A stretch of 42,292 nucleotides of DNA from Kiritimatiellia bacterium (lineage in GTDB: Bacteria > Verrucomicrobiota > Kiritimatiellia > UBA8416 > SLMC01): positions 1-42,292 of the forward strand of contig SLKS01000365.1 in the NCBI GenBank assembly GCA_007134465.1. The letters are read 5' to 3'. Below the pieces are notes generated by a model. It was not told where the DNA came from. It saw only the letters and a list, made by a program, of their open reading frames with translations, and made no database searches. Below are positions 1 through 42,292 of the stretch, one piece after another. A program made the position numbers and the translations under genes. The stretch's first letter is position 1, and the number at the start of each line of letters is the position of its first letter.

Positions 1-368
1 AAGCAGGCATTGGAGGAGATGGACGTCCATCTGGCGCGCGAAGAACGGGAGACAGGGCTGCCGGGACCGAGCCAGACAACACGTCTGACGCTCTTGGCGG
101 GAAGAACGCTGCTTGCGCAAGTTTATTGTTTGCCAGCCGGATGCCAAAAAGAAGCCCTGACTGATGAATGCAATGGCTGGCGGAACGCCTGGCCATGGGA
201 GACGAAGGCAACATATCCAAAGCCGTCCGCATGGTGGCTTCAAGCCGGATTCCCGCCGTCCGCAGATTGAAGAAACGCTTGATAAGGGAGCGCACTCAAA
301 ATGGTTGGCATTCGTTGCGCAATGCTTGTGATAGCGACCGTAAACGGTTACTGTTGGATTTAGAATAG
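1..368 (+). pseudogene. Probable transposase relic (REP-associated/IS200-like C-terminus)
   Basis: There is no intact gene before the porin. The best-looking piece begins near 168 and reads MQWLAERLAMG followed by a basic stretch. This resembles the WIAERLxMG segment at the C-terminus of REP-associated tyrosine transposases and relatives. Upstream, bases 1-165 stay open only in another frame, so if it is one gene it is frameshifted near 165 and cut by the window edge. The Y1 catalytic motifs (HUH, Tyr) are not visible because the N-terminal part is missing. The assignment rests on one short motif recalled from the family and is tentative. An unrelated cut-off reading frame is the alternative. 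Confidence 0.35.
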
Positions 369-1640
369 CACGGTCAATTCCATGCCGCCCTGATCGTTGT
401 CGCGAAACTGGCCTGGCTCGCTGGCGCGCGAGCCGCCGTACAGGTCGAGCAAGGCGCGCACGCAGATGCGTTCGTGCAGCCAATAGGCGATTTCGGGACT
501 GAGCCTGTAGCCGGCCGGGTCGAAATGGTAGCGGCCGCGCAGGCCGATTTCAACCTTGTCCTCCGCCAGACGCCGTCGCCATTCGCCAATCACGGCCTGC
601 GCAAAGGCCTTGTCCTCGATATGCGATGGATAATTGACAATCGAACGTCCGGTCCACTGCAGTCCCACCTGCGTCGCATCGTCCAGCGCATGATCGAATC
701 CGATCGCCAGCGTCATGGCGTCCCGACTCGTCAGGTTGTCCGTCGCGGCGGGGTTGCGGGTTTCCCACGGCTGGCGGGTCGTATACGCGGCTTCCGCGAA
801 AATCTTCGATCCGTTGTTTAGCCAGGCCAGCGTTGCGCCGAACGTGTGCTGGCGTCGATAGTCCAGAACGACTTCGGAGCGGGCGGAGTTCAGTCGCAGG
901 CCCGGGGCCTGATTGCAATGATAGGCATGAACGATCGCCGCCTCGAACGAATCTGCGCTATATCGCATGCGGTGCGCCCAAATGGCGGCGGACGGTTTGT
1001 CTTCGCGCACGCTCCAACCGGCCTGTTCCAGAAGCGCCAGCCGACGCGGGCGCCAGTTCGATCCGGTCGGCGCCAGCGGCGAAGGTTCGAAGGACGGCTG
1101 CGCCAGCGCTTCGTAGGAAAGCGGAGCCACGGTATAAGCGGCGTGCAAGGCCCAGACGGGCAGGATGCGGTCCGCCATCGCGAAACGCGCATATTCCCGA
1201 CGGTCTTCCGGCGTAAACGTGTCCAATGGGCCGCGATCGAGCGCGTGGCTCCAGCGCACCGACTGCTTGCCGATCCGAAAATCCCATTCGTCGCGGCGGA
1301 ACCGGATATAGGCTTCCCACCATTCCAGCCGTTCCTCCTCGGACCAGAATCCCCAGACGCGGTTTTCGCCGCGGGCGGTATGCGCGTTCGCCGAAACCAC
1401 GAGCTGTTCGCCTCGATCGCCCGGCTCCGGCGTACGCACGCCGAACCGGATATCGTTCCGCCATTCGACGATATTGTGCTCCGCTCCGCTCCGTTCGAAA
1501 ACGCGGTAGTTGCGCAGACGATAATGGCCGCGCATGCTCAGCCATTCGGGCGGCTCCAGTCCTTCGCCAGCCATGGCGAAGGACGCCAGTACGCTTGCCA
1601 GCATTGCCTCGGTCAGTATTCCCATAGCCGTTGCCCGCAT
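360..1640 (-). CDS. DUF1302-like outer-membrane beta-barrel protein
   Basis: This is a 426-residue predicted porin-like barrel. The start is the ATG at 1640, preceded by GGGAGG at good spacing. It opens a signal peptide with an Ala-rich core ending near AMA-GE (about residue 23). The mature part has alternating hydrophobic and aromatic strands and ends in Phe after TVL, as outer-membrane barrels do. The segment FRIGKQSVRWS, followed by a D.FTPEDRREY stretch and then RILPVWA, matches the signature region of DUF1302 proteins (FRxGKQ..W....D...P.DLREF). Cargo and function are unknown. It could equally be called an alginate-export-like barrel, but the IGKQ/DRREY spacing favours DUF1302. It stands alone, convergent with the relic on its left. 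Confidence 0.7.
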   Translation of the reverse strand: MRATAMGILTEAMLASVLASFAMAGEGLEPPEWLSMRGHYRLRNYRVFERSGAEHNIVEWRNDIRFGVRTPEPGDRGEQLVVSANAHTARGENRVWGFWSEEERLEWWEAYIRFRRDEWDFRIGKQSVRWSHALDRGPLDTFTPEDRREYARFAMADRILPVWALHAAYTVAPLSYEALAQPSFEPSPLAPTGSNWRPRRLALLEQAGWSVREDKPSAAIWAHRMRYSADSFEAAIVHAYHCNQAPGLRLNSARSEVVLDYRRQHTFGATLAWLNNGSKIFAEAAYTTRQPWETRNPAATDNLTSRDAMTLAIGFDHALDDATQVGLQWTGRSIVNYPSHIEDKAFAQAVIGEWRRRLAEDKVEIGLRGRYHFDPAGYRLSPEIAYWLHERICVRALLDLYGGSRASEPGQFRDNDQGGMELTVLF

Positions 1641-2555
1641 GGTATCCTCCCGCTGTTCCAGTTTCGCACCATTGAGCGAACAAAATAGGCGATACGCCCA
1701 CGCATGTAAAGACGATATTTCTCCGCCCGCGAGCAGACCAATCACAGGCGAAAATAGAGAAGCCCCGCGTTACAGCGCAAAAAACCGGCGAAAATTTGCC
1801 GCTAACGCCGTTTTCGACTCCGAAAATCCACGAAATGCATTGCCCTTCAATACAATAACGACGCTAAGCGTCGAGAATAACGTTGACCCCAATTCATTGC
1901 TCAATAAGTTGCCTATTACCGTTGCCGATTACCTACTACGGCGCCATTGGGCATGCTTGCCGCGGCCGCGGCATTCCACTCGCCCGTCCACCAAACTTGT
2001 CTGACGCTGTATGCCGGCTATCGTAACAGCCATAATGTCGCCGTGGCCGATTCGCCATCTGAGAAAATGTATCGGCAGGGGCTCCGTCATAACCAGTCCT
2101 CCTGCCGACCTGTAGGTCGCATGTGATGGAATCATGTGCCTGTTAGCCTTTCTATGGGCACGGCGCAATGTAATCATGGGCAAGCCTTCTATATGCTGAC
2201 TCGAGAACCAGCGTTTGGAGGCTCAGGAGGTCTTTTAGGGAAAGCATGTCAGCGCTACGGGCGGGGACCTGAAGGATAAGACCCGGGATCGACTTCGCCC
2301 GGATTTCCGCGGCAAGCGTCTCTATGGAGAGGTTGTCCTCCGGTTTCACTCCCCAGGAAGTTTTTTGCCGAGATGCCAACAGGTGCCTTGGCAGGCGTCC
2401 GCCCAATTACGCAATACCCGTTGAAAAGACAATAGGTTTTTCGATAGGAAGTCACAATCGGAAATAGCATCCTGACCGGACTGCCGCCGACAATTGCAAA
2501 TTATGCCTTTCAATTGGAACCGATCGCCGACCGGCGGCTACGTCTCTTCCCGGCC
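1641..2555. other. Gene-poor 915 bp relic zone
   Basis: No convincing intact gene lies between the porin and the TctA-like gene. Short open frames exist on both strands but lack ribosome-binding sites and coherent protein character. A small perfect inverted repeat, GACGCTAAGCGTC, lies near 1860. The stretch 1750-1960 is noticeably more AT-rich than the flanking genes. A possible leucine-rich-repeat relic on the minus strand is listed separately. I see no RNA gene or promoter that I could defend. Confidence 0.5.
2152..2406 (-). pseudogene. Possible leucine-rich-repeat protein relic
   Basis: A minus-strand frame contains ETLAAEIRAKSIPGL and then LSLKDLLSLQTLVLES, which has the L..L..LQTL.L spacing of leucine-rich repeats seen in PVC-type proteins (SPLKGL..LQTL). 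The frame is only about 84 codons, has no good ribosome-binding site, and loses LRR character after the second unit. If the match is real, it is a decayed fragment of a larger protein. Chance similarity of a Leu-rich frame cannot be excluded. Confidence 0.25.
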
Positions 2556-3872
2556 CTACAGCAGCCCCAGCCAGCGGGCGACGGTGGGGCCGTGGCCGGA
2601 CATGATGCAGGCGATCGGCAGCATGACCACGCCCAGCCCGTTCATGCGGCGGGCGCCGAACAGGACGGGAATCAGGCCGATGCCCAGCCCGGTCAGCATC
2701 AGGATCAGTCCGCCGCCGCCGGTCAACGCGAAAACGAGCCCGACGACCATGGCGAGCGAACCCCAGGAAAGCCGACGAACGCCGAGCCGCTGCAGCAGAA
2801 CAATCCAAAGCCGGGCGAGCGGACCGAACAGCAGCAGGGCCGTCGCTCCGCCGATGGCGAGCGCGGCCAGCGCCATGCCGTATTCGCGCTGTGTTCCGGC
2901 GGCGACCAGGCTTTGCGTCATCCAGGCGGCCCCGCCGCGGACCAGGCCAACGCCCGGCGCGAAGAGCAGGAGCATGGCCCCGGCCATGTACATGGTCTTG
3001 GCGGCGCCTTGCGAAACGAGAAAGGCGCGGTCGTCGCGCAAACTGGTCGCATGGCCGGCCAGCAAACCGCCGACTCCGGCCGTGACAACGGGGAAGAACG
3101 CGGCGAAGCCACCGCCCAGCAGTCCTGCCCCGGCGCCGGTCAGAACCGAATGCCAGGGAACGGCGTCGGTTCGGACGCTTTGCCGGGGCATGCGAACGCG
3201 ACTGACAAGGTTCATGATCAGCCAGGGCAGCGTGAACAAACCGGCAAAGGCGGGCATGAGATTCTGAAAGGCCATGGCGGCCGGAACCGGCGAACGGTAG
3301 ATCGCGATGAAGCCGAGCCAGCCGGACAGCAGAAAGGTCAGCAGTCCGAATCCCGGCGACCGCCAGGCGCGCGCCCGCGCGCGCCAGCCCGTCGGCCGCA
3401 TGCCCATAGGTTTCGGCCATTCCGAGAGCAGCATGAACGCGACAACGCTCCATAGAATCCAATGGCCGTGCGGCCGGAAGACATGGCGCACGACCGGCAG
3501 CCAGCGCGGCGCCCAAGGCCCGATCAGAAACACAAGGGCCAGCAGCGCGCCCATGCCGCCGAGCGCGGTAAGCAGGCAGGCTTCGTAGCCGCGGCCTTGC
3601 GCCAGCAGTTTCTGGCCGGGCAGGACGGTGAAGAACGCGCTTTCGTCGGGCGCCGCCGCCAGGATGGAGGGCAGCGTGTTGAGCAGGGAATAGGCGGCAA
3701 TCATGCCGCAGACGAATGGAACGGCGAATGCGGGCGGCACAGGCAGCGCATGGCGGGCCAGCAGCGCCACGGCCAGCGCCAGCGCATTATACACATGCAG
3801 CCCGGGCACGCAGGCCAGCAGCGAACCCAGCAAGGCGCCCGCCATGGCGGCCGGCACGACGTGCGGCGTCAT
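2556..3872 (-). CDS. TctA/DUF112-type integral membrane protein
   Basis: This 438-residue protein is almost entirely hydrophobic, with about ten to twelve predicted membrane segments. Near residue 24 it has PGLHVYN, and the second half repeats a similar layout with a glycine-rich FPVVTAGVGGLLAG segment. This is the two-half, PG-in-a-hairpin plan of the TctA (PF01970) superfamily, and particularly of its stand-alone DUF112-like branch known from archaea and some bacteria, rather than the tripartite tricarboxylate transporters. No TctB or TctC partner is nearby. The ATG overlaps the stop of the upstream OB-fold gene by four bases (ATGA), so the two are translationally coupled and probably work together. 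The substrate is unknown. Confidence 0.65.
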   Translation of the reverse strand: MTPHVVPAAMAGALLGSLLACVPGLHVYNALALAVALLARHALPVPPAFAVPFVCGMIAAYSLLNTLPSILAAAPDESAFFTVLPGQKLLAQGRGYEACLLTALGGMGALLALVFLIGPWAPRWLPVVRHVFRPHGHWILWSVVAFMLLSEWPKPMGMRPTGWRARARAWRSPGFGLLTFLLSGWLGFIAIYRSPVPAAMAFQNLMPAFAGLFTLPWLIMNLVSRVRMPRQSVRTDAVPWHSVLTGAGAGLLGGGFAAFFPVVTAGVGGLLAGHATSLRDDRAFLVSQGAAKTMYMAGAMLLLFAPGVGLVRGGAAWMTQSLVAAGTQREYGMALAALAIGGATALLLFGPLARLWIVLLQRLGVRRLSWGSLAMVVGLVFALTGGGGLILMLTGLGIGLIPVLFGARRMNGLGVVMLPIACIMSGHGPTVARWLGLL

Positions 3873-4408
3873 GGCGACGGTTCCTCCGCGAAACGCACAT
3901 GGTGCGCCGAATCCAGGGCCAGCCGCGGTTCGCCTTGCGCCGACAGACGGAGCCGGCCTTCCACATCCACGCGGTCGCCGCGCCGCGGCAGACGGTTCTC
4001 GGCGGCCAGCGCGGCGGCCACCTCGCGCCAGGCCTGTACGCGCACCTGGCCGGCGCCGTCGCTCACGACGAACGACAGATAGTCCGGCTCGCCTTCGCGC
4101 GGCGAAACGTACGCGTCGCGCTGCACCTCGCCGGCAATGCGTACGCGCGCGAAGTTCATGGCCGGGCCCAGGCGGTCCATCGCCACGACCGGTGGCTCGC
4201 GATAGCGCGCCGTCGCATGCAGCCAGACCAGTCCGGCCAGCGCGAGGAGCAGGGCGCCGAACCGCAACGCGCGGCGCGATCCGGCCGACGGCGCGTCCGC
4301 GTCGCAATAGGGGCAGACCTCCGCCGGCCCGATAAAGCGCTCGCAGGAGAAGCATGTGCCGGGTTGATTCTGTTCCCCATCCAAAACCGTTTCTTCGCTT
4401 GGTTTCAT
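3869..4408 (-). CDS. Zinc-ribbon, single-TM, OB-fold-like protein
   Basis: The protein has 179 residues. Residues 19-35 hold a zinc ribbon (Cys19-x2-Cys22 and Cys32-x2-Cys35), followed by a membrane segment at about 48-64. Then comes a roughly 110-residue beta-rich domain with the order of an OB-fold (ARVRIAGEV near the first strand, LSFVVSDGAGQVRVQAW in the middle, GDRVDVEGRL near the end), like nucleic-acid-binding OB domains. The start at 4408 has GGGAG eight bases upstream. It overlaps the TctA-like gene by four bases. An OB-fold tethered to the membrane next to this transporter-like family suggests a functional pair, but the ligand of the OB domain is not evident. Confidence 0.65.
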   Translation of the reverse strand: MKPSEETVLDGEQNQPGTCFSCERFIGPAEVCPYCDADAPSAGSRRALRFGALLLALAGLVWLHATARYREPPVVAMDRLGPAMNFARVRIAGEVQRDAYVSPREGEPDYLSFVVSDGAGQVRVQAWREVAAALAAENRLPRRGDRVDVEGRLRLSAQGEPRLALDSAHHVRFAEEPSP

Positions 4409-4457
4409 GGGAAGGACTCCCGACTTTCGACGCCCGACGCCGGTTGTTCTTTGCGGG

Positions 4458-4659
4458 TCACGATTGTGTGCCGCTTTCACGAGTTGCCGTGCAGTCCGGG
4501 TAACCGGAGCAGCCCCAGAAAGGGCCGCGCGCCGAGCGTATCTTCCTGCCACGGAATGAACCGCTTGCAGAAAGCGATCGCTCCCAGATGCACGATCGTC
4601 GCGAAGTTGAACGAGTAGAGCTTGCGATAGCCGCCGCTGCGCCTGAAAATCTTGCTCAA
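4458..4659 (-). pseudogene. Internally deleted four-helix-bundle/topoisomerase-type zinc-finger gene
   Basis: The reading frame starts at a TTG (4659) with a strong GGAGGAGG six bases upstream. It encodes RSGGYRKLYSF and then FCKRFIPW, the N-terminal signature of four-helix-bundle 'suffix domain' proteins, which normally run to about 200 residues. In this frame it stops at 4477. In a neighbouring frame the same strand immediately encodes GPFWGCSGYPDC and ends at 4458. That is the second half of a topoisomerase-type zinc finger, which is the usual C-terminus of this family. Both gene ends are therefore present, while the helical core and first Cys pair are missing and the junction is out of frame. 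I read it as a pseudogene made by an internal deletion. A short 60-residue product could still be translated. Confidence 0.6.
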
Positions 4660-4951
4660 GGTTTTCCTCCTCCGTTGGCGCGCGTTTCACCCGAGCCCGT
4701 TCTTTTGCGGCCGGCCACGTGCTTCTCTTCCCGCAGCGTCGGGAGTTGCGGGTCGGGCGTCCTTTCCGGTTTCGCCCGGGCCGCCTCGGTTCGCGCTTCA
4801 CGCTACGGTTTCGGTTTGGGCGTTTCGGGAGCGTGCGGGGCGCGGGCGAGGTGCGCGAGGTGCGCGACGCGGCTGCGGCAGGCGGCTTGCGCACGGTTCA
4901 GCGGCTGTGCCAGCGCACGGATTTCCGCGAGGACATGCCCCGTCCCGCCGC

Positions 4952-6982
4952 CTATTCCTCTTCCTTGTTCTTGGCGGCTTCGGCGACGATTTTCTGGGCG
5001 ACGTTGGCTGGGACCACGTCGTAGCGCTCGAACGCCATTTCGAACGAGCCTTGCCCGGCGGTCATGCTGCGCAGCTCGGCGGCGTACTTGAACAATTCGG
5101 CCTGCGGGGCCTCGGCCGTGATGACCTGCAATCCGTCTTCGGCGCCCATGCCGAGAATGCGGCCGCGCCGATGGCTCATGTCGCCGTTGATGTCGCCCAT
5201 GCATTGGTCGGGCGCCATGATCTTGAGCGCCATGATCGGCTCGAGCAACACGGGTTTGGCCTTGGCCATGCCGTCCCGGAACGCCTTCGAGCCGGCGATC
5301 TTGAAAGCGATTTCCGACGAGTCCACGTCGTGATAGGATCCGTCGTACACAGTGACCTTGACGTTCATGACCGGGTAGCCGGCAACCGCGCCGGCCTGCA
5401 TGCCTTCGACCAGCCCTTTCTGCACGGCCGGCAGATAGTTGCCCGGGATGGTTCCCCCCACGATCGCATCCACGAACCATTCTTCTTCGTCCGGCCGTTT
5501 CGGTTCGACCTTCAGATAGACCTCGCCGTACTGGCCTCGTCCGCCGGACTGTTTCTTGTGTTTGTGATGGCCTTCTCCCAGCGCGGTGACCGTTTCGCGA
5601 TAGGGCACCTTGGGGGTATCGAGCAGCACATCCACGTTGCTGCGGGTTTTCATGAGTTCGACTGCCACTTCGATATGCACGACGCCCAGTCCGGAAATGA
5701 TCATCTGCTTGGTTTCCGCGTTGCGCTCCACATGCAAAACGGGGTCTTCTTCGCAGACGCGGGTTAGCGCGGCGCCCAATTTGTCCTCGTCGGCCTGGGT
5801 CTTGGCGCGCACGGCCATAAAGGCGACCGGCGCGGGGAATTCGATCGGCTTGCAACGCGCCCGATGACCGGCGGCGCACAGCGTTTCGTTGATGGCCGTC
5901 GCCTTGAGCTTGGGCACGGCCACAATGTCGCCGGCCGTTGCCGCTGCCAGCGCCGACTGCTTCTTGCCCAGCATGGACAGCAGGGACCCAATCCGTTCCT
6001 TCTGGTCCTTGGAAATGTTCAGGACTTCGCTGTCGCTTTTGAACGTGCCGCCCCATACGCGAACGAAAGCCAACTGGCCCACGAATTCGTCGTTCACCGT
6101 GCGCCAGACGGAACCGACGAAGGGGTCGTCGGGTCCTGCGCCCACCAACTGATCTTCGGCGTCGCGTACGTCCATGTCCTGCGGCGAAGGCATGAAGACA
6201 TCCTGCGCCTCGATCAGTTCGGGGATGCCGACGCCGGCCAGGGGCAGGCAGCAGAACACAGGAACCAACATGCCGGCTTGCACGGCTTTTTTCAGCCCTT
6301 TCGACATCTCGTCCGCCGTGAGCGCCTGACCGTCAAGAAATTTCTCGATCAGCGCATCGTCCGTTTCCGACGCGCGTTCCGTGAGCGCGTTCTTCGCTTC
6401 CTCGACTGTTTCGGCCAGTTCGTCCGGCACGCCATCGGACGCCAGCGCTCCGCAGACGCCTTTCTTGTCCGGCAGCAACAGGGATGCCGGTACGCACCGG
6501 TCGCCAAACGCGTCCTGAATGCCGGCCAAGGTCTTGGCGAAGTCGGTATTGTCCTTGTCCAGCCCCGTCACGACGATGGCGCGCGGGCGCCCGAGTTTTT
6601 CGCAAAGCTTCCAGGCATGGCGCGTGCCGACCTGCACGCCCGACGAAGCGTCCACGACCATCAGGCTGTAGTCGACCGCGCTGGCCGCCGCGCAGACTTG
6701 GCCGAAAAAGTCGGCATAGCCCGGCGTATCCACGAAAACAAGTTTCATCGCCTTGCCCGACTTGGATTTGGCGACGCCGGTGAACGGTTTCGCGAAGATC
6801 GTGTTCTTGCGCGCTTTCTCGGCGTCGGTGTAATCGGCCAGACTCGACCCGTTGGCGACCGAACCCAGCCGGTCGTTCAGTCCGAGCGCGAAAGCCAGCG
6901 CATCGGTCAGCGAGGTCTTGCCGCTTCCCTGATGGCCCATGACAGCGAATGTGCGAGTGTTGGCAACGGGTATGTCGCTCAT
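4952..6982 (-). CDS. fusA: EF-G paralogue (EF-G2-type translational GTPase)
   Basis: This 676-residue protein has the full EF-G domain order: G domain (about 1-270), domain II, and domains III-V with the GGRGQYGEV segment of domain IV. The P-loop is GHQGSGKT (16-23). Two hallmark positions differ from canonical EF-G. The G3 motif is DTPGY (85-89), with Tyr where the catalytic His normally sits, as in EF-G2-type paralogues. The G4 motif reads TGLD (139-142) instead of NKxD. A housekeeping EF-G would keep both, so this is probably a secondary paralogue whose role in translation is not established. The start at 6982 has AGGGGA upstream. The 292 bp downstream (4660-4951) hold no recognisable gene. 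The symbol denotes the family, not proven orthology. Confidence 0.8.
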   Translation of the reverse strand: MSDIPVANTRTFAVMGHQGSGKTSLTDALAFALGLNDRLGSVANGSSLADYTDAEKARKNTIFAKPFTGVAKSKSGKAMKLVFVDTPGYADFFGQVCAAASAVDYSLMVVDASSGVQVGTRHAWKLCEKLGRPRAIVVTGLDKDNTDFAKTLAGIQDAFGDRCVPASLLLPDKKGVCGALASDGVPDELAETVEEAKNALTERASETDDALIEKFLDGQALTADEMSKGLKKAVQAGMLVPVFCCLPLAGVGIPELIEAQDVFMPSPQDMDVRDAEDQLVGAGPDDPFVGSVWRTVNDEFVGQLAFVRVWGGTFKSDSEVLNISKDQKERIGSLLSMLGKKQSALAAATAGDIVAVPKLKATAINETLCAAGHRARCKPIEFPAPVAFMAVRAKTQADEDKLGAALTRVCEEDPVLHVERNAETKQMIISGLGVVHIEVAVELMKTRSNVDVLLDTPKVPYRETVTALGEGHHKHKKQSGGRGQYGEVYLKVEPKRPDEEEWFVDAIVGGTIPGNYLPAVQKGLVEGMQAGAVAGYPVMNVKVTVYDGSYHDVDSSEIAFKIAGSKAFRDGMAKAKPVLLEPIMALKIMAPDQCMGDINGDMSHRRGRILGMGAEDGLQVITAEAPQAELFKYAAELRSMTAGQGSFEMAFERYDVVPANVAQKIVAEAAKNKEEE

Positions 6983-7085
6983 GTCGGTTCCCCTGTGCTA
7001 GTGCGTTTGTCTCCGGATGCTCTTTTTTTCGCGGAGAAATCGGCACTATACGGAAACCGGCGCTGGATGCAAGGGAAAAGGCGGC

Positions 7086-10013
7086 TTAAGAGCAGCCCAT
7101 GGAATTGCCGCAGTTGTAGCAACGGTAGCAGGCGCCGTTGCGCACGGTGATGGCGCCGCAACTGTCGCAGGCGGGCGCATCGGCCATGAAATGGTTGAAT
7201 TGATCGTCCAGGCGTTGCGCATCGGCTTTGTCCGTTGCGCCTTCCTTGCCGGGCGCGGCCGATACGGGCGCTGTTTCCCGCGCAGGCGCGGCGGCCGCAT
7301 CGCGGCCGGCCGGTTTGGCGGGCGGCGTGGCGGGCGCCATCGCGAATTTGGCCTTGCCGCTCGGGAACGAGTGGTCGAGCCAGCGGAAAATGTAGTCCAC
7401 GATGGATTTCGCGATGGGAATGTCCGGGTTCTTGGTGAACCCGCTCGGCTCGAAGCGGCTATGCGCGAATTTCTGGCACAGCTCCTTGAGCGGTACGCCG
7501 TATTGCAAGCAAAGCGAGATGGCCGTGCCGAACGAGTCCATTGTCCCGCCGACCGTGCTGCCTTCCTTGGCCATGGTGATGAACACCTCGCCCGGTTTGC
7601 CGTCCTCGTAAACGCCTACGGTGAGATAGCCTTCATGGCCGGCCACCTCGAACTTGTGGGTTAGCGACTGGCGCGTGGCGGGCATGCGCTTGCGGAACGG
7701 CTCGCGTACGATTTTCTCCTTGACGGCGTCGGCTGGCTCGGCGGTTTTATCGCGCACGTCGCGCGTGTTCAGCGGCTGGGCGTTCTTGGATCCGTCGCGA
7801 TAGATGGCCACGGATTTGAGTTTCAGTTTCCAGCCGTCCAGAAAGACCTGGACGATTTCGCTGACCGTCGCTTCCGCCGGCAAGTTGACCGTTTTGCTGA
7901 TGGCGCCGCTCAGGAACGGCTGCACGGCCGCCATCATCTTGAGGTGGGCCTTGTAGGAGATGCAGCGGTTGCCTTTGCGCGGCTTGAACGCGCAATCGAA
8001 CACCTTGAGATGTTCGCCTTTGAGGGCCGACGCGCCCTCGATGGTATCCTTCTCGTCCACATGGCGGACGATCGTTTCGGTTTCGTCTTCCGTATAGCCC
8101 AGCCGGTTGAGGGCCGGGCGCAGCGTGCGGTTGACGATCTTCATCATGCCGCCCCCGGCAAGCTGCTTGTACTTGACCAGGGCGATGTCCGGCTCGACGC
8201 CCGTCGTGTCGCAGTCCATCATGAATCCGATCGTGCCGGTTGGCGCCAGCAAGGTGACTTGCGCGTTGCGGAAGCCGGTTGCGTCGCCGCCCTTGGCCAC
8301 TTCGTCCCATATTTGTTCCGCCGCGCGGCGCAGGGCGGGGTCGCCAAGACCGGCGTCCAGTTCGTCCACCGCCGCACGATGCATGCGCAGTGTTTCCGCC
8401 ATGCGCTCGCGGTTGCGTTCGTAGCCCTCGAACGGGCCCAGCGCGGTCGCCAGCTCTTGCGAGGTCCGGTAGGCGTACCCGGTCATGCAGGCGGTGACAG
8501 CCGAGGCGAACGCGCGCCCTTCGGCGCTGTCGTAGGGCAGGCCGAGCCGCATGATCAGCGCGCCCAGATTCGCGTAGCCAAGCCCGAGCGGCCGGAAATC
8601 GTGGGAATTCTTCGCGATTTGGGTTGTCGGATAGCTGGCGCTGTCCACGAGGATGTCCTGGGCGATCGTCATGAGCCGCACCACGTGCCGAAAGGTCTTG
8701 ACGTCGAACCGGCCGGCGTCGTCCACGAACTTCATCAGGTTCACGGACGAAAGATTGCATGCGCTGTCGTCCAGGAACATGAATTCGGAGCAGGGGTTGC
8801 TCGCGTTGATACGGCCCGACTCCGCGCAGGTATGCCACCGGTTGATGGTCGTGTCGTACTGCACGCCGGGATCGCCGCAGACATGCGCGCTTTCCGCGAT
8901 CTTGCGCAGCATGTCCCGCGCCTTGAGCGTATCCATCGCTTCGCCCGAGAGCACCGCGCGCGTCTGGTACGTGCCGTCGTTCTCCACCGCGTGCATGAAC
9001 TCGTCGGTGACCCGCACGGACAGGTTCGAGTTCTGGTACATGACCGAATCGTAGGCTTCGCCTCCGAACCCGCCGTCGTAGCCTGCGGCCATCAGCGCCC
9101 GCGCCTTCTTCTCCTCCTTGACCTTGCACTCCACGAATTCGCGAATGTCCGGATGGTCCACGCGCAAGCTCTGCATCTTGGCCGCGCGCCGCGTCTTGCC
9201 GCCCGACTTGATCACTGCGGCCACCTGGTCGTACACCCGCATGAAACTCAGCGGGCCCGACGGCGTGCCGCCGCCCGACAGCTTTTCTCGCGAGCTGCGC
9301 AGCGAACTCAGGTCCGTGCCCGTGCCCGACCCGTACTTGAACAGGATCGCTTCCGTGCCGGCCAGACGCATGATGTCTTCCATCGTGTCGCCCACCGACT
9401 GAATGAAGCAGGCGGACGCCTGCGGCCGTTCGTAGGTGTTCTCCGTCTGGCCGATTTCCTCCTTTTCGCGGTCCCAGCAATAACTGGTGCGGCTCGGCGA
9501 CACGCACCCGTACACCTGAAACAGCCCCACATTGAACCACACCGGGCTGTTGAAGGCCGCATACTGGTTCACGCACGCGTGGCACAGTTCCGCATAGAAA
9601 GTTTCCGCGTCTTCCGGCGTCGCGAAATATCCCTCGTTCAGTCCCCAGTCCGCGATCGTGCGCGCCACCCGATGCACAAGCTGCCGTACGGAAAATTCGC
9701 GTTGCTCCGTGCCTTGCGGCCCGTAGAAATACTTCGAGGCCACCACGTTCGTGGCCAGCATGGACCAGGACTTGGGCACCTCGACGCCGTCCTGCTCGAA
9801 AACCGTTTCGCCTTTGTCGCCGCCAATGGACGCCTTGCGCTTTTCCCACTCCACCTTCTCGAACGGATCCTCGCCCGGCCGGCAAAACACGGCGGGAATC
9901 TTCAATCCTCCGCCTTTTGCCGCCTTGCGCGGCGCCACCCGCGCCCGCCCGCCTCGACCCTTGACAACAGGAGCTTCCTCTTCCACGACCATAGGCTCGC
10001 GCGCATCCAGCAT
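7086..10013 (-). CDS. nrdJ: Adenosylcobalamin-dependent (class II) ribonucleoside-diphosphate reductase
   Basis: This 975-residue enzyme reduces ribonucleotides to deoxyribonucleotides using adenosylcobalamin as radical generator, so it is oxygen-independent. The 10-stranded barrel motifs are visible: AAFNSPVWFNVG, the finger-loop NPCSEF with the following SACNLSSVNL, and LAPTGTIGF. After an Ala/Pro-rich linker, the C-terminus carries a zinc ribbon (CDSC and CYRCYNCG) ending GCS, typical of the long NrdJ form. I start at the ATG at 10013 because GGAGAGG lies six bases before it. An earlier in-frame ATG overlaps that ribosome-binding site. No NrdA/B or NrdD is in the window. About 100 bp separate it from the EF-G gene downstream. 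Confidence 0.95.
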   Translation of the reverse strand: MLDAREPMVVEEEAPVVKGRGGRARVAPRKAAKGGGLKIPAVFCRPGEDPFEKVEWEKRKASIGGDKGETVFEQDGVEVPKSWSMLATNVVASKYFYGPQGTEQREFSVRQLVHRVARTIADWGLNEGYFATPEDAETFYAELCHACVNQYAAFNSPVWFNVGLFQVYGCVSPSRTSYCWDREKEEIGQTENTYERPQASACFIQSVGDTMEDIMRLAGTEAILFKYGSGTGTDLSSLRSSREKLSGGGTPSGPLSFMRVYDQVAAVIKSGGKTRRAAKMQSLRVDHPDIREFVECKVKEEKKARALMAAGYDGGFGGEAYDSVMYQNSNLSVRVTDEFMHAVENDGTYQTRAVLSGEAMDTLKARDMLRKIAESAHVCGDPGVQYDTTINRWHTCAESGRINASNPCSEFMFLDDSACNLSSVNLMKFVDDAGRFDVKTFRHVVRLMTIAQDILVDSASYPTTQIAKNSHDFRPLGLGYANLGALIMRLGLPYDSAEGRAFASAVTACMTGYAYRTSQELATALGPFEGYERNRERMAETLRMHRAAVDELDAGLGDPALRRAAEQIWDEVAKGGDATGFRNAQVTLLAPTGTIGFMMDCDTTGVEPDIALVKYKQLAGGGMMKIVNRTLRPALNRLGYTEDETETIVRHVDEKDTIEGASALKGEHLKVFDCAFKPRKGNRCISYKAHLKMMAAVQPFLSGAISKTVNLPAEATVSEIVQVFLDGWKLKLKSVAIYRDGSKNAQPLNTRDVRDKTAEPADAVKEKIVREPFRKRMPATRQSLTHKFEVAGHEGYLTVGVYEDGKPGEVFITMAKEGSTVGGTMDSFGTAISLCLQYGVPLKELCQKFAHSRFEPSGFTKNPDIPIAKSIVDYIFRWLDHSFPSGKAKFAMAPATPPAKPAGRDAAAAPARETAPVSAAPGKEGATDKADAQRLDDQFNHFMADAPACDSCGAITVRNGACYRCYNCGNSMGCS

Positions 10014-10388
10014 GATAAACCTCTCCATTTGAAGCAATTAGAGAAAAAGAAGTGTCTGCGCCCACAAGATGTTGTGGTCTTCAAAGCAAAAGACCCTTTT
10101 ACTCGCGACATATGGTATGGCAAGAAGAAATTTACAAAAAATTCGGCGCCAGGCCGAAACGCCCGGAATACTTGATGTTTCAGCCCTCTGTCGTTGTCGT
10201 GATCGTCCTTCGTCCTCGTTCTCGATTTCCTTCGCTTTTTCAACGACGGGAACGTGTGTTTGATTTGAAAAAGACTTTAAGGCGGGCTGCGCCCGCAACC
10301 CAATCGAGGGGAAAGGCCTGAGTTTCGGCTAACGAGAGCGGCGACGAGAAGGGCTAACGAGTTGGCCCTTGACCGTCCACAAAAAGCG
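10014..10388. other. 375 bp intergenic region with repeats
   Basis: This is the gap between der and nrdJ, both minus strand. No gene is evident. It holds a pyrimidine-rich run of TCGTCCT/CTCGTTC units at about 10189-10230, resembling one arm of the hairpin arrays elsewhere in the window. It also has a GCGGGC-N3-GCCCGC hairpin and three GCTAACGA repeats, listed separately. The promoter for nrdJ should lie near 10040-10130, which is locally AT-rich, but no -35/-10 pair stands out. Confidence 0.5.
10282..10296. repeat. GCGGGC-TGC-GCCCGC short hairpin repeat
   Basis: A perfect 6-bp stem with a three-base loop, followed by AACCC. It is one of four perfect copies in intergenic DNA of this window (also at 19037, 20811 and 28361), with different loop bases each time. 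No T-run follows, so it is not an obvious terminator. Confidence 0.7.
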
Positions 10389-10395
10389 CTAACGA
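10328..10395. repeat. Three GCTAACGA direct repeats at the der 3' end
   Basis: GCTAACGAG occurs at 10328-10336 and 10353-10361, and GCTAACGAT at 10387-10395, the last overlapping the final codons of der. The middle copy sits in the hairpin AAGGGC...GCCCTT (10350-10371). The function is unknown. Decay of a short tandem duplication is the simplest reading. Confidence 0.5.
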
Positions 10396-11720
10396 TTGTT
10401 GGTCCGTCGCGCGCGGAATTCGAGATCGAGAAAGGCGCCTTCGAGTCCGAAGGCGCGGCGCAAACCGCGGACCAGGTAGACGCGGTAGGCGGGGGCCACC
10501 GATTTGGGATAGTTGACGAAGATGCGGACGCGCAACGGCGCCTGGCCGGTTTGCGCGGCATAGTACAGCTTGGGCCTTTTGCCGCGCGCGATCGGCATCT
10601 GGGCTTTGGCGTGAAGATCCAGCACGACGCGGTTGAGCAACGCGGTTGGCAGCGTGGCGCGGGTCAGGGCGGCGACATGGTCCATGGCTTCGAGGCTTTG
10701 CCGGATGTTGAACCCGGTTTTGGCGGAGACGAACACGGCTGGACAATGGTCCATGAAGGGCATTTCGCGCAGAAGCGCGGGGCGCCATTGCCGTTGCGTG
10801 GTTTCGGCCATGTCCCATTTGTTGACGGCCAGCAGGCATCCTTTCCGATGGCGCAGAACGAGCGTGGCAATTTTCTTGTCGAAAGCGGTGGGTCCGACGG
10901 TGGCGTCGAGCATGAGCACAACCACGTCCGCGCGCGCGACGCTGGTTTCCGCGCGCATCCGTCCGTACCGTTCGACTGCGCTGTCAATCTTGCCCGCGCG
11001 TCGCATGCCGGCAGTATCGATCAGCACATAGGGGCGGGCTCCTTTGCCTTTGCCGTACACGAAAGGAATGTCCACGCTGTCGCGCGTGGTGCCGGGCATG
11101 TCGGAAACCAGCACGCGTTCCGAACGGACGATACGGTTCACAAAGGAGGATTTGCCGACATTGGGCCGGCCGACAATGGCGATGTTCAAAGGCTGGGATT
11201 GCGCGGCGGCTTGCGTTGCGGGCACATGCGCGAGCACATGTCGCATGAGCGAGCCGACGCCTCGGTTGTGCAGCGCGGACACGGGAAAGACCGGGAATCC
11301 GAGCGCCGAGAATTCGTCGGCCAGCGTGTCCTTTTGGGGTGCGTCGGCCTTGTTGGCCGCCACGGCCACCGGCAGGCCTGTTCGGCGAACATGTTCGGCC
11401 ACGTCTCGATCGGCGCCGACAAGCCCGGCGTCCAGATCGGCAACCAGAATCGCAACGGCGGCGTCGGCCAGCGCGGCATCCACCTGCTGCCGAATGCCGG
11501 CTTCGATGCGGTTCGGCGCCTGTTCGCGGCCCGCCGCGACCAGGCCGCCCGTATCCACCAGCTCGAAACGCCGATCTTCCCACACGGCTTCGAGCGCGAG
11601 CCGGTCGCGCGTCACGCCGCTTTGCGCATGCACAATGGCCGCGCGCCGGCCAACCAGCCGGTTGAACAGGGCCGATTTGCCGACATTGGGCCGGCCGACG
11701 ATGGCAACGAGACTTTTCAT
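10389..11720 (-). CDS. der: Ribosome biogenesis GTPase Der (EngA)
   Basis: The 443-residue protein has two tandem GTPase domains and a C-terminal KH-like domain, the layout unique to Der, which is needed for 50S subunit maturation. Each GTPase has a GRPNVGKS P-loop (near residues 8 and 170). The G3 motifs are DTGG and DTAGM, and the G4 motifs are NKAD and NKWD. The start at 11720 follows the stop of the sugar dehydrogenase by eight bases, so the two are probably co-transcribed despite unrelated functions. The length is normal for the family. Confidence 0.95.
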   Translation of the reverse strand: MKSLVAIVGRPNVGKSALFNRLVGRRAAIVHAQSGVTRDRLALEAVWEDRRFELVDTGGLVAAGREQAPNRIEAGIRQQVDAALADAAVAILVADLDAGLVGADRDVAEHVRRTGLPVAVAANKADAPQKDTLADEFSALGFPVFPVSALHNRGVGSLMRHVLAHVPATQAAAQSQPLNIAIVGRPNVGKSSFVNRIVRSERVLVSDMPGTTRDSVDIPFVYGKGKGARPYVLIDTAGMRRAGKIDSAVERYGRMRAETSVARADVVVLMLDATVGPTAFDKKIATLVLRHRKGCLLAVNKWDMAETTQRQWRPALLREMPFMDHCPAVFVSAKTGFNIRQSLEAMDHVAALTRATLPTALLNRVVLDLHAKAQMPIARGKRPKLYYAAQTGQAPLRVRIFVNYPKSVAPAYRVYLVRGLRRAFGLEGAFLDLEFRARRTNNR

Positions 11721-11728
11721 GGCCGACC

Positions 11729-13048
11729 TCAAGCTCTCGCGACGGAATTCGCCGCCCGGCAGACGCCGCGGGTGTCCACCACGAGATCGCTCATGCCGGT
11801 CAGCGCGTCGTGATCCACGGCGCTGTGCGCCGTGGCAATGACAATGGCGTCGTAGCGGTTGGCGGCGATCGCTTCCCAGGCGACCGACGGCCGACCGGCG
11901 TACTTTGCGTATTCGCGCGAGGGCCGGACAACGGGGCAGAACGGATCGTAATAGTCCACGCGCGCGCCCAGCGCCTCGAACGCTTCCCACAGCCGATAGG
12001 TCGGGCTTTCCCGGTCGTCGTCCACATTGGGCTTGTAGGCCAGGCCGACCATCAGCACACGGCTGTTCTTGACCGGTTTCCCGCGCGCATTCAGCGCCGC
12101 GACCGTACGCTGCACCACATAGGCTGGCATGCCGGTGTTGATTTCGCCGGCCAGTTCGATGAAACGGGTGGAGCGTCCGAATTCCCGCGCTTTCCACGCC
12201 AGGTAGAACGGGTCTATCGGGATGCAATGTCCGCCCAGTCCCGGCCCGGGCAGGAAGGGCATGAACCCGAACGGCTTGGTGGAGGCCGCGCGCACGACTT
12301 CCCAAATGTCAATATCCATATCGGCGAACACCATTTTAAGCTCGTTGACCAGCGCAATGTTGACGGAACGAAAAATGTTCTCCATCAGCTTGGCGGCTTC
12401 GGCCGTGCGGCAATTCGAGACGGGAACGGTTCGCTCGACAATCGTCCCGTACAGCGCCTCGGCCATGGCCAGCGCGTCCGCATCGAGTCCGCCAATCACC
12501 TTGGGAATAGTTGCCGTCGAATAGGCGGGATTGCCGGGATCCTCTCGCTCGGGCGAATAGGCGACCCGGAAATCGCGGCCCGCCTTGAGTCGGCCGGCCT
12601 GTTCCAGCGCCGGCACAAGCACGTCTTCGGTTGTGCCCGGCCAGGTTGTGGACTCGAGCACGATCAGTTGGCCGGGCCGCCCGTGCGCGCCGAGCGTTTC
12701 GGCGGTCTGCCGCACATAGCTCAGGTCCGGTTCCCGGTGCCGGGTCAGCGGCGTGGGCACGCAGATCAGCACGGCGTCGCATTCCGACGCGCGCGCGAAA
12801 TCGGTCGTGGCCTCCGCGCGTGCCGCGACGCCGGCGAACTGTTCCGCGATCGTCTCGTCGGAAATATGCCGGATGTAGGAACGGCCCGCCGCCAGCGAGC
12901 GTGTCTTCTCCTCGTCCACGTCCAGACCCAGAACCCGGAAGCCCGCCCGCGCGAAGGCCAGCGCCAGCGGCAAGCCCACATAGCCCAGCCCGACAACCCC
13001 GACCGTTGCCGACCGGCGATCAATCCGTTCCAGCCATTCCTGTTTCAT
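11729..13048 (-). CDS. wbpA: UDP-N-acetylglucosamine/UDP-sugar 6-dehydrogenase (WbpA type)
   Basis: The 439-residue NAD-dependent nucleotide-sugar dehydrogenase has an N-terminal Rossmann motif GLGYVGLPLA (near residue 20), a central TAEAAKLMEN helix with the catalytic Lys, and the active-site Cys in GPGLGGHCIPIDP. It ends with a UDP-binding domain (LAYKPNVDDDRESP). The ESTTWPGTTED and GGHCIPIDPFYL wording matches the UDP-GlcNAc/UDP-ManNAc dehydrogenase branch more than UDP-glucose dehydrogenase. It would feed uronic-acid sugars to surface polysaccharide. No glycan cluster surrounds it here. The start at 13048 has GGGAG eight bases upstream, and its ATG overlaps the stop of the small leader ORF. 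The exact substrate is uncertain, so the symbol is provisional. Confidence 0.85.
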   Translation of the reverse strand: MKQEWLERIDRRSATVGVVGLGYVGLPLALAFARAGFRVLGLDVDEEKTRSLAAGRSYIRHISDETIAEQFAGVAARAEATTDFARASECDAVLICVPTPLTRHREPDLSYVRQTAETLGAHGRPGQLIVLESTTWPGTTEDVLVPALEQAGRLKAGRDFRVAYSPEREDPGNPAYSTATIPKVIGGLDADALAMAEALYGTIVERTVPVSNCRTAEAAKLMENIFRSVNIALVNELKMVFADMDIDIWEVVRAASTKPFGFMPFLPGPGLGGHCIPIDPFYLAWKAREFGRSTRFIELAGEINTGMPAYVVQRTVAALNARGKPVKNSRVLMVGLAYKPNVDDDRESPTYRLWEAFEALGARVDYYDPFCPVVRPSREYAKYAGRPSVAWEAIAANRYDAIVIATAHSAVDHDALTGMSDLVVDTRGVCRAANSVARA

Positions 13049-13176
13049 GCGGCATTCTCCCTGTTCGGCGTCCCGAGACGGACATGCGCCCGCCTCCTCG
13101 ACGGCCCCGTGCGCTTTTCAAGAGATCGAAGCAGGGAAGCTACGCGAAACGACGGAACAAGGAAAGCCTTTTTCAT
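13045..13176 (-). CDS. Small 43-residue leader ORF coupled to the sugar dehydrogenase
   Basis: The ATG at 13176 is preceded by a very strong AAGGAGGAG five bases upstream. The frame runs 43 codons (MKKAFLVPSFRVASLLRS at the start, then Arg/Pro-rich) and its TGA overlaps the ATG of the dehydrogenase (ATGA). A strong ribosome-binding site combined with a four-base overlap is unlikely by chance. The start resembles a weak signal sequence, but no cleavage site is convincing. It may act mainly by translational coupling. I recognise no family. Alternatively, it is the decayed remnant of a former upstream gene. Confidence 0.5.
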   Translation of the reverse strand: MKKAFLVPSFRVASLLRSLEKRTGPSRRRAHVRLGTPNRENAA

Positions 13177-13381
13177 GGGGACTCCTCCTTGACTGTTGAC
13201 AATACGCCCCGTTTTTCGGATAGTCCCTGAAACTGGTCGGTTTCGTCGAACGTGTGCCGTGCTCGGATTTCAGGGAAGAAACTGTCCGACACCCGCCACG
13301 CCGCTTGCCTCGACGCAAAGCCCTCGCGAAGACGGGCCACCCTATGGCAAAGAATGCGGCACCGCATTTCCGGCGATCTTT

Positions 13382-13503
13382 TTATCGGCCGGGACAACAG
13401 GAACACGGACTATAACTTCAAGGGCAAGATAGACGAAGTGATCCTGTTGCGCCGGGCACTGACCGAAGAGGAAATCGGCCGAATTTACGAAACACAGAGA
13501 TAA
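13382..13503 (+). pseudogene. LamG-like (concanavalin-type) domain relic
   Basis: The frame ending at 13503 encodes LFIGRDNRNTDYNFKGKIDE followed by VILLRRALTEEEIGRIYE. This is the conserved last strands of a LamG/jelly-roll domain (IGRD...F.GKIDEV..Y.RAL..EEI). The preceding roughly 130 bp in frame are low-quality and lack a start or signal peptide, so only the C-terminal ~40 residues survive. It sits 27 bp upstream of the ECF sigma gene. LamG proteins are abundant surface proteins in PVC-type genomes, and this is what remains of one. Confidence 0.65.
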
Positions 13504-13530
13504 ACCGCGTTCCCCTGCGAACGGGAGCCT

Positions 13531-14115
13531 ATGGAAGCCGCGCCGCAAAACGATCCGCCGCCCGAAGAGGATGCGCGCATAGTTGCCAACCTGAAATCCG
13601 GCCATCCCGACGGCGCCAAGGCGCTGGTTCGGCAATATGGTACGCGCCTGCTGCGGTCCGCCTTTCTATTATGCCAGAACGAGGACGACGCGCAGGATCT
13701 GGTCCAGGAAACATTGATTGTCGCCATCAAGGCTGTTGCCCGGTACGAAGGCAAATCCGCCCTGTACACGTGGCTGCACGGCATTTTGCTGAACCAAAGC
13801 CGTCATTACCGGCGCGCGAAGGCGCGCAAAAAGATGGTGTTCACCGATCGGCTGCTGGACGAGCGCATGGAAGGCCTGCAGGCGGCGGTGACCCAGAAAA
13901 TCATGCAGGAAGCCTCTGTTTTGGCCGACTGTCTGCGAAAACTCAGCCCGGCCCACCGCGAAGTCATCATTTTGCGCTTCTTCGAAAACATGAAACTGGA
14001 GGATATCGCCCGCCAATTGGGCGTGAACAGCAGCACCATCCGTTCCCGGCTCCGCTTCGCGCTGAAACGCCTGAAAAAATTTCTTCCAAATACTTTCAAC
14101 GAAATCCCCCTTTGA
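13531..14115 (+). CDS. ECF-type RNA polymerase sigma factor
   Basis: The protein has 194 residues. Sigma-2 spans about 25-95 (NEDDAQDLVQETLIVAIKAV, then TWLHGILLNQSRHYRR), and sigma-4 about 130-185 (LSPAHREVIILRFFENMKLE and then NSSTIRSRLRFALKRLKK). It lacks sigma-1 and sigma-3, as ECF factors do. The start at 13531 has GGGAG five bases upstream. It is followed after 46 bp by a gene with a canonical anti-sigma zinc finger, so the pair most likely forms a signal-responsive sigma/anti-sigma unit that redirects RNA polymerase on envelope cues. Confidence 0.9.
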   Translation: MEAAPQNDPPPEEDARIVANLKSGHPDGAKALVRQYGTRLLRSAFLLCQNEDDAQDLVQETLIVAIKAVARYEGKSALYTWLHGILLNQSRHYRRAKARKKMVFTDRLLDERMEGLQAAVTQKIMQEASVLADCLRKLSPAHREVIILRFFENMKLEDIARQLGVNSSTIRSRLRFALKRLKKFLPNTFNEIPL

Positions 14116-14161
14116 TGGCACACATAGACAGAGACCGTCCAATCCGCAAAGGGGGTGCCGC

Positions 14162-16066
14162 ATGGCTTGCAACGCGTTTCGTCAAAGCATGGAAGAATAT
14201 CTGGAAGGTTCGCTTCCCGGCGCGCAAAGAACGTCGCTGGAAGCCCATCTGCAAACCTGTTCCTCTTGTCAGCAAACTTTGGCCCAGGCGCAGAAGCTGG
14301 GCGGGTCCATCTCCGGCATGATGGGCCGGACCACGGGCATTCTGGCCCTGCGTCCCGATATCGAGGCCAACATCCTGTCCGCCGCCAACAGCGACATGCA
14401 CTTGGACCCGCACGGCAAAATGATGAAGCTGTTCGAGAAAATGTCGTTTCGGGAGCGGTTTTCGCGCATGCTGCACGGGCTGAAACAGCCGAAGGAAAGC
14501 GGCGAATACAAATGGGCGGCCTTGCAGCTTCGCCGCATGATATCGCCCATATCCGCCGTGGTCGTGCCCTCCCTGGCCCTGTTGCTCATGGTCGCGCTGG
14601 CCGGCATGGCGCCGAGGCGCCAGCAGGTGGTCAACGTGCGCATCGTCGAGGACCAGCACATTCCCGAACTCGAGGAGCCGATCGACATCCCGGAACCGGA
14701 AATCCAGCCGCCGGATCCCGAGCATATCGTGGAGCCGATGGACAATTTCATTCCGTCCACAAGCAAGACGGCGGTGGGGCCGGACGTGGATTTCAGTCCG
14801 CAGCCGGCGCAATTCGATTCGGTGGCGATCATTCGCAGCCCCGTCGTCATGCGCGGCATTTTCGGCAGTCGCAGCCCGGGCGCGCGCGGCAGCATGCTGG
14901 GCCGGTTCGGCGGCGGCGGCCATACGGAAGGGGCGGTTCTGCGCGCGCTGCGCTGGCTGAAGAAACATCAGGAGGAAGACGGAAGCTGGACCCTCATGTC
15001 CGGCGGCGGCACGGCCGAAATGAGGCATACGCGCGCGCCGGCCGGATCGCCGGTCGGCATCACAGGCCTGGGATTGCTCGCGTTCCTGGCCCATGGCGAA
15101 ACGCCAGCTTCGCCCGAATTCGGCCGGACGGTGGAAGGCGCCATGCGCTACCTGCAGGAAACAATGGATTCCGGCGGGAACTTTCCGCGAAACACCGTTG
15201 ACGGCCGCAAAAACTATTCGCAAATCATCGCCGCCTACGCCTTGTCGGAAGCCTACGGCATGACCCGCATCCCTACGCTCGGCCGCAGCGCGGAAACGGC
15301 GATACGCGCCGTCATCGGTCGGCAAAAGGCGAATGGCGGGTTCGACTACGATCGCGAAAACGCTCCCGACCGCCTTGACATTTCCGTTACCGCCTGGGCG
15401 GCTCAGGCCTTCAAGGCGGCGCAAATGGCCAACCTGAACATTCCCGAACTGGATCGGGTCATGGAAAGAACCATTGAAGCCATGAAACTGTGCTACCGGC
15501 CCCGGGGCGGATATGGCGCTTTTTCATACCGCGCTTCCGGGGGCGTTCCCGACAACCGCTGGTGGGGACTCACCGGCGCCGCCGTGCTCGGCCTGCAACT
15601 GATGGGCCAGTCGCAAATGGAGGAAACGCGCCAGGGCATGCAGTGGCTCGTCCACAATACGGATTTCAACTGGGAAAATCCGTCGCGCAACCTGAACGGC
15701 AACCCGATCTACAACTGGTACTACATCACCCAGGCCATGTTCCACGAAGGCGGCGAAACCTGGCGCAACTGGAACAAGCAGTTCTCGCATAGCCTTGTGA
15801 AAAACCAGACCGTCGTGCCCAACGCCATTGCCGACCTGAGCGGCAAAATGGTGGACATCGGATACTGGCAACCGGCCGCCGACTCCGAATGGTCCCAGAG
15901 CTTCTCCTACAACACCACGCTGTGCGCGCTCCAGCTCATGGTCTATTACCGCTACCTGCCCACGTTCCAAACGCCCGAACAGATCGCCGCCGAGGCGGCG
16001 GCCAACAACGAGCCGCCGCCCCGCGTCGTCGAAGCCCGCGATCTGGACATTGATATCCAGCTCTAA
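14162..16066 (+). CDS. Membrane anti-sigma factor fused to a terpenoid-cyclase-like toroid domain
   Basis: The protein has 634 residues. Residues 3-36 form a canonical zf-HC2 anti-sigma zinc finger (Cys3-x25-His29-x3-Cys33-x2-Cys36). A single membrane helix lies at about 131-150. A Pro/Glu-rich spacer (EEPIDIPEPEIQPPDPEH, about 171-188) resembles a TonB-type periplasmic stalk. From about 255 to 605 come repeated helical motifs of the prenyltransferase/squalene-cyclase alpha-alpha toroid: QEEDGSWT, GITGLGLLAFLAHGE, KANGGFDY, DISVTAWAAQAF and WWGLTGAAVLGLQLMG. The cyclase DxDD acid motif is absent, so catalysis is doubtful. The start at 14162 has AAAGGGGG upstream. It follows the ECF sigma gene. 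I infer a cytoplasmic anti-sigma head regulated by a periplasmic sensor toroid. Confidence 0.8.
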   Translation: MACNAFRQSMEEYLEGSLPGAQRTSLEAHLQTCSSCQQTLAQAQKLGGSISGMMGRTTGILALRPDIEANILSAANSDMHLDPHGKMMKLFEKMSFRERFSRMLHGLKQPKESGEYKWAALQLRRMISPISAVVVPSLALLLMVALAGMAPRRQQVVNVRIVEDQHIPELEEPIDIPEPEIQPPDPEHIVEPMDNFIPSTSKTAVGPDVDFSPQPAQFDSVAIIRSPVVMRGIFGSRSPGARGSMLGRFGGGGHTEGAVLRALRWLKKHQEEDGSWTLMSGGGTAEMRHTRAPAGSPVGITGLGLLAFLAHGETPASPEFGRTVEGAMRYLQETMDSGGNFPRNTVDGRKNYSQIIAAYALSEAYGMTRIPTLGRSAETAIRAVIGRQKANGGFDYDRENAPDRLDISVTAWAAQAFKAAQMANLNIPELDRVMERTIEAMKLCYRPRGGYGAFSYRASGGVPDNRWWGLTGAAVLGLQLMGQSQMEETRQGMQWLVHNTDFNWENPSRNLNGNPIYNWYYITQAMFHEGGETWRNWNKQFSHSLVKNQTVVPNAIADLSGKMVDIGYWQPAADSEWSQSFSYNTTLCALQLMVYYRYLPTFQTPEQIAAEAAANNEPPPRVVEARDLDIDIQL

Positions 16067-16088
16067 TCCGGCTTCGCCCGCAACCCAA

Positions 16089-16135
16089 GTGTGTGGGTAT
16101 GTGGGTCTGGGAGTATGTGAGTATCCCCCACACAC
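16089..16135. repeat. GT-rich/CA-rich inverted repeat between convergent genes
   Basis: GTGTGTGGG (16089-16097) pairs with CCCACACAC (16127-16135), and the flanking GTGAGTAT/ACTCAC units add imperfect pairing out to about 16150. It lies between the convergent ends of the anti-sigma fusion and the M16 gene, where a bidirectional transcription stop would be useful, but there is no T-run. The partial copy of the GGGC/GCCC hairpin family just before it (about 16068-16086) reads GGCTTCGCC. Confidence 0.5.
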
Positions 16136-16203
16136 TCACACACTCACAAACAATGCCGCCTCCAATTTCTTGTTGTTTATGGCAGAGGCGGCAGATTAAG
16201 GCG

Positions 16204-18828
16204 CTAATCCGGCATGAGAATGGAAATGGCGAGGGTGTTGGTGTTCAGAACCGAGGCGGCCGCCTGACGCACATCGTCGCGGGACAGCGCCTCGAACCGA
16301 GCCGGCAAGCCGAAGAACCGGTCGCTGCCGAATCCGTAGAGCTCGTTCAGAGCGCATTGCAGGGCCGCGTCGTCGAGCCGCTGCAGGTTCCGCCGATGCC
16401 GCGCAATGATGCGCCGGCGCGTGCGCTCGAATTCGGCTTCGGCCAGGCCGACTTCCGTCAGCCGCCGGATTTCCTCGAGAATCACCGTTTCCGCGTCGGT
16501 CAGCGCCTCCTCGCGCGTACCCACATAGAAGACGAACGAGCCGGCCTGGAAGCCGGCACGATGATAGGCCCCGGCATAGTAGGCCAGCCCGCGTTTCTCG
16601 CGGATTTCCATGCCGAGCGTCGAGGAAAGGCCCGACAGCGCGCGAGCCAGCAGCTCGAGCGCGTCGTGACGGGGATCGTCGAGCGATACGCCGGGGAACC
16701 CGGCCATAAGAATCGTTTGCGCGCGCGGCTGCCGCTGCTTGGTGCGCGCGGGCAGCCGATGCTCCGTCATGCGCGGTACGCGATCCGGCGCCGTGCCGAC
16801 CGGCATGGCGGAAAAATGCTGTTCGGCCAGCGCTTCGGCTTCTTCGAACGAGATCGGCCCGAACAGCGCCAGAACCGTGTTGCCGGCGACGGCATGCGCC
16901 TGCCAATGGTTCCGGAGCGCTTCTCGATCGAGTCGGCTCACGCTCTCGGCCGTGCCCAGCACGTCGAAGCGATAGGGATGCCCGGGATACAGGAGCCGGG
17001 CCATCTCCGCCTGCGCCAAATGGAACGGGCGCTCCTGCCGTTCGGCGATGGCCGCCAGTTGGCGAATCCGTTCCTTTTCGATTTCCTCCTCCGGAAACAC
17101 GGGCCGCAGCAGACTGTCGGCGAACAGCTCGAAAAAGACCGGAACGTCCTCCATCATGCACTCGGCTTGCAGTCCGAAACTGTTGCGGCCGGAAAAGCCG
17201 CGCAGCGAACCGCCGCGCGATTCGACCTCTTCTGCGATGGACTCGGCCGAATGGCGGCTCGTGCCGCGGGTGAGCAGGTTGGCCATAAGTCGGGTGACGC
17301 CATTGTTCTGCTCGGTCTCCGACAGCAGCCCGCCGCCGAGCGCGGCGCACGCATAGACGAACGGCAGCCGCCGATCCTCGTAGCTGAGCAGGCGCACGCC
17401 GTTGGACAGGGTTGTCGCGCGAAGCGATCCCGCATCCGGCGGGCGAACGGGTTCCGCCGCGCGTTCCGTTGCCGGTTGCGCCGGCGACAGCAACGCCAGC
17501 GTTCGGGTTTCCGGCCGCAAATAGCGGCGGGCCGCCGCGCGCAAATCCGCGGAGCCGACCGAGGCGATCTGCCGCAAGTAGGTTTCGGAAAACCGGGGGC
17601 AACCGGCATAGAATTCGCCGGTCGCCACATGCCGGGCCAGCCCCGACATGGTGCGCAGCGACGCCAGCTCGGACCGCACAATTTGCCGGCGCGCCTTTTC
17701 GATTTCCTCGGCCGTGAATTCCGTTTCGGCCCACTGCGCAATCTGCTCCTCTATGGCGGCGATCGCTTCCGGCTCCCGCGCCGGATCGAAGCGGGCCGAG
17801 ACGCCGAACAGGCCCGGATGTTGGGGCGTATAGGACCAGGCGCCGATCTGCCGCACCAGCCGAAGCCGTTCCTGCACATGCGCTGTCAGCCGCGAGCTGC
17901 GGCCGCGTCCGACAATGGCGGCCAGCATGTCCAGCGCCGGCGCATCGGGATGGGTCAGCGGGACCGTATGCCAGGCCATGATCATGCGCGTGGCCTCGTA
18001 GGCGCCGGTTTCCCGCCGAAAACGCGGCGCCAGTTGCGGCGGCTCCTCGGGCACGAAAACCGGCGCGCGCGCGCGGCGCGTGAACGCCGCGAACGCCGCG
18101 CGCACGGTCGCCAGCGCCGCGTCGCGCTCGACCGCGCCGGCCACCACGACCATCATGTTGTCGGGCGCATAGTGGCGCGCGAAAAATTCGCGAAGCTGTT
18201 CCGGCCCGATCGCCGAAAACACGTCCTTGTACCCGATCACGGGGAAGCGGTAGGGATGTTCGCGAAAGGCCGTATTCCACAGAACGCGCCCCAGTTCGCG
18301 GTCGGGATTGTCCGTATGCATCTCGATCTCGCGCAGAATCACTTCCCGTTCCTTCACCCATTCCTCCTCGGGAAAATGCGCGTTCATCACCGCGTCGGCC
18401 AGCACGTCCAGACCCACCGTCCAGGCGTCCGCCGGCAAATCGGCATGAAACACCGTGCGGTCGAATCCGGTGTAGGCATTGATGTCGCCGCCCGCCTCGT
18501 TGATGTCGCGGGTGATCGCGCCCACGTCGCGGGTCGGCGTGCCCTTGAAGATCATGTGCTCGATCGCATGCGACAGACCGGCGCCCAGATGCTCCTCCTC
18601 GTGAATGGAGCCGGTCCCGACCCATACCTGAACCGACACGGCCGGCGCCGAATGGTCCTCGGCCACCAGCACGGTCATGCCGTTGGGCAGCGTTTCGCGG
18701 TGCACACGCTCGTACGCCTGCCGAAGCCAGACGGCCGGATCGCCCGGTTCGGGCGTCCGGCTCGGCGCCGTCGCGCATGCCGCCGCCCATACCGCCAACA
18801 ATAGCCCGCATACTGCACGTATTTTCAT
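16204..18828 (-). CDS. Two-domain M16 (pitrilysin family) zinc metalloprotease lipoprotein
   Basis: This 874-residue protein is a fusion of two M16 units. A signal peptide with the lipobox-like AAAC places Cys18 as the lipidated residue. The first unit has the inverted zinc motif HAIEH (87-91) and the downstream Glu ligand in REVILREIEMH. The second unit (from about 440) keeps the fold and the EIREKRGLAYY substrate-binding Arg/Tyr segment. Its HxxEH position reads NNGVTRLM, so it is non-catalytic, as expected for M16 heterodimer-like enzymes. It probably degrades peptides in the periplasm. The start at 18828 has AGGAAAGGA upstream. The neighbouring divergent TolC gene is separated by a repeat-rich spacer. 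Confidence 0.9.
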   Translation of the reverse strand: MKIRAVCGLLLAVWAAACATAPSRTPEPGDPAVWLRQAYERVHRETLPNGMTVLVAEDHSAPAVSVQVWVGTGSIHEEEHLGAGLSHAIEHMIFKGTPTRDVGAITRDINEAGGDINAYTGFDRTVFHADLPADAWTVGLDVLADAVMNAHFPEEEWVKEREVILREIEMHTDNPDRELGRVLWNTAFREHPYRFPVIGYKDVFSAIGPEQLREFFARHYAPDNMMVVVAGAVERDAALATVRAAFAAFTRRARAPVFVPEEPPQLAPRFRRETGAYEATRMIMAWHTVPLTHPDAPALDMLAAIVGRGRSSRLTAHVQERLRLVRQIGAWSYTPQHPGLFGVSARFDPAREPEAIAAIEEQIAQWAETEFTAEEIEKARRQIVRSELASLRTMSGLARHVATGEFYAGCPRFSETYLRQIASVGSADLRAAARRYLRPETRTLALLSPAQPATERAAEPVRPPDAGSLRATTLSNGVRLLSYEDRRLPFVYACAALGGGLLSETEQNNGVTRLMANLLTRGTSRHSAESIAEEVESRGGSLRGFSGRNSFGLQAECMMEDVPVFFELFADSLLRPVFPEEEIEKERIRQLAAIAERQERPFHLAQAEMARLLYPGHPYRFDVLGTAESVSRLDREALRNHWQAHAVAGNTVLALFGPISFEEAEALAEQHFSAMPVGTAPDRVPRMTEHRLPARTKQRQPRAQTILMAGFPGVSLDDPRHDALELLARALSGLSSTLGMEIREKRGLAYYAGAYHRAGFQAGSFVFYVGTREEALTDAETVILEEIRRLTEVGLAEAEFERTRRRIIARHRRNLQRLDDAALQCALNELYGFGSDRFFGLPARFEALSRDDVRQAAASVLNTNTLAISILMPD

Positions 18829-18896
18829 GTGAATCCTTTCCTGTCGCGATCGTTCTCGTCCTCGTCCTCGTCCTCGATGTCCCTAGAATTCGGTGA

Positions 18897-18996
18897 ACGA
18901 CTACGGCGACGACTACGGATTACGAGTGACAGAAGCCCGCCGGCAATGCTGTAGCGCTGCGGGCAGGTCGTTCCCCGTAGTCGTCGCCGTAGTCGT
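18897..18996. repeat. Perfect 22-bp inverted repeat (ACGGCGACGA family)
   Basis: Arm 18897-18918 (ACGACTACGGCGACGACTAC plus GG) is exactly complementary to 18975-18996, with a 56-base loop. Inside the loop, GCCCGC (18935-18940) pairs with GCGGGC (18958-18963), so the whole can form a long branched stem. The left arm with its flank (CGGTGAACGA...GGATTACGAGT) recurs with substitutions at 42116-42155 and, in part, at 33871-33900. Confidence 0.8.
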
Positions 18997-19036
18997 GTTC
19001 TGTGATCTCCGCCCTCTGACTTCGGCCCTCTGGGTT

Positions 19037-19051
19037 GCGGGCTCTGCCCGC
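19037..19051. repeat. GCGGGC-TCT-GCCCGC short hairpin repeat
   Basis: A perfect copy of the dispersed 6-bp-stem hairpin family, preceded by GGGTT, the same flank (in reverse) as at 10282. It lies in the divergent spacer, so it cannot be a terminator for either flanking gene. Confidence 0.7.
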
Positions 19052-19157
19052 CACGCACTACCCGACACCCTACCCGCATCGTCCGGCGCAATCAACCTGT
19101 TTTCTCGCGAATTCAGGTTGCGGGCATCCGGCGCAGGCGCTACGGTAGTCCGCAATC

Positions 19158-20735
19158 ATGAAAAGAATGGCTGTCATGCTAATGATCGCGACGGGCGCCG
19201 GTTGCCTGGCCATGCCGCCGCGCGCGCCGGAACCTGTCGAAGAACCGGACCTTTCTGCTGTTTCCGGCAAAATGGTTCCGGCTCCGAACGAAGAACCGGC
19301 GCCGCAGGGCGAGCCGGAAGCCGCCGCTGTTGCGCCCGCCCCGCCATTGGACCTTACGCTTGACGAAGCCTTGCTGAAGGCGCTGGACAACAATCGCTCC
19401 CTGCGCATTGCCCGCATCCGGCCCGCCCAGCGGCGCGAAAGCGAGACCGAAGCCGAAGCCGCGTTCGATCCCGTTTGGACGGGAGAACTGGCCGAAAGCC
19501 GCCGCCATGCCGTTCGGCCCGGCATGCCCGGCGCCGACGAAGAAGGCACGAGCATCGGCTTGGCTCTGCGCGGAACCCGTCCATCGGGCGCGCGCTGGGA
19601 GCTGGGTCTGGACACCGAGCGGATCGGCCAGGAAGAGGCCGACGACCGCCATGCGGCGCGCGCGGGCGTGGCCGTTACGCAGCCGCTTCGGCGCGGGGCC
19701 GGCCGAACGGTCACTCTGGTCGAAATCGAACAGGCGCGTCTCGATACGCGCCTGTCCGAATACGAGCTGCAGGCCGTGGCCGAAACGCTGGTGGCGCAGA
19801 TCGAGGCGGTTTATCTGGACAGTGTCCTCGCCCGGCGCCGCCAGGAGATCGTGGAAGCGTCCTTGCGCCTGGCGGAACGCCAGCAGGAGGAAACCCGCCA
19901 GCGCATACGGGTCGGCGGACTGCCCGCCACCGAATTGGCTGCCGCCGAAGCGGAAGTGGCCGTTCGCCGGGAAGCGCTCATCAACGCCCGCAGCCAAGAA
20001 GAAACATTGCGCATTCGGCTCGCCCGCCTGGTGGAACCCGAGCGGCTCGCGCATGCCGATCCCCGCGTAACCGTCCAGGAAGAGCCGCCGCCAGAGGACG
20101 CCGCCGTCGAACCGGTTGAATCCCATCTTGCCTTTGCCGTTCGCGCCCGCGCCGATCTGAACCAGGCCCGCCTGCTCGCGCAACGCGGCGATCTCGATTT
20201 GGTGCGAACGGCCAACGGACTGCTGCCGCGCATGGACCTCTTCGTTCGGCTGGGCAAAAGCGGCTATGCCGATTCCTTCGGCGGTTCGTTCGAAGAGATG
20301 GGCGGCGACGCCTACGATGCCGCCCTCGGCCTGGCCTTCGAGTGGCCGGCGGGCAATCGTGCCGCCCGCGCCCGGCATCGGCGCGCCCGGCTGACCCGCG
20401 AGCAGACGGAAGAAAGTCTGCGCAATACCGAGGATCTCGTACGCGAGGATGTGCATGTCGCCTGGCTGGAAGTGCGGCGCGCGCGTCAGCAGGCGGCGGC
20501 CACCGCCGCCACGCGCGCGCTGCAGGAGGAAAAGCTGCGCGCGGAAAACGCCAAATTCGCCGCCGGCCAGTCCACCGCCATCGTCGTGGCCCAAACCCAG
20601 CGTGATCTGCTCGTCGCCCAAGTGGCAGAAGCCGAGGCTGCCATCCGCTACCGCAAAGCGCGTACCGACCTCTATCGCCTCGACGGCTCCTTGCTCGACC
20701 GCCGCGGCATCCGCCTCGCGTCGCGCGAACGATAG
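19158..20735 (+). CDS. TolC-family outer-membrane efflux lipoprotein
   Basis: The 525-residue protein has an N-terminal signal ending TGAGC, which is lipobox-like, so Cys16 is probably lipidated. A Pro/Glu-rich linker follows, and then two OEP repeats rich in long coiled-coil helices: DEALLKALDNNRSLRIAR at the start of the first, and ARAHRRRARLTREQ-like helices in the second. The pattern LTLDEAL..AL.NN..L fits TolC/NodT outer-membrane channel subunits. The usual membrane-fusion and inner-membrane pump genes are not adjacent; the next gene encodes a spermidine-synthase-like membrane protein. The start at 19158 lacks a clear Shine-Dalgarno sequence. A hairpin terminator follows the stop by about 17 bp. 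Confidence 0.85.
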   Translation: MKRMAVMLMIATGAGCLAMPPRAPEPVEEPDLSAVSGKMVPAPNEEPAPQGEPEAAAVAPAPPLDLTLDEALLKALDNNRSLRIARIRPAQRRESETEAEAAFDPVWTGELAESRRHAVRPGMPGADEEGTSIGLALRGTRPSGARWELGLDTERIGQEEADDRHAARAGVAVTQPLRRGAGRTVTLVEIEQARLDTRLSEYELQAVAETLVAQIEAVYLDSVLARRRQEIVEASLRLAERQQEETRQRIRVGGLPATELAAAEAEVAVRREALINARSQEETLRIRLARLVEPERLAHADPRVTVQEEPPPEDAAVEPVESHLAFAVRARADLNQARLLAQRGDLDLVRTANGLLPRMDLFVRLGKSGYADSFGGSFEEMGGDAYDAALGLAFEWPAGNRAARARHRRARLTREQTEESLRNTEDLVREDVHVAWLEVRRARQQAAATAATRALQEEKLRAENAKFAAGQSTAIVVAQTQRDLLVAQVAEAEAAIRYRKARTDLYRLDGSLLDRRGIRLASRER

Positions 20736-20751
20736 AGCCTTTTTCAAAAAG

Positions 20752-20775
20752 ATACACGCTTTTGCGTGTATGTTT
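20752..20775 (+). terminator. Hairpin terminator after the TolC-like gene
   Basis: ATACACGC (20752-20759), loop TTTT, GCGTGTAT (20764-20771), then GTTTTCC. The 8-bp stem followed by a short T-run right after the stop codon fits an intrinsic terminator. The same outer stem (GATACACG...CGTGTATG) recurs at 23590-23611 with a different loop, so it may also be a dispersed element. Confidence 0.5.
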
Positions 20776-20810
20776 TCCATGTATTCCGGGGTAGAAAAAC
20801 AAATTGGGTT

Positions 20811-20825
20811 GCGGGCGCAGCCCGC
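20811..20825. repeat. GCGGGC-GCA-GCCCGC short hairpin repeat
   Basis: A perfect copy of the dispersed hairpin family, preceded by GGGTT. It lies between the TolC-like gene and the spermidine-synthase-like gene. Confidence 0.7.
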
Positions 20826-20873
20826 GTTAATGACATGGTTGCCCGCCATCGTTTACCGCCTCTATTGCATGGG

Positions 20874-23537
20874 ATGATACACACGATGGAGCATGAACAC
20901 GGAGCGACTGGCAGAACGGACGCGGCCTTGGCGGGAGCGGTTGCGCGCGCAACGGTGTTTCTGTCGGGCTGGGCGCTGATGACGGTGCAATTGTCGGCCA
21001 GCCGCCTGCTGGCCCGGCATACGGGCCATTCGTTGTTCACCTGGACGGCCATACTGGCCGTGATGCTGAGCGGGATGGCGGCGGGCAACGCATGGGGCGG
21101 ACGAGTGGCGGATCGGACGCGGCCGCGTTCGGCGCTGTTCGTCTTGCTGGCGCTGTGTTCGCTGAGCGGATTCGCGCTGGCGCCCATCAACCACTGGTCG
21201 GGCGCGCGCGTGCTGGCGAACGCGGCGGGGAACGGCTCGTGGCGGCTGCTGGCGCATGTCGCGGCGGTCTTGTTCGCGCCTTCCGTTCTGATGGGCATGG
21301 TGGATCCGGTCGCGACACGCTGGGCGGTTGCGCGGGCGCAACGGCGCGCATCGGCGTTCGGCGCGCTCTATGCCTGGGGCGTGATCGGAAATCTGCTGGG
21401 CGCGTTGCTGACCGGGTTCGCGCTGATCGCCCTGCTGCCGGTATCGGTCATCCTTGTCGGCGCGGCGGGTCTGTTCGCGCTCATGGCCGTTGCGCTGCGG
21501 CTGGTTCCCGTTGCGGAAACGGATCGGCGTGCGCAAGCGACGGCGGCTTCCGCGCCCGCGCCCGGCACAGGGCTGGCGCGGCGCCGGTCGCGCGTCCTGG
21601 CGGCCGCGCTGGCGGGGCTGGCCGGATTCAGCCTGATGGCGACCGAGCTGGCGGCCGGGCGCATGCTGGCGCGCGATTTCGGCCATTCCCTTTATGTCTG
21701 GACCAGCGCGATCGCCGTCTGTTTCGCGGGTATGACGCTGGGCGTGTACGTTGGCGCGCGCCGCGCGCCGCGCATGTCCCAGTGGCGGCAAACCGCGCTC
21801 GTGCTGGCTGCGGCGGCGCTGGTTTGTCCGGCGGCGCTATGGCTGCATGGCCGGCTGCTGGAGGCGGTCTTGCTCTGGCGCCTGTTCTGGCCTGCGCGAA
21901 TTGCGCTGCATGCGGCGTTGACCTTTACGGCGCCTGCCGCCGCCATGGGCCTGTGCATGGCTTTGGCCGCGCGCTGGCGACTGGGCGCGGACCGCGTGCC
22001 GACCGACGGCGAGCTTGGACAAGCGATCGGCGGGCTGTTCGCCTGGATTTCCGTGGGCAGCGTGCTCGGCGTTTTGCTGACGGGCTTCGTTCTCATGGAG
22101 CGACTGGGCATGCGCGGGGTCGCCTTGCTGGCCGGCGCGCTGCCGGCCGCCGCGCTGTTTGTCGCCGGCTTGGCCCGGGCCCGGGCGCAGCCCGCGCGCC
22201 GCTGGCGAACGGCCGCAGCCTGCGCCGCCTGGCTGGGGCTGTGGATCGCATTGTTCGGCGCAACGGCAGGTCGCGAACCGCTCGCGGCGATCGGGGAATG
22301 GCTGGGTTTGCGCGAGGGAGCGGATGCGTTCCTGCTCTATCGCGCCGAAAGCGCGTACTATCATATCGAAGTCAAGCGCGACCCGTACAATCCGGCCGTC
22401 CGCCACCTGTATCTGGACAAGCTCAAGCACAGCATGACGAACATGCGCGAACCGCATGCGCTGCAGTATGCCTACGAGCGCATCTACGCCGCCGCGCTGG
22501 AGGAGCGGTTCGGGACGGATCGGCCGTTGCGGGCGCTGGCGCTGGGCGGGGGCGGCTACACATTCCCGCGACATCTGGCGCTGACGCGGCCGGGCAGCGC
22601 GATCGAAGCCGTTGAAATTGATCCCGCCGTCACTCGCGCCGCCCGCGCGGCCATGGGCTTCCGGGATTCGCCTGCCATCGCCGTGACGCACGGGGACGCC
22701 GCGCTTCGGGTACGAACGTTGCTGGCCGCCCGCGCGGCGGAGTCCGAACCGCCCGCGCGTTTCCATGCCATCCTTGGCGACGCCATCAACGACTATTCCG
22801 TGCCGTATCACCTGACCACCCGCGAGTTTCTGGGCAGGCTCCATGCGTTGCTGGAACCGGACGGCATCCTGCTCATGACCGTCATTGATCTGCTCGACTC
22901 CGGCCGGTTCGTCGGCGCCGTGGCCAACACCTGCGGCGAGGTGTTCCGGCATGTGCATGTGTTCGCGACCCACGACGACAGCGCGAGTCGGGACACGTTC
23001 GTCGTGGCGGCGTCCGATCGTGTCTGGCAGCCGACCGCCGACTTTCCCGCCCGGCTGCTGACCGAAGCCGAGATGGCCGCCCTGCGCGAACGCAGCCGGG
23101 GCCGGGTCCTGACCGACGAATACGCGCCGGTGGAGAACCTGCTGGCGCCCGTGGTTCGCGCCAACCGCGCGAGCGAGGGGGAAATCCTGCTGCGCAGGGC
23201 GGTGCGCTTGCATGCGCGCCGCCGCTATGCCGACTCGCTGGCCGCCTGTCGCCAGGCTCTGGCCGTCGGCCACGACCGTTATGCCGTCCGCGACATGCTG
23301 GCTATGAATCTGACGCTTCTGGGCCGCTTCGCGGACGCCGCCCGCGAATGGGAGGCGGCGGTCGCCTTGTGGCCGGCCGTGCCGACCCTGCGCAATCATC
23401 TGGGCACGGCCTATTTCCAGTTGGGCGAGTTGGCCGCCGCCGTCGAGGAATGGGAAGAGGCCCTGCGGCTGGATCCGGGCAATGCCGAGGCCCAGCGCAA
23501 TCTCGACATCGCCCGGCAAGCGCCGAGACGGCCCTGA
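20874..23537 (+). CDS. Fused membrane/spermidine-synthase-like protein with TPR tail
   Basis: The protein has about 887 residues. The N-terminal ~470 residues hold roughly 13 membrane segments in two homologous halves; each begins with a TxxLSA/ATELAAGRxLAR...GHS motif, followed by W and a glycine-rich helix. A Rossmann aminopropyltransferase-like domain follows (about 490-770): LALGGGGYTFPR (SAM-type loop), EAVEIDP, and GDAINDYSVPYHLTTREF at the catalytic edge. The last ~110 residues are TPR repeats (LHARRRYADSLAACRQALAV, then LGTAYFQLGELAAAVEEWEE). Such fused MFS/spermidine-synthase proteins are common in PVC-type bacteria, but their reaction is unproven. The start is uncertain: ATG at 20874, or 20886 where GGGA sits at a longer spacing. 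Confidence 0.8.
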   Translation: MIHTMEHEHGATGRTDAALAGAVARATVFLSGWALMTVQLSASRLLARHTGHSLFTWTAILAVMLSGMAAGNAWGGRVADRTRPRSALFVLLALCSLSGFALAPINHWSGARVLANAAGNGSWRLLAHVAAVLFAPSVLMGMVDPVATRWAVARAQRRASAFGALYAWGVIGNLLGALLTGFALIALLPVSVILVGAAGLFALMAVALRLVPVAETDRRAQATAASAPAPGTGLARRRSRVLAAALAGLAGFSLMATELAAGRMLARDFGHSLYVWTSAIAVCFAGMTLGVYVGARRAPRMSQWRQTALVLAAAALVCPAALWLHGRLLEAVLLWRLFWPARIALHAALTFTAPAAAMGLCMALAARWRLGADRVPTDGELGQAIGGLFAWISVGSVLGVLLTGFVLMERLGMRGVALLAGALPAAALFVAGLARARAQPARRWRTAAACAAWLGLWIALFGATAGREPLAAIGEWLGLREGADAFLLYRAESAYYHIEVKRDPYNPAVRHLYLDKLKHSMTNMREPHALQYAYERIYAAALEERFGTDRPLRALALGGGGYTFPRHLALTRPGSAIEAVEIDPAVTRAARAAMGFRDSPAIAVTHGDAALRVRTLLAARAAESEPPARFHAILGDAINDYSVPYHLTTREFLGRLHALLEPDGILLMTVIDLLDSGRFVGAVANTCGEVFRHVHVFATHDDSASRDTFVVAASDRVWQPTADFPARLLTEAEMAALRERSRGRVLTDEYAPVENLLAPVVRANRASEGEILLRRAVRLHARRRYADSLAACRQALAVGHDRYAVRDMLAMNLTLLGRFADAAREWEAAVALWPAVPTLRNHLGTAYFQLGELAAAVEEWEEALRLDPGNAEAQRNLDIARQAPRRP

Positions 23538-23554
23538 AACGAAAAAGAATAGAT

Positions 23555-23587
23555 AGAACCACGAATGAACACGAATTCACACGAATA
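23555..23587 (+). repeat. 33-nt direct repeat, copy 1 (ACGAAT units)
   Basis: AGAACCACGAATGAACACG and the following bases to 23587 are identical to 28387-28419. The internal period is about 9-11 bases around CACGAAT. Both copies lie just downstream of a plus-strand stop codon. A degenerate relative is at 29064-29094. Confidence 0.8.
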
Positions 23588-23590
23588 GAG

Positions 23591-23610
23591 ATACACGTTC
23601 AATCGTGTAT
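23591..23610. repeat. ATACACG hairpin, second copy
   Basis: ATACACG, loop TTCAAT, CGTGTAT. The outer stem matches the hairpin at 20752-20771, but loop and downstream bases differ and no T-run follows. It may help stop transcription after the spermidine-synthase-like gene. Confidence 0.5.
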
Positions 23611-23695
23611 GCTTCGGAAACCGCAGAGTGACGAATAACGAGGCGCTACGCTTTTGCGTCGCATCATTTGAAATATGAAATATAAGATTTGGGAT

Positions 23696-23710
23696 GCGGG
23701 CAACGCCCGA
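23696..23710 (-). repeat. Imperfect GCGGGC hairpin just after the MoeB/ThiF gene
   Basis: On the minus strand, CGGGC-GTT-GCCCG forms one base past the stop of the MoeB/ThiF-rhodanese gene and is followed by an AT-rich stretch (CATCCCAAATCTTATATTT). It belongs to the dispersed hairpin family with one end mismatch. It could act as a weak terminator for this gene. Confidence 0.45.
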
Positions 23711-23711
23711 T

Positions 23712-24860
23712 TTAAGAAAGCGGCAGGGATGGGTCAACCGAGTTGCGCCAGGCCTGGATGCCGCCGGCCAGATTGAGCACGGAGCGGCGGCCGGCCTTGC
23801 GCAGCAGGGTTTGCGCCTTGCGCGAACGCGCGCCGCTCCGGCAATAGACAACCACATCGCGATCGGCGGGCACTTCGGCCAGGCGGGCGGGCAAAGCATC
23901 GAGCGGAATCAGCGTCGCGCCGGGCAGGCGGGCGATGTCCCATTCGGCCGGCTGGCGCACATCGAGCAGAAACAGGTCGGGCTCCTTCAGCCGTTGCGCC
24001 AGCGCGGGCGCGTCAATTTCGTCGGACGGATCGGCGGGCGGTTCGGTGGCGACCGGTCCGCCGCACAAGGCGTCGTAGTCCTGCAAAGCGCGGATGGAAG
24101 CGTGTTCGCCGCAGAGGGCGCAGGCCGGGTCCTTGCGCACGGAAACGGTGCGGAACCGCATGCCGAGCGCGTCGTACAGCAGGATGCGCCCGATCAGCGA
24201 CTCGCCCATCCCGACGATCAGCTTGATCGTTTCGGTGGCCTGCACGAGTCCTATAACGCCCGGCAGCACGCCCAGCACGCCCGCTTCCCCGCAACTGGGC
24301 ATGGCGCCGGGCGGCGGCGGATCGGGATGCAGGCAGCGGTAGCACGGGCCGCGTTCGGCCCAGAACACCGAGGCCTGCCCCTCGAACTGGAAGATGCTGC
24401 CGCTGACATTCGGCTTGCCCAGCAGGACGCAGGCGTCGTTGACCAGGTAGCGGGTGGCGAAATTGTCGGCGCCGACCACCACAATGTCGTACGGGCGCAG
24501 CGTGGCGAGCGCGTTGTCGGCGCGCAACGGCGCTTCGTGCCGCACCAGCTCGACATGCGGGTTGATCGCGTGCAGGGTCGTCTCCGCCGAACGGGTCTTG
24601 GGCTGGCCGATCCGCTCCGTCGTGTGCAGAAGTTGCCGGTGCAGATTGGACAGGTCCACCACGTCGAAATCGGCCAGGCCAAGCCTGCCCACGCCGGCTG
24701 CGGCCAGATACAGCGCCGCCGGCGAGCCCAGCCCGCCCAGTCCGACCAGCAGAACGGAAGCGGCGTTGAGCTTGGCCTGGCCTTCCGGCCCGATCTCGCG
24801 CAGCAGGGTCTGGCGACTGTAGCGAATCTTTTCCTTGTCGGCCGATGCGGTAGGGGTCAT
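23712..24860 (-). CDS. moeZ: MoeB/ThiF-type adenylyltransferase with C-terminal rhodanese domain
   Basis: This 382-residue protein activates the C-terminal Gly-Gly of a ubiquitin-like sulfur carrier (MoaD/ThiS family) by adenylation and then supplies sulfur through its rhodanese domain, in molybdopterin, thiamine or related sulfur pathways. Residues 40-60 have the nucleotide loop LLVGLGGLGSPAALYLA. The E1 Arg finger SNLHRQLLH is present, and the zinc is bound by CYRC (about 167-170) and CALC (about 237-240). The rhodanese part (about 275-375) keeps the active-site loop YCRSGARS. The start at 24860 has GGAG nine bases upstream, 32 bp after the ettA stop, so the two may be co-transcribed. No sulfur-carrier gene is in the window. 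Confidence 0.9.
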   Translation of the reverse strand: MTPTASADKEKIRYSRQTLLREIGPEGQAKLNAASVLLVGLGGLGSPAALYLAAAGVGRLGLADFDVVDLSNLHRQLLHTTERIGQPKTRSAETTLHAINPHVELVRHEAPLRADNALATLRPYDIVVVGADNFATRYLVNDACVLLGKPNVSGSIFQFEGQASVFWAERGPCYRCLHPDPPPPGAMPSCGEAGVLGVLPGVIGLVQATETIKLIVGMGESLIGRILLYDALGMRFRTVSVRKDPACALCGEHASIRALQDYDALCGGPVATEPPADPSDEIDAPALAQRLKEPDLFLLDVRQPAEWDIARLPGATLIPLDALPARLAEVPADRDVVVYCRSGARSRKAQTLLRKAGRRSVLNLAGGIQAWRNSVDPSLPLS

Positions 24861-24892
24861 GCGAGTGTCTCCATGCGGTTGTCGGGAAAAAG

Positions 24893-26560
24893 TTACGAAG
24901 CGAGAAACGGCCGGTAGCGTACGCGGCGGGGACCGGTAGCGCCCTGGCGGGCCCGCTCTTCATGATAGGCCTGATAGTTGCCTTCGAACCAGACCACGCG
25001 GCTGTCGCCCTCGAAGGCCAGAATATGCGTGGCGATCCGGTCCAGAAACCAGCGGTCGTGCGAGATCACCACGGCGCATCCGCCGAAATCGGCCAACCCC
25101 TCTTCCAGCGAGCGCAGCGTGTCCACATCCAGATCGTTGCTAGGTTCGTCCAGCAAGAGCAGATTCGCGCCGGAACGCAGCAGCTTCGCCAAATGAACGC
25201 GGTTGCGTTCCCCGCCCGAAAGCAGCCCGACCCGTTTCTGCTGGTCGGCGCCCCGGAAATGGAAGCGGGCGCAATAGGCGCGGCTGTTCATGCGCGTTTC
25301 GCCTACTGCCAGCGTCTCCTCGCCCCCGCTGATTTCCTCGAATACGGTTTTGGCCGGGTCCAGCGCGTCGCGCATCTGATCCACATAGGCGATGTCCACC
25401 GAGTCGCCGACAATCAGTTCGCCGGACGTTGGCTTGTCGCGGCCGGCGATCATGCTGAACAACGTCGTCTTGCCCGCGCCGTTGCCGCCGATCACGCCGA
25501 CAATCCCGCCGCGCGGCAACGAAAAATTCACGTCCGCCATCAGCAACCGGTCGCCGAACGCCTTGGCCAGTCCGCGCGCCTCCACCACCTGTTCGCCCAG
25601 GCGTCGCCCGTGCGGAATGCGGATGACCAGATTCTCCTCGCGCGTGTCGTACGCTTGCGCGGCCAATTCTTCGTAGCGCCGCAGCCGGGCCTTGTTCTTG
25701 GTCAGCCGCGCCGACGCGTTCATGCGCACCCAGGCCAGCTCCTGCTCGAGCAGTTTCAGCCGCGAGGCGTTCAGTTTGCGGCCGCGTTCGGCCATGGCCT
25801 GCTTCTGTTCGAGCCAGGCCTCGTAGTTGCCCTTGTAGGGCCAGGCCCGTCCGTTTTCCAGTTCCAGAATCCATTCCGTGACATTGGACAGAAAATAGCG
25901 GTCGTGCGTGACCACGATGAGCGTGCCGGGAAAGCGCTTGAGATGCTCCTCCATCCAGGCGACCGATTCGGCATCCAGATGGTTGGTCGGTTCGTCGAGC
26001 AGCAACGCGTCCGGTTCCGACAGCAACAGGCGGCACAGCGCCACGCGCCGTTTTTCGCCGCCGGACAGGCGCCCGACCTCCGCTTCGCCCGGCGGCAGGC
26101 GCAACGCATCCATGGCCATCTCGACCTGATGATCCAATTCCCAGAGATTCTCGCGATCAATCCGCTCCTGCAAATCGCCCAGCTCGTTGTTAAGAGATTC
26201 GGATTCCTTGTCGGACAGCGTCGATCCGAGCCGGTCGCATATTTCGTCGTAGCGCGCCAGCGCCGCGCGTTTGACGGCGACACCCTCGTCCACCGTTTCG
26301 GCCACGGTCCGCTCCGGATCCAGGCGAGGTTCCTGTTCCAGATAGCCGACGCGCATGTTGGGTGCGCGATACAGGTCGCCGATAAAATCGGCGTCCTGTC
26401 CCGCCATGATGCGCAGCAGGCTCGATTTGCCCGAGCCGTTCGCGCCAATCACGCCAATCCGCGCCCCGAAAAAGAAGGCCAGATTGATGTTTTCCAGAAT
26501 CGGCTTGGCATCGCACGTCTTGCCCAGCCGACCGATTTGAAATGCGTATTCGCCCGCCAT
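24893..26560 (-). CDS. ettA: Energy-dependent translational throttle protein EttA (ABC-F)
   Basis: The 555-residue ABC-F ATPase has two cytoplasmic nucleotide-binding domains and no membrane part. Walker A motifs are GANGSGKSS (near 39) and GGNGAGKTT (near 357). Signature motifs are LSGGEKRR and LSGGERNR. Walker B motifs are [11 protein letters not shown] and [11 protein letters not shown]. The linker contains the arm and P-site tRNA-interaction helices typical of EttA, which binds the ribosomal E site and gates the first elongation step according to ATP/ADP. The length equals E. coli EttA. The start at 26560 has GGAAAGGA upstream. The final C-terminal residues ([11 protein letters not shown]) fit the family. 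Confidence 0.95.
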
Positions 26561-26657
26561 GCCAGTTTCCTTTCCGCGGATAGCCAGAGACGAAAACGAC
26601 TATACCCTTTTTCGTTCGCTCGTCAATACCGCCGCAGCCTAGACCTACAATAAGGGT

Positions 26658-26697
26658 GCATATCGTTTTATGTTGCGCGCAACATAAAACGATATGC
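26658..26697. repeat. Perfect 40-bp palindrome
   Basis: GCATATCGTTTTATGTTGCG is followed directly by its exact reverse complement with no loop. It is AT-rich compared with its surroundings. It lies about 100 bp upstream of ettA and 320 bp upstream of wrbA. Twenty paired bases without a spacer is far longer than chance predicts. It could be a protein-binding operator, a cruciform, or a joined element end. Confidence 0.9.
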
Positions 26698-26861
26698 GCC
26701 CCCTCCCGCCGCAGGCGTCCGTTTCCGCTTGTCAGCCGCCGCCACATGTGAGACTATGCAGCGCATTCAACAAATCGGATTCTTCCGTCACGAGATGCGG
26801 CGTATGGTTTTGAAACCTGAAGAGGCTCTTGCAGAACCCCGACGCAAGGAGGGATGGCAGA

Positions 26862-26910
26862 GTAGACGAGGCGTCCCGCCTCGTTAAACGCGGCGAGACG
26901 CCGCGTCTAC
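26862..26910. repeat. Imperfect inverted repeat (GTAGACG.GGCGTC family)
   Basis: GTAGACGAGGCGTCCCGCCTC (26862-26882) pairs with 26890-26910 (ending GACGCCGCGTCTAC) at about 18 of 21 positions around a 7-base loop. The outer pair GCAGAACCCC/GGGGTTCTG extends the symmetry. I recognise the wording as a common intergenic hairpin style in PVC-type genomes. The function is unknown. Confidence 0.65.
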
Positions 26911-27017
26911 CATGGGCATGCGCATGGTTTTGCAAGGGGTTCTGAAATCGGAAATTTGGGATACGGACGAAGTCCGCAGGGAAACAGCGCAGCCACCCAT
27001 CAAAAAAGGAGAAAGCG

Positions 27018-27617
27018 ATGCCGAAAATACTCGTTGTGTACTACAGCATGTACGGACATGTGGCCGCCATGGCCAAAGCGGTCGCGGCCGGCGCCGAAGA
27101 GGTTGAAGGCGCGGCCGTCGCCGTGCGGGGCGTGCCGGAACTGATGAGCGAAGAACAGGCGAGCCAGGCCGGCGCCGTGCTGGAACCGGATGTGGCCGTT
27201 GCCGCGCCGAACGATTTGGCCGATTACGACGCCGTTTTGTTCGGCACGCCGACCCGGTTCGGGACCATGTGCGCACAGATGCGCAATTTCCTGGACCAGA
27301 CCGGCGGATTGTGGGCGAAAGGCGCGCTGGTCGGCAAGATCGGCAGCGTGTTCGGTTCGACCGGTACGCAGCATGGCGGCCAGGAAACCACCTTGACCTC
27401 TTTCCATACGACTCTGCTGCATCACGGCATGGTTGTCGTCGGCGTGCCCTACGCCTGCGCCGAACTGACCAACATGAAAGAGATTGTCGGCGGCACCCCG
27501 TACGGCGCCACCACATTGGCCGGCGCCGACGGATCGCGGCAGCCGTCCGAGATCGAACTGAGCATCGCCCGTTTCCAAGGCCGCCACGTGGCGGGGCTGG
27601 CCGCGAAATTGGTGTAG
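27018..27617 (+). CDS. wrbA: NAD(P)H:quinone oxidoreductase WrbA
   Basis: The 199-residue flavodoxin-fold FMN enzyme reduces quinones by two electrons and limits redox cycling. The FMN phosphate loop is [11 protein letters not shown] (about 9-19). [20 protein letters not shown] and [13 protein letters not shown] are the WrbA-specific isoalloxazine-binding segments. Length and motifs match the family exactly. The start at 27018 has AAGGAG seven bases upstream. The LolD-like gene begins 12 bp after the stop. Confidence 0.95.
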
Positions 27618-27629
27618 GAACCTTTGCGT

Positions 27630-28352
27630 ATGACAGAGGAGGCGGACAACGCGGATGCGCCGAATCGCACGGCGTATGACAGCGGCGTGACGGTGGAAGG
27701 GCTGGTCAAGCGCTGGCCGGGAATCGGGCCTGTCCTGAACGGCGTCTCCTTTTCAGCCGCGCCGGGCGACGCGCTGGCCATTGTCGGACCGTCCGGTTCC
27801 GGTAAGAGTACGCTGCTGCATCTGCTCGGTGCGCTTGACAAGGCCAGCGAAGGCCGCATTCTCGTGAACGGGTGCGACGTCGCGAGCTTGAGCGGGGACG
27901 GCTTGGCCGCGTATCGCGCGCATCAGGTCGGCTTCGTGTTTCAAGACCATTACCTGCTGCCGCAACTCACCGCGCGCGAAAACGTGCTGTTGCCCAACCT
28001 GGCCCGCGGGCGAAGCGCCGTTCCGAACGACGCCGCGGCGCAGGCGGCGGACGCCTTGCTCGACAGCGTCGGGGTAAAGGAACGGGCGGATGCTTTTCCG
28101 GCGCGCCTGTCCGGCGGCGAGCGGCAGCGGGTGGCCATTGCGCGCGCCCTGTTCAACAGGCCGGGGCTGCTTCTGGGCGACGAGCCTACGGGCAATCTCG
28201 ACCGCGACACCGGCTTGACTATCGCCGAGCTGTTTCTGCGAACCGCTGCCGAACGGAGAGCCATCGTCGTCATGGTCACGCATAACAACGAGCTGGCCGA
28301 ACGGTTTCCGCGCCGCTACCGACTGGCCGGCGGACGATTGACGGAAGAGTGA
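27630..28352 (+). CDS. lolD: LolD-like ABC transporter ATP-binding protein
   Basis: The 240-residue ATPase belongs to the LolD/MacB/FtsE class. Walker A is GPSGSGKSTL, the Q-loop is in FVFQDHYLLPQLTARENV, the signature is LSGGERQRVA, Walker B is LLLGDEPTGNLD, and the H-loop is VTHN. The QDHYLLP.LTA.ENV wording favours LolD, the ATPase that powers lipoprotein release from the inner membrane, but no LolC/E permease is adjacent, so the substrate is inferred. I chose the ATG at 27630; a TTG two codons earlier is possible. Operon position after wrbA is tight. Confidence 0.8.
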   Translation: MTEEADNADAPNRTAYDSGVTVEGLVKRWPGIGPVLNGVSFSAAPGDALAIVGPSGSGKSTLLHLLGALDKASEGRILVNGCDVASLSGDGLAAYRAHQVGFVFQDHYLLPQLTARENVLLPNLARGRSAVPNDAAAQAADALLDSVGVKERADAFPARLSGGERQRVAIARALFNRPGLLLGDEPTGNLDRDTGLTIAELFLRTAAERRAIVVMVTHNNELAERFPRRYRLAGGRLTEE

Positions 28353-28360
28353 GCTATAAA

Positions 28361-28375
28361 GCGGGCTTTGCCCGC
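28361..28375. repeat. GCGGGC-TTT-GCCCGC short hairpin repeat
   Basis: A perfect copy of the dispersed hairpin family, nine bases after the lolD-like stop codon. No T-run follows. Together with the 33-nt ACGAAT repeat right behind it, it fills the gap to the next gene. Confidence 0.7.
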
Positions 28376-28386
28376 ACCCGTACGCC

Positions 28387-28419
28387 AGAACCACGAATGA
28401 ACACGAATTCACACGAATA
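28387..28419 (+). repeat. 33-nt direct repeat, copy 2 (ACGAAT units)
   Basis: Identical over 33 bases to 23555-23587. It is again placed shortly after a plus-strand gene end and close to a GCGGGC hairpin. Confidence 0.8.
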
Positions 28420-28454
28420 AAGATTTTCTGAAACAGTCTTTGTGGAGTGTCGTC

Positions 28455-29036
28455 ATGATGCGATGGCTGCGGCATCCAGTGAAAGCGGTAGGCGGTCTGC
28501 TTGACCGCGTGGTCGCGGCCGTCGGCGCCGTGCTGTTCTCGCAGATTCCGGCGTTCGTGACCCATTACCTGCAGCGACTGGGCGGACACGTGGACGAGGC
28601 GGCCCGCAATGTGCGGACCTGGCAAGAGATCGCCGACAAGCTGACCGGCGGCCGGCTCGATGCGCTGATTCGTCTTGGCCAGGCCTCGCACGAGGAATTC
28701 GGCAAGGAGGCGGCCCGCAAATGCGCCGAGGACATCGCCCGGCACGATGCCCTGCGCCAGGCGCTCGAAGCGATCGAAAGCGCGCCCGCCTGGCTGCGCA
28801 GCCCCACATTTCTATGCCATGCCGACGGGGAGATCGCGCGGGCCGCCGCCCGCCAGTTCACGCCCAATGTTCCGATGGATCTGGAAAGCCTCGTGTACGC
28901 GGTCATCGGTTTGGTTCTGGCCTTTTTGCTGTTCACGCTGGCGAAACGGGGCGTTGTCGGTATCGGTCGCGGCCTGCGCCGACGGCTTGCCCGCCCGCGC
29001 GCCGCCGCTGAAGACGATACGCCCGAGCCGTCGTAA
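28455..29036 (+). CDS. DUF2937-family membrane protein
   Basis: The protein has 193 residues. The N-terminal segment (LLDRVVAAVGAVLFSQIPAF, then YLQRLGGHVDEA) matches the conserved opening of DUF2937 proteins, and a second membrane helix lies near residues 140-160 (LVYAVIGLVLAFLLFTLA). A basic tail follows. The two hydrophobic segments flank a helical soluble domain, giving a two-TM inner-membrane topology. The function of the family is unknown. The start is the ATG at 28455, with GGAG seven bases upstream. It lies between the LolD-like ATPase and LarE, without overlap. Confidence 0.75.
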   Translation: MMRWLRHPVKAVGGLLDRVVAAVGAVLFSQIPAFVTHYLQRLGGHVDEAARNVRTWQEIADKLTGGRLDALIRLGQASHEEFGKEAARKCAEDIARHDALRQALEAIESAPAWLRSPTFLCHADGEIARAAARQFTPNVPMDLESLVYAVIGLVLAFLLFTLAKRGVVGIGRGLRRRLARPRAAAEDDTPEPS

Positions 29037-29109
29037 AGAGGGCGTTCTCCGGCCAAGAAGAAGCCCGCGAATCACGCGAATAGACACGAATCACGGAACG
29101 GAATGACTC

Positions 29110-29922
29110 ATGGCCGCAAACGAGCGGGAGAAGCTGGACGCGCTGGCCGGGATCGTGCGCGACATGGGCTCCGTGCTGGTCGCCTTCAGCGGCGGCGCCG
29201 ACAGCGCTTTGCTGGCCGCCGTCGCCCATCGGACGCTCGGCGACAAGGCTCTGATGGTCACCGGCGTCTCGCCCAGTCTGCCGGAACGGGAGCGGGCCGA
29301 CGCCGAACGCCTGGCCCGGGGCCACGGCTGGAATCACCGATTCGTGGATACCTGCGAATTCGAGCAGGCCCCCTTCGCCGCCAACGCCCCCGACCGGTGC
29401 TACCATTGCAAATCCGAATTGTTCGGGCGGTTGCGCCGCCTGGCCGATGCCGAAGGCTTGCGCTGGGTGGCCGACGGATCGAACACCGACGATGTCGGCG
29501 ACTACCGGCCGGGCATGCGTGCCAAAAGCGAATGGCAGGTGCGCAGTCCGCTGCAGGAAGCGGGATACAGCAAGGAAGATGTGCGGGCGGTCGCCCGTCT
29601 GATCGGTTTGGACACGGCCGACAAGCCCGCCTCGGCCTGTCTGGCCTCGCGCATTCCGTACGGATCGCGTGTCACGCCCGAAGCCATGCAACAAGTGGAA
29701 CGGGCCGAAGACGCCTTGCGCGATTTGGGGTTCGCGCAATTGCGGGTGCGCGCGCACGGCGACATCGCCCGTATCGAACTGCTGCCGCCGGATCTTGCCC
29801 GCGCGCTGGATCCGTCTCTGCGCCAAGCCATGGCGCGCGCCGTCAAGGACAGCGGATTCCGCTATGTCGCGCTCGACGTGGAAGGCTACCGCACAGGCAG
29901 TCTGAACGAAGCGCTTCCGTAA
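29110..29922 (+). CDS. larE: LarE-type ATP-dependent sulfur transferase
   Basis: The protein has 270 residues. The PP-loop SGGADS (27-32) adenylates the substrate. LarE sulfurates pyridine dicarboxylate mononucleotide during synthesis of the nickel-pincer cofactor of lactate racemase-like enzymes. Three cysteines stand out: Cys97-x2-Cys100 (RCYHCK) and Cys177 (KPASACLASRIPYG). The single-Cys sacrificial LarE of Lactobacillus plantarum uses the equivalent of Cys177, while enzymes with all three are known or proposed to hold a [4Fe-4S] cluster and act catalytically, so I expect the cluster type here. larA, larB and larC are absent from the window. The ribosome-binding site is weak (GGAACGGA). 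Confidence 0.85.
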   Translation: MAANEREKLDALAGIVRDMGSVLVAFSGGADSALLAAVAHRTLGDKALMVTGVSPSLPERERADAERLARGHGWNHRFVDTCEFEQAPFAANAPDRCYHCKSELFGRLRRLADAEGLRWVADGSNTDDVGDYRPGMRAKSEWQVRSPLQEAGYSKEDVRAVARLIGLDTADKPASACLASRIPYGSRVTPEAMQQVERAEDALRDLGFAQLRVRAHGDIARIELLPPDLARALDPSLRQAMARAVKDSGFRYVALDVEGYRTGSLNEALP

Positions 29923-29931
29923 ATTTTTCTG

Positions 29932-29961
29932 TTGCTATCGCCGGCAAGTTTGGCGTACAGT
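29932..29961 (+). promoter_or_regulatory. Possible sigma-70 promoter for tRNA-Pro
   Basis: TTGCTA (29932-29937) and TACAGT (29956-29961) are 18 bases apart and end 16 bases before the tRNA. This would give a short leader of about nine bases. The hexamers match the consensus only partly (4/6 each). Confidence 0.35.
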
Positions 29962-29977
29962 GCGTTTTCATTTCTTT

Positions 29978-30054
29978 CGGGGCGTAGCGCAGTCTGGCAG
30001 CGCGTTTGGTTCGGGACCAAAAGGTCGGCGGTTCAAATCCGCCCGCCCCGACCA
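29978..30054 (+). tRNA. tRNA-Pro (anticodon CGG)
   Basis: This is a full cloverleaf. The acceptor stem is CGGGGCG with CGCCCCG. The D-arm is GCGC...GCGC. The anticodon stem is TTTGG/CCAAA with loop TTCGGGA, anticodon CGG at 30012-30014. The variable loop is AGGTC. The T-arm is GGCGG-TTCAAAT-CCGCC. The 3' ACCA is encoded. It reads CCG proline codons, which fits the high GC content. It lies between larE and the HDOD-GAF gene. No integration signature (att repeat or integrase) is seen beside it. Confidence 0.95.
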
Positions 30055-30230
30055 GTCTTCGCCCGCCGCCAACGCAAAGAGCTGCGTCTCGCCGCGTCGG
30101 TGGCGGGCGAGGGCTGCCGCGCCTGAGAAGAGCAGCAGCGAAGGCGGGCCATGAAGGCCGGCTGTTACGATGTTCGCATTCTTCGATCCGAGAATGCATT
30201 CCCGGACGAACCGACGACAGGAGCGTTCCG

Positions 30231-31712
30231 ATGACCACAAGCCCATGCCCGCCCGGCGAAAGCGCCGTCGATCTGGTGCGAAAGCTGCGGGCGGCCAACA
30301 GCATTCCCGCGCTGGACGAAAATGTCGCGCAGTTGTGCCGACTCACCGAGCGCAGCGAAACGCGCACGACGGACTTGACCGCCGTGATCATGCGCGACGC
30401 CGCCCTGACGTCGCGGCTGCTGGCCATCGCCAATTCGGCCGCCTACCGGCCGCGCAATCCGATCAAGACGGTTTCGTCGGCGGTCATCCTGCTGGGGTTC
30501 GACCGTATCCGTCAACTGGCGTTCGGGTTGTCGCTGTTTCACAAGCATGCCGAGACCATACGGGACAAGGAGCTGTACCGCCTGCTTGTCTGCGCCTATT
30601 GTTCGGGTCTGTTCGCCATGGCGCTCGCCCGTCGGTTGCGCGACGAGACTCCCGAAGAGCTGTTCGTGGGCGGCCTGATGCATCAATTGCCGCGTCTGGT
30701 CCTGTTCAATGCCTTTCCCGAATCGTATCGCGAGATGGCCCGGGCGATCGTGCACGAGCGGCTTGACCGGGACCGTGCCTGCGTTCAGGCTTTCGGGGCG
30801 GGATACGATGCCATTGCCATGGCCCTGGCCGATCACTGGCAATTGCCGGAGCCCTGTCGGTTCTACGTTGCCGAGAGCGGGGAACGAACCGCGCCCCGGC
30901 GTCAGGCGGTCCATCTGGCGGTGGCCATGGCGGATCTCGTTTTCGGCAACAGTCCGCCGGGCCCCGAAACGGCGGGGGCGCTGATAGCCCGTGCCGTCTC
31001 GCTGACCAATGAAAGCGAATTTTCCCTACCGAATTTCGCCGCCGCCGCTGCGGATGCCGACCCCAACATGGAATCCTTTTTCCACTTGTCAGGCCAGGAT
31101 GTGGCCATGATGGCGCGGATTGCGGAATGGGGAAAAGTGGATTCGGCCGATGTGGCCAACACGCTGACGCATAGTTTCGAACGGCGCGAGGCCGACGCCG
31201 TCGAGACGGATACGCCGCTGGTCATGGCGCATTTCCTTTCCGAGCTCATGATCGCCACGCGCAACCGGAGCGGAATCAACGCCGTTCTGATGCTGGCCCA
31301 GGAAGGCATCTACCGGTGCATGCGGCCGACCTGCGTTCTGACGGCTTTTGCCGACCGTCGGCAGAATCGTTTGCAAGGCCGCCTGATCGCCGGCGAGGCG
31401 GCGACGATCGAGCCGGCACGCTATCAGGCTCCTCTTGACGCCGACGATTGCTTGGCCATCCAGAATTTGCAGGGGTCGGAGGTGGTGCTGGCATCCGCCG
31501 CGCGTCAGCGCATCCTGCCGGACGACGCGCTGTTCCGGGAATTGAATCTCGACAATCTTCTGCTGGCGCCGATCCGTTCGAAGGACCGGACCATCGGCCA
31601 GTTTCTGCTTGGCCGCCGGACCGGCGAGCCGCCGTTCTCCGCCGACGATTGTCTTTGGATGATCGCCATTGCCGGTCATGTGGCCATGGCCTTCGAGGCG
31701 ACAGACGAATAG
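30231..31712 (+). CDS. HDOD-GAF signalling protein
   Basis: The protein has 493 residues, is soluble, and has no signal peptide. The N-terminal HDOD domain spans about 10-230 (AANSIPALDENVAQL, LTSRLLAIANSAAYRPRNPI, VILLGFDRIRQLAFGLSLF). Where HD enzymes have His-Asp, this one reads GLMHQLPRL, so the Asp is replaced and phosphohydrolase activity is unlikely; HDOD domains usually act as protein scaffolds. The C-terminal ~130 residues resemble a GAF domain (LLLAPIRSKDRTIGQFLLG, then PFSADDCLWMIAIAGHVAMAF). The start at 30231 has CAGGAG eight bases upstream. It converges on the PAS-DHp gene and probably belongs to the same signalling neighbourhood. Confidence 0.8.
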   Translation: MTTSPCPPGESAVDLVRKLRAANSIPALDENVAQLCRLTERSETRTTDLTAVIMRDAALTSRLLAIANSAAYRPRNPIKTVSSAVILLGFDRIRQLAFGLSLFHKHAETIRDKELYRLLVCAYCSGLFAMALARRLRDETPEELFVGGLMHQLPRLVLFNAFPESYREMARAIVHERLDRDRACVQAFGAGYDAIAMALADHWQLPEPCRFYVAESGERTAPRRQAVHLAVAMADLVFGNSPPGPETAGALIARAVSLTNESEFSLPNFAAAAADADPNMESFFHLSGQDVAMMARIAEWGKVDSADVANTLTHSFERREADAVETDTPLVMAHFLSELMIATRNRSGINAVLMLAQEGIYRCMRPTCVLTAFADRRQNRLQGRLIAGEAATIEPARYQAPLDADDCLAIQNLQGSEVVLASAARQRILPDDALFRELNLDNLLLAPIRSKDRTIGQFLLGRRTGEPPFSADDCLWMIAIAGHVAMAFEATDE

Positions 31713-31743
31713 CGCCGGGCGGCGTGTCTGGAAATCGCGTATG

Positions 31744-31767
31744 GTTCCAATTTTCGGAAAATGGAAC
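31744..31767. terminator. Bidirectional hairpin between convergent signalling genes
   Basis: GTTCCA (31744-31749) pairs with TGGAAC (31762-31767), and TTTT (31751-31754) pairs with AAAA (31758-31761) around a CGG loop, with one bulged A. It is placed between two converging stop codons, which suits a two-way transcription stop. There is no strong outer T-run, so confidence is moderate. Confidence 0.4.
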
Positions 31768-31814
31768 GGCGCCACTTCTCATGGGCGAGCGATTCTGTCG
31801 CTGTTGTTCATCCC

Positions 31815-32927
31815 TCAACTTTCTTCACCGCCGACGCAAGGTCGGCGGGATCGAGCGCCATCCGGCTGCCAGGCGATGAGTTGGTCGTCGCCGTACTTGT
31901 CGTCATCGAGATAGCGTTCGCTGCGTATGTCTTTCAAGGTCCGCAGTCGCCGTGTCACCTCGGAAATTCTTGTCGCATGGGCAATGATGTCGTCCAGCAT
32001 GGCGCGTCGGGCGTCCGGGGCGGTTTGCTCCCACAGCGCGTTCAGCATCTCGGCATTGCCGAGCACGGTGGTCAGCGCATTGTTGATTTCATGATTCAGC
32101 GTGGTGACCACGCCCTGCACCGCTTCGAACCGGGCCGCCATGGCTTCTGCGTTGCGCAACTCGGCGGCCATGCGTTCCTGTTCGGTAATGTCTTCCGAGA
32201 CGCGTATGGCGCCGACGATGCGGTCTTCGGCCTGCCGCAACGGAGCGATGCGGCAGGCGCGCCGATGGATGGAACCATCGGTTGCGGTTGCCGTCATGGC
32301 ATGCTCGATCGAGCGCCCGTCGCGCAGCACGTCGGATCGCGTGCGGATCCAGGCCTCGGCGCATTCGGGAAACATCGCGTACAGGTCGGGCGCGGAGCGG
32401 CCGACAATGTCTGGCAACGAATCCGGTTTGCCGACGGATGTCAGAAAATCGGTTTCGGCGCGGTTCATGTTCGTGACGCGCAAATCGGCATCCGTCACGG
32501 TAACGCCCGCGGGCAGGCTGTCGAGCGTCGCCTCGAGATAGCGGCGCGCGCTTTCGCGTTCGCGATCGTACAGCGTCTGCGCGGTTCTGTCTTCGAAACA
32601 GACTCCATAGCGTTGATCGGACCCGGACGCGGGGGGCAGAACGACGACGGCGACGGCAAACAGCCGTTCCCCGTCGCGCCAGACAAACCGGTCCATGCTG
32701 CCCGTATGGCGCAGCCGCAGCGTCGAGGCGCCGACAAGCGCGATCAGTTCGCGCTTGCTCGCCAGCGCGTCCGTCAACGCGTGCCACTGTTCGCACTCGG
32801 GCGAGCGGGCGGTGCGCACGCCGAACAGGCGCCAGGCCTCGCGGCTGGCGGAAACCAGGGTCAGGCTGTCGTCCAGGACCACATAGGGCACGGGCAGATG
32901 CTCGATGTCGTTTTGATCGGCGTTCAT
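31815..32927 (-). CDS. PAS-domain protein ending in a histidine-kinase DHp domain, no ATPase domain
   Basis: The protein has 370 residues and is soluble. Two PAS-like domains span about 8-120 (VVLDDSLTLVSASREAWRLFG) and 130-265 (ATLDSLPAGVTVTDADLRV, then GAIRVSEDITEQERMAAEL). Next comes a DHp helix with the phospho-acceptor motif TLNHEINNALTTVLGNAEML. The protein then ends about 75 residues later without any N, G1 or G2 box, so it cannot bind ATP itself. Its ATG overlaps the stop of the HDOD gene by four bases, so the two are coupled. Another frame at the 3' end (LDPADLASAVKKVEG) looks more protein-like than the actual tail, so a small frameshift near 31860 is possible, but it would not add an ATPase. 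Confidence 0.75.
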   Translation of the reverse strand: MNADQNDIEHLPVPYVVLDDSLTLVSASREAWRLFGVRTARSPECEQWHALTDALASKRELIALVGASTLRLRHTGSMDRFVWRDGERLFAVAVVVLPPASGSDQRYGVCFEDRTAQTLYDRERESARRYLEATLDSLPAGVTVTDADLRVTNMNRAETDFLTSVGKPDSLPDIVGRSAPDLYAMFPECAEAWIRTRSDVLRDGRSIEHAMTATATDGSIHRRACRIAPLRQAEDRIVGAIRVSEDITEQERMAAELRNAEAMAARFEAVQGVVTTLNHEINNALTTVLGNAEMLNALWEQTAPDARRAMLDDIIAHATRISEVTRRLRTLKDIRSERYLDDDKYGDDQLIAWQPDGARSRRPCVGGEES

Positions 32928-33760
32928 GCCGCAGCGTCTCCGGAATACAGATCGGTCAATTGATCGAACGCTTCGTCCATCAGCGGCCGGATATCGGGCA
33001 GCCCGATGCCCAGCGCCGCCAGGGCCCGGGGATCGGGCCGGGGTATGCGACTGTCGCCGGGATCGCCCACGCCTTCGGCCCGCGCCAGAATGTCGGCCAG
33101 ATGCAAGGCGGCGGCCCGCTCCGCGAATGGCGCATCCGGATCGAACGCGTGATGGCGGCGAATCGGCTCCACGGTCTGGGCCGGCAAACGCCATTGCGCG
33201 AGCAGCCAGGCGCCGAGATCGGCATGCGTCACGCCCATGGTGGCGGTTTCCGCGTCCATGAACAGCAGGTTCCGCTCGTGTACGGCTTTTTTCACCGCTT
33301 CGTATTCTTCGGGCAAATGCGTGGCGAGAACCATCTTGCCGATATCGTGGAGCAATCCGGCGGCGCTGAGCTCGTCGGGCTCGTCGAGTCCTTGGCGACG
33401 GGCCAGAATGAAGGCGATGCGCGCGCAGGTCAGCGAATGCGGATACAGGCCGGGAAAAGCGGATCCGATCAGGCTGGCGGCGGCCGTCGAAACCAGCAGC
33501 GTTTTCAGCGCGCCGAATCCGAGCAGCACCACGGCATGCGCGATCGAAGCCACGGGTGTCGTGAACCCGTAGAAACCGGAATTGACCAGTTTCAAGACCT
33601 GCGCCGACAAGGCCTGATCGCGCGCGATCGCCTGTCCCACGGTTTCCGCCGTCGTGTCCGGCGCCCGGATCAGGCGCTGAATCGCCAGCACGTTGTCCGG
33701 CAATGCGGGCAGCCGGACGATCTTCGAGACCAGTTTTTGCAGGTGCGGTTCGTCTTTCAT
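32924..33760 (-). CDS. HDOD-domain signalling protein
   Basis: The protein has 278 residues and consists almost entirely of one HDOD domain: LVSKIVRLPALPDNVLAIQR at the start, LSAQVLKLVNSGFYGF, HAVVLLGFGALKTLLV, then GLLHDIGKMVLATHLPEEY. Here the His-Asp pair is kept, unlike in the HDOD-GAF protein at 30231. HDOD proteins commonly scaffold two-component and motility signalling. No Shine-Dalgarno sequence is clear before the ATG at 33760. It is coupled by a four-base overlap to the PAS-DHp gene downstream and follows the 100-residue gene after 184 bp of repeat-bearing spacer. Confidence 0.85.
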   Translation of the reverse strand: MKDEPHLQKLVSKIVRLPALPDNVLAIQRLIRAPDTTAETVGQAIARDQALSAQVLKLVNSGFYGFTTPVASIAHAVVLLGFGALKTLLVSTAAASLIGSAFPGLYPHSLTCARIAFILARRQGLDEPDELSAAGLLHDIGKMVLATHLPEEYEAVKKAVHERNLLFMDAETATMGVTHADLGAWLLAQWRLPAQTVEPIRRHHAFDPDAPFAERAAALHLADILARAEGVGDPGDSRIPRPDPRALAALGIGLPDIRPLMDEAFDQLTDLYSGDAAA

Positions 33761-33835
33761 GGTGCGGCCATCATTTTTTTCTCGTCTACGCCTGGCGGAA
33801 GCGACACGGTCGGATCGCGCTTTTCCAATCGTCCA

Positions 33836-33900
33836 CCGTACGCGTCAACCGATCTTTTCTCGTTGCGGACGACGCGTACGGCGACGAGAGCGGATCACGA
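33836..33900. repeat. 11-bp inverted repeat and partial ACGGCGACGA-family element
   Basis: CCGTACGCGTC (33836-33846) pairs exactly with GACGCGTACGG (33871-33881). The right arm continues as ACGGCGACGAGAGCGGATCA, which matches the conserved core of the repeats at 18897 and 42116 (ACGGCGACG...CGGATTACGA). It lies in the spacer between the HDOD gene and the 100-residue gene. Confidence 0.6.
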
Positions 33901-33944
33901 TTCCCTCGCGCCATGTCTTTCTGTTTTCTTGCGCCAACGCGCAA

Positions 33945-34247
33945 TCACTCGAAACGCAGCCGCACATGGTCTTCGGCTACGCGCCGGATTTCTGCCAGGA
34001 TCGGGTCCGTTTCGCAGCCCGCGAAGCGGGCGGCCAGTTGGGCCAGGGCCGTGTTCATGGCCGCCGCGGAATCGTCGTCGGACCGCGAGCGAATTGTTAC
34101 GGACGCTACGCCCATCTTGTCAAGTCGGGCGAGCACGGAGGCGGAGAGCGTTGCGCCTTTGCCAAGCGCGAACACGCCTTCGGGCGTCGTCAGATCGGTG
34201 GCCAGCACATCGCCGGGCCGCGCTTTCTGAAGGGGGAGCGTATTCAC
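33945..34247 (-). CDS. Small conserved-looking protein coupled to the hybrid kinase
   Basis: The protein has 100 residues. The GTG at 34247 overlaps the TGA of the hybrid kinase by four bases (GTGA), which fixes the start. The N-terminal half (KARPGDVLATDLTTPEGVFA, then GATLSASVLARLDKMGVASV) resembles the short beta-rich domain (RPGM.LA.D..TP.G..L...G..L....L..L...G) found before HD-GYP, HDOD or other signalling domains. The C-terminal half is helical. Here it stands alone. I infer a signalling accessory role from its neighbours. No enzyme motif is visible. Confidence 0.6.
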   Translation of the reverse strand: MNTLPLQKARPGDVLATDLTTPEGVFALGKGATLSASVLARLDKMGVASVTIRSRSDDDSAAAMNTALAQLAARFAGCETDPILAEIRRVAEDHVRLRFE

Positions 34248-35851
34248 CGGGCACGTCGCTTCGTTGCGGGATCGAAGAAGGCGGATTTGTCCGGCGCGGC
34301 GCCTGGCGCGCTCTTCGCGGCGGCCAGACAGGACTCCATTTCGCGAATGAACGCGGCGACGGTAAACGGCTTGACGATCGCGCCGTTCGCGCCGTCGCGC
34401 AGCCCTTCGTCTATCAGGGTCCGGTCGGGACATCCGGTGCAGATCAGCACGGGTGTCTTGATGCCTTCTTCGCGCAGCCGCCGAATGTTCGATACGCCTT
34501 CGATCGCGGGCAGCATCATGTCCATGGCGATCAGATCGATCGGACGGCTCCACAGCAGCGTGACGGCTTCGGCCATGTTGGCTGCCAGGCAGACGTCGTG
34601 TCCCTGCCGGATCAACAGTCGCGACAGCGCTTTCAGGCCGGCTTCCTCGTCGTCCACCACGAGAATGGAGCGGGATGTCTCGGACAATGCTTCATCCGAT
34701 TCTGTCAGTTCGGGCAGCTCGTCCTCCGAGTCGTCCACGGGGAGCAGGACGGCGAATTCAGCGCCCTTTCCGGGAACATTGCGTACGCTGACGGTTCCGC
34801 CATGATCGCTCACGATGTTCTTCACCATCGCCAGCCCCAGGCCGGACCCGCCGCGGGCGTCCATGGTTTCCCGTCGGGGCTTGGTTGTATGGAACGGTTC
34901 GAAAATCCATTCCGTCAGATCGGCGGGAACGCCGGGGCCCGTATCGGCAACAGTCAGGCGAATGATGGAATCCGGTTCGGCGGACGTGGTTACGGTTAGA
35001 ACGCGCGCACCGGTTTGCTCGGTCATGGCCTGCCAGGCGTTGATGAAGAGATTGAGCAGAACCTGCTGCATCGAACCGAAGGCAAAGCGTGTGGGCGGCA
35101 GCTCGCCGAGATTCATTTCCAGCCGGATTTTGTGCGCTGTCAGATCGCGCCGCAGCAACTTGGCGGATGCCGTTACGACATCGTTGAAATCGCCCCGCGT
35201 CTTTTGGCCGGGCGACTGGCGGGCGAACGCCAGCAGACCGGCCGCCACATCGGTGGCGCGTCGTCCGCAGGAGTGCGCCATTCGCGCGCTCTCTTTCAGA
35301 ATCTCGATATCGCTACCGTCGTTTTCCAGAGCCAATTCGGCGAAACCCATCACCGAGAACATCAGATTGTTGATTTCGTGAACCACGCCCGAAGCGAGCG
35401 CGCCCAGACATTCCATTTTTTGCGCATCGCCGAATTGCCGATGAACCTGCGCCAGCGTACTCCGCATGTCCGCGAAGGCCGCGAGCAGCTTGACCCGTTC
35501 CAGGAACATTTCGCGGGTATAGGGCCGGCAAAGCCTGTCGGCCATGCCATGCCAGCCGGAGGCCCAGTCGAAGCCCGTTTCGGCATCGCAGATGAACAAA
35601 ATCGGGATGTCCTCGGTTCTTTCCGACACTTTCAGGCGCCGGACCAGCGCAACGTCGGCCGGACACGCCCGCGAATCCGCCACGATAATGAGCCGAGGCG
35701 TCATTTCCTTGATCAGGCTCAAGAAGGCTTCGGCGTCCGACACGGCGGAGACGGCATGGCCGCGGCCCACCAGCGCATTGCGCAGCGTTTCCCTTTCGCC
35801 GCCGTTTTCGCCTATCAGAACAATGTCGGCGGATGGTTTTGCGTTGTGCAT
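34244..35851 (-). CDS. Soluble hybrid histidine kinase with N- and C-terminal receiver domains
   Basis: The protein has 535 residues and no membrane segment. An N-terminal receiver-like domain spans about 8-125 (LIIVADSRACPADV at the phosphorylation site, which is unusual). The DHp segment GVVHEINNLMFSVMGFAEL carries the phospho-His. The ATPase domain is complete, with N-box LLNLFINAWQAM, G1 DTGPGVP and G2 GSGLGLAMVKNIV. A C-terminal receiver starts near 400 (SILVVDDEEAGL) with Asp in MDMMLPAIEG and Lys in IVKPF. It is the only kinase in the neighbourhood with a full ATP site. The start at 35851 has AGGA eight bases upstream. Its stop is coupled to the 100-residue gene. Confidence 0.9.
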   Translation of the reverse strand: MHNAKPSADIVLIGENGGERETLRNALVGRGHAVSAVSDAEAFLSLIKEMTPRLIIVADSRACPADVALVRRLKVSERTEDIPILFICDAETGFDWASGWHGMADRLCRPYTREMFLERVKLLAAFADMRSTLAQVHRQFGDAQKMECLGALASGVVHEINNLMFSVMGFAELALENDGSDIEILKESARMAHSCGRRATDVAAGLLAFARQSPGQKTRGDFNDVVTASAKLLRRDLTAHKIRLEMNLGELPPTRFAFGSMQQVLLNLFINAWQAMTEQTGARVLTVTTSAEPDSIIRLTVADTGPGVPADLTEWIFEPFHTTKPRRETMDARGGSGLGLAMVKNIVSDHGGTVSVRNVPGKGAEFAVLLPVDDSEDELPELTESDEALSETSRSILVVDDEEAGLKALSRLLIRQGHDVCLAANMAEAVTLLWSRPIDLIAMDMMLPAIEGVSNIRRLREEGIKTPVLICTGCPDRTLIDEGLRDGANGAIVKPFTVAAFIREMESCLAAAKSAPGAAPDKSAFFDPATKRRAR

Positions 35852-35944
35852 GCCAAGGTTCCTGTTCAATGAACGTTATGCTTCAGAAAGGAACACTAGC
35901 GCGCATGGCCCGGCATCGCAAGCGGAAAAAAACATAAGCCAGCC

Positions 35945-37474
35945 TTAGGCAACGGCCACGGCGCATGGCGGGTGGGCGGAAGCTTCTTCGCGGAGGCGGC
36001 GGAACGGCAAGGCGCAGGCCGACCGCTTGGCGGCCTTTTTCCGCTCCTTGGAGGACGCAATATTCATCTCTTCGCGATACTTGGCCACCGTGCGCCGCGC
36101 CAGCCGCAAGCCGCGCTGTTTCAGCATGCCGACAATGTCCGTGTCGCGATGCGGCGCCAGCGGCGGCTCGTTCTCCACAATGTCCCGGATGAGCGACTTG
36201 ACTTTGTCCGGAGTGACGAAAGAACCGTCCGCGCAGGCGTAGCCGCTGCGAAAGAAATGTTTCATTTCGAAGAGTCCGCGCGGCGTGCGGATATGCTTGT
36301 TGGCCAGGGCGCGGCTGACCGTCGTCTCGTGCACGCCGATCATGGCGGCCAGCTTGGCCATGGTCAGCGGCTTCAGTTCGCCCTGCTCGCTGCTCAAGTA
36401 GTCGTTCTGGAAGCGCGCGATTTGCTCGGTCACTTTGCGCAGGGTCTCCTGACGCTGGCCGATGCCCTGAATCAGAAACGTGGCCGCGCGTATCTTTGCC
36501 CGCACATACGCGGCTTCCTCGGGAGTCAGCGTCGGCTTTTCCAGAAGCCGCCGACAACTTGCGCTGATCCGCAGGCGGGGCAGGGCGTCGTCGTCGAGCT
36601 CGATGCGCCAGGCGCCGTTCTCGCGCATGAGGGCGACATCCGCTTCGATATATTCGGGCGCCGTTCGCGAAAACCGTTCGCCCGGCGCAGGATCGAGCGA
36701 TGTCAAATGGCCGACCGCCTCTTTCACTTCCGCTTCCGTTACGCTCAGCTCCCGCCCGATTTCCGCCAGTTGACCGCGCCCGACCGCGTCCAGAAACCGT
36801 TCCGCGATTCGGCGCGGCAAAAAATCGGGGCTTTCGTCCGCCATCTGAAGCGCCAGGCATTCGCGCAGATCGCGAGCGCCCACCCCGGCCGGTTCCATGG
36901 CCTGTACGCATGCGATGGCCTGTTCGGCTCGCGCCAGGTCCGCCTCGCCCATGCGCGCCAGTTCTTCCGCGGACAGGCTCAAGTAGCCGCGTTCGTCCAG
37001 CGAGCCGATCGCCAGCTCGGCCAGCGGCCAGTCCGCCTCGTCCAGCCCGCACAAAGGAAGCTGATCCAGCAAATGCCGATACAACGATACGCCCGCGACG
37101 GCCGAATCCATCAGAAAACGATGCCGATCCTGTTCATCTTCGCCGCCTGCCGAACGGCACGCGGCCGACCGATCCTCGCCCCATTCCGCATCCAGTTGCA
37201 GCAGAAAGTCCTGTTTCTCGTCGAATGCCTCCTGTTCGGCCGTTCTCTCTTCGCACGTTTCGTGTTCCCCGGTCGTTCTTTCTTCCGCCGCGGAGGCCTC
37301 GGCCGAACGGTCCTCGATTTCCAGCGCCGGATTTGTTTCCAGTTCATGTTGCACCAGCGCCGAAAGCTCGGTCGTTGGCACATGCAAAAGCCGCAGCCAG
37401 TGCAAAAGCTGCGGGGCCAGATTCAGTTGCTGGGAAACGCCGACGTCCTGATGAATGCGCATGCCAAGATTCAT
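35945..37474 (-). CDS. rpoN: RNA polymerase sigma-54 factor
   Basis: The protein has 509 residues. Region I (1-50) is the Gln/Leu-rich activator-interaction segment (SQQLNLAPQLLHWLRLLHVP). Region II is acidic. The core-binding domain follows, then an HTH (MAKLAAMIGVHETTVSRALA) and the RpoN box ARRTVAKYRE that reads the -24 element. About 35 residues continue past the RpoN box, rich in Lys/Arg and then Ala, a longer tail than usual. The start at 37474 has GGGAGGAC upstream. A -24/-12 type promoter lies just before it on the same strand (next entry). An NtrC-family activator is encoded 3 kb away on the other strand. Confidence 0.95.
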   Translation of the reverse strand: MNLGMRIHQDVGVSQQLNLAPQLLHWLRLLHVPTTELSALVQHELETNPALEIEDRSAEASAAEERTTGEHETCEERTAEQEAFDEKQDFLLQLDAEWGEDRSAACRSAGGEDEQDRHRFLMDSAVAGVSLYRHLLDQLPLCGLDEADWPLAELAIGSLDERGYLSLSAEELARMGEADLARAEQAIACVQAMEPAGVGARDLRECLALQMADESPDFLPRRIAERFLDAVGRGQLAEIGRELSVTEAEVKEAVGHLTSLDPAPGERFSRTAPEYIEADVALMRENGAWRIELDDDALPRLRISASCRRLLEKPTLTPEEAAYVRAKIRAATFLIQGIGQRQETLRKVTEQIARFQNDYLSSEQGELKPLTMAKLAAMIGVHETTVSRALANKHIRTPRGLFEMKHFFRSGYACADGSFVTPDKVKSLIRDIVENEPPLAPHRDTDIVGMLKQRGLRLARRTVAKYREEMNIASSKERKKAAKRSACALPFRRLREEASAHPPCAVAVA

Positions 37475-37509
37475 AAATGTCCTCCCGTTTGTTGAACGCG
37501 GACAAATTC

Positions 37510-37525
37510 AGCAAAGCATGTGCCA
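37510..37525 (-). promoter_or_regulatory. Sigma-54 (-24/-12) promoter upstream of rpoN
   Basis: Reading on the minus strand, TGGCAC-ATGCT-TTGCT matches the sigma-54 consensus TGGCAC-N5-TTGCW, with GG and GC exactly 10 bases apart. The predicted transcription start is near 37499. This leaves a leader of about 25 bases that includes the GGGAGGAC ribosome-binding site and ends at the rpoN ATG (37474). No other site in the window that I examined fits both halves and the spacing. Confidence 0.7.
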
Positions 37526-37856
37526 AGTGCGGTCGCTCTCATGCCTGTTTTAAAATGGCCGGACAGGGGGAACAGGGGTGGGTGGCGGCATAAAGGTTTG
37601 CGCGGCAGCGTATTGAAGGGGGTGCGAGCGGCGGCGCGCCGCACAAAAAATCTTAGCAGGTCCCATGCCACAGGGACGCGTGGAAAGAAAACGATGGGTG
37701 CGCCTGTCGCTTTTCCCTTGGCGCCTGTCGGAAACGCCGACAGCCAAGAAATGGCGAATGGGTCAGAAAATGCCGCCACAGGACAACCGCTTGTTTTTTG
37801 ATGCAGCGAAACCATTTTGTGCCGAACATCCGAGCCGTCGCGGAATGTGCAGAAAT

Positions 37857-37892
37857 GTCCGACCCGTCTGACAAGTCCGACTGGTCCGACGG
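37857..37892. repeat. Four tandem GTCCGAC-NN 9-bp units
   Basis: GTCCGACCC, GTCTGACAA, GTCCGACTG and GTCCGACGG follow each other without gaps. The conserved seven bases and free last two give a 9-bp period (three codons). Such GTCCGAC arrays are a recurring intergenic style in PVC-type genomes. The function is unknown. Confidence 0.8.
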
Positions 37893-37954
37893 CCCATTGT
37901 CCTTCGCCATCTTTGGAATGGCTCCGTGGCATGGCGCCTGCTGCGAGAGGGGGC

Positions 37955-38344
37955 ATGAAAATCAGATTCGGTAGGCGGCTTTCATGGCTTGAAAAGGTTG
38001 GCGTTACGGGGCTGGCGCTGTGCTCGGCGCTGGTTTTCGCGCTTGTGCCGGTTGCGTGCGAACGGGATTCCGACCCCGTGCCGCCGGCCGCCGCCGATCC
38101 GGCGCCGTTGACGCTAGCCCCGGCCAGGGCTACGATTCCCGCCGATCAGGATGTGGTGATCTTGACGGCCCGGGGAGGGACGCGCCCCTACGCATGGCGG
38201 GTTAGCGATCCCGATTTAGGGTCCGTAACCGATACGGATGTCGGGACGGTCACCTATACGCGCACCGCCGCGCCGGGCGCGCAGGTTGTGCAAGTGATGG
38301 ATCGCAACCGATGGGTGGCCGAGTGCGTGATTCGTCAGGAGTGA
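37955..38344 (+). CDS. Small Ig-like lipoprotein
   Basis: The protein has 129 residues. A long signal peptide ends with a good lipobox (VPVAC, Cys at about 31), followed by an acidic/Pro-rich linker (ERDSDPVPPAAADP). A roughly 75-residue beta-rich domain then begins LTLAPARATIPADQDVVILT and continues ARGGTRPYAW. This is the pattern of Ig-like repeats that open with ...T.T..GG..PY.W. It should sit on the periplasmic side of a membrane. The start at 37955 has GAGAGGGGG directly upstream. Four bases separate its stop from the outer-membrane barrel gene, so the two form an operon. Ligand and role are unknown. Confidence 0.7.
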   Translation: MKIRFGRRLSWLEKVGVTGLALCSALVFALVPVACERDSDPVPPAAADPAPLTLAPARATIPADQDVVILTARGGTRPYAWRVSDPDLGSVTDTDVGTVTYTRTAAPGAQVVQVMDRNRWVAECVIRQE

Positions 38345-38348
38345 TTTC

Positions 38349-39047
38349 ATGAAGACAACGTTTCGTTTCGCCATTCTGCTGGCGTGGTTCGGAACGAATG
38401 GCCTTGTGTTTGCCGCGCCGCTCGAGACGTGGGCGGAGGACGCGGCTCTGCCGTGGAACCGTCATGCGCTGGCGCTGTCGTACGGATACGTGCAAAACCC
38501 GGGAACCCTGTCCGCGCGCGACGGCTGGCGAAGGACCGTGCTCGGCAGCACAGGCGAGTGGGATGCGGAATGGACGCTGGCGCCCGGCGCCTCCGCAGAT
38601 CTTGCGCTCGGCGCCTCGCATGTGCGAGGGCATGCGACGGTTCGCCCGCAAGCGGCGGCCGACATCGGCGCCCGCGCTCTTTCCGTCCGCGCGACGCAAT
38701 GGGGTTTGCATGTCCGGGCGCGCCGCTATCTCGAGCGCAGGCCGTTTCCTTTCGACCCTTGGCTCGGCGGCGGCGTAACGGCCGGCATGCTGACCTTGCG
38801 CGAGCAGGAACGGTCCGCTACGCCTGGCGGGCCCGTGCTGCGTCCGGCGCGCAACGCCGCCTATCCTTTTGCCGGCCTGCGAGCCATGGCCGGAATAGAT
38901 ATCTATCCCATCCGCGATTCCGCTTTGTTGTTGCGGCTTCAGACCCGGTACGATCTGAATGCCGTTGCCGGCGGTTTCCAAGGCCACACCAACGGCTATG
39001 CCGTGCAGATCGGATTGCAGTGGAATTTCTGGCCCGTCGCGCCCTGA
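38349..39047 (+). CDS. Outer-membrane beta-barrel protein (OmpA/opacity-like size)
   Basis: The protein has 232 residues with a cleaved signal peptide (AWFGTNGLVFA-AP, near residue 23). The rest alternates polar and hydrophobic residues in about eight to ten strands: HALALSYGYVQN, ADLALGASHVRGHATV, WGLHVRARRYLE, SALLLRLQTRYDL. It ends YAVQIGLQWNFWPVAP, with the aromatic strand close to the C-terminus. No known barrel family is identifiable from these motifs. The ribosome-binding site AGGAG overlaps the stop region of the Ig-like lipoprotein gene, so the two envelope proteins are made together and may form a complex. Confidence 0.7.
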   Translation: MKTTFRFAILLAWFGTNGLVFAAPLETWAEDAALPWNRHALALSYGYVQNPGTLSARDGWRRTVLGSTGEWDAEWTLAPGASADLALGASHVRGHATVRPQAAADIGARALSVRATQWGLHVRARRYLERRPFPFDPWLGGGVTAGMLTLREQERSATPGGPVLRPARNAAYPFAGLRAMAGIDIYPIRDSALLLRLQTRYDLNAVAGGFQGHTNGYAVQIGLQWNFWPVAP

Positions 39048-39072
39048 TCGGCGCCGGTCCGGAACGGCTCCG

Positions 39073-39089
39073 GATGGCAAAAAGCCATC
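39073..39089 (+). terminator. Possible terminator of the lipoprotein/barrel operon
   Basis: GATGGC-AAAAA-GCCATC forms a perfect 6-bp stem 25 bases after the barrel stop codon. It is followed by TCCGCTCTTCC, pyrimidine-rich but without a real T-run, so this is a weak call. Confidence 0.35.
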
Positions 39090-39286
39090 TCCGCTCTTCC
39101 AGATCACACGGCTTCTCCCGGCCTGCACTGCGCTTTCGGGCGCATCCCTGATTCATCCTGAATGGAGCAGTTCAACTGCTCCGCAGTGGAACGGGTTTGT
39201 TTCAACATGTTGAAAGAGCAAGTGATACGCATGAATGACCGCGACGAAAAGGCTTCACCCATTTGGTGAAGCGCGAAGAGATTCGT

Positions 39287-39366
39287 GTGTACGAGTACGT
39301 GTACGAGTACGGCAATAAATCAGGCGCAAACACTCATGATTCGTACTCGTACACGTACTCGTACAC
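39287..39366. repeat. Perfect 25-bp inverted repeat of TACGAG/GTACGTG units
   Basis: 39287-39311 (GTGTACGAGTACGTGTACGA plus GTACG) is exactly complementary to 39342-39366 with a 30-base loop. Each arm is itself built of repeated GTACGAGTACG-like hexamers. Together with nearby hairpins it could form a very stable cruciform or RNA stem. Confidence 0.9.
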
Positions 39367-39475
39367 TCCGATCTCGCCTTCCTTGGACATTCAACTGCTC
39401 TTTCTAGGTTCATTGACCTATGATGGAGGATGGCGGGAGAATCGTCATCGTTCTCGGTGAGCGGAGCGAACGGGG

Positions 39476-39527
39476 CTCGTTCTCGTCCTCGACAAAGCTG
39501 ACGGGAGAAATCGAGGACGAGAACGAG
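39476..39527. repeat. Perfect 17-bp inverted repeat of CTCGTC units
   Basis: CTCGTTCTCGTCCTCGA (39476-39492) pairs exactly with 39511-39527 around an 18-base loop. Outer ATCGTCATCGTTCTCG (39441-39456) and the GACGACGAGGACGAT end (39531-39545) add more pairing. It has the same hexamer-built architecture as the 25-bp repeat just upstream but a different unit. Confidence 0.85.
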
Positions 39528-39667
39528 AACGACGACGAGGACGATAGCTCTGCCAATCGCGGATGCGCCCGCGCTTTCGGGGGTCGCGCTATTCGTTTGC
39601 ATTCCGGACCGCGCCGTGCTATGGATGGACTTTGCAATGCGACATCGTGACGAGGACGACGGGAACG

Positions 39668-40369
39668 ATGAAGATGACAGCCGAAGATTTGACGAGAATG
39701 AATCGCGTGTTGCGGCATCGTCTCCGCAATACGGCATCCGGCATGAAAAGCTCCGTTGCGTTGCTGGCCGAAGAGCTGAAAGACATCGCGACACCCGATC
39801 TTCTGGAATATTTTCCTTTACTGACCCAGGAATGCGACCGCTTGACCGAAGTCACGGAACGCTTGGATGCCTTGTTCGACCGCGCGATTCCCGCAGCTCC
39901 GTTTGGCGCCGCGGCCGCGCCGGAAGGGACGCCGGATGGCGTGGCGCTGGCGGCATGGCTGGCCGACGGCCTGCGTCGTCGCTTCCCGGGGGTTCGCGTG
40001 ACGGACGATTCGGACACGGCCGCATCCGGCTGCGCGATACCGGATCCGAAGCGAGCCATGGCCGCGCTGGCGGAAATTGGCGTCAATGCCGCCGAAGCGG
40101 CCGGTCGTTCGCATGACGTACGCTGCTATGCGAACGTCCGGGACGGTTCGGTTGCGTTGGGCGTCCACCAAGGGGGCGAGCCTGTGGCTCCGGAAGCGAT
40201 CTCCCAAATGGTTCTGCCGTTCTTTACGACCAAAAGCCGGCATTTGGGTGTCGGATTGAATTTGGCCCGCAAGTGGGCGGAGGAATGCGGGGGCGGCCTG
40301 CATGTCTTTCCTGCGCCGGAGGGCGGATTGACCGTCGAATTATGTTGGCCGGAAACCAGAAGGACTTGA
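39668..40369 (+). CDS. Small sensor-less histidine-kinase-like protein with degenerate ATP site
   Basis: The protein has 233 residues and is soluble. DHp-like helices occupy 1-75, with His17 in VLRHRLRNTASGMKSSVALL. An ATPase-like domain follows (about 115-228), with N-box AMAALAEIGVNAAEA and the lid PFFTTKSRHLGVGLNLARKW. The G1 box, normally DxGxG, reads VHQGGEP: the adenine-contacting Asp is replaced by His and the second Gly is lost. The G2 GTGLGL reads GVGLNL. There is no input domain. It lies 125 bp before the NtrC-type regulator on the same strand, which would be its natural partner. ATP use is doubtful. I start at the ATG at 39668; a second ATG two codons later is possible. Confidence 0.7.
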   Translation: MKMTAEDLTRMNRVLRHRLRNTASGMKSSVALLAEELKDIATPDLLEYFPLLTQECDRLTEVTERLDALFDRAIPAAPFGAAAAPEGTPDGVALAAWLADGLRRRFPGVRVTDDSDTAASGCAIPDPKRAMAALAEIGVNAAEAAGRSHDVRCYANVRDGSVALGVHQGGEPVAPEAISQMVLPFFTTKSRHLGVGLNLARKWAEECGGGLHVFPAPEGGLTVELCWPETRRT

Positions 40370-40494
40370 ACAGAAGATAACAAAGGGAACGGAGTCGGAG
40401 GCGAGAGCCTTCTTTTTCTTCGTTGTCTTGAGCGAAGCGGGTGTTCAAACAATCTTGCGCAACGTAACGCATGCTTGAACAAGGGAGCAAGGCC

Positions 40495-41868
40495 ATGGCC
40501 GAATTGGACATCCTGGTTGTCGAAGACGACGACTTGCAGCGAAAGGCCTTGTTCGGGAAATTGACGGCCTGGGGCTACGCGACGCAGGCGTGCGATTCGC
40601 TGGTGGACGCGCGCCGTCACCTGGCGAAGCAACGGTGCGATCTCATGCTGCTGGACATGCGCCTTCCCGACGGGGACGGATTGGATTTTCTGCGGGAACG
40701 GAAAAGCGCCGGTGTCGGCGAGGAATGCATTGTCATGATGACCGCGTTCGCCGATGTGACCACGGCCGTGGCCGCGATCAAGGAGGGCGCCTACGACTAC
40801 CTGCCCAAACCGTTCGAGGACGAGCAGCTTCGCAAAATTCTGCGCAATGCGGGCGACCGGACGGATTTGAGTCGGCGCGTGGCGAATTTAAGCCGCTTGA
40901 CGCTGGGCGAGGGATTCGAGGTCTGGCAGTTCGACGACATGATCGGCGCGGAAGGGTTGCGCGACATCTTCGAGAAAGCGCAGCGTTTGGCTGCTTTTCC
41001 GGATACGACCGTTCTCGTTCTTGGCGAAAGCGGAACCGGCAAGGGCATGCTTGCCAAGGCCATTCACAAGCTGAGCCCTCGGGCCGACAAGCCGTTCGTG
41101 GACATCAACTGTTCGGCCATTCCGGCGCAACTGATTGAAAGCGAAATTTTCGGCTACGAAAAAGGCGCGTTTACCGACGCCAAGAACGGCAAGCCGGGTT
41201 TGCTTGAAATCGCCCATGGCGGCACGGCGTTTCTGGATGAAATCGGCGACATGGAACTGAATCTGCAGGGGAAGTTGCTCAAAGTGATCGAAGACAAGGC
41301 GTTCCGCCGTTTGGGCAGCGCCCGGACCACCAGCGTGGACGTACGTATTGTGGCGGCCACCAGCCGCGATTTGCCGGCCATGGTTCGCGAGGGAACGTTT
41401 CGCGAAGATTTGTATTATCGACTGTCGGTTGTGCCCATCACCATGCCGCCCCTGCGCGAGCATCCCGAAAGCATCCTGCCGCTGGCGGAATATTATTTGC
41501 GACATTTCAGCCGCGAGATTCGTCGCGACATTCAGGGGTTCGACCCCGACGCGGGCGAGGCGATGATGCGCTACAAGTGGCCAGGCAACATTCGCGAGCT
41601 GCGCAACGCCGTCGAACGCGGCGCCATTCTCACCGCAGGCAATACCATTGGCGCCCGCGACCTCGCCTTGACCCAGGACGCCCGTCAGGCACCCGCCGCC
41701 GCCACAGACGAAGAATCCTTTTCTCCCATGACTTTGGCGGAAGCCGAAAAACGCCTGATCCGCTCCGTGCTTTCCTCGGTGGACGGCAACAAGAACAAGG
41801 CCGCCGACATTCTTGCCGTCCACCGCACCACGCTCTACAAGAAAATCGCCGAGTACGGGCTGGGGTGA
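40495..41868 (+). CDS. NtrC-family sigma-54-dependent response regulator
   Basis: The protein has 457 residues. The receiver domain spans about 1-118, with acidic pocket Glu10-Asp11-Asp12, phospho-acceptor Asp54 in LLDMRLP, and Lys105. The AAA+ domain spans about 145-385, with Walker A GESGTGKG (177-184), Walker B GGTAFLDEIGD, Arg fingers in FREDLYYRL, and the sigma-54 contact loop reading GAFTDA (224-229) in place of the canonical GAFTGA. A Fis-type HTH closes the protein (NKAADILAVHRTTLYKKIAE). The start at 40495 has GGGAG seven bases upstream; an ATG eight codons earlier is less well placed. It needs sigma-54, whose gene lies about 3 kb to the left. Confidence 0.93.
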   Translation: MAELDILVVEDDDLQRKALFGKLTAWGYATQACDSLVDARRHLAKQRCDLMLLDMRLPDGDGLDFLRERKSAGVGEECIVMMTAFADVTTAVAAIKEGAYDYLPKPFEDEQLRKILRNAGDRTDLSRRVANLSRLTLGEGFEVWQFDDMIGAEGLRDIFEKAQRLAAFPDTTVLVLGESGTGKGMLAKAIHKLSPRADKPFVDINCSAIPAQLIESEIFGYEKGAFTDAKNGKPGLLEIAHGGTAFLDEIGDMELNLQGKLLKVIEDKAFRRLGSARTTSVDVRIVAATSRDLPAMVREGTFREDLYYRLSVVPITMPPLREHPESILPLAEYYLRHFSREIRRDIQGFDPDAGEAMMRYKWPGNIRELRNAVERGAILTAGNTIGARDLALTQDARQAPAAATDEESFSPMTLAEAEKRLIRSVLSSVDGNKNKAADILAVHRTTLYKKIAEYGLG

Positions 41869-42292
41869 ATGGCGCCCGCCGGGAATGAACGGGGCGAAAC
41901 ACGAAACCCGAAATACCCAAGCACGAAGGAAATCCGAAGCCAGAATGACGAAACTGGCAACCGGTGACTGTTGACATGACGGCTTCCGAAAAGGGCTGCT
42001 AGCCCAAGTTTCTTATTAATCGGCACAAGTCATTGGTTTGCAATGAAAGGTCATGCGAAGGCACTACAAGATCGCTTCGGTTTCATTTCGGGTTTCCTGT
42101 GCCTCCTGTCCATTTCGGTGAACGAGAACGGCGACGCGAACGGATTACGAGTCGATGGCAACATAATCGTTCACCGTTCTCGTCGCCGTTCTCGTTCACC
42201 GATTTCCCTTTTCATACGTTTGCCCATAAAACTTCAGAGTTCCTGATCTCGCCGGAAAATGATTTGGCACGGTTTCAGAACGTGGCACGGGC
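41869..42292. other. 424 bp intergenic end of window
   Basis: No gene is seen. Bases 41895-41955 carry degenerate CACGAA/CCGAAA units (GAAACACGAAACCCGAAATA and on), related in style to the 33-nt ACGAAT repeat. A large hairpin follows at 42116-42201. Near the window edge, TTGGCACG and GTGGCACG occur, but neither has the TTGC half of a sigma-54 site. Confidence 0.5.
42116..42201. repeat. Perfect 21-bp inverted repeat (ACGGCGACG family), extended to 28 bp
   Basis: 42116-42136 (CGGTGAACGAGAACGGCGAC plus G) is exactly complementary to 42181-42201. After one mismatch, GAACGG (42138-42143) pairs with CCGTTC (42174-42179). The left arm continues CGGATTACGAGT, exactly as the element at 18897 does. 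Only the bases after ACGA and GACG differ between the copies. Confidence 0.85.

Follow-up and report, generated by a model that had tools for sequence, protein, structure and literature searches.

The window (the whole 42,292-nt stretch of Kiritimatiellia DNA analyzed here) encodes a 634-residue protein that we consider to be a membrane-bound anti-sigma factor with a sensor arm that originated as a duplicate of an ExbB/ExbD-operon transducer; its sigma factor would be freed when the toroid or the stalk of this arm changes state. We put the probability of this reading at about 0.5. It is built on what was observed of the domains of the protein, the operon to which the arm is related, the pairing of fingers with sigma factors, the constraint on the stalk and the exchange of toroids. 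The earlier note, made from the sequence alone, had proposed that an ECF sigma factor is controlled by a membrane-anchored anti-sigma factor that senses through a periplasmic toroid. That part stands; what the note missed is that the sensor half is a paralog of a protein (here called protein T) from an ExbB-ExbD-ExbD operon.

The gene (14162..16066, + strand, as are all window features given below) was delineated by its ORF and by Pfam, AlphaFold2 and Foldseek. It starts with ATG, preceded by a Shine-Dalgarno-like AAAGGGGGTG (14148..14157). As the earlier note had it, an ECF sigma factor gene lies directly upstream (13531..14115, 194 aa; Sigma70_r2 51 bits and Sigma70_r4 55 bits in Pfam). It ends 46 nt before the ORF and encodes the presumed partner. 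Farther upstream lies a short ORF (13252-13503), possibly what is left of a larger gene: its match to Laminin_G_3 (31 bits) covers just the end of that domain. The protein begins with a zf-HC2 (ZAS) anti-sigma finger at residues 3-37 (14168..14272; PF13490, E 1.8e-8, 34.7 bits against a cut-off of 22.2). The cytosolic segment 85-125 (14414..14536) is common to protein T (66% identity to T of contig C111 of the same genome, G000) and is followed by a single membrane helix. Based on hydrophobicity (the highest-scoring 19-residue windows begin at residues 126-132), we place this helix at residues 127-150 (14540..14611), a small correction. The remainder consists of a Pro/Glu periplasmic stalk (residues 151-250, 14612..14911), an alpha/alpha toroid (residues 251-605, 14912..15976, again with corrected limits) and a C-terminal tail (15977..16063) ending in DLDIDIQL. 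Most T proteins end in a similar acidic/aliphatic tail.

The toroid is recognized by Pfam as SQHop_cyclase_C (residues 254-346, E 5e-9, 36.1 bits against a cut-off of 26.1). In the AlphaFold2 model of the full protein, built with a 37-sequence alignment, it forms a confident ring of a dozen helices (~251-599/605, pLDDT mostly 84-98), as expected from the earlier description of the C-terminal half as squalene-cyclase-like. Its structural matches by Foldseek are squalene-hopene cyclases, 6/6-barrel epimerases and complement C4d, and the best sequence match of the T profile to a solved structure is 1gsz (E 1.4e-16). A QW-type motif, QEEDGSW, is also shared with squalene-hopene cyclases. Unlike these and other terpenoid cyclases, the window protein has a single toroid tethered to the membrane via a stalk. 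A motif scan of the whole protein found neither DxDD nor DD, in agreement with the earlier note, and DxDD is likewise absent from the conserved columns in the alignment of 37 relatives. The lack of DxDD in the window protein rules out a terpenoid-cyclase enzyme. The stalk is disordered in the full model, and the finger domain is modeled with pLDDT 79-87 (helices 7-14, 20-32, 34-60 and 65-76). Residues 1-149 modeled alone by AlphaFold gave a poor result (pLDDT 56) with a weak Foldseek match to RslA (E 0.62). The anti-sigma assignment is therefore based on sequence profile matches and gene linkage, not on the isolated finger model.

From about residue 85 onward, the window protein is a paralog of T, which is spread across Verrucomicrobiota. 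Homologs occur in 52 of the 57 relative genomes; outside the window protein's own family, the match begins at about residue 85 and the finger is missing. Of 240 class genomes, 193 have T, as do 194 of 388 genomes sampled from the phylum. Gene clustering of 40 relative loci, with Pfam run on representatives, revealed a recurring operon in which T is the last gene: TPR (~1000 aa), TPR (~270 aa), ExbB, ExbD, ExbD and T. T was called at 38 loci; in 28, ExbB and ExbD lie 5' of it, and in two more, ExbB or ExbD was missed by the simple gene caller. The same TPR-TPR-ExbB-ExbD-ExbD-T order is found in f64, outside the class. The window's own genome has this operon with a fingerless T on contig C111, and the window copy lies away from ExbB/ExbD genes. 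The two proteins are 61% identical overall and 99% identical in the stalk. The derivation of the sensor half from a toroid protein of the ExbB/ExbD operon is well supported.

The layout of T is that of TonB and TolA: a short cytosolic part, one helix, an acidic proline-rich stalk and a globular tip, with the toroid in place of the TonB domain. The earlier description of the stalk as TonB-like is thus borne out. In nine distant members of the class the T helix carries GP[TV]GSxxxH; T proteins from outside the class have GPxxSxxxH or something close to it. The SxxxH spacing is that of the SHLS motif of TonB and TolA. This motif has been described as the motor-binding site of both proteins (PMC12204202). 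In the window's order, proline takes the place of the motif histidine in operon T and finger-bearing T alike (AxxxP in the window protein). The PVC vWA force transducers have a similar operon, with TPR, TolQ/ExbB-like and two TolR/ExbD-like genes (PMC12204202), and share with T the inner-membrane helix, the proline-rich stalk and the globular tip. Based on operon and layout, we infer that T is coupled to the motor, and T looks like a toroid-tipped counterpart of these transducers. The tip is the difference: in the window protein, Pfam gave no TonB_C or TolA C-terminal domain, no vWA tip was detected by Pfam, AlphaFold2 or Foldseek, and the AlphaFold2 tip is the toroid. Unlike TonB, TolA and the vWA transducers, the window copy also carries an anti-sigma finger and stands apart from motor genes. 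T as a stand-in for a missing TonB was ruled out: canonical TonB_C proteins and TonB-dependent receptors are present in the same genomes, including that of the window, so T is not a general TonB. The Akkermansia mucin-locus papers were also considered as functional evidence for the T operon and set aside, as nothing on ExbD or toroids was found in the texts searched.

The finger has a much narrower distribution. The earlier note had proposed a search for the same architecture and ECF neighborhood, and this search yielded five finger-bearing copies. A profile of residues 1-149 from these copies, run on 346 class genomes, matched from position 1 only in two genomes, G000 (C7, C89, C399 and C256) and G002 (C165). 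Residues C3, H29, C33 and C36 are invariant in all five, as befits the canonical finger of the earlier note. Having five homologous copies on separate contigs in two genera rules out an artefact of gene model or assembly. As judged from sequence comparison, the finger is a recent addition, made only in the window protein's own family. Every finger-bearing T gene sits 3' of an ECF sigma gene on the same strand, at a spacing of 46-72 nt in four loci and ~230 nt in C89. In a tree of 39 sigma factors, the sigmas of the five loci form one exclusive clade (support 100/99). An ECF-type autoregulatory promoter common to the five loci was sought upstream of the sigma genes and none was found. The PDB matches of the finger profile are the anti-sigma factors ChrR (E 8.8e-5), RslA, RsiW and DdvA. 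Taken together, homology and gene linkage make the putative anti-sigma role well supported. The copy in C256 (L043:2253-4113) is broken by a frame change, with a GGC/CGG-rich stretch near 3060-3120; a pseudogene, slippage or an assembly error are all possible.

The distinct parts of the protein evolve under different constraints. Among the five G000 paralogs the stalk is 93-99% identical at the protein level, with only ~80% DNA identity. Gene conversion alone is therefore insufficient to explain the stalk identity, although the lower dS leaves room for some of it. The dN/dS ratios, which are rough because high dS values underlie them, are 0.02-0.14 for the stalk, 0.18-0.41 for the toroid where measurable, and mostly 0.4-0.6 for the finger part. 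The toroids of the G000 copies differ by 33-50%. An invariant stalk with variable tips suggests that the stalks share one partner; ExbD or the TPR proteins would be the simplest candidates.

These observations suggest the following mechanism. A zf-HC2 finger placed ahead of a duplicated copy of T would have turned it into an anti-sigma factor. At rest, by homology, the finger would hold the sigma factor at the membrane. The extreme conservation of the stalk suggests that it meets the partner of the T stalk, most simply the ExbB/ExbD motor or the TPR partners, and the toroid may meet a variable periplasmic or outer-membrane ligand. Changed engagement of stalk or toroid would then free the sigma factor, probably by way of regulated cleavage within the membrane helix or close to it. 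We infer that the motor drives or gates this release. The change of histidine to proline in the window's order calls for caution about motor coupling, as docking may differ or be lost, and the location of the window copy apart from ExbB/ExbD genes also counts against the proposed mechanism. A stricter version, which we regard as possible but doubtful, is a force-gated anti-sigma factor combining the finger with an ExbB/ExbD transducer arm, in which transcription would report motor load or engagement and the toroid tips would be interchangeable.

A serious rival to motor coupling is a plain ligand sensor: the toroid would bind a lipid, glycan, peptide or other envelope molecule, proteolysis would free the sigma factor, and the stalk would be merely inherited, with no motor involved. 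We consider this a real possibility, short of probable. The histidine-to-proline change in the membrane helix is in its favor, and so is a second, simpler combination (type B) that occurs class-wide and suggests that a toroid alone can serve as a sensor. In G000:C363 (L047:10976-12862, + strand), an ECF sigma gene is directly followed by a gene for a 447-aa zf-HC2/helix/toroid protein without the long stalk. Relatives spanning finger to toroid were found in about 10 of 57 genomes, and nine loci have a sigma gene upstream (spacing -19 to +210 nt); zinc ligands are lost in some members (L162). The type B sigmas form a separate clade (99/97 in the same tree of 39 sigma factors), different from that of the finger-bearing T loci. 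This clade takes in one further row, L165, whose genome also encodes a type B toroid protein. Recruitment of toroids as anti-sigma sensors has therefore happened at least twice. In the window's genome, further zf-HC2 proteins carry a PQQ propeller or FecR, likely periplasmic domains, which also fits a plain sensor. The stalk, however, argues against this explanation, because one would not expect a passive linker to be under the tightest constraint in the protein. Moreover, with the sensor half being a paralog of T, coupling to a motor or partner is no less likely than the sensing of a small ligand.

Toroids are not inherited in step with the sigma factors. In the toroid tree, finger-bearing and fingerless copies interleave, unlike in the sigma tree, and the window toroid pairs with that of a TspO fusion in C325. 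The intact sigma clade alongside the mixed toroid tree indicates that sigma and finger stay together and toroids are exchanged. In G002, the finger-bearing T lies 3' of both the operon and MutL. A run of 1525 nt, which starts in the helix region and extends to the end with the tail included, is identical between it and operon T; the finger parts differ. This identity could stem from recent duplication or else be a product of the assembly. The interleaving and the G002 identity would both suit a reporter working by competition, in which finger-bearing T and operon T vie for one and the same partner, either the motor or something in the outer membrane, and the sigma factor is freed if that partner is missing or saturated, the toroid sensing no ligand of its own. 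We find this improbable, since the divergence of the G000 toroids exceeds what is expected if all bind one partner alike. Least credible is the view that the finger serves as a zinc site of structural or redox type, tuning an ExbB/ExbD transducer, and that the sigma gene is a mere neighbor: zf-HC2 alone is a short, weak predictor and the isolated finger model is poor, but the position of all five copies 3' of sigma genes from one exclusive clade and the profile matches to solved anti-sigma factors speak against it.

An anti-sigma factor with a motor-derived sensor arm combines features of known systems. Like the membrane-bound ZAS anti-sigma factors RslA and RsiW (ChrR being a soluble relative), it has the Hx3Cx2C motif with an upstream Cys, an N-terminal finger preceding one helix, and a gene adjoining that of an ECF sigma factor. 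Unlike in RslA and RsiW, the periplasmic half is a long Pro/Glu stalk with an alpha/alpha toroid derived from an ExbB/ExbD operon. As in FecR signaling (FecI/FecR/FecA with TonB-ExbBD), an ECF sigma factor would be held by a membrane anti-sigma factor in a setting where the Ton motor matters. Unlike in FecR, Pfam gave no FecR domain in the window protein, no TonB-dependent receptor gene is adjacent, and the transducer-like arm is within the anti-sigma factor itself. TonB-ExbBD and FecR-type signaling have so far come together only via separate proteins, whereas here the anti-sigma sensor would itself be a motor-operon arm. On this view, the cell would switch genes on according to the state of an ExbB/ExbD envelope machine. 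The analysis further uncovers a TPR-TPR-ExbB-ExbD-ExbD-toroid system that spans the phylum and seems to be the toroid equivalent of the vWA force transducers proposed recently, and the sigma pairs provide a genetic handle on what toroids recognize. The earlier note knew of no characterized protein with this architecture. The simpler sigma and zf-helix-toroid pair found class-wide qualifies that statement; in searches of open-licence papers we found no description of the window protein, the T operon or the type B pair.

Several further loci deserve mention. The TspO fusion of G000:C325 (L045:723-2678, - strand) joins a TspO/MBR domain (166 bits) to a T-like toroid in one open frame. Also in G000, an ECF sigma gene is followed by a gene for a zf-HC2 protein with a PQQ beta-propeller in C196 (L048:1932-3978, - strand) and by one for a protein with a weak zf-HC2 and a FecR domain in C279 (L051:1330-4136, + strand). 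A toroid match in G026 (C70:33010-34158) lies within an open frame of 11395 codons. G503 (L186, L187), which belongs to the phylum but not to the class, has 11 matches, with many T copies away from ExbB/ExbD genes and two in tandem. Tandem T-like genes without the motif histidine are also present at L188:4091-9030 in the complete 3.2 Mb genome G360 (family f54).
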